From positions 1 to 29,252 of the IMG/VR virus record IMGVR_UViG_3300042900_000515: DNA of 29,252 nt; one strand, written 5' to 3'. This stretch comes from a virus. Under the pieces are notes generated by a model, which was given only the letters and a program-made list of their open reading frames with translations, did not search any database and was not told the DNA's origin. Made by a program: the position numbers and the translations under genes. Positions 1 through 29,252 of the stretch are shown in pieces (position 1 is the first letter of the stretch; each line of letters begins with the position of its first letter).

Positions 1-338
1 GTTCCGGCAACAATTGATGTCATATCTAAGGATACGATACGTTTGTCCATTAAGTTTCTTGGACATTCCCCATTATAAATCATAATGGCAAGACCTTCAA
101 CGATTGCGGTTTTACCACAACCAGGTTCACCAATGATTATTGGGTTATTTTTCTTTCTACGTGAAAGGATTTGAGCAATTCGAGTAATTTCTCTTTCTCT
201 ACCAATAACCGGGTCAAGTTTACCCTCTTCAGCAAGTTTTATCAAATCTCTACTAAAATTGTCTAATACGGGTGTTGATGAGTCAGTCTTAACTGCTTTA
301 TTACCACCATTACTTCCACCATCCATAGATTCTGTCAT
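1..338 (-). CDS. ClpB/ClpC-type AAA+ ATPase, N-terminal part (cut by window edge)
   Basis: Hand translation of the minus strand from the ATG at 338-336 gives 112 codons open to the left edge. After about 20 Gly/Ser/Thr-rich residues comes the hallmark start of the first Clp AAA+ module: [20 protein letters not shown] (residues 25-44), then [16 protein letters not shown] and Walker A GEPGCGKT (70-77), then EGLA. Hsp100/Clp ATPases unfold proteins for disaggregation or for a partner protease. In cellular ClpA/B/C this block normally follows an N-terminal substrate-binding domain of about 140 residues. Here that domain is absent, so the phage form starts almost directly at the ATPase module. The gene is divergent from the structural genes and has its own host-type promoter at 395-426. 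ClpB versus ClpC cannot be decided because the rest lies outside the window. Confidence 0.9.
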
Positions 339-394
339 AATTTATTTGTTTTAATTAAGTATAAGGATTATTTTCACTTTTTCAAATGATTCTA

Positions 395-426
395 CAAAAG
401 TAATACAAATAATTGGATGGACAAAA
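395..426 (-). promoter_or_regulatory. Host-type (Bacteroidota) promoter for the Clp gene
   Basis: Read on the minus strand, TACTTTTG (402-395) fits the Bacteroidota -7 box TAnnTTTG. A TTG of the -33 box (424-422) lies exactly 19 nt upstream. Transcription would begin near 388, giving a leader of about 50 nt to the ATG at 338. The same TTG-N19-TAnnTTTG arrangement occurs ahead of the other outward minus-strand gene at 29141, which strengthens both calls. Confidence 0.6.
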
Positions 427-439
427 CAAATTTTAATTA

Positions 440-447
440 TATTTATC
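440..447 (+). promoter_or_regulatory. TATTTATC element (late-promoter candidate, variant)
   Basis: This is a one-base variant of the TATTTATA element found ahead of most plus-strand units. It ends only 3 nt before the ATG at 451. If it were a -10 box, transcription would start inside the first codons, so here it may instead be a leader signal or support a leaderless message. Confidence 0.3.
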
Positions 448-450
448 AAT

Positions 451-792
451 ATGGAAAAAAGACCCGCTTGGAAAAAATATATGGACTTGGTTCATCCGGA
501 ATCTGAATTAACTGATGTCTACAGAAAAATTCGTCACGCCTTCCAAAGAGAGGGTTGGACTCAAGAACAATTGGAGAAACCCCCGTATTATCCTCAGGAT
601 ATTATGAATTACTATCAAAAAATATCTAATTTAGTGACTGACTTAAAAACTGAGATGAAAACTTATTTTGGTGATATTGACTCTGACGAATTTACTGATT
701 ACATTCATAGTAAATTAAAACATATAGATTTAGAAACACCTTTAAGAGATGGCAATATTAAAAGAAACAATTCAAGGGACGAAGATAATTAA
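451..792 (+). CDS. Hypothetical protein, 113 aa
   Basis: I do not recognise a family. The protein is hydrophilic with mixed charge, several Tyr and Trp residues (PPYYPQDIMNYYQ near residues 44-56) and a likely helical middle. It has no signal peptide or membrane segment. It is the first gene of the rightward cluster, divergent from the Clp gene. Its last 44 nt overlap the start of the KTSC gene in another frame, which points to translational coupling. The start at 451 is the first ATG after the intergenic region; no SD is present, as for nearly all genes here. Confidence 0.6.
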   Translation: MEKRPAWKKYMDLVHPESELTDVYRKIRHAFQREGWTQEQLEKPPYYPQDIMNYYQKISNLVTDLKTEMKTYFGDIDSDEFTDYIHSKLKHIDLETPLRDGNIKRNNSRDEDN

Positions 793-991
793 TGAAATCC
801 AATCGTCAAATGTTAAAAAAACAGAATACGATACTGAAACTAAAGTAATGTTAGTTGAGTTTAATAATGGACAAAAATACGAGTATGATGAGGTTCCTCA
901 CCAAGTATATACTCAATTCAGAATGGCGGAATCTCAAGGGAAATTCTTCTCAACAAAAATAGTTAAAACATACAAACACAAAAAACTTTAA
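749..991 (+). CDS. KTSC-domain protein, 80 aa
   Basis: The protein is almost entirely one KTSC-like domain (PF13619 type). SSNVKKTEYDTETKVMLVEF (residues 19-38) is followed by NNGQKYEYDEVP and then a helix ending in GKFFSTKI. In this family the pattern is SSN-[VI], a YD.. turn, a strand with L-V-F, a [Y]-x-[Y]-x-[VD]-P motif, and GK-[FY]-[FL]-N at the end. Here the final Asn of that motif is replaced by Ser. The family's molecular role is unknown; small KTSC proteins are common in phages and in bacteria, where one member is fused to a lysyl-tRNA synthetase. It overlaps the upstream gene by 44 nt. Confidence 0.75.
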   Translation: MAILKETIQGTKIINEIQSSNVKKTEYDTETKVMLVEFNNGQKYEYDEVPHQVYTQFRMAESQGKFFSTKIVKTYKHKKL

Positions 992-1009
992 CAATTATAG
1001 ATATTTAAG

Positions 1010-1017
1010 TATTTATA
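1010..1017 (+). promoter_or_regulatory. TATTTATA element
   Basis: Exact match to the recurring element, ending 4 nt before the ATG at 1022. The very short distance makes a classical -10 role hard to reconcile with translation from 1022 unless the message is leaderless. Confidence 0.35.
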
Positions 1018-1021
1018 GTTA

Positions 1022-1798
1022 ATGAGTAATCTAAAAAGTATATTATCTAGCTTTCATTTACAGGATGAACTAAATCCTAAGATTTGGGAATTACCTAATG
1101 AACGTGATATGTCCGACCCAAAAGGTCAGGTTGAAGTGATGGTTCCTAAGGTTAGAGAACGTCTATTAGAAATCGCCTATGAGTTCATAGAATTCTTAGG
1201 GGTTGATGTTATTATATCCGATGTTGTAATGACGGGTTCATTAGCCAATTACAATTGGTCCAAATATTCTGATGTTGATTTACACTTAATTGCCGACTTT
1301 GAACAATTCTCAGAAAAAGAACTCCCATTATATGAGGAACTCTTCAAATTAAAAAAAACTTTATTTAACGACAAACACAACATCAAAATCTATGGTTATG
1401 ATGTAGAACTTTATGTCCAAGACGAAGTTGAATCTCATTTTAGTAGTGGGGAATATTCAGTTTTATTTAATGAATGGAAAACCAAACCGTCAAAAGAAAA
1501 TGTTGAGATTGACACTAACTTAATTAAAACCAAATCTGAACATTGGATGAAAACAATTGATGAGGTTATTGATGACGTAAAAGAAGAACCATTACAGTCC
1601 GGAGTTGAGAGTATCAATAAGGTTAAGGATAAATTAAAAAAATATAGAACTGCCGGATTAGAAGATGGTGGTGAAATGTCTGATGAAAATTTAGTATTCA
1701 AAGTTTTGAGAAGAAATGGGTACATTCAAAAACTTTTTGATTTTCAAAATGAATACCAAGACAATAAACTTTCTTTGAAAGAAAAATCAATTAATTAG
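1022..1798 (+). CDS. Nucleotidyltransferase-fold protein (Pol-beta superfamily)
   Basis: Residues 70-88 read MTGSLANYNWSKYSDVDLH. This is the superfamily signature GS-x10-DxD, with Gly72/Ser73 in the nucleotide-binding turn and Asp84/Asp86 as metal ligands. A third acidic position fits Glu129 in YDVELYVQ (126-133). With all three acids present the protein is probably active, transferring a nucleotide from an NTP to an unknown acceptor. The rest (about 155-258) is a Lys/Glu-rich helical tail. At 258 aa it is longer than minimal MNT antitoxins, and there is no HEPN partner beside it, so a toxin-antitoxin reading is not supported. It ends in TAG, one of several TAG stops showing that TAG is not reassigned. 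Confidence 0.75.
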   Translation: MSNLKSILSSFHLQDELNPKIWELPNERDMSDPKGQVEVMVPKVRERLLEIAYEFIEFLGVDVIISDVVMTGSLANYNWSKYSDVDLHLIADFEQFSEKELPLYEELFKLKKTLFNDKHNIKIYGYDVELYVQDEVESHFSSGEYSVLFNEWKTKPSKENVEIDTNLIKTKSEHWMKTIDEVIDDVKEEPLQSGVESINKVKDKLKKYRTAGLEDGGEMSDENLVFKVLRRNGYIQKLFDFQNEYQDNKLSLKEKSIN

Positions 1799-1810
1799 TA
1801 GAAATAACGA

Positions 1811-1835
1811 CAGAATTATAACATTTTTAATTCTG
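1811..1835. repeat. 8-bp inverted repeat between two genes
   Basis: CAGAATTA (1811-1818) and TAATTCTG (1828-1835) can pair across a 9-nt loop, 13 nt after a stop codon. No T-run follows the right arm, so it is not a standard Rho-independent terminator. It may protect the 3' end of the message or be incidental in AT-rich DNA. Confidence 0.35.
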
Positions 1836-1839
1836 AACA

Positions 1840-1847
1840 TATTTATA
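1840..1847 (+). promoter_or_regulatory. TATTTATA element
   Basis: Exact copy, followed by an A-rich leader, 31 nt upstream of the ATG at 1879. This spacing suits a promoter -10 box with a leader of roughly 25 nt. Confidence 0.45.
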
Positions 1848-1878
1848 TATAAAATAATTCCAAACAAAAACACATAAA

Positions 1879-3231
1879 ATGGGAAACAATTTAAAACCGG
1901 TTGGTAGCGAAAAACTACAAGGAATGGAAAAAGTTCAACGTATCATGGAAATCGCTAGATATAAGGAGAATATTCCAAACCCTATTAATGAAGATAAATC
2001 TACAGAATATACTAAAGTTTTAGCGAACGGTAGAACTTATAAAATTGATAAGGAAAGAAATGGTTACGTACTTAAAAGTAGTATAAATGAATCAGCTAAT
2101 GAGTTCGATTATATGGAGCCTATGAAAAATAGAAAATATTATTCTTCATATTCTCAAGCGTTGAAACGTCTTAACCTAGTTGCTAAAGAAGTTAACGTTA
2201 ACGAAGGTAGTGAGAAAAACGTTAATTTATTTTATGAAAGTGAAAACGATGCAACCAAATACATTTTAAAAATGAAAGGTGGGGAAACTGACGAACAAGT
2301 TGCTCCGGCACCCGCTCCATCTGCGGCTCCTGCTCCGGCACCCGCTCCTGCTCCGGCACCCGCTCCGGCACCTGAAGAGATGTCAGAACCGGCACCTGAA
2401 GATATGGATTTAGGTGATGATATGGAAGATGACGACAACAATGAAGAAGTTACTTTAAAATCTATTCAAAAATTGACAGGTAAATTAGCTCAAAAATTAA
2501 GAGCGTTCCAAGAAACAGAAGAAGGTCAAGATATGACATCTAAAGATTCAAAATATGTTATTAACTCAATTTTGTCCGCAATAGATTTAGAATCTATTGA
2601 TGATGAAGACAAAGAAGAAATTGTTAATAAAATTGAAGGTACTGAAGATGAAGGTATGGGAGATTTTAACCCTGATGATATGGGTGATAATGAAGCTGAT
2701 TTTGGTGACGAAATGGGAGATGAAGAACCGGTTGCCCCTGAAGGAGAAATGGGTGAAGGTTTTGATGATTTTGAAATGAAATCAAGATTCAGAGATTTTG
2801 ATGATGACGAATTTAGTGAAATTAATTTAGAAAAAGATTTTGATTTTAAACCAAGACACCCAAAACATAGAAGTTTAAATCATCCTGATATTGACTCTAA
2901 ACACTCAGGTCACATTGAAGATATGATTGAAGGAATTTTTACTGAATCTAAAGTTGATAAAATTATAGAAGGTTATTTTAAATTGAACGATAAAGAACAA
3001 CAATTATTAGAATCTAAAAAAAGACAATCTAAATTAGTAACTGAAAATAAAAAAGCTAAAATTAATAAAATAAAACAATTGTCTGAAAGTATCTCTCAAG
3101 AAGTTGGTGCTAGAAAATTAATGGAAAAATATCCAAACGCTAAGTTGGTTGGTAAAACAAACAGACAAAATTTAGTATTTGAAATGAATGACAAACAATT
3201 AAGAGTTAATACAAAAGGTCAGGTTATATAA
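1879..3231 (+). CDS. Acidic multi-domain protein with Ala-Pro linker; possible virion/core protein
   Basis: 450 aa of unrecognised family. Residues 1-140 form a possibly globular N-terminal part (QGMEKVQRIMEIARY at 14-28). An Ala-Pro repeat linker follows (about 142-165), then a long Asp/Glu/Met/Gly-rich stretch (about 167-310) with a predicted helical island near 190-245. The C-terminal part (about 340-450) is Lys-rich and helical and ends in a compact segment around KLMEKYPNAKLVGKTNRQN. An acidic middle flanked by basic helical parts resembles the scaffold encoded at 23536-25047, so a core or head-internal role is possible but is inference. Its stop overlaps the next start (TAATG at 3229-3233), indicating coupled translation. 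Confidence 0.7.
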   Translation: MGNNLKPVGSEKLQGMEKVQRIMEIARYKENIPNPINEDKSTEYTKVLANGRTYKIDKERNGYVLKSSINESANEFDYMEPMKNRKYYSSYSQALKRLNLVAKEVNVNEGSEKNVNLFYESENDATKYILKMKGGETDEQVAPAPAPSAAPAPAPAPAPAPAPAPEEMSEPAPEDMDLGDDMEDDDNNEEVTLKSIQKLTGKLAQKLRAFQETEEGQDMTSKDSKYVINSILSAIDLESIDDEDKEEIVNKIEGTEDEGMGDFNPDDMGDNEADFGDEMGDEEPVAPEGEMGEGFDDFEMKSRFRDFDDDEFSEINLEKDFDFKPRHPKHRSLNHPDIDSKHSGHIEDMIEGIFTESKVDKIIEGYFKLNDKEQQLLESKKRQSKLVTENKKAKINKIKQLSESISQEVGARKLMEKYPNAKLVGKTNRQNLVFEMNDKQLRVNTKGQVI

Positions 3232-3641
3232 TGAGTTATTTAATATATGTTAATGAATTAGGTCCTAATTATAAAGGTGATAACATATATGAATTTATTT
3301 TCTCGGATAGTTCAGAAGACGTTTGGGGTGAATCTTGGGAATCAAAACCGTCTAACGGTTACCCACTCCCACCGGACATAGAACACATAAAAACAGTAGG
3401 AGTTTTGAAGAATGACCAAATCACAATGTCAGTAATTCAAAACTCTGACTATTTTTCGATGATAGATTCAATGGATGATATAATCGCATTATGTTGGGAA
3501 AACGAAAGTGAAGACGTTGATTTCACACGTCAAAGAAGATTGGTGTTTAAGTTTGGAGAAACAGAACAATCAGTCAAAGATAAATTATACGAAAGAGATA
3601 TCGTATTAGAGTTTGAAAAAAAAATCGAATATGAACACTAA
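3231..3641 (+). CDS. Hypothetical protein, 136 aa
   Basis: No family recognised. It is a soluble, acidic protein with aromatic-rich segments (SSEDVWGESWESKPSNGYPL near residues 27-46). The C-terminal half looks helix-strand-helix and ends in a highly charged tail. No signal peptide or membrane segment is visible. It shares an A with the preceding stop codon (TAATG) and overlaps the next gene by 11 nt when that gene starts at 3631. It therefore sits in a tightly coupled stretch of the rightward unit, which implies a function tied to its neighbours. Confidence 0.65.
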   Translation: MSYLIYVNELGPNYKGDNIYEFIFSDSSEDVWGESWESKPSNGYPLPPDIEHIKTVGVLKNDQITMSVIQNSDYFSMIDSMDDIIALCWENESEDVDFTRQRRLVFKFGETEQSVKDKLYERDIVLEFEKKIEYEH

Positions 3642-4569
3642 TCAAAAAAAATTAAAACTAGTGAAGGAGGGAATTAAAGCGTCTACTCTAAATAAAATGA
3701 CTGATAGTCAGGTTGATGTGTTGTTCAGTAAATTACAAGAACAAGTTAGTACGGTAACTGAACCTGCTAAAACAGGATATAAAGTTGGTGATAAAGGTGG
3801 TAATTTACCTGCAACACCTAAAGGGTATAATGTAAAGAAAAATCCTGATGGGACTATTCTTGCAACCCCTAACGAACAAGACAATACTTTAAATGTTGTC
3901 CAAGACCCTGACGCGACTGAGGACGGTATGGGTATGTTTGAAGAAAAAGAAATTGATGAAAAATTTGAATCAAAAAAACAACAAAAATATTTCTTCGCTA
4001 AATGTGGTGATGGAAAAACAAAAGAACAAAAAAAATGGTGTAAAATGGCTGATGAGTTTGCTGAAAAGACTAACTTTGCCAAACTTCCTGAAAAGAAAAA
4101 AGAAACCAAAGAAGGTTATGATGATATGGTTGGTGGGGCTTTAAATAAAATTGCTCAATCCAAATTAAGTCAGGTAAAACCAAGTGTTACTATGGGAGAA
4201 AGTAAAATTGAAAAAGAAATTATGAGACTTGTAGAAAAACACATTACACCAAAAATGTCTAAAAAAGATTTTAATAATCTTTTAGAAGGAGACACAAAGA
4301 CAGCTCCGGCGAAACCAAAGGTTAGTCCTGGTACAAAACCAAAACATCCATTCCAACCGGACCCTGATAAAAAAGGAGCTCCTAAAGCAAAAAAAAGAGT
4401 GATGGATGAGGATACAAAAACTGCACCGGCAAAACCAAAAGTTAATCCGGGAACAAAACCAAAACATCCTTTTGCTCCGGACCCAAGTAAACAAGGTGCT
4501 CCAAAAGCAATTAAAAGAGAATTACCAAGTTTTTTAAAATTCAATCAGTTAGGACTTAAAACAAAATAA
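3631..4569 (+). CDS. Lys-rich protein with SKKQQ motif and duplicated 40-residue tail repeat
   Basis: The start is placed at the ATG at 3631; a TTG at 3613 is in frame but would lengthen the overlap with the previous gene. The protein is about 312 aa. Near residue 117 it has ESKKQQKYFFAKCGDGKTKE, which recalls the short 'SKKQQRFF' motif of DUF3008-type and related phage proteins. An Asp/Glu/Lys-rich helical middle follows, containing ESKIEKEIMRLVEKHITP. The C-terminus consists of two tandem copies of a 40-residue Pro/Lys-rich unit (TKTAPAKPK..PGTKPKHPF) and a short basic tail. The repeat looks disordered and could bind nucleic acid or an acidic partner. It lies 2 nt upstream of the next gene. 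Function unknown. Confidence 0.65.
   Translation: MNTNQKKLKLVKEGIKASTLNKMTDSQVDVLFSKLQEQVSTVTEPAKTGYKVGDKGGNLPATPKGYNVKKNPDGTILATPNEQDNTLNVVQDPDATEDGMGMFEEKEIDEKFESKKQQKYFFAKCGDGKTKEQKKWCKMADEFAEKTNFAKLPEKKKETKEGYDDMVGGALNKIAQSKLSQVKPSVTMGESKIEKEIMRLVEKHITPKMSKKDFNNLLEGDTKTAPAKPKVSPGTKPKHPFQPDPDKKGAPKAKKRVMDEDTKTAPAKPKVNPGTKPKHPFAPDPSKQGAPKAIKRELPSFLKFNQLGLKTK
4291..4527 (+). repeat. Tandem 120-bp coding repeat, two copies
   Basis: Copy 1 spans 4291-4410 and copy 2 starts at 4411. Both encode D-T-K-T-A-P-A-K-P-K-V-[SN]-P-G-T-K-P-K-H-P and then F-[QA]-P-D-P. Third codon positions differ in many places (for example gacacaaagaca against gatacaaaaact), so the duplication is old or held by protein-level selection. 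Confidence 0.85.
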
Positions 4570-4571
4570 TT

Positions 4572-5960
4572 ATGAGCGTAAATTTAAAAATGGAAAAAAT
4601 ATTGAAAGCCAAAAGTGACTTAGATAAAAAATTAGTTAATGAAGGGTTAACCAATAATCAAACAACTATGTTGAACGAAATTAATCGTCGTTTAAATGAG
4701 GCTCCTGTTAGTTATGATGGTCCTGAAAGAATGGAACCGGGTATTGAAAGACAAATTAATCAAAGAGAAACCCCATATAAAGAACATCCAGCATTACCAC
4801 AAGATGGTGATAGAGATTTCATTGAAATGATTACCTCTCAACGATTTAAAGACTCTGTAGACAAAGTAAGAAGATTTTTAGGTGATACTACACCAATTCA
4901 GGGAAATAATCCAATGATGGGGCTAATGAGTTCTGTAATGGGTAGTTTACAACAAATTAAAAGAGTTGAAGTTCAAAACAAAGAATATCTTGAAAACTTG
5001 GCAGTTGATTTAGTTAAAAAAGAATTAGGTATTCCTGAAGGTCAATTACAGTTTGAGGTTGAATTAGTTAATGGACCAATGGGAGCGTCTGAAGGAATGC
5101 AAACACAACCGGAACAACCGGACGAAGAAGATGTCGAAGAAGCATTCAAAGAAAGCGAAGAACACCAAGAAGAAATAGAAGACTTTATGGATTCTATGGA
5201 AAAATTCAATTTAGAGAAAGCAAAAAGAAGAATGATTAATTCATTAGTTCAAGGAGCGGCATTTAAAGGTGGACATATGTATACATTAGTTAGTGACGAG
5301 ATAAATAGATTAAGTCCAAACTTATTAAACCTATATGGTGTTACACAATCATTGATGGAACACTTATATTGGTTATATCCGGATATGGAAAATATGGCCG
5401 GTGGTGGAGGTGGTCAAATGGGACAATCAGAATCTGACCCTGAAACTGACCCACCAACAATTAAAGCGAAAGCATTTACATTCCCTTTATTAGTTCACGA
5501 AATAGTTAAAGGTATTTATTCATTATATGGTGACCAAGGATTACCAAACGACCCTGTTCAAAGAAGTATGGTTGTCGGTGCTGAGGATACATTACCAGCA
5601 GAAATATGGGATTCAAGATTAGGTCCAATATTTTGGGAAAAATTCAGAGATTCTTGGCCTGATAAATTATATGAAGACGACCAAAGACACCTTCAACAAT
5701 ACTTATTTATGAAATTGTCTCAATTAGAGGCGAAAGATTTTATTGTATTAGCGAAAGCCATTATGGCTGATAAACCTGAAGCAAAAGAGGTAATAAATAG
5801 AATGGTTGCAGAAATCGTTGAAATCCTTAAAAACCACGAGTATGAATCAAAAATGTCTGATGACGAAGATGATGAAGACGATAGTGAAAATTATGGTGAT
5901 TACGGATTTGATGACTTAGATGACTTAGATGATATTGATTTATCTTCGTTAGGATTCTAA
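4572..5960 (+). CDS. Conserved-looking hypothetical protein upstream of terminase, 462 aa
   Basis: No family recognised. Residues 1-60 are helical and charged. A middle section (about 80-200) contains PMMGLMSSVMGSLQQIKRVE and ends in an acidic patch. A well-ordered region (about 205-420) is rich in Trp/Tyr/Leu (LMEHLYWLYPDMENM, FPLLVHEIVKGIYSLYGDQG, IFWEKFRDSWPDKLYEDDQR). The last 35 residues are nearly all Asp/Glu/Tyr/Gly (DDEDDEDDSENYGDYGFDDL). A Gly-rich loop lies near residue 276. It has no signal peptide. The position directly before TerL, 21 nt away, suggests a packaging or head-completion role, but nothing in the sequence proves it. Confidence 0.7.
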   Translation: MSVNLKMEKILKAKSDLDKKLVNEGLTNNQTTMLNEINRRLNEAPVSYDGPERMEPGIERQINQRETPYKEHPALPQDGDRDFIEMITSQRFKDSVDKVRRFLGDTTPIQGNNPMMGLMSSVMGSLQQIKRVEVQNKEYLENLAVDLVKKELGIPEGQLQFEVELVNGPMGASEGMQTQPEQPDEEDVEEAFKESEEHQEEIEDFMDSMEKFNLEKAKRRMINSLVQGAAFKGGHMYTLVSDEINRLSPNLLNLYGVTQSLMEHLYWLYPDMENMAGGGGGQMGQSESDPETDPPTIKAKAFTFPLLVHEIVKGIYSLYGDQGLPNDPVQRSMVVGAEDTLPAEIWDSRLGPIFWEKFRDSWPDKLYEDDQRHLQQYLFMKLSQLEAKDFIVLAKAIMADKPEAKEVINRMVAEIVEILKNHEYESKMSDDEDDEDDSENYGDYGFDDLDDLDDIDLSSLGF

Positions 5961-5981
5961 AAATTACCGACAACAGTATGT

Positions 5982-7751
5982 ATGTCGAATTTAACAAAAG
6001 AACAAGTATTAATAGAATACGTAAAATGTAGTAGAGATATTGAATACGCACTTAAGACGTATTTAGAAACTTATGATAACACCGTTAAAAAATATGTTCC
6101 ATTGGAACTTTTTCCGGACCAGTTAACATTACTGAATGACTACGAAGAATACAATGAGAATATAGCATTAAAATACAGACAGGCCGGGGTATCAACAGTT
6201 ACCGCGGCTTGGATGTCTAAAAAACTTGTATTCGCAAGAAAAGAAACTCCCGAAAAAATATTAATTATCGCCAATAAGTTGGATACTTCATTGGAGATGG
6301 CGAACAAGATAAAAGCGTTCGTTGGTCAATGGCCGTCTTGGACAGGTGTAGATTTTGATAAAGCAAAAAATTCCCAAAAACATTATAAGTTAACAAACGG
6401 ATGTGAGGTTAAAGCCGTTGCAACATCTAAGGATGCCTTGCGTGGATTTACACCAACCATACTTGTATTTGATGAGGCGGCGTTTATTGAGGCAGATAGT
6501 GATTTCTGGTCTGCCTGTATGGCGTCCCTATCTACGGGGGGTAAAGTAATTGTGGTTTCAACACCTAACGGTTATGACGCAATTTACTATGAAATATACG
6601 ACCAAGCGTTACGTAATATGAATGACTTCAAAATTACGGAAATGTTTTGGTATCGAGACCCAAGATACACCAAAGATTTATTTTTTGTTAAAACAGATAA
6701 CATTATTCATTATTTGTTAAACAAAGAGGAATATGACCCTAATGGATTTATTGATTGGGGTAGTAAATCATATGACGCTCGAAACTTTGATGATGTTAAA
6801 TTATTAATGAATGACGGATACAAACCTTGTTCATCTTGGTTTGAGGCGATGGTTAAGAAATTAAAATACGATAAACGTAAGGTTTCTCAGGAGTTAGAAT
6901 GTAACTTTTTAGGTTCCGGAGATAACGTATTTGATTCTCTTATGATGCAAGATATTCGTGAAAATCAAATCCAAGAACCTATTAACAAATTGATGGGGAA
7001 TGCTCTTTGGATTTGGAAGGAACCGGTTGTTGGACATAAATACATTATGGGTGTCGACGTTTCCCGTGGGGATTCTGAAGATTTTAGTTCATTTCAAATT
7101 GTTGATTTTGATGAAAGAGAACAAGTTGCTGAATATGTTGGTAAATTACCACCCGATACTATGGCTGAAATTTGTCATAAATGGGCTGTTATATATTCTT
7201 GTTTTGTCGTTATCGATATTACAGGTGGTATGGGTGTTGCAACTTCAAGAAAACTCCAAGAAATGAATTATCGTGATTTATATGTTGATGGTGTTGATGT
7301 CTCTAACAAATGGAAATACGACCCAGCCGCGGCAGATAAAATTCCGGGATTAAATTTTAATAATAAAAGGGTTCAAATTATTGCCTCATTTGAAGAGGCG
7401 ATGAGACATAAATTTAGGATTTATAGTTCTCGTTTAAATAATGAGATGAACACCTTTGTATATATCAATGGTAGACCTGACCACCAAAAAGGACATCACG
7501 ATGATTTAATTATGTCAATCGCGATGGCGACGTATGTTGCGGAGTCTTCTTTTGGAAAATTAACTAAAGTTACGGAACAAACTAAAGCGATGTTAGATTC
7601 TTGGTCCGTTAACAATAATGAATCAATTAAAGAAAACATCAATTTTAACCCTGTAATCCCACATTATCAAGATAGAATAAATCAATTTAACAGCCAACAA
7701 GTTAGTCGAGACGATTATCAAAAATATGGTTGGTTATTTGGCGGAATGTAA
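5982..7751 (+). CDS. terL: Terminase large subunit (gp17-like packaging ATPase/nuclease)
   Basis: 589 aa, close to T4 gp17 (610 aa). It powers DNA translocation into the prohead and cuts concatemers. In the ATPase domain the P-loop position reads KYRQAGVST (64-72), a deviant Walker A without the usual GK[TS]; a Lys or Arg just before the loop may substitute. Walker B is ILVFDEAAFIE, with Asp164/Glu165. The coupling motif VIVVSTPNG follows. The nuclease domain has the RNase H-like acids Asp359 (GVDVSRGDSEDFSS), Asp412 (VVIDITGGMGVATS) and Asp507/508 (KGHHDDLIMS). These correspond to T4 Asp401, Glu458 and Asp542, with Asp in place of the T4 Glu. No small terminase is recognisable nearby. An unusual feature is that five fibre-type genes separate it from the portal gene. 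Confidence 0.95.
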   Translation: MSNLTKEQVLIEYVKCSRDIEYALKTYLETYDNTVKKYVPLELFPDQLTLLNDYEEYNENIALKYRQAGVSTVTAAWMSKKLVFARKETPEKILIIANKLDTSLEMANKIKAFVGQWPSWTGVDFDKAKNSQKHYKLTNGCEVKAVATSKDALRGFTPTILVFDEAAFIEADSDFWSACMASLSTGGKVIVVSTPNGYDAIYYEIYDQALRNMNDFKITEMFWYRDPRYTKDLFFVKTDNIIHYLLNKEEYDPNGFIDWGSKSYDARNFDDVKLLMNDGYKPCSSWFEAMVKKLKYDKRKVSQELECNFLGSGDNVFDSLMMQDIRENQIQEPINKLMGNALWIWKEPVVGHKYIMGVDVSRGDSEDFSSFQIVDFDEREQVAEYVGKLPPDTMAEICHKWAVIYSCFVVIDITGGMGVATSRKLQEMNYRDLYVDGVDVSNKWKYDPAAADKIPGLNFNNKRVQIIASFEEAMRHKFRIYSSRLNNEMNTFVYINGRPDHQKGHHDDLIMSIAMATYVAESSFGKLTKVTEQTKAMLDSWSVNNNESIKENINFNPVIPHYQDRINQFNSQQVSRDDYQKYGWLFGGM

Positions 7752-7759
7752 TATTTATT
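7752..7759 (+). promoter_or_regulatory. TATTTATT element (variant)
   Basis: It begins immediately after the terminase stop codon and lies 12 nt upstream of the first fibre gene's ATG, with one mismatch to TATTTATA. Confidence 0.35.
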
Positions 7760-7771
7760 TAAAAAGAATAA

Positions 7772-10700
7772 ATGGGATTTGATAGTAGAAAAAAATCGGG
7801 TAATATAATCGGGGGGTCAAGACTTAATGTTATTGGTCAGGGGATTTATAATGTGAAAATTATCCCACCTGGATTTACTAAGCGTTTACCTGCGTATGCC
7901 GATGCTGGTGGAAACCCACCAAGTCAAACACCAAGTAACACTCCAACTCAAACTCCAACACTATCAATAACCCCATCAAATACGCCAACACCTACATATA
8001 CTCCAACACCAACTCAAACTGCAACACCATTATATTGTGATTTTAGTTATTATGTTAACGCAATCACTCCAACTCCAACATCAACATCATTAGCGTGTGA
8101 TTTCACATATGAAGTCGAATTATTTACAAATACCCCAACACCAACCCCAACACCAACTCCAACACAAACAATAACACAAACACCAACACAAACTGAGACG
8201 CCAACACAAACACCAACACAAACTGAGACGCCAACACAAACTCCAACACCAACACAAACTGAGACGCCAACACAAACCCCAACACAAACCCCAACATCCT
8301 CTCCATTACCACCAACAGTTGAGTATTTCCAAGATTGTTGTGATAGTCTTACCGTATATAAAGTTGGTGGTGTATCAACCCCTATTATTGTTGGTAACAC
8401 TTATTACATCAACACTGATGGATTTAGTGGTTGTGGGACTGCGGTAAGTGGTCCACCATATAATAGTCAATCTTTAATTATTAGTGTTACATCATACTCA
8501 AATTGTGTTCTGTGTGAGGTAGACAATCCTTGCCCAACACCAACACCAACACCAACAATGACAGTAACACCAACAAATACTCAAACCCCAACGGTTACAC
8601 AAACACCGACGGTTACTCAAACACCAACTAATACACCAACAAATACTCAAACCCCAACTAATACACTTACACCTACACCTACTCCAACAGTTTGTATTCC
8701 ACAAATGATATATAGTGGTGAAAAATTTATTAATATACCACTTCATACTAGTGCGTCTTTCAAACCGGATGGTACGATATTATATATTGCAATTCATAAT
8801 GGTTCACCAACTGATAGTGTATGTGCTTATTCATTATCAACACCGTGGGATGTTTCAACAATTACATTACCACTAATAGGATGTTCAATTGCTGTTCCGG
8901 TAATTTCCGGATTAACCCCTACTAGTGTAATTGGTCATCATTTTTCACCGGACGGTAGTAAATTATTTGTAGTTGAGACAGCATCAAAAAGTGTCCTTAG
9001 ATATATATTATCAACATCGTGGGATGTTACAACATCTAGTTATTCACCCGGTGACTTATTTACTATAGTTGGTTTAACTCCGTCACATATTGATTTTACC
9101 CCTGACGGTTTATTTATGTTTGTTACTGTTACGGGTAGCCTTCTTAAAAAATATAGTTTAACCACACCTTGGGTTATAAATACGGGGGTTGTGGAAATTC
9201 AATCAATTTCCAACTCAATTGTTTCCGATTTTACTTTTCAAAATAGTGGAACTTATTTGTTTTCAATAGTATCAGGTCCAAGTATAAGAAGACAAACACT
9301 ATCTACACCGTATGATTTAACTTCAATTGTTCCTGTTTTAACTCAGACAGAAAATGTAAGTAGTTTTATTTCAGGAGGTAATCTTTATTCTCTTAATTTT
9401 AAAGATGGTTATAAAGGGTTTATTGGTGGTTATTACTCAACCGGTTTGAACGGAATTACAGCTTTTAATCTTACCTGTGAATACGATATTAGCGGGACTT
9501 TAATATTACCAACACCTACTCCAACACCAACTCAGACGGTTACACCAACCAATACAGTTACTCCAACACCAACATTACCACCATCGTTTGTTTCAGTATG
9601 GAGAACAACAACACCATCTGAAAGTATTACATTACCATATTCACCATCAGGAACATATAGTGGAACAATAGATTGGGGCGACGGTAGTATATCCGCTAAC
9701 ACATATGCAAATAGAACACACACATACTCATTATCAGGTAATTCTACTGTTACAATTTATGGAACAACTAATGGTTGGGCGTTTGGTAATACTGGTGACA
9801 TATTAAAAATTAGAGAAGTTTTAAAATGGGGACCATTAAAAATTAGTAATGGTGCTCAAGTTTTTAGAGGATGTAGTAATTTAGTATTGACTGGTGTTAC
9901 GGACACTATTGATTTAACAAGTGTTAATAATTTAATTTATATGTTTGGAGGTTGTTCATCTCTTACAACCATCAACAACGTTAATAGTTGGAATGTTTCA
10001 GGAATTACCGTTATGAGTAATATGTTTCAATCATCAACTTTTGACGATGATATAAGTTCTTGGAGTGTTTCAAATGTTACAGATATGAATCGTATGTTCC
10101 AATTTGGAGCATTTAACCATAATATAAATTCGTGGAATGTTTCAGGGGTTACAAGTATGGAAAATATGTTTAGACAATCTTCTTTTAATCAACCATTATC
10201 AGGTTGGAATGTTTCAAAGGTTACATCTACTATGGCAGGTATGTTTGATGGAACCTTATTTAACCAAGATATAAGTATGTGGAATGTTTCAGGGGTTACA
10301 AGTATGAGTGGTATGTTTAGATACACCCCATTTAATTATTCTCTTAATAATTGGAATGTTTCAAAGGTAACAAATATGTCTAATATGTTTTATGGTGCGT
10401 CATTTAATTTACCATTATCAGGCTGGAATGTTTCAAAGGTTACAAATATGAATTCTATGTTCGCATCAACTTCACAATTTAACCAAAACATTAATTCGTG
10501 GAATGTTTCAGGTGTTACAGATATGGGTTCTATGTTTTATCAAAACGCATATTTTAACCAACCATTATCCGGATGGAGTGTGTCAAACGTTAGAAATATG
10601 TCTTTTATGTTTTACAATTCACCATTTAATTATCCTATTGGTAATTGGGATGTTTTAAATGTTACAGGAATGACATCTATGTTCCAAAGTTCATCATTTA

Positions 10701-10960
10701 ACCAAGACATCGGAAATTGGAATATATCGGGAGTAACCAATTTCACTGATTTTATGTTTGCAAAAACACCGATTACATTCTCAACAATAAATTTAGATTC
10801 TATTTATAATGGATGGCAAACCAAAACACCGCAAACCGGATTAACAATTAATTTTGGTTCTGCAAAATACACATTAGCGAGTCAACCGGGTAAAGATATA
10901 CTAACAGGTTCAACTATGAGCGGTGGATATGGTTGGACAATAACAGATGGGGGGATATAA
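7772..10960 (+). CDS. Large modular fibre/adhesin-like protein with beta-propeller and BspA (DUF285) repeats
   Basis: 1062 aa. Residues 1-47 form a basic, Gly-rich N-terminus (IIGGSRLNVIGQGIYNVKII) different from that of the sister genes. Thr-Pro-Gln-rich linkers cover about 48-182, 255-307 and 579-604. A Cys-containing domain (about 183-254, EYFQDCCDSLTVYKVGG) is shared with the 15827-18949 protein. Residues 308-578 hold repeated [FS]-x-P-D-G-x-x-[LM]-[FY] and LST[PS]WDVST units, typical of beta-propeller repeats in phage fibres. A PKD-like domain has IDWGDGS near 632-638. About 11 BspA-type repeats (W-[NSD]-V-S-x-V-T-x-M) span about 725-990, then a C-terminal cap ending GGYGWTITDGG. With no signal peptide or anchor, it is more likely a virion protein that binds a cell-surface polymer than a cell adhesin. 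Confidence 0.8.
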   Translation: MGFDSRKKSGNIIGGSRLNVIGQGIYNVKIIPPGFTKRLPAYADAGGNPPSQTPSNTPTQTPTLSITPSNTPTPTYTPTPTQTATPLYCDFSYYVNAITPTPTSTSLACDFTYEVELFTNTPTPTPTPTPTQTITQTPTQTETPTQTPTQTETPTQTPTPTQTETPTQTPTQTPTSSPLPPTVEYFQDCCDSLTVYKVGGVSTPIIVGNTYYINTDGFSGCGTAVSGPPYNSQSLIISVTSYSNCVLCEVDNPCPTPTPTPTMTVTPTNTQTPTVTQTPTVTQTPTNTPTNTQTPTNTLTPTPTPTVCIPQMIYSGEKFINIPLHTSASFKPDGTILYIAIHNGSPTDSVCAYSLSTPWDVSTITLPLIGCSIAVPVISGLTPTSVIGHHFSPDGSKLFVVETASKSVLRYILSTSWDVTTSSYSPGDLFTIVGLTPSHIDFTPDGLFMFVTVTGSLLKKYSLTTPWVINTGVVEIQSISNSIVSDFTFQNSGTYLFSIVSGPSIRRQTLSTPYDLTSIVPVLTQTENVSSFISGGNLYSLNFKDGYKGFIGGYYSTGLNGITAFNLTCEYDISGTLILPTPTPTPTQTVTPTNTVTPTPTLPPSFVSVWRTTTPSESITLPYSPSGTYSGTIDWGDGSISANTYANRTHTYSLSGNSTVTIYGTTNGWAFGNTGDILKIREVLKWGPLKISNGAQVFRGCSNLVLTGVTDTIDLTSVNNLIYMFGGCSSLTTINNVNSWNVSGITVMSNMFQSSTFDDDISSWSVSNVTDMNRMFQFGAFNHNINSWNVSGVTSMENMFRQSSFNQPLSGWNVSKVTSTMAGMFDGTLFNQDISMWNVSGVTSMSGMFRYTPFNYSLNNWNVSKVTNMSNMFYGASFNLPLSGWNVSKVTNMNSMFASTSQFNQNINSWNVSGVTDMGSMFYQNAYFNQPLSGWSVSNVRNMSFMFYNSPFNYPIGNWDVLNVTGMTSMFQSSSFNQDIGNWNISGVTNFTDFMFAKTPITFSTINLDSIYNGWQTKTPQTGLTINFGSAKYTLASQPGKDILTGSTMSGGYGWTITDGGI
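7916..8316 (+). repeat. Thr-Pro-Gln low-complexity tract
   Basis: The plus strand is made almost wholly of A, C and T (units like ccaacacaaact) and encodes TPTQT-type repeats with two short Cys-containing interruptions (CDFSYYVN, CDFTYEVEL). Two shorter tracts in the same gene lie at about 8533-8694 and 9508-9585. It probably encodes an extended, stiff or glycosylatable linker. Confidence 0.85.
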
Positions 10961-10963
10961 TAT

Positions 10964-13375
10964 ATGGGAACAATTTTAAAAATATTATCAATAAATTACG
11001 ACGGACAATTCGCCGACATTACCTTTTACCCTTGTTCGGGTGGGAGTATTAATATCGGTGAAGTTAACTTACCATATAATTATTATTCGGAAAATTACTA
11101 CGGAACATATAACATTTATTTACTTGATTCGGGTAAAACTTGTTTGTTAAATGTTCCTTGTTTAACACCTACGCCTACTCCAACAACAACAATGACATTA
11201 ACTCCAACAAATACTCCAACACCAACAAACACACCCGCACCAAATTGTGATTTATTAGGTTTAGATATTACAACCCCAACCCCAACTCCAACACCTACAA
11301 TGACACCAACACCAAGTTCTACACCATTATTACCATTTATATCTGTGTGGAGAACAACATCTCCGTCTGAGAGTATAACATTACCTTATTACGGTTTAGA
11401 TTATTCAGGAACCATTGATTGGGGTGATGGAAATTTTTCGGCGAATACATTTGCAAATAGGACACATATTTATACAACTCCTGATGACTATGTAATAACT
11501 ATTACAGGTAAAGTTAATGTGTGGTCGTTTTATTATACACCAACAAGTAAACTTAAAATAAGAGAAATAACACAGTGGGGATGTCTTAACATAACTCAAC
11601 TATCATATAATTTTTATGAGTGTTCTAATTTAATATTAACAGGTGTTACTGACACTCTAAATTTATCTCAAGTGACAAATTTAACATATATATTTCGTGG
11701 ATGTTCGTCTATTACAACCATAAATAATATTAATAATTGGGATGTTTCTAACATTACAGGTATGTCAGGAATGTTTGGTCAAAGTAATTTTAACGATAAC
11801 ATTAATAATTGGGATGTTTCGGGAGTTGAGGATATGAGTTATATGTTCCAAGGAGCAACATCTTTCAACGAACCATTATCTGGTTGGACTGTTTCAGGTG
11901 TTACAAATATGTCGAATATGTTCCAAGGAACAACATCTTTCAACCAACCATTATCAGGTTGGAACGTTTCAAATGTTGCGTCTATGACATATATGTTCCA
12001 AAATTCACAATTTAATCAAGATATTAATAATTGGGATGTTTCAAGTGTTATTTATATGAATTATATGTTTAACGGCACACCGTTTAATCAACCGTTGTCA
12101 GGTTGGAATGTTTCAAATGTTACAAGTACGTATTATATGTTTGCTAGCACCCCATTCAATCAACCAATCGGAAATTGGGATGTCTCAAAAGTGGTTAATA
12201 TGGAGGGTATGTTCCAAAACGCAACATCCTTCAACCAACCAATTAATAATTGGAATGTTTCAGGAGTTACCAATATGACATCAATACTCCAAAGCACTGA
12301 TTTCAACCTACCATTATCCGGATGGAATGTTTCAAATGTCTATAATATGACTTTTATGTTTGCCAATTCACCATTCAATCAACCAATTGGGAATTGGAAT
12401 GTTTCGGGTGTTACAAATATGGTAGGTATGTTCCAAGGAGCAACATCGTTCAATCAACCATTATCCGGATGGAATGTAAGTAACGTTAATAGTATGAGGC
12501 AAATGTTTAATACTGCTACCGACTTTAACCAACCTATTGGGTCTTGGAATGTTTCGGGGGTTACAGATTTGGGTTATATGTTTTATGCGTCATCATTTGA
12601 CTATCCATTATCTGGGTGGAATGTTTCAAAAGTTACAGATATGACTTATATGTTTGCCAATTCCCCATTCAATCAACCAATCGGAAATTGGGATGTCTCA
12701 AAAGTTAAAAATATGTCAGGTATGTTTGTCAATACATCATTTGATTATCCGATTGGGAATTGGACTGTTTCAGGGGTAACAAATATGAGTAATATGTTTC
12801 AAAACGACCAATATTTTAATCAACCATTATCTGGATGGAACGTCTCAAATGTTGTTGATATGACATCTATGTTCCGAAATTCACAATTTAATCAAGATAT
12901 TAATAATTGGGATGTTTCAAGTGTTATTTATATGAATTATATGTTCGCATCTTCCCTATTTAATCAACCATTATCCGGATGGAATGTTTCAAATGTTGGT
13001 GATATGAACAATATGTTTTATAATTCGGAGTTCAATTACCCTATTGGAAATTGGGATGTATCTAATGTTGTTAATATGAACAATATGTTTAATATTAATA
13101 CATATTTTAACCAAGATATTGGAAATTGGAGTATATCAAATGTAACTAATTTTACTGACTTTATGTTAGGTAAAACACCATTAACATTCTCAACAACAAA
13201 TTTAGATTCAATCTATAGTGGATGGTCAACTAAAAATCCGTATACAGGAAGAACAATAAATTTTGGAAGTGCTAACTACACAATATCCGGAGGACAACCA
13301 GGTAAAAATACATTAACGGGTTCAACTATGAGTGGAGGATATGGTTGGACAATAACTGATGGAGGAGGAATTTAA
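10964..13375 (+). CDS. Fibre/adhesin-like protein with 20 BspA (DUF285) repeats
   Basis: 803 aa, starting 3 nt after the previous stop. Residues 1-65 are the shared N-terminal domain (ILSINYDGQFADITFYPCSG, then INIGEVNLPYNY), present also at the start of the next three genes and probably the anchor to the virion. A short TP linker covers about 67-124 and a PKD-like domain about 125-185 (IDWGDGNFSANT). About 20 repeats with the core [NGS]W-[NDT]-V-S-[NGSK]-V-x-x-M lie within about 245-735, tending to alternate FNQPLSGWNVSNV and FNQPINNWNVSGV types. The cap (about 735-803) matches that of the neighbours (LDSIY.GW.TK, INFGSA, GSTMSGGYGWTITDGG). BspA repeats form leucine-rich-repeat-like solenoids that bind host or matrix ligands; a receptor-binding role is inferred. 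Confidence 0.8.
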   Translation: MGTILKILSINYDGQFADITFYPCSGGSINIGEVNLPYNYYSENYYGTYNIYLLDSGKTCLLNVPCLTPTPTPTTTMTLTPTNTPTPTNTPAPNCDLLGLDITTPTPTPTPTMTPTPSSTPLLPFISVWRTTSPSESITLPYYGLDYSGTIDWGDGNFSANTFANRTHIYTTPDDYVITITGKVNVWSFYYTPTSKLKIREITQWGCLNITQLSYNFYECSNLILTGVTDTLNLSQVTNLTYIFRGCSSITTINNINNWDVSNITGMSGMFGQSNFNDNINNWDVSGVEDMSYMFQGATSFNEPLSGWTVSGVTNMSNMFQGTTSFNQPLSGWNVSNVASMTYMFQNSQFNQDINNWDVSSVIYMNYMFNGTPFNQPLSGWNVSNVTSTYYMFASTPFNQPIGNWDVSKVVNMEGMFQNATSFNQPINNWNVSGVTNMTSILQSTDFNLPLSGWNVSNVYNMTFMFANSPFNQPIGNWNVSGVTNMVGMFQGATSFNQPLSGWNVSNVNSMRQMFNTATDFNQPIGSWNVSGVTDLGYMFYASSFDYPLSGWNVSKVTDMTYMFANSPFNQPIGNWDVSKVKNMSGMFVNTSFDYPIGNWTVSGVTNMSNMFQNDQYFNQPLSGWNVSNVVDMTSMFRNSQFNQDINNWDVSSVIYMNYMFASSLFNQPLSGWNVSNVGDMNNMFYNSEFNYPIGNWDVSNVVNMNNMFNINTYFNQDIGNWSISNVTNFTDFMLGKTPLTFSTTNLDSIYSGWSTKNPYTGRTINFGSANYTISGGQPGKNTLTGSTMSGGYGWTITDGGGI
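11164..11336 (+). repeat. Short Thr-Pro linker tract
   Basis: A-C-T-rich coding tract giving TPTPTPTTTMTLTPT and TPTPTPTMTPTPS, split by a Cys-containing island (CDLLGLDI). It has the same style as the longer linkers of genes 7772-10960 and 15827-18949. Confidence 0.75.
12001..12069 (+). repeat. 69-bp perfect direct repeat, copy 1
   Basis: Identical base for base to 12877-12945, 876 bp (292 codons) downstream in the same frame. It encodes NSQFNQDINNWDVSSVIYMN and then YMF, two flanking repeat pieces. Perfect nucleotide identity amid diverged repeats points to recent duplication or gene conversion within the array. Confidence 0.9.
12877..12945 (+). repeat. 69-bp perfect direct repeat, copy 2
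   Basis: Second copy of the block at 12001-12069. Recombination between the two copies would delete 876 bp in frame and shorten the solenoid by 292 residues. Confidence 0.9.
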
Positions 13376-13379
13376 TATT

Positions 13380-15593
13380 ATGAAAACTTTTGAAATATTT
13401 ACAACAAATTACGACGGGTATATCGGAGATATAAGTTATTCCGCATATACCGGAGGAACTATTAGTTTAGGTTCACAGTTATTACCATACGATTATAATA
13501 CAGATTATTATTATGGAACATATACCGTATACATACCTTTTTATAATAAAACCTGTATTTTAGATTATCCGCCACCTTCTTGGGATTTAATCGGTGATAC
13601 GTTAATATTGTTCATTTCAAGTTGGAAAACCGACAATGAAGGTTTTACTAACACTAATCAAATTGGTATTGTGTTAGACCCATCAGGAACTTTTAATTTT
13701 GTAATTGATTGGGGTGATGGAAATACAGACACAATAACATCATATAGTCAACCTGAGCTTATACATACTTACAATGTTATAGGAACATATACTATACGTA
13801 TGTTTGGAGTAATTGACGGGTTTAATATAGGAAATTATGCTGGTGATTATGGTAAAATTTTAAGTGTTCAACAGTGGGGTGATGTAAAATTAATTGATGG
13901 TGGATATCAATTTTATTATTGTTTTAATTTAGATTTATCTACCGTAATCGATACTTTAGACACTTCAAATCTGACTAATATCGACGCTATGTTTGCAGAA
14001 TGTTATAGTTTAACATCTGTAAATAATATACAATCGTGGGACATTTCTAATATAACAAGTTTATCTTATTTATTCTCCGGATGTATATTATTTAATCAAA
14101 ACTTAAATAATTGGGATATTTCGGGAATTACAAATATAAGTGGAATGTTTTATTTGACAAGTTATAATCAACCATTATCCGGGTGGAATGTTTCAAATGT
14201 TCAATACACAAATTATATGTTTAGTAATTCTCAATTTAATCAACCATTATCCGGATGGGATGTTTCAAATGTTGTTGATATGAGTAATATGTTTGAGTCT
14301 TGTCCATTTAACCAACCAATCAATAATTGGAATGTTTCAGGTGTTACAAATATGGGTTATATGTTTAATGGGTCATCATTTAATCAACCATTATCCGGAT
14401 GGGATGTTTCAAATGTTACAGATATGAGTTATATGTTCTATAACAACTCAATATTTAATCAACCTATTGAAAATTGGAATGTTTCAAATGTTACAAATAT
14501 GAGTGGTATGTTCTATTACAACTCAGCATTTAACCATCCAATTGGGAATTGGAATGTTTCGGGTGTTACCAATATGAGTTATATGTTCTATTACAACTCA
14601 ACATTTAACCATCCAATTGGGGATTGGAATGTTTCGGGTGTTACCAATATGTCGGGTATGTTCTCTAATAATCAAATATTTAATCAACCATTATCCGGGT
14701 GGAACGTCTCAAATGTTACCAATATGTCGAATATGTTCTATTCCAACTCAACATTTAATCAACCATTATCAAGTTGGACTGTTAGTAATGTAACAAATAT
14801 GTCAGGTATGTTTTATAATAATAGAATATTTAACCAACAAATTGATAATTGGGATGTATCTAAAGTTACAAATATGAGTTATATGTTTTTTAACAGTTTA
14901 TTTGACCAACCATTATCCGGATGGAATGTTTCTAAAGTTACTCTTATGTTTTCCATGTTTAATAATTCTCAATTTAATCAAAATATAAATAATTGGAATG
15001 TTTCTGGAGTTACAAATATGAGTGATATGTTCTCTAATAATCAAATATTTAATCAACCATTATCCGGGTGGAATGTTTCAAAGGTTACAAGTATGAGTAA
15101 TATGTTTGCCACTTCATCATTCAATCAACCAATTAATAATTGGAATGTGTCGGGTGTCACAGATATGGGTGCGATGTTCTATCAATCTCAATTTAATCAA
15201 CCATTATCCGGGTGGAATGTTTCAAATGTTATTAGTTTGTTTAATATGTTTAGGGGTTCAAAATTTAATCAACCTATTGGAAATTGGGATATTTCTAAAG
15301 TATCTAATGTTGTGTATATGTTTTATGAAAACCAATATTTTAAACAAAATTTAGGGAATTGGAACATATCAGGTGTTACAAATTTTTATTATTTTATGGG
15401 AACTAAAAACCCTATTACTTTTTTCACATACAATTTAGATAGTATTTATAATGGGTGGGTAACAAAAAACCCACAAATAGGGATACAGATTAATTTTGGT
15501 AGTGCAAAATACACATCAGCTGGTTTGGCGGCAAGGACAACCCTTGTAACAACTTATTTTTGGTCAATTAGCGACGGAGGAATGTTAACTTAA
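13380..15593 (+). CDS. Fibre/adhesin-like protein with 19 BspA (DUF285) repeats, no TP linker
   Basis: The start is placed at 13380, not at the earlier in-frame ATG at 13359. From 13380 the protein begins MKTFEIFTTNYDGYIGDISY, which aligns with the shared N-terminal domain of its neighbours, and it then starts 4 nt after the preceding stop. The protein is 737 aa: N-terminal domain (1-60), a PKD-like domain with VIDWGDGNTDTI near 109, no Thr-Pro linker, about 19 BspA-type repeats (about 210-670), and the common cap modified at its end (TTYFWSISDGGM instead of GGYGWTITDGG). AGGAGG at 13363-13368 lies 11 nt before the start, but it encodes the Gly run of the upstream protein, so its value as an SD is uncertain. 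Confidence 0.8.
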   Translation: MKTFEIFTTNYDGYIGDISYSAYTGGTISLGSQLLPYDYNTDYYYGTYTVYIPFYNKTCILDYPPPSWDLIGDTLILFISSWKTDNEGFTNTNQIGIVLDPSGTFNFVIDWGDGNTDTITSYSQPELIHTYNVIGTYTIRMFGVIDGFNIGNYAGDYGKILSVQQWGDVKLIDGGYQFYYCFNLDLSTVIDTLDTSNLTNIDAMFAECYSLTSVNNIQSWDISNITSLSYLFSGCILFNQNLNNWDISGITNISGMFYLTSYNQPLSGWNVSNVQYTNYMFSNSQFNQPLSGWDVSNVVDMSNMFESCPFNQPINNWNVSGVTNMGYMFNGSSFNQPLSGWDVSNVTDMSYMFYNNSIFNQPIENWNVSNVTNMSGMFYYNSAFNHPIGNWNVSGVTNMSYMFYYNSTFNHPIGDWNVSGVTNMSGMFSNNQIFNQPLSGWNVSNVTNMSNMFYSNSTFNQPLSSWTVSNVTNMSGMFYNNRIFNQQIDNWDVSKVTNMSYMFFNSLFDQPLSGWNVSKVTLMFSMFNNSQFNQNINNWNVSGVTNMSDMFSNNQIFNQPLSGWNVSKVTSMSNMFATSSFNQPINNWNVSGVTDMGAMFYQSQFNQPLSGWNVSNVISLFNMFRGSKFNQPIGNWDISKVSNVVYMFYENQYFKQNLGNWNISGVTNFYYFMGTKNPITFFTYNLDSIYNGWVTKNPQIGIQINFGSAKYTSAGLAARTTLVTTYFWSISDGGMLT

Positions 15594-15596
15594 TTT

Positions 15597-15806
15597 ATGG
15601 AATATATATATAGAATATCGACAAATAATTATACCGGATATACCGCCGATATAACTTTTAATCCATCAACAGGTGGAACAATTAATATTGGTACGGTTAC
15701 ATTACCGTATGATTACCCTACAGATTATCCGTATGGTGATTATTATATATACATACCGGCAACAGGTGTATCGGGGTCTTTGAATAATCCCCCACCAACA
15801 CCTTAA
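15597..15806 (+). CDS. Stand-alone copy of the fibre N-terminal domain, 69 aa
   Basis: The whole protein is one copy of the domain that begins the neighbouring fibres: YRISTNNYTGYTADITFNPS, then INIGTVTLPYDYPTDYPYGD, ending LNNPPPTP. It stops exactly where a Thr-Pro linker would begin. It could be a minimal capping or adaptor subunit using the same docking surface, or the remnant of a longer fibre gene that lost its distal part. It starts 3 nt after the previous stop and ends 20 nt before the next gene, so it is probably translated in the same unit. Confidence 0.7.
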   Translation: MEYIYRISTNNYTGYTADITFNPSTGGTINIGTVTLPYDYPTDYPYGDYYIYIPATGVSGSLNNPPPTP

Positions 15807-15826
15807 TTTATACGAACTAACAATAT

Positions 15827-18800
15827 ATGAGTACAACTTTAGAAATATTAACTGCGAATTATAACGGACAATTAGCCGATATAACCTTTTTCCCTTGTTC
15901 GGGGGGGGTTATAAATATTGGTGAAGTTACATTACCGTATAATTACGAATCCGAAAATTATTATGGAACTTACATTATTTACGTAATGTATTACGATGAA
16001 ACTTGCTCGTTGGATATTCCTTGTATATCATTAACACCGACAAATACACCGACAAATACACCGACACCTACTATTACAGATACTCCAACTCAAACACCAA
16101 CTCAAACTAATACTGTTACACCAACTAATACTGGAACACCAGCACAAACCCCAACACAAACGACAACGCAGACACAAACACAAACACCTTCCAATACAGC
16201 TACACCTACTAACACTATCACTCCAACTCAAACTCCAACTAAGACTCATACTCCCACACCAACAAATCGCCCTACAACAACACCAACAATGACACCAACA
16301 AATACTCCTACACAAACAAATACTCAAACAAATACGCCAACAAATACGCAAACGCAAACACAAACGCAAACTCAAACCACTACACAAACTCCGACTAACA
16401 CTCCAACACAAACACAAACTCAAACACAAACACCGTCACCATTACCTCCAACAATTGGGTATTTTGAAGATTGTTGTTACCCATCTATAATATATAAAGT
16501 GGGTGGAATAATATATCCTGTTTTTATTGATAACTTCTATTATATAGAGACTACCGGATATAGTGGTTGTGTTAAAGCAATAAATCCTACGTCATTTAAC
16601 AGTCAATATGAAATTATTAGTTTAACTTCATATGTGAGTTGCCTTATTTGTCAATTAGACCACGAATGTATTTTACCTACACCTACACCAACTCCAACTC
16701 AAACTGTGACTCCAACGGTAACGCCAACAGTAACTCCAACAATTTCAACAACACCAACAAATACTCCTACACAAACACAAACACAAACTTCAACACCAAC
16801 ACAAACACCTACCAATACACCAACAAACACTCAAACACAAACTCAAACACAAACACAAACTCAAACTTCAACACCGACACAAACACCTACTCAAACTCCG
16901 ACTAACACTCCAACCAAAACTCAAACTCCAACAACAACAACGACATTAACCGCAACACCAACTCAGACTCAAACTCCAACAAACACTCAAACACCAACAA
17001 AAACTCAAACACCAACACCAACAAAAACAATGACTCAAACACCTACTAATACTCAAACACAAACACCAACCAAAACTCAAACACAGACGCCTACAAACAC
17101 ACCAGTTTGTTCAGCACCTCAAATGTTAGGTGTTACATTGTCATCAGGTTCAATTTTATCTGTTTCGATTATTCCGGGACCAAATTGTAGTGGTATTTTT
17201 ATGATATATTCTTATGATAATATAAACTTTAATTCTGCTGTGGCAACTCCAAGTAACTGTACATCACCGTTTACTTTTGACTCTCTTACTACAACAGGAA
17301 ATGTTTATGTAAAAGTGGGTCAATTATGTACATCAGGTGGTATTAGCGCATATTCTGAAGTTTTCCCATATTTCTTCCCAACCCCAACTCCGACACCAAC
17401 ACCAACAAATACACAAACGCCTACTAAAACTCCAACCAACACTCCAACTAAAACTCAAACCCCAACAACAACAACAACATTAACTGCAACTCCGACTCAG
17501 ACTCAGACGCCAACTAAAACTCCTACTAACACTCCAACCAAAACACAAACACAAACTCCAACTAAAACTCAAACTCCAACAACAACAACAACATTAACTG
17601 CAACTCCGACGCAAACACAAACGCCTACTAAAACTCCTACACAAACACCTACTCGAACAAACACTCCAACGCCAACAACATCGTGTGGTGTTACATTAAT
17701 TTCTACCACATATGTTTCAGGAACCACTTGGAATTATAATTTCACAACAGCAGGTTCTTGTGGAACACTTTTACCGGAATATTCGTCTGATAATATAACT
17801 TGGACTTTGGGTGGTGCAGGTGGTTGTACTTCACCTAGGTCGGCAATAACCGGTATTAATAGTGGAACAATATACTTTAGAATGACATTATTTTGTTCGT
17901 CTCTTACGGGAGTTTCAAATGTTATTACTTATGTGTTCCCATCACCAACACCTACACCTACAAGAACTCAAACACCAACACCAACAAAAACACCTACACC
18001 TACACCGACTGAAACACCACCTGGAGTAACTTGTGTATGTTATGAATTATATTGGTCTCCACCAGGTGGTCCTTTCTTTGGTTCAACAACTTTTGATTAT
18101 ATTGATTGTGAAGGGTTCCCTGCAAGTTCCTTTGCTAACAATATGGGTGATTCACCGAATATTTGTGCTCAAGAAAACACTATTTCATTTGGCGGTGGTG
18201 ACAATTCAGGTGGTTGGCTTCCATCAATATATAATTGTTGCGCAACAAATATTACATTAGGATATAGAGTGTCAAATGCTGTATGTTCGTTACCTGGTTG
18301 GGCGTTAGTTAATCAATGTATAAATCGTTCCGCAATTTTAGGTTTATGTGACGCAACCGAATTATATGATGATGATATATCCGGTAATTGTACCTTCGCA
18401 TTTGCAGCTGCGGGTTATTATAAAACCACTGATAACTTTAGTAGAAGATATTGGGATGGAACCGCATTTACGGGTGCTTGTTTTTCGTGTGGTTGTTTAG
18501 TTGTTAATACAGTAATAACATTATCTGATGGTTCAACTAAATTAATACAAGATGTTCAAGTTAACGACATACTTAAATCTATTGATGTTTCAGGAATGCC
18601 ACAACCATCAAACGAATGGTACTCTTGGAGTAGTGACACTTTAAATTATGTAGAATCAACCTCTACAGTAATTAATTTTACAATATATGAATTTGATTCG
18701 GTTATTAATATTAATAACGATAAATTAATTGCGACTGATTCTCATAACCACGTTGTTAAACAAAATGGTGTTTGGTATATCAGAACAACATCTGATTTAA

Positions 18801-18949
18801 ATGTTGGTGATGTATTATTAGATATTGACAATACTGAATTTGAAATCACATCATTAGTGACAATTACAGAATCAACAACAGTTTATAACGTTGATGTGAA
18901 TAATAGTAATTTATATTTTGCGAATAATGTCTTAACTCACAATAAGTAA
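15827..18949 (+). CDS. Thr-Pro-rich modular fibre-like protein with C-terminal Hint domain
   Basis: 1040 aa. Order: shared N-terminal domain (1-65, ILTANYNGQLADITFFPCSG); TP/TQ linker (about 69-207); Cys-containing domain (208-281, GYFEDCCYPSIIYKVGG) shared with gene 7772; linker (282-426); Fn3-like beta domain (427-518); linker (519-618); second Fn3-like domain (619-705); short linker; Cys-rich domain (732-889, near CVCYELYWSPPGG); Hint domain (890-1040). The Hint begins CLVVNTVITLSDGSTKLIQD, has the block-B motif TDSHNH and ends YFANNVLTHNK, with only one residue after the terminal Asn. No BspA repeats are present. It starts 20 nt after the stand-alone N-domain gene. A self-processing virion fibre or tip protein is the best reading; the cleavage or ligation outcome is unknown. 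Confidence 0.8.
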   Translation: MSTTLEILTANYNGQLADITFFPCSGGVINIGEVTLPYNYESENYYGTYIIYVMYYDETCSLDIPCISLTPTNTPTNTPTPTITDTPTQTPTQTNTVTPTNTGTPAQTPTQTTTQTQTQTPSNTATPTNTITPTQTPTKTHTPTPTNRPTTTPTMTPTNTPTQTNTQTNTPTNTQTQTQTQTQTTTQTPTNTPTQTQTQTQTPSPLPPTIGYFEDCCYPSIIYKVGGIIYPVFIDNFYYIETTGYSGCVKAINPTSFNSQYEIISLTSYVSCLICQLDHECILPTPTPTPTQTVTPTVTPTVTPTISTTPTNTPTQTQTQTSTPTQTPTNTPTNTQTQTQTQTQTQTSTPTQTPTQTPTNTPTKTQTPTTTTTLTATPTQTQTPTNTQTPTKTQTPTPTKTMTQTPTNTQTQTPTKTQTQTPTNTPVCSAPQMLGVTLSSGSILSVSIIPGPNCSGIFMIYSYDNINFNSAVATPSNCTSPFTFDSLTTTGNVYVKVGQLCTSGGISAYSEVFPYFFPTPTPTPTPTNTQTPTKTPTNTPTKTQTPTTTTTLTATPTQTQTPTKTPTNTPTKTQTQTPTKTQTPTTTTTLTATPTQTQTPTKTPTQTPTRTNTPTPTTSCGVTLISTTYVSGTTWNYNFTTAGSCGTLLPEYSSDNITWTLGGAGGCTSPRSAITGINSGTIYFRMTLFCSSLTGVSNVITYVFPSPTPTPTRTQTPTPTKTPTPTPTETPPGVTCVCYELYWSPPGGPFFGSTTFDYIDCEGFPASSFANNMGDSPNICAQENTISFGGGDNSGGWLPSIYNCCATNITLGYRVSNAVCSLPGWALVNQCINRSAILGLCDATELYDDDISGNCTFAFAAAGYYKTTDNFSRRYWDGTAFTGACFSCGCLVVNTVITLSDGSTKLIQDVQVNDILKSIDVSGMPQPSNEWYSWSSDTLNYVESTSTVINFTIYEFDSVININNDKLIATDSHNHVVKQNGVWYIRTTSDLNVGDVLLDIDNTEFEITSLVTITESTTVYNVDVNNSNLYFANNVLTHNK
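16031..17106 (+). repeat. Long Thr-Pro/Thr-Gln tracts (two, split by a Cys domain)
   Basis: Tract one spans 16031-16449 and tract two 16672-17106. Both are built of codons for TPT, TQT and NTP with a plus strand almost free of G. Small units (acacaaactcaa types) repeat imperfectly, so replication slippage could change linker length without breaking frame when multiples of 3 or 6 nt are gained or lost. Confidence 0.85.
17381..17680 (+). repeat. Thr-Pro/Lys-Thr-Gln tract with internal duplication
   Basis: The unit TPTTTTTLTATPTQTQTPTK is encoded twice within about 130 bp (near 17460 and near 17576), and a related copy sits at about 16927 in the previous tract. A last short tract lies at about 17941-18020. 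The near-identity suggests recent spread of linker units. Confidence 0.8.
18494..18946 (+). other. Hint (intein/hedgehog-like) autoprocessing domain
   Basis: Residues 890-1040 of the preceding protein. Block A begins with the nucleophile Cys890 (CLVVNTVITLSDGSTKLIQD). Block B holds LIATDSHNHVV with the conserved T-x-x-H, then DLNVGDVLL. Blocks F and G are VYNVDVNNSNLYFANNVLTHN, with the penultimate His and last Asn. At 151 residues there is no room for a homing endonuclease. Only Lys follows the Asn, so a protein splice would release a single-residue C-extein. N-terminal cleavage or transfer of the fibre to a nucleophile, as in bacterial intein-like (BIL) and hedgehog domains, is more likely. 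Confidence 0.85.
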
Positions 18950-18977
18950 AACAGATACTTATTAGAACAAAGTAAAC

Positions 18978-18985
18978 TATTTATA
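18978..18985 (+). promoter_or_regulatory. TATTTATA element
   Basis: Exact copy 28 nt upstream of the portal ATG, in the gap that separates the fibre cluster from the head cluster. The distance suits a -10 box starting a new unit at the portal gene. Confidence 0.45.
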
Positions 18986-19013
18986 TAAGGAAAATTATAT
19001 TTAAATTTAGAAT

Positions 19014-20900
19014 ATGGAAAATAATGAAAATAATGATTTAACGGTTTGGCAAAGGTTATCAAGAGCCTTTGGACCAAACGCGTTATTAAATCAAGACTAC
19101 CCAACATATAAGTTAGATAAGAAAGAGTTGTTAAAGACAACATCACAAGCGGAATATGAAAGAGAAAAATTACAAGCTCAACAAACATATTACCTATCTA
19201 ACCAATGGACTAAGATTGAAAGTAATCTATACACTCAAGCAGTTTATTATGAACCAACTCGTTTGGCTTCATTTTACGATTATGAATCTATGGAATACAC
19301 CCCTGAGATATCAGCGGCATTAGACATCTATGGTGAAGAATCAACAACTGTTGATGAGAATGGATATATGTTACAAATTTATTCTGAATCAAAAAGAATA
19401 AAATCTATACTAGCCGATTTATTCAATAACGTATTAGACGTTAATACGAATTTAACTATGTGGACAAGAAATACTTGTAAGTATGGTGATAACTTTGTTT
19501 ATTTAAAATTAGATTCAGATAAAGGTATTGTTGGTTGTATGCAATTACCAAACATTGAAATAGAACGTTTGGAAAGAGGTATGGCAGCAAAATCTGCAAC
19601 TATAGATGAACCTGCAGAACACAAAGGATTAAGATTTAAGTGGAAGGCAAAAGATATGGAGTTTAACTCTTGGGAAGTTGCCCACTTCCGTTTATTAGGT
19701 GACGATAGAAAACTTCCATACGGAACGTCAATGTTAGAAAAAGCAAGACGTATTTGGAAACAATTATTATTATCGGAAGATGCGATGTTAATTTATAGAA
19801 CTTCAAGAGCACCGGAAAGACGTGTGTTCAAAGTATTCGTTGGTAATATGGATGATAAAGATGTTGAGGCTTACGTACAACGTGTTGCAAACAAATTTAA
19901 ACGTGACCAAGTTGTTGATGCTAAAACAGGTAATGTCGATATGAGATTCAACCAAATGGCTGTTGACCAAGATTACTTTATTCCTGTTAGAGACCCAGCG
20001 GCGGCATCACCAATTGATACGTTACCGGGAGCAACAAACTTATCTGAAATTGCCGATATAGAATATATCCAAAAGAAATTATTAACCGCTCTTCGTGTTC
20101 CTAAAGCATTTTTAGGATTTGAAGAAACTGCCGGTGATGGTAAGAATTTATCATTACAGGATATTCGTTTTGCAAGAACAATCAATAAGATTCAAAAATC
20201 AATGATTGCCGAATTAAATAAAATTGCAATCATTCATTTATTCTTATTAGGGTTTGAAGATGAGTTATCTAACTTTACGTTAGGACTAACCAATCCATCA
20301 TCCCAAGCAGATTTATTAAAGAATGACCTTTGGAAAGAAAAAATTGCATTATACCAACAAGCCGTTGCGGCAATTGCGGGTATTGCTCCGGTATCTGTAT
20401 CGTGGGCTAAGAAACATATTTTAGGATTCTCTGATGAGGAAATCAAACTTGATTTACAACAACAAAGAATTGAGATGGCTGTCGGAGCTGAATTAACAAA
20501 TACGGCAACTATCATAACACATACAGGTATCTTCGATAATATCGATAAATTATATGGTAACCCTGCATCCGGAGCAACTGCCGGTGGTGCGGCACCATCA
20601 TCCCCACCACCACCGGGAGGTGGAGGAGGTTTCGGCGGAGGTGGAGACTTAGGTGGAGGAATGGAAGATTTAGGTGGACCTGAACCAGGACCTGAACCGG
20701 GTGGACCTGAACCGGGTGGAGCCCCTGAGGCGGCAGCTCCCGAAGCAGAAGTAACTCCTGAATCATTTAATAGAGATAATTTAAAAATATTGGTAGAAAG
20801 AAGTAATATGACAGAAGATGATTCATACATTGATTTATCCAAAGGTGGAAACTCTTTAGGAGAAATTGAAGCTCAATTAGGTAAACTTCTAAAAGATTAG
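19014..20900 (+). CDS. 20: Portal vertex protein (gp20-like)
   Basis: 628 aa against about 524 in T4. It forms the dodecameric ring at the packaging vertex. T4-type signatures include YTPEISAALDIYGEESTTVD near residues 96-115, FRLLGDDRKLPYGTSMLEKA, the strongly conserved RTSRAPERRVFKVFVGNM (about 262-279), TLPGATNLSEIADIEYIQKK and ALRVPKAFLGFEE. After about residue 520 a Gly/Pro-rich low-complexity tail (GGGGGFGGGGDLGGG, then PEPGPEPGGPEPGG) of about 60 residues is inserted. It is followed by a short C-terminal helix-forming segment (LGEIEAQLGKLL). That tail has no T4 counterpart that I know. The stop is TAG, and the next gene follows after a 22-nt gap with a TATTTATA element. Confidence 0.95.
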   Translation: MENNENNDLTVWQRLSRAFGPNALLNQDYPTYKLDKKELLKTTSQAEYEREKLQAQQTYYLSNQWTKIESNLYTQAVYYEPTRLASFYDYESMEYTPEISAALDIYGEESTTVDENGYMLQIYSESKRIKSILADLFNNVLDVNTNLTMWTRNTCKYGDNFVYLKLDSDKGIVGCMQLPNIEIERLERGMAAKSATIDEPAEHKGLRFKWKAKDMEFNSWEVAHFRLLGDDRKLPYGTSMLEKARRIWKQLLLSEDAMLIYRTSRAPERRVFKVFVGNMDDKDVEAYVQRVANKFKRDQVVDAKTGNVDMRFNQMAVDQDYFIPVRDPAAASPIDTLPGATNLSEIADIEYIQKKLLTALRVPKAFLGFEETAGDGKNLSLQDIRFARTINKIQKSMIAELNKIAIIHLFLLGFEDELSNFTLGLTNPSSQADLLKNDLWKEKIALYQQAVAAIAGIAPVSVSWAKKHILGFSDEEIKLDLQQQRIEMAVGAELTNTATIITHTGIFDNIDKLYGNPASGATAGGAAPSSPPPPGGGGGFGGGGDLGGGMEDLGGPEPGPEPGGPEPGGAPEAAAPEAEVTPESFNRDNLKILVERSNMTEDDSYIDLSKGGNSLGEIEAQLGKLLKD

Positions 20901-20901
20901 A

Positions 20902-20909
20902 TATTTATA
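20902..20909 (+). promoter_or_regulatory. TATTTATA element
   Basis: Directly after the portal TAG stop, 13 nt before the ATG at 20923. The local sequence atatttataaata also contains the reverse reading TATAAATA, the T4 late consensus, in the opposite orientation. Confidence 0.4.
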
Positions 20910-20922
20910 AATAAAAAAACTT

Positions 20923-21639
20923 ATGAACTTCGGTATATTAAAAACAAAAATAGAAAGAGTGTTGTTAGAATCATACGCTAACGACACATTTAAAGACGAA
21001 ATAAAAAATTTCAAAAAATATGTTTTAGAAAACAAAAACATAAGTAAATTATTTTATTTATACGATGAATTAAATTCTCCAAAAGCATTAAGTGAATCTT
21101 ACGCCAGAGAGTTTATTAACGAAAGTATTAAAATGTATGAGAACACAATCAATAAAATCAAGCAATCTGATTTAAATAAAATAAAATCTTGGGTTGGTAA
21201 TAAACAGATAGAGAATCAATATGAGACTATCGATACGTTGTTTTCTTCAGATATATTAACGATTGAATCTAAAATTAAATGTAGAAACATTCTGTCAGAA
21301 TCTCTTAGAAAATTACCGGTGGTGAAAACAGAAGGGATTGATTTACCGTTAACAACAATGGTAAGTGTTGCAAACAAAACTATTAAAAGTTATATTGATG
21401 GTTTAACTGAATCTGACAAAAAAGAATTAATGTCTTTATTGTCTGAAGATGATTCAACATTGAATGAAAAATACGTTACACTTAAAGAAGGTGTAGTTAC
21501 GAAACTAACGGAAATGAAGAATGCTAGCACTGATTCAACAATGCAAATAAGAATTGAGGATACTATCTCAAAAGTAATTTCTGAAAAATACGACAAACTT
21601 ACGTACTTCAAACTTAAAAACCTTAAAGAAAATCTTTAA
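20923..21639 (+). CDS. Hypothetical protein between portal and protease, 238 aa
   Basis: No family recognised. It is a strongly helical, Lys/Glu/Ser-rich protein throughout (LKTKIERVLLESYANDTFKD at the start; SEKYDKLTYFKLKNLKENL at the end), with no Cys-rich, membrane or signal region. In T4 the small core proteins gp67 and gp68 sit between portal and protease, so a prohead-core role is a positional guess only. Its stop overlaps the stop of the antisense bS21 gene by 3 nt (tail-to-tail), and transcription beyond it runs antisense into that gene until the hairpin at 21687-21716. Confidence 0.65.
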   Translation: MNFGILKTKIERVLLESYANDTFKDEIKNFKKYVLENKNISKLFYLYDELNSPKALSESYAREFINESIKMYENTINKIKQSDLNKIKSWVGNKQIENQYETIDTLFSSDILTIESKIKCRNILSESLRKLPVVKTEGIDLPLTTMVSVANKTIKSYIDGLTESDKKELMSLLSEDDSTLNEKYVTLKEGVVTKLTEMKNASTDSTMQIRIEDTISKVISEKYDKLTYFKLKNLKENL

Positions 21640-21830
21640 TTATCGTCTGATTTAAATTTTTTCTGAACATACTTAGCTTTTGAAAGACCATCACGTTTAA
21701 TTACTGATGGTTTTTTAAATTCTTTTCGTTTTGATAATTCAGAGCTTTGACGGGTTTTAATTACTTTACTTTTATAGAGTTTTAGAGCTTTCTCAATCGT
21801 AATGTGATTATTTAATTTTACTATTAGCAT
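21636..21830 (-). CDS. rpsU: Phage-encoded ribosomal protein bS21
   Basis: 64 aa, the normal bS21 size. It begins MLIVKLNNHITIEKALKLYK, matching the bS21 pattern (short strand, then a 'KALKRYKRK' helix), and continues SSELSKRKEFKKPSVIKRDG, the family's 'ElrrReffeKPSvkRre' core. It ends LSKAKYVQKKFKSDDN. The start at 21830 is favoured because Bacteroidota bS21 proteins usually begin MLII-/MLIV-. Tyr54 sits in the 'KAxYxQ' motif; the tyrosine at this place in Flavobacterium bS21 has, as I recall, been placed next to the 16S rRNA anti-SD. bS21 is the last small-subunit protein to assemble and acts in initiation. It lies antisense between late head genes, with a strong SD of its own. Confidence 0.85.
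   Translation of the reverse strand: MLIVKLNNHITIEKALKLYKSKVIKTRQSSELSKRKEFKKPSVIKRDGLSKAKYVQKKFKSDDN
21687..21716 (+). terminator. Candidate Rho-independent terminator antisense to bS21
   Basis: ACCATCA (21687-21693) pairs with TGATGGT (21705-21711) across an 11-nt loop and is followed by six T in all (21711-21716). For plus-strand transcripts coming from the portal unit this would stop synthesis about 50-75 nt beyond the stop at 21639, inside the body of bS21 (antisense). The 7-bp stem is modest and the bases also encode bS21, so chance is possible. Confidence 0.4.
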
Positions 21831-21833
21831 ATA

Positions 21834-21852
21834 CTACATATATCTCCCTCCT
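21834..21852 (-). promoter_or_regulatory. Strong Shine-Dalgarno with ATG-TAG start-stop pair ahead of bS21
   Basis: Read on the minus strand, AGGAGG (21852-21847) is followed by 7 nt, an ATG (21839-21837) and at once an in-frame TAG (21836-21834). Three bases later comes the bS21 ATG (21830). The SD is ideally placed for the start-stop pair but 16 nt from the true start. No other non-coding gene leader in the window carries such an SD. The layout suggests initiation or re-initiation control of bS21. Confidence 0.6.
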
Positions 21853-21924
21853 ACAAAAAAGTTTTGACATTACCCATAAAAACACCTATTATTTTTAAAA
21901 ATAAACAGGAAAATATGAAAATTA

Positions 21925-22395
21925 ATGAAAAAGGGAAAAACTTCTCTACTACACGGGTTCAAAACAGCGAAGATTGTTTATGGAACGGTAGACTCAATCA
22001 AACTTAAATCACTTTACTTAAACATCCAAACTTGGGTTGAACCAATATACGAATGTGATAATTGGACAAGAACAGTTCTTAACCTAAGTAGGAGTATTAA
22101 ACACTCAATCTACGAGTCAATAAACAAAGATATATTCAACGACAAATTTATTGTAGACTTAGATTTAAGGTCCAGCGGACTCAATCTAAACAAAAAATCG
22201 TTTATGAACCTTGAAATAAATTTTTATTTAATACAAGAAGATTTGGATTTCAAATGTAACGAAATAAAAGAATCATTACAACAAATAACAAAACAAATTT
22301 TTAAAGATAATTTTTTAGATAATGAAAATTTTAACTTTTATCTAACCAAAAACAGTAAAATCACAGAAGAATTGTTACAAACCGAGAATGTTTAA
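21925..22395 (+). CDS. Hypothetical protein upstream of prohead protease, 156 aa
   Basis: No family recognised. After a basic start (MKKGKTSLLHGFKTAKIVYG), it looks like a compact alpha/beta protein with strands around KIVYGTVDSIKLKSLYLNIQ and FIVDLDLRSSGLNL, and a Lys/Glu/Asn-rich helical C-terminus. It has no membrane segment. It overlaps nothing and is followed after 23 nt by the protease gene, so it is probably a late morphogenesis protein by position only. An alternative ATG at 21915 is in another frame and gives only a short peptide. No TATTTATA element was seen ahead of it. Confidence 0.6.
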   Translation: MKKGKTSLLHGFKTAKIVYGTVDSIKLKSLYLNIQTWVEPIYECDNWTRTVLNLSRSIKHSIYESINKDIFNDKFIVDLDLRSSGLNLNKKSFMNLEINFYLIQEDLDFKCNEIKESLQQITKQIFKDNFLDNENFNFYLTKNSKITEELLQTENV

Positions 22396-22403
22396 TATTT
22401 ATA
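22396..22403 (+). promoter_or_regulatory. TATTTATA element
   Basis: Starts right after the previous stop codon and lies 15 nt before the protease ATG at 22419. It shares the longer string atatttataaataaaa with the copy at 20902, so the flank may also matter. Confidence 0.45.
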
Positions 22404-22418
22404 AATAAAACATTCAAA

Positions 22419-23144
22419 ATGAATTTAAGAATATTACAACCAAGTGAATCAGGGAAAGGTATATTAGTTGAATACGATGCTGGGTATATTAACCCAAATG
22501 ATAATCGTAACGAAACATTAATTAGAGAATCTAGCGAAACTCTTGACCACACTAAACCAATTGAGTTTTATGCCGTATTACAAAAATATGATACCCCTAA
22601 TAGAAATGGTAGATTATATCCTGAACGTATATTAAAAAGAGAGGCGGAGAATTATAAAAAAATGATTAAAAAGGGAACAGCCCTATCCGAGTTAAATCAC
22701 CCGGAATCATCTTTAATCGATTTAGATAGAGTTTCTCACGCAATCACCGAAGTATGGTGGGAAGGTAATGTCCTAATGGGTAAAATAAAACTACTTACAT
22801 CACCGGGATATCACGAAAGTGGTATTTGTTCAACCAAAGGTGACTTAGCAGCTAACTACCTAAGACAAGGAGTTACATTAGGTATCTCATCAAGAGGTGT
22901 AGGTTCCCTTAAAAAGATTGGTGAACAAAATGAAGTTCAAGACGATTTTGAATTAATCTGTTTTGATTTAGTATCATCACCATCAACCCCGGGAGCGTAT
23001 CTATTCTTAAATAAAGAGGATAAACAACTATACGATGAGAACTTAGAAGAAGAGAAAAAAATGAGTGTTGAGAGACACGTTGGTGATTCCGGAAATAAAT
23101 CGCTTGACTTAATGAAAAAATTAAACGATTATTTGGGTTACTAA
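22419..23144 (+). CDS. 21: Prohead core protease (gp21-like serine protease)
   Basis: 241 aa (T4 gp21 is 212). In T4-type phages it matures the prohead by cutting core and capsid proteins after an [IL]-x-E motif. Family signatures are NRNGRLYPERIL (about 60-71), ALSELNHPESSLIDLDRVSH with catalytic His94, VTLGISSRGVGSL with the nucleophile at Ser157/Ser158, and CFDLVSSPSTPGA with the likely third member Asp183. The fold is the herpesvirus-assemblin type (peptidase family S80/U9). The C-terminal 40 residues are charged and may be removed by self-cleavage. It precedes a DUF4494-like gene, the scaffold and the capsid gene, as expected for a T4-like order. Confidence 0.93.
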   Translation: MNLRILQPSESGKGILVEYDAGYINPNDNRNETLIRESSETLDHTKPIEFYAVLQKYDTPNRNGRLYPERILKREAENYKKMIKKGTALSELNHPESSLIDLDRVSHAITEVWWEGNVLMGKIKLLTSPGYHESGICSTKGDLAANYLRQGVTLGISSRGVGSLKKIGEQNEVQDDFELICFDLVSSPSTPGAYLFLNKEDKQLYDENLEEEKKMSVERHVGDSGNKSLDLMKKLNDYLGY

Positions 23145-23158
23145 TAAAAAAAAACAAA

Positions 23159-23368
23159 ATGGAAGAAAAGTATTTTATCGCAAAAGTTACCTTGGACTCA
23201 GTTGATGAGGCATCAGGTAAGATTAAAAAATTAAGAGAAGAAAAATTAGTAAGTGGTTACAACCCTACTGATGTTGAGGCGAAAGTTACCAAAGTTTTTG
23301 AACATTATACAATGGAGTGGAGAATTACCGCTATTGTAGAAAGTAAAATTGATGAAGTAATTGAGTAG
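23159..23368 (+). CDS. DUF4494-like small protein, 69 aa
   Basis: The protein starts YFIAKVTLDSVDEASGKIKK (residues 5-24), continues EEKLVSGYNPTDVEAKVTKV, and ends in a strand-rich MEWRITAIVESKIDEVIE. This resembles the Bacteroidota family DUF4494 ('WFecKV.y.k..e.Gk.kkv.e.YLVdA.sfteAEari'), whose role is unknown, though the match is by eye and loose. The gene lies 14 nt after the protease gene and just before a strong terminator, so it closes that unit. In T4 no equivalent lies here. It stops at TAG. Confidence 0.55.
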   Translation: MEEKYFIAKVTLDSVDEASGKIKKLREEKLVSGYNPTDVEAKVTKVFEHYTMEWRITAIVESKIDEVIE

Positions 23369-23390
23369 TTAAATTTTTAATTATTAAGTA

Positions 23391-23417
23391 AAAGAGGACA
23401 TATAGTCCTCTTTTTTT
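23391..23417 (+). terminator. Rho-independent terminator after the protease unit
   Basis: AAAGAGGAC (23391-23399) pairs perfectly with GTCCTCTTT (23405-23413) across the loop ATATA, and the T-run extends to 23417. It separates the protease/DUF4494 unit from the scaffold/capsid unit, which has its own candidate promoters at 23439 and 23505. Confidence 0.85.
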
Positions 23418-23438
23418 ATGCTTTTTATTTTTTGGAGA

Positions 23439-23446
23439 TATTTATC
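23439..23446 (+). promoter_or_regulatory. TATTTATC element, upstream of two ahead of scaffold
   Basis: Sits in ggagatatttatcaatg, 22 nt after the terminator and 66 bp before a second copy in nearly the same setting (aggagatatttatatat). A pair of promoters would fit the high expression needed for scaffold and capsid. Confidence 0.4.
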
Positions 23447-23504
23447 AATGTATAAAAACCTAACTCAATTTAAGTAAATTTTAAACTTTTTTTGAATTAG
23501 GAGA

Positions 23505-23512
23505 TATTTATA
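23505..23512 (+). promoter_or_regulatory. TATTTATA element, downstream of two ahead of scaffold
   Basis: Exact copy 23 nt before the scaffold ATG, with an A-rich leader between. This is the best placed of the elements for a conventional -10 box. Confidence 0.5.
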
Positions 23513-23535
23513 TATTAAAATAACAACAAAACGAA

Positions 23536-25047
23536 ATGGCAAAAGAAAAATCTTTAGTTGAAGAGGCTATCATCCAAATGAAAAACTTGGAAGAAGCGGT
23601 AGCTGAAAATGCAAAAGGAATACTTGCTTCTACAATGAAACAAGAAATCAAAGACCTAGTAAAAGAATCTCTAACTGAACAAGACGAGATTAACCCTGAT
23701 GACGTTGAAGTGGATGAACCTATGGGTTCTGATGATATTGCCGATATTGATATGGGTGATGATTCAGATGAAGAAGGTGATGAAATGGATACTGATGATA
23801 CTGATGACGAAGAAGATATGGACTTTGGTGACGAAGAAGATATGGACGACGAGGAAGACACTATTGACTTAACTGACGCAGACGATGAAGAAGTACTTAG
23901 AGTATTTCAACTTATGGGTCCGGATGACAACATTGTCGTAACAAAAGACGACAAAGGAAACACTCACCTTAAAGATGAGGAAACCGGTAAAGAGTATATG
24001 ATTGTTGGTGAAAGTGAAGAAGAAGAATTTGAAATGTCTGAAGAATGGGACGAAGAACTTGAAGAAGATGAGATGGGTGACGAATCTATTGAATCAATCG
24101 TTGAGAGAATGTTCGGTTCTGATGATGAAGACGAAGACGAAGTGGAATTTGATTTTGAAGAGTTTGACGAATCTGATGATATGGACGATGAAGAAATCGT
24201 TTATGAAATCGAAATGGATGAAGAAGACGAAGAAGAATTAGGTGAAGAAGAAATGGATGATGAATCTATTACTGAAGCTAAAATGTCTATCAAACCAAAA
24301 GGTGTTGGGATGGGTAATCAATCAAAATTTAAATTTAACAAATCACCTAATCAAGGAACAGGATTTAAAACTAAAATGAAAGAGGCTCCAAAATCTGTAG
24401 GAACAGGTAAAGCGAAATTCGAGTATAAAGAAGGTGAAAATTCAGGAACTAAATTAGGAACAAACAAAGTTGTTAAGAAAACTGAAACAAAAGAAGGTTC
24501 AACTAGAAAACCAATGGTTAAAAAAGTTGAAGGTAAAAAAGAAGAGACAAAAGAGGCTGTAAGAACTTTAGGTTCAGGGTCTAACTTTAGAAAAGGTGGT
24601 TTACCAAAACCAAGAGCTCATTCAAGTTTTAATACTGCTATCAAAGAAAGTAACACTAATTCAGAGTTACAAGTTCTTAGAGAAAAAAACGAAGAATACA
24701 GAAAAGCACTTAATGTTTTCAGAAGTAAATTAAACGAGGTTGCAATCTTCAATTCAAACTTGGCTTACGCTACACGTTTGTTCACTGAACATTCAACATC
24801 AAAACAAGAAAAAATTAACATTTTAAGAAGATTTGATGGTGTTGAAACTATCAAAGAATCTAAAAATCTATATCAGGTCGTTAAAAATGAATTATCCTCA
24901 GGAACTAAAACTCAAACTATGAACGAGTCAATTGAAAGAACAATCGCAAAATCACCTTCTACAGGAGCGGTTAACTTACTTGAATCAAAAACATATGAGA
25001 ATCCACAGTTCTTAAGAATGAAAGATTTAATGGCAAAAATAAAATAA
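23536..25047 (+). CDS. 22: Prohead core scaffold protein (gp22-like)
   Basis: 503 aa, lying between protease and capsid genes exactly as gp22 does in T4 (269 aa). Residues 1-48 are helical (EEAIIQMKNLEEAVAENAKG). Residues about 50-245 are extremely acidic (runs such as DDSDEEGDEMDTDDTDDEED). From 248 the chain becomes Lys-rich and basic to about 370. A helical C-terminal domain (about 375-503) includes LQVLREKNEEYRKALNVFRS and LAYATRLFTEHSTSKQEKIN, the part most like conserved gp22-type scaffold domains. SITE|AKMS at 244-251 fits the gp21 cleavage rule [IL]-x-E|[AGS] and lies at the acidic-to-basic switch. It is about twice the T4 length. Function is inferred from order, composition and C-terminal resemblance. 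Confidence 0.8.
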   Translation: MAKEKSLVEEAIIQMKNLEEAVAENAKGILASTMKQEIKDLVKESLTEQDEINPDDVEVDEPMGSDDIADIDMGDDSDEEGDEMDTDDTDDEEDMDFGDEEDMDDEEDTIDLTDADDEEVLRVFQLMGPDDNIVVTKDDKGNTHLKDEETGKEYMIVGESEEEEFEMSEEWDEELEEDEMGDESIESIVERMFGSDDEDEDEVEFDFEEFDESDDMDDEEIVYEIEMDEEDEEELGEEEMDDESITEAKMSIKPKGVGMGNQSKFKFNKSPNQGTGFKTKMKEAPKSVGTGKAKFEYKEGENSGTKLGTNKVVKKTETKEGSTRKPMVKKVEGKKEETKEAVRTLGSGSNFRKGGLPKPRAHSSFNTAIKESNTNSELQVLREKNEEYRKALNVFRSKLNEVAIFNSNLAYATRLFTEHSTSKQEKINILRRFDGVETIKESKNLYQVVKNELSSGTKTQTMNESIERTIAKSPSTGAVNLLESKTYENPQFLRMKDLMAKIK

Positions 25048-25079
25048 AAATAAATTAAAATTAATAAAAACCAAAAAAA

Positions 25080-26951
25080 ATGGGAGCATTATTAGAATCA
25101 GGATTAGTTGGTAACATCGGGTTAAAACACCTTAAAGTTATCAAAGAAGACACAATCAACAAATGGGATAAATTAGGATTCCTAGAAGGTCTTAAAGGAC
25201 ACATGAGAGAAAACGTAGCTCAGTTATATGAGAACCAAGCGTCTTTCTTAATAAACGAAGCTACAGGTGAAGGTTCAAACGGTTCATTCGAAACGGTTGT
25301 ATTCCCTATCGTAAGAAGAGTATTCTCTAAATTACTTGCGAATGAAATCGTATCAGTACAAGCTATGAACTTACCAATCGGTAAATTGTTCTTCTTCGTA
25401 CCTAAAATTCAAGGTTACCAATCAGGTCAAGAAACTATCTTAGGAACTCAATTAGGTGGTGGTACTCACTACGGACCAATTGGTGCGGCTGATGGACAAA
25501 CTGCGGCTGATGGTCAATCAGGAGCTGGTTACACAGGAGCAAACGCATTCAAGAAAAATCTTTATGATTTATTCTATGAAGGAAACGAAGGTCAATTAGA
25601 CCCTCCAGGATTGTTTGACTACTCTAAAGGACAATGGTCGGCAGTTACTAAACCAACAACAGTTATGGTTTGGTCAAATGGTAGTTTAGTTGTTGCTGAC
25701 GCAACTGCATTAGCTAACCAATTCAATGGAAAAAACATTAGAAAAGTAATCGTAGCATTATCAGGATTCACAACTGCTGGTACAGGTAAATTAATCGGAC
25801 CAGACGGTAATGAAGTTGATACTGAAACTTTCTTATCTGATTTAAGAATCTACAGTGATTCTACAACTGCATGGACTTCAACAACATCACCTTGTAGTGT
25901 TGTAAGTGGGTCTACCGGAATAAACTCATTATTGTTTAGAGTTGTTACTCAACAATATGGTGAAGGTATCGTTTCAGGATTAAACGGAAGAGGAACTACA
26001 TCATTTGCAACTACAGGTAATAACGGTACTTACAATGATACTTGTTCTCCTGCAGGAATCATCTACTTAGAAGTTGATTTATCTTGTCCAACTTGTCCTT
26101 CTTGTGGTGACACATTAGACGGTTATACAGGAACAACTATCGGAGTATTACCATCAACTGGGTTTACTGCTGTTTACAGACGTTACGCTGATATGGAATT
26201 TGAAGATAAAATCGGTGAGGTTTCTTTCGAATTAGATTCAGTTACTGTATCTGTTACAGAAAGAAAATTAAGAGCACAATGGTCTCCTGAGTTAGCTCAA
26301 GACGTTGCAGCTTTCCACAACATCGATGCTGAGGCTGAATTAACAGCTTTATTATCTGAACAAGTTGCGGCTGAAATCGACCGTGAAATCTTAAGAGATT
26401 TACGTAAAGGTGCGGCATGGAACTTACGTTGGGATTACAATGGTTGGAGAAGAATCTCTTCAACAACAAACTATACACAAAAAGATTGGAACCAAACTTT
26501 GATTACTGCAATTAACCAATTGTCAGCACAAATCCACAAATCTACTTTAAGAGGTGGAGCTAACTGGATTGTAGTATCTTCTGAGGTTTCAGCGATTATG
26601 GATGACTTAGAATACTTCCACGTATCTAATGCTTCACCTGAACAAGACCAATATAATATGGGTATTGAAAGAGTTGGAACATTAGCAGGACGTTACCAAG
26701 TATATCGTGACCCTTACTTCCCAGCTAACCAAGTGTTAATTGGACACAAAGGAACATCGTTACTTGATACAGGATACATCTACGCTCCGTATGTACCATT
26801 ACAATTAACACCTACAATGTACAACCCATTCAACTTTACACCGATTAAAGGTATAATGACTCGTTACGCGAAAAAGATGGTGAATAATAGATTTTACGGC
26901 AGAATTACTGTAGATGGTGTTAGAACATTCGATTTAAGAGAATTGAGATAA
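25080..26951 (+). CDS. 23: Major capsid protein (gp23-like)
   Basis: 623 aa (T4 gp23 is 521). It builds the hexamers of the head. T4-type landmarks are an N-terminal region with LYENQASFLINEATGEGS (50-67, cut site predicted after Glu60), then FPIVRRVFSKLLANEIVSVQ and AMNLPIGKLFFFVPKI. The central HK97-type core has VTERKLRAQWSPELAQDVAA, HNIDAEAELTALLSEQVAAE and IDREILRDLRKGAAWNLRW. The C-terminal part includes FHVSNASPEQDQYNMGIERV, GRYQVYRDPYF and GIMTRYAKKMVNNRFYGRIT. A Ser/Thr/Gly-rich insertion of roughly 100-150 residues (about 200-350) contains CPTCPSC (336-342). It is followed by a strong terminator. Confidence 0.95.
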   Translation: MGALLESGLVGNIGLKHLKVIKEDTINKWDKLGFLEGLKGHMRENVAQLYENQASFLINEATGEGSNGSFETVVFPIVRRVFSKLLANEIVSVQAMNLPIGKLFFFVPKIQGYQSGQETILGTQLGGGTHYGPIGAADGQTAADGQSGAGYTGANAFKKNLYDLFYEGNEGQLDPPGLFDYSKGQWSAVTKPTTVMVWSNGSLVVADATALANQFNGKNIRKVIVALSGFTTAGTGKLIGPDGNEVDTETFLSDLRIYSDSTTAWTSTTSPCSVVSGSTGINSLLFRVVTQQYGEGIVSGLNGRGTTSFATTGNNGTYNDTCSPAGIIYLEVDLSCPTCPSCGDTLDGYTGTTIGVLPSTGFTAVYRRYADMEFEDKIGEVSFELDSVTVSVTERKLRAQWSPELAQDVAAFHNIDAEAELTALLSEQVAAEIDREILRDLRKGAAWNLRWDYNGWRRISSTTNYTQKDWNQTLITAINQLSAQIHKSTLRGGANWIVVSSEVSAIMDDLEYFHVSNASPEQDQYNMGIERVGTLAGRYQVYRDPYFPANQVLIGHKGTSLLDTGYIYAPYVPLQLTPTMYNPFNFTPIKGIMTRYAKKMVNNRFYGRITVDGVRTFDLRELR

Positions 26952-26973
26952 TCAAAATCTTAAAATATTTAAC

Positions 26974-27001
26974 AAAAAGGGACTATATGTCCCTTTTTTT
27001 T
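26974..27001 (+). terminator. Rho-independent terminator after the capsid gene
   Basis: AAAAAGGGAC (26974-26983) pairs with GTCCCTTTTT (26989-26998) across TATAT, and the T-run continues to 27001. It lies 22 nt after the capsid stop codon and ends the scaffold/capsid unit. Confidence 0.85.
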
Positions 27002-27004
27002 ATG

Positions 27005-27012
27005 TATATTTG
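27005..27012 (+). promoter_or_regulatory. TATATTTG, possible host-type -7 box for the HNH gene
   Basis: Matches TAnnTTTG, 34 nt upstream of the HNH ATG, but no TTG is found at the expected 19-20 nt upstream, where the terminator lies. It is only a weak candidate for host-driven expression of the endonuclease gene. Confidence 0.25.
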
Positions 27013-27034
27013 TAAACAATCAAGTTTATGGTTG

Positions 27035-27042
27035 TATTTATA
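27035..27042 (+). promoter_or_regulatory. TATTTATA element
   Basis: Exact copy that ends only 4 nt before the HNH ATG at 27047, the same tight spacing as ahead of the gene at 1022. Confidence 0.35.
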
Positions 27043-27046
27043 ATAT

Positions 27047-27727
27047 ATGAAGAAAATACTATTAGAAAAATCAGTTGTTGATGAAATTTTGAGATTATAT
27101 AATGATGAGATGTTAGGCTCTCCATCTATATCTGAAAAATTAAATATTAACAAACAAGTTGTGTTACGAACATTAAAAGAAAATGGTGCTATTGTCGGTA
27201 TCTCCGGTAGAAAATATAAGGGTGGGAAATCTGAATCAGATAAACGACATTATCTTAAAAATAGAGAAAAACGATTACAATATTTTTCTGATTGGCAAAA
27301 AGATAATAGAGACCGTCTAAATGATTACCATCAAAAATGGAGAGAAAAAAATATTGATAAACATAGAGAATATAAACGTAAGTATGAAAAACATCGTAAA
27401 GATACTGACCCCCTCTATAAACTAATCACCAATTTCAGAACTGCAATATGGACAGTATTAAAAGAAAGTAATGTAGACAAATATGGACATTACTTTGATG
27501 TTCTACAATATAGTCCGGAGGAATTGATTAATCATTTAGAAAAACAATTTAAGGATGATATGACGTGGGATAACTATGGAATTTGGCACGTGGACCATAA
27601 ACTACCAATTACATCTTTTGATATACAAGAGATGGGTGACGAGGAATTTATGAGATGTTGGTGTTTGGATAACCTTCAACCAATGTGGGGTGAGGAGAAT
27701 ATTCGTAAATCAAATAAAGTTTTTTAA
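27047..27727 (+). CDS. HNH homing endonuclease (free-standing)
   Basis: 226 aa. Residues 1-45 look like a helix-turn-helix (DEILRLYNDEMLGSPSISEK, then LNINKQVVLRTLKENG) for DNA binding. Residues 60-125 are Lys/Arg/Asp-rich and helical (a likely DNA-tracking linker). The HNH module is C-terminal: GIWHVDHKLPITSF with His181, Asp183 and His184, then CWCLDNLQPMWGEENIRKSN with Asn in DNLQP and in the ENIRKSNK end. This is the usual His-x-Asp-His ... NLQP.w ... N..K pattern of phage HNH nucleases. It stands alone just after the capsid gene, like free-standing homing endonucleases of T4 relatives that exploit conserved structural genes. The module looks intact. Confidence 0.88.
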   Translation: MKKILLEKSVVDEILRLYNDEMLGSPSISEKLNINKQVVLRTLKENGAIVGISGRKYKGGKSESDKRHYLKNREKRLQYFSDWQKDNRDRLNDYHQKWREKNIDKHREYKRKYEKHRKDTDPLYKLITNFRTAIWTVLKESNVDKYGHYFDVLQYSPEELINHLEKQFKDDMTWDNYGIWHVDHKLPITSFDIQEMGDEEFMRCWCLDNLQPMWGEENIRKSNKVF

Positions 27728-27736
27728 ATACTGAGG

Positions 27737-27744
27737 TATTTATA
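27737..27744 (+). promoter_or_regulatory. TATTTATA element
   Basis: Exact copy 13 nt before the ATG at 27758, in a 30-nt gap after the HNH stop codon. Confidence 0.45.
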
Positions 27745-27757
27745 TAAAAAGAAAAAT

Positions 27758-28900
27758 ATGAACAATTTATTTGAGATATCGAGTGAGGAAAGAAGTAGAA
27801 TATTAAATCTTCACGAGAGTGCAACAAAACGACAATATTTAACGTTAGAACAGGTTGTTCAACCCCAATATCATTCGACAACTACATCAAAATCGACTAA
27901 CACTACTTTTCCGGTTCAAAATGTTGGTGATAAATTTGCTTATGGTCAGGTTGATTCTCCAAATGTTAAGTCAAAAATAATTTCATTAAAACCTCAAATT
28001 GATAAATTTATCAAGGATGATGGTGGTAAAAATTTTGTTATAACTATTACTGCAGGGGAATCTAATGTTACGAATCCAAAAGGATTTGAAGAAAAGGGTA
28101 GTTTAGCATTGGCGAGAGCTAATTCTGTGAAAGGGTATTTTGAAGAAGTATTTCAAGATTTAATTAAAAATGGTGTTTTAACTATTAAAGTTCCTACAGA
28201 TGTTAGTCAAGTATCTTTAGGTAAAACACCATATGATAAGACTAAAGGTGATAATAAAAATCCTGATAAGATTAAATTATATAGTGGTGAGCAATTTGTA
28301 AACTTTACTATCACAGGTAGTGGTTCAAAGTGTAATTTTGTTTTAGATGTTGAAGCTGGTCAAGGGGACCCTAATTTAGATTATGTAACAACTGATGAGA
28401 TTTTAGAAGGTAAAGGGGAAGTTACATTTACTCCGGGACAGATTCCGGATAGATTGGTTATTATGGATAGTCAGGGTAAAATAGAAACGGACACAGGGTA
28501 TATTACGGGTGACGTTAGTAAATACCCGGATTGGAAATATACTCCACTATATGTTTATCTTTTAACTTTGGTAAGTCAAACTAACCCGGTTGCGGTTTCA
28601 GGTAGTGAAATATTAACGATAACAGTTACAGATTATGCTGATTTGGTTAAACAATTATTGAATGACCCCAATTCACGTAGTTATCAAAAAATGGGTAGTG
28701 AGATAGAACCGGGGTTAAAAGCTATGGCGGGTATGATTAAAAAAGGGCGAACAGAGTTTGTTATTTATAAATTATCGAATGCGGGAACCACAGTTCAATT
28801 TGATTCACCAAATAATGATAAAAAAATCAAAGTATATTCACCTATTGGAACCGGAACAATTAAAACAGGTTACGGGTTAGTAGGTCGTTGTATTAATTAA
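27758..28900 (+). CDS. OmpA-like-domain protein, possible peptidoglycan-binding virion protein
   Basis: 380 aa without signal peptide. The N-terminus NNLFEISSEERSRILNLHES and then ATKRQYL resembles a short leader motif that I recall from other large Bacteroidota phage proteins (from memory, unchecked). Residues about 55-200 look like an OmpA-type domain: FVITITAGESNV near 93 is followed by GSLALARANSVKGYFEEVFQ, where Ala119-Arg120-Ala121 matches the 'RA..V' helix of the family that binds the peptidoglycan stem peptide. The following part (about 200-380) is beta-rich and unrecognised. Being unsecreted and in a late region, it may be a virion part that contacts cell wall, but an internal role is possible. 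Its end overlaps the antisense secreted-protein gene by 8 nt. Confidence 0.6.
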   Translation: MNNLFEISSEERSRILNLHESATKRQYLTLEQVVQPQYHSTTTSKSTNTTFPVQNVGDKFAYGQVDSPNVKSKIISLKPQIDKFIKDDGGKNFVITITAGESNVTNPKGFEEKGSLALARANSVKGYFEEVFQDLIKNGVLTIKVPTDVSQVSLGKTPYDKTKGDNKNPDKIKLYSGEQFVNFTITGSGSKCNFVLDVEAGQGDPNLDYVTTDEILEGKGEVTFTPGQIPDRLVIMDSQGKIETDTGYITGDVSKYPDWKYTPLYVYLLTLVSQTNPVAVSGSEILTITVTDYADLVKQLLNDPNSRSYQKMGSEIEPGLKAMAGMIKKGRTEFVIYKLSNAGTTVQFDSPNNDKKIKVYSPIGTGTIKTGYGLVGRCIN

Positions 28901-29141
28901 TTCGTTTTGAACTAATTAACTCATAAGTTAATTTATTATCTTTTGCGTAGGCAATATAGGTTTTGATAGTATCGTTTTTAGTAATTTTCATTATAGAAAA
29001 AACTTTTTTGTTATAAACTTTAGATAACGAATCCATCAAGACGTTGGCATCTTTGTCAATGTCTTTTGTTTTTGGTTTAACTTGAGCCACAGAGGTTAAT
29101 GTTCCGATAAGTAATAACGATAATAAGAATAACTTTTTCAT
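28893..29141 (-). CDS. Small secreted protein, 82 aa
   Basis: Starts MKKLFLLSLLLIGTLTSVAQ, a clear type I signal peptide with likely cleavage after Ala19. The mature part of about 63 residues is Lys/Asp-rich (VKPKTKDIDKDANVLMDSLS) and then strand-forming (KVFSIMKITKNDTIKTYIAY). There is no lipobox Cys, so it is periplasmic or exported. The family is unknown. It has a well-formed host-type promoter and is on the strand opposite the late genes, so early or constitutive expression is likely. Roles such as superinfection exclusion or envelope modification are possible but only guessed from location. The 3' end overlaps the converging gene by 8 nt. Confidence 0.75.
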   Translation of the reverse strand: MKKLFLLSLLLIGTLTSVAQVKPKTKDIDKDANVLMDSLSKVYNKKVFSIMKITKNDTIKTYIAYAKDNKLTYELISSKRIN

Positions 29142-29161
29142 AGTGTTTGTGTTTTGTTTGA

Positions 29162-29191
29162 CAAATATAAATATAATATTTTAACTGCCAA
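29162..29191 (-). promoter_or_regulatory. Host-type (Bacteroidota) promoter for the secreted-protein gene
   Basis: Minus-strand TATATTTG (29169-29162) fits TAnnTTTG, with TTG (29191-29189) exactly 19 nt upstream. Transcription would start near 29155, about 14 nt before the ATG at 29141. The region also holds TATTTATA on the minus strand (29173-29166), overlapping the -7 box. Confidence 0.6.
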
Positions 29192-29204
29192 AATTTTTAT
29201 ATAA

Positions 29205-29236
29205 AAAAAGACGTTATTCTACGTCTTTTTCTTTTT
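29205..29236. terminator. Bidirectional Rho-independent terminator
   Basis: AAAAAGACGT (29205-29214) pairs with ACGTCTTTTT (29221-29230) across TATTCT. T-runs follow on the plus strand (to about 29237 with one C) and on the minus strand (29209-29203). It could end plus-strand transcripts from the OmpA-like gene and minus-strand ones entering from the right edge. Confidence 0.75.
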
Positions 29237-29252
29237 TGGCGGTTACTCTAAT

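Follow-up and report, generated by a model that had tools for sequence, protein, structure and literature searches.

Does a ribosomal protein gene carried by a phage remain subject to the feedback that governs its counterpart in the host, or does it stand outside that circuit? The question is raised by a gene for ribosomal protein bS21 in IMG/VR virus record IMGVR_UViG_3300042900_000515, analysed here as a whole stretch of 29,252 bases (the window). bS21 is the ribosomal protein most commonly reported in phages (PMC9976891, PMC6375957), and in the host protein the residue at the position of Tyr54 stacks on A1534 of the 16S rRNA tail (PMC9976891). According to McNutt et al. 2023, ribosomes from which bS21 or its C-terminus is missing initiate faster on the host gene, rpsU, via its extended Shine–Dalgarno (SD) sequence, and worse on the SD-less messages that were tested (PMC9976891). 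As bS21-lacking ribosomes favour the extended SD of rpsU, bS21 limits its own synthesis, and the same authors speculated that this autoregulation helps the host to recover after infection (PMC9976891).

Related phage genes were described by Chen et al. 2022 (PMC9723584), who reported 47 phage genomes with a reverse-strand bS21 in a head-gene setting, Tyr54 in 54/61 cases and an invariable neighbour encoded on the opposite strand. Within this group, bS21 is reported to be transcribed at a late stage together with the structural genes, and highly so in situ, and changed residues in the N-terminal half of the protein were proposed to alter message choice (PMC9723584). The main text of that article makes no mention of a leader, promoter, autoregulation or untranslated region.

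Identity and divergence of the phage bS21

The original prediction had identified the 64-residue product as bS21 from its size, start and KPSVIKRD core, with a search against HMMs of the family as the proposed check. At family level the identification stands: the product matched Pfam PF01165 (Ribosomal_S21) with 30.4 bits (E 3.2e-07; cut-off 27) over residues 4-56, aligned to positions 2-54 of the 55 in the model, and its nearest solved chain was F. johnsoniae bS21, 7jil_z (phmmer, E 5.4e-08; residues 1-57 on 1-57). It did not extend to the naming level of the NCBIfam S21 equivalog model TIGR00030 (21.2 bits, below the cut-off of 28.95), and a PHROGs search with the protein returned zero matches at E 0.01, so that the window bS21 is best described as a diverged member of the family. 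A tblastn search over 50,697 phage records found six relatives, each below 60% identity (best E 2e-9), and the closest of the 71 distinct host proteins (from the best 80 of 570 matches) shared 28/64 positions with the window protein. The predicted model consists of helices at residues 12-34 and 41-59 (pLDDT 83, low pTM of 0.38); Foldseek retrieved three matches, all of them bS21 yet with weak E values of 7.4-8.8, and the best superposition (Z 3.4, rmsd 7.7 over 54) was unusable. Judged by its sequence, the ORF is a genuine but diverged bS21.

In the alignment to F. johnsoniae bS21, KPSVIKRD occupies residues 40-47 and a tyrosine falls at position 54, in agreement with the claim that Tyr54 sits in the motif that contacts the anti-SD, for which stacking on A1534 has been published (PMC9976891). 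By its aromatic residue 54 the window protein is assigned to the Bacteroidia type, with the A1534 contact taken from that work. Among the matches listed, residue 54 was aromatic in 146/148 distinct phage bS21 proteins (136 Y, 9 H and 1 F), the two others having an R and a gap. For comparison with hosts, the best 80 of 570 confirmed rpsU matches were used, a set that lies near F. johnsoniae by construction and holds a few records with odd organism labels (Rhizobium, Limnohabitans and Pelagibacter MAGs). The products of Flavobacteriales rpsU are like the phage protein in family, Tyr54 and length of 64 (PMC9976891), but differ from it in residues 21-28. Residues 21, 23, 24 and 27 were R, F, D and G in 71/71 distinct host proteins and residue 28 was T in 62/71 (best 80 of 570), whereas positions 21, 23, 24, 27 and 28 of the phage proteins were S in 128, V in 135, I in 138, R or K in 145 and Q in 112 of 148 among the matches listed. 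These phage–host differences, read from the alignments, are near-fixed, so the altered message choice proposed by Chen et al. has room. The bS21 of Pelagibacter phage HTVC008M, compared by description, is likewise phage-carried and was incorporated into E. coli ribosomes; it differs in its origin, since Mizuno et al. 2019 describe it as acquired from the alphaproteobacterial host, a Pelagibacter (PMC6375957).

Gene context and antisense placement

The claim that bS21 is embedded antisense in a head-gene cluster is borne out by the genes for portal, protease, gp23 and terminase around it (Table 1). The module is T4-like and comprises terminase, portal, protease and gp23 capsid genes, together with one that encodes DUF4494 and an acidic one that occupies the scaffold position.

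Table 1 Features of the bS21 locus, with positions numbered from the first base of the window
Feature	Position	Strand	Remarks
Portal protein gp20	19014..20900	+	PF07230, 3e-79
Convergent 238-aa gene	20923..21639	+	Stop overlaps bS21 stop by 4 nt
Phage bS21 gene	21636..21830	-	64-aa ORF, ATG start, Tyr54
Divergent intergenic region, bS21 (-) / CN (+)	21831..21924	.	94 bp
Conserved box TATATGTA	21835..21842	-	4 nt from ATG; putative variant late-promoter -10 element
SD-like AGGAGGGAG	21844..21852	-	GGAGG 16 nt from ATG; -12.5 kcal/mol
Conserved GTCAAAA (TTTTGAC on +)	21862..21868	-	Possible -33 element of divergent gene, suggested by alignments
Constant divergent neighbour (CN), 156 aa	21925..22395	+	Place of bS21_CN of Chen et al.
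Prohead protease	22419..23144	+	PF03420, 4.9e-24
Major capsid protein gp23	25080..26951	+	PF07068, 1.3e-74

The original prediction had also called the antisense placement unusual, which did not hold. Among the matches listed, 160 IMG/VR loci were collected, 80 via bS21 and 80 via the protease, many of them on shared contigs; bS21 was present in 152/160 and antisense in all 152, while the remaining 8/160 stop short of the bS21 site. The order portal, 238-aa gene, bS21, CN, protease held as far as each locus reaches, and 139 of these loci were complete. Three further scans (two at 80 loci each and one at 75) extended the set to 396 viral loci among the matches listed, many of them overlapping (227 distinct 700-nt contexts), with bS21 itself as the query for most and the protease for 80, and with the window included (as L001). 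A bS21 match was found in 388/396 of these viral loci, the other 8/396 being without one. CN was found in 365/388 bS21 loci and lay on the opposite strand in 365/365; some of the 23 loci with no detected CN are explained merely by contig ends. In 312/388 loci among the matches listed, bS21 and the convergent 238-aa gene have stops that overlap by 4 nt, and across this overlap (21636-21639) transcripts of the two strands should be complementary.

By gene order (TerL, portal, protease and MCP around an antisense bS21), the window belongs to the group of Chen et al., for which the placement is published (PMC9723584) and is the norm. It resembles these bS21 myophages (clades a-e) in the reverse-strand bS21 between two conserved hypotheticals, in the terminase, portal, protease and capsid surroundings, in Tyr54 and the divergent neighbour, and in the predicted Bacteroidetes hosts; compared by description, the bS21 gene itself shows no difference from that group (PMC9723584).

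In T4, small prohead core genes lie between portal and protease, the place taken by CN here. The CN product has a predicted alpha/beta fold (pLDDT 89.3), and comparison of the model with the PDB gave no clear relative (Foldseek E of at least 0.02; VIA Z of at most 7.6). Elsewhere in the window, two large genes at 7772-13375 contain DUF285 repeats (6 and 10 stretches) and low-complexity tracts of the PTPTPTQT type, and may perhaps encode adhesins or tail fibres. A Hint/intein-like stretch (CLVVNT ... LTHNK) was seen by eye at 18600-18949, at the end of the 1040-aa product of 15827-18949, for which a Pfam search gave no match.

An SD-like site upstream of bS21

On the bS21 strand, the 94-bp intergenic region reads GTCAAAACTTTTTTGTAGGAGGGAGATATATGTAGTAT-ATG and contains the SD-like AGGAGGGAG, and the original prediction had considered the leader unusual. 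Pairing energies were computed against the 16S tail ACACCUCCUUUCU, taken from five host genomes. Host rpsU leaders carry a strong SD, with 80/80 pairing at -13 kcal/mol or below (median -20.6) and a spacing of 7-11 nt from GGRGG to ATG in all 80 genes (best 80 of 570 matches). Phage leaders are without it: 0/132 distinct CN-linked leaders (a subset of 145 distinct phage leaders among the matches listed) reached -13 kcal/mol and the median was -0.7, with 5 at -10 or below and 12 at -8 or below, compared with 0/108 mock windows at -8 or below. The window's own site is the strongest among the CN-linked leaders listed. GGAGG occurred in 7/141 distinct phage leaders among the matches listed, 16 nt from ATG in all seven.

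Of the 145 distinct leaders among the matches listed, 144 had no signal of host strength. The single leader reaching -13 kcal/mol in this wider set, L322 (IMG/VR 3300012663_000707), has a host-like SD, AAAAAGGAGGTAGAGTC-ATG, at -13.6 kcal/mol, and its CN neighbour was not detected.

Conservation was assessed in a near clade of 39 distinct leaders among the matches listed, from phages with 70% identity or more to the window bS21, which were chosen by protein identity, not by the box described below. The mean information content was 0.59 bits over the columns of the SD-like site (-21 to -16) and 1.62 bits over those of the box (-13 to -5), with 1.35 bits for columns -35 to -22. A required SD would be expected to show the opposite pattern, so the weak conservation of this site counts against such a role. 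An earlier column count on 61 leaders pointed in the same direction, but those leaders had been preselected for the box, which is why their columns -11, -10, -8 and -6 are invariant, and it was superseded by the near-clade count, in which the contrast holds. Compared with an extended SD of the rpsU type (about -13 kcal/mol at a functional spacing), the window site falls short at -12.5 kcal/mol, with its 16-nt spacing and poor conservation. The SD leader was consequently dropped as the key feature of the locus, given that AGGAGGGAG is weakly conserved, wrongly spaced and probably absent from the mRNA, transcription being likely to start downstream of it; a special translational role for the leader was thus not confirmed. 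Selection may nonetheless act on the site, given its strong pairing in the window and the frequent purines at this position among near-clade leaders. This purine bias may instead belong to the promoter, since a G-run also lies just upstream of TATTTAT in 3/37 other genes with that motif 4 nt from ATG.

A promoter-like box and a predicted leaderless start

Between the SD-like site and the start codon lies a conserved promoter-like box, of which the 8-mer TATATGTA stops 4 nt short of the bS21 ATG, and the 7-mer TATATGT 5 nt short of it. A box of this class stands at the window's spacing in 35/39 distinct near-clade leaders among the matches listed, and more distant members have TATTTAT (L132, L156) or TATTTGT (L133, L135, L137, L143, L148) at the same place. 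The wider use of the motif was examined in two large relatives of 272,437 and 318,164 bases, with 269 and 313 genes (582 in total) that are longest-ORF calls with first-ATG starts, some of them wrong. TATTTAT tops the 7-mers enriched within 40 nt of starts (67/269 and 82/313 genes), and 7-mers of the host-type TATCTTTG rank next. It lies exactly 4 nt from ATG in 17 and 20 genes, compared with 0.28 and 0.35 for each offset between 30 and 89 nt; 4 and 4 sites fall at 5 nt and 1 and 3 at 7-12 nt, and a second hump occurs at 13-18 nt. The 37/582 genes with TATTTAT 4 nt before ATG (L242-L271) suggest, from this spacing, that some late genes of these phages are leaderless as a group. In the window, TATTTAT is found 4, 5 and 5 nt before the ATG of the genes starting at 451, 1022 and 27047. 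Total counts of TATTTATA in six records showed no overall excess over the reversed pattern, a control that overlaps the motif; what is informative about TATTTATA is solely where it stands with respect to ATG.

For F. psychrophilum, the reported position of the sigma-A box is -12 to -5 relative to the start site, with 5.5% of mRNAs leaderless (PMC9723704). Since the box at bS21 ends 4 nt before ATG, transcription is predicted from this spacing to begin with the A of the start codon, and in the window's clade the mRNA for bS21 would be leaderless or nearly so. The near box is missing in 75/145 distinct phage leaders among the matches listed, of which 29 carry TAnnTTTG at a greater distance, in many cases around -48, another 11 have TATTTAT within 45 nt and 35 have neither, counts that lack a chance baseline in this AT-rich DNA. 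Such leaders would probably be SD-less rather than absent.

Two other elements of the region were considered and set aside. The ATG-TAG at 21839-21834 is poorly suited as a regulatory start-stop pair, with relatives reading ATG-TAA, ATG-TAT, ATG-TTA or no ATG, and it lies inside the box. GTCAAAA was dropped as a -35 element of bS21 and may serve the divergent gene.

SD use across phage genes

SD-like sites of -7 kcal/mol or below precede 17/269 genes versus 39 in mock windows in one large relative, and 18/313 versus 36 in the other. Since G+C is higher in the mock windows (0.29-0.30) than upstream of genes (0.18-0.20), the comparison indicates no SD excess but does not amount to depletion. The original prediction that phage bS21 shifts initiation between leader types is thus left with no second leader type on which to act. 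Replacement of, or competition with, the host bS21 is plausible.

Proposed masking and escape from host feedback

On balance, we incline to the explanation that the phage makes, late in infection, an anti-SD-masking bS21 whose mRNA has no leader, or one without an SD, and is uncoupled from the SD-dependent autoregulation of rpsU. The protein would enter host 30S subunits late, and since aromatic residue 54 is retained, its Tyr54-type C-terminus should keep the 16S anti-SD tail masked, the state published as better for F. johnsoniae initiation on SD-less messages (PMC9976891). Phage genes have no SD excess in the two large relatives, so the phage should profit from ribosomes masked in this way. 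In the window's clade, a promoter of the late type placed directly against the start codon, with transcription predicted to begin at the AUG, would deprive the bS21 mRNA of most or all of its leader and of a functional SD. The gene would therefore stand outside the host circuit, in which the extended SD of rpsU is read by bS21-lacking and not by replete ribosomes, and should thus escape the feedback loop, while translation of host rpsU would be lowered. Homology, aromatic residue 54, the constant antisense context, the lack of a conserved extended SD and the near-leaderless promoter-like box all support this explanation, as does the late transcription reported for this phage group (PMC9723584). 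Against it stand the strength of the SD-like site in the window (-12.5), a box that is a variant of the late motif with its 7-mer at 5 nt, where the relatives show 4 and 4 sites versus 17 and 20 at 4 nt, the 75/145 distinct leaders listed with no near box, and the HTVC008M bS21, which left purified E. coli ribosomes about 5% active (PMC6375957).

The phage gene might alternatively be autoregulated like rpsU, with AGGAGGGAG as a working SD for bS21-lacking ribosomes and synthesis on demand until the ribosomes are replete. The mechanism is published for host rpsU (PMC9976891), the window leader has the strongest pairing among the CN-linked leaders listed, and GGAGG recurs at the same position in the few leaders that have it; however, the spacing of 16 nt in 7/7 is at odds with the 7-11 nt of the 80 host genes (best 80 of 570), the site is weakly conserved and lies upstream of the promoter-like box, and 0/132 CN-linked leaders listed fall in the host pairing range, which together make autoregulation improbable. 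Loss of ribosomal function, leaving an ornamental or decaying acquired gene, would fit the score below the NCBIfam equivalog cut-off, but is hard to reconcile with a constant place and strand in 152/160 loci (the other 8 end earlier; matches listed), the near-fixed residue 54 in 148 distinct proteins listed and the high in situ transcription in this phage group (PMC9723584); already disfavoured, it seems very improbable indeed. A third proposal, that of Chen et al. (PMC9723584), is that changes in the N-terminal half retune the ribosome to phage messages, beyond keeping it replete. The near-fixed differences at residues 21, 23, 24, 27 and 28 speak for it, but no phage-specific message feature for such a ribosome to recognise came to light, phage genes in the two relatives being, like those of the host, free of SD excess; we consider retuning unlikely, while noting that it is compatible with, not exclusive of, a masking bS21 uncoupled from host feedback.

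The bS21 gene itself is of a known kind and its placement is published for the group; the new part is its uncoupling from host feedback, for which the contrast between host and phage leaders is strong and the biology is our inference. No prior account of such uncoupling was found in the literature searched, which included work on leaderless phage genes and on late promoters in Flavobacterium, was mostly open-access and held no preprints. A tentative extension, about which we are more doubtful, is that these phages exploit the rpsU feedback itself: as phage bS21 fills the ribosomes, host rpsU, well read by bS21-lacking ribosomes only, would be switched off in trans, while the phage keeps the masking protein but not the SD, resulting in a one-way takeover.

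For similar loci, the window carries the caution that an AGGAGG before such a gene can be promoter-flanking DNA with no ribosome-binding role, and L322, with its host-like SD, offers a natural contrast for the feedback question. Together, anti-SD masking and rpsU feedback in the Bacteroidota make the benefit that a phage may draw from its own bS21 open to concrete assay.
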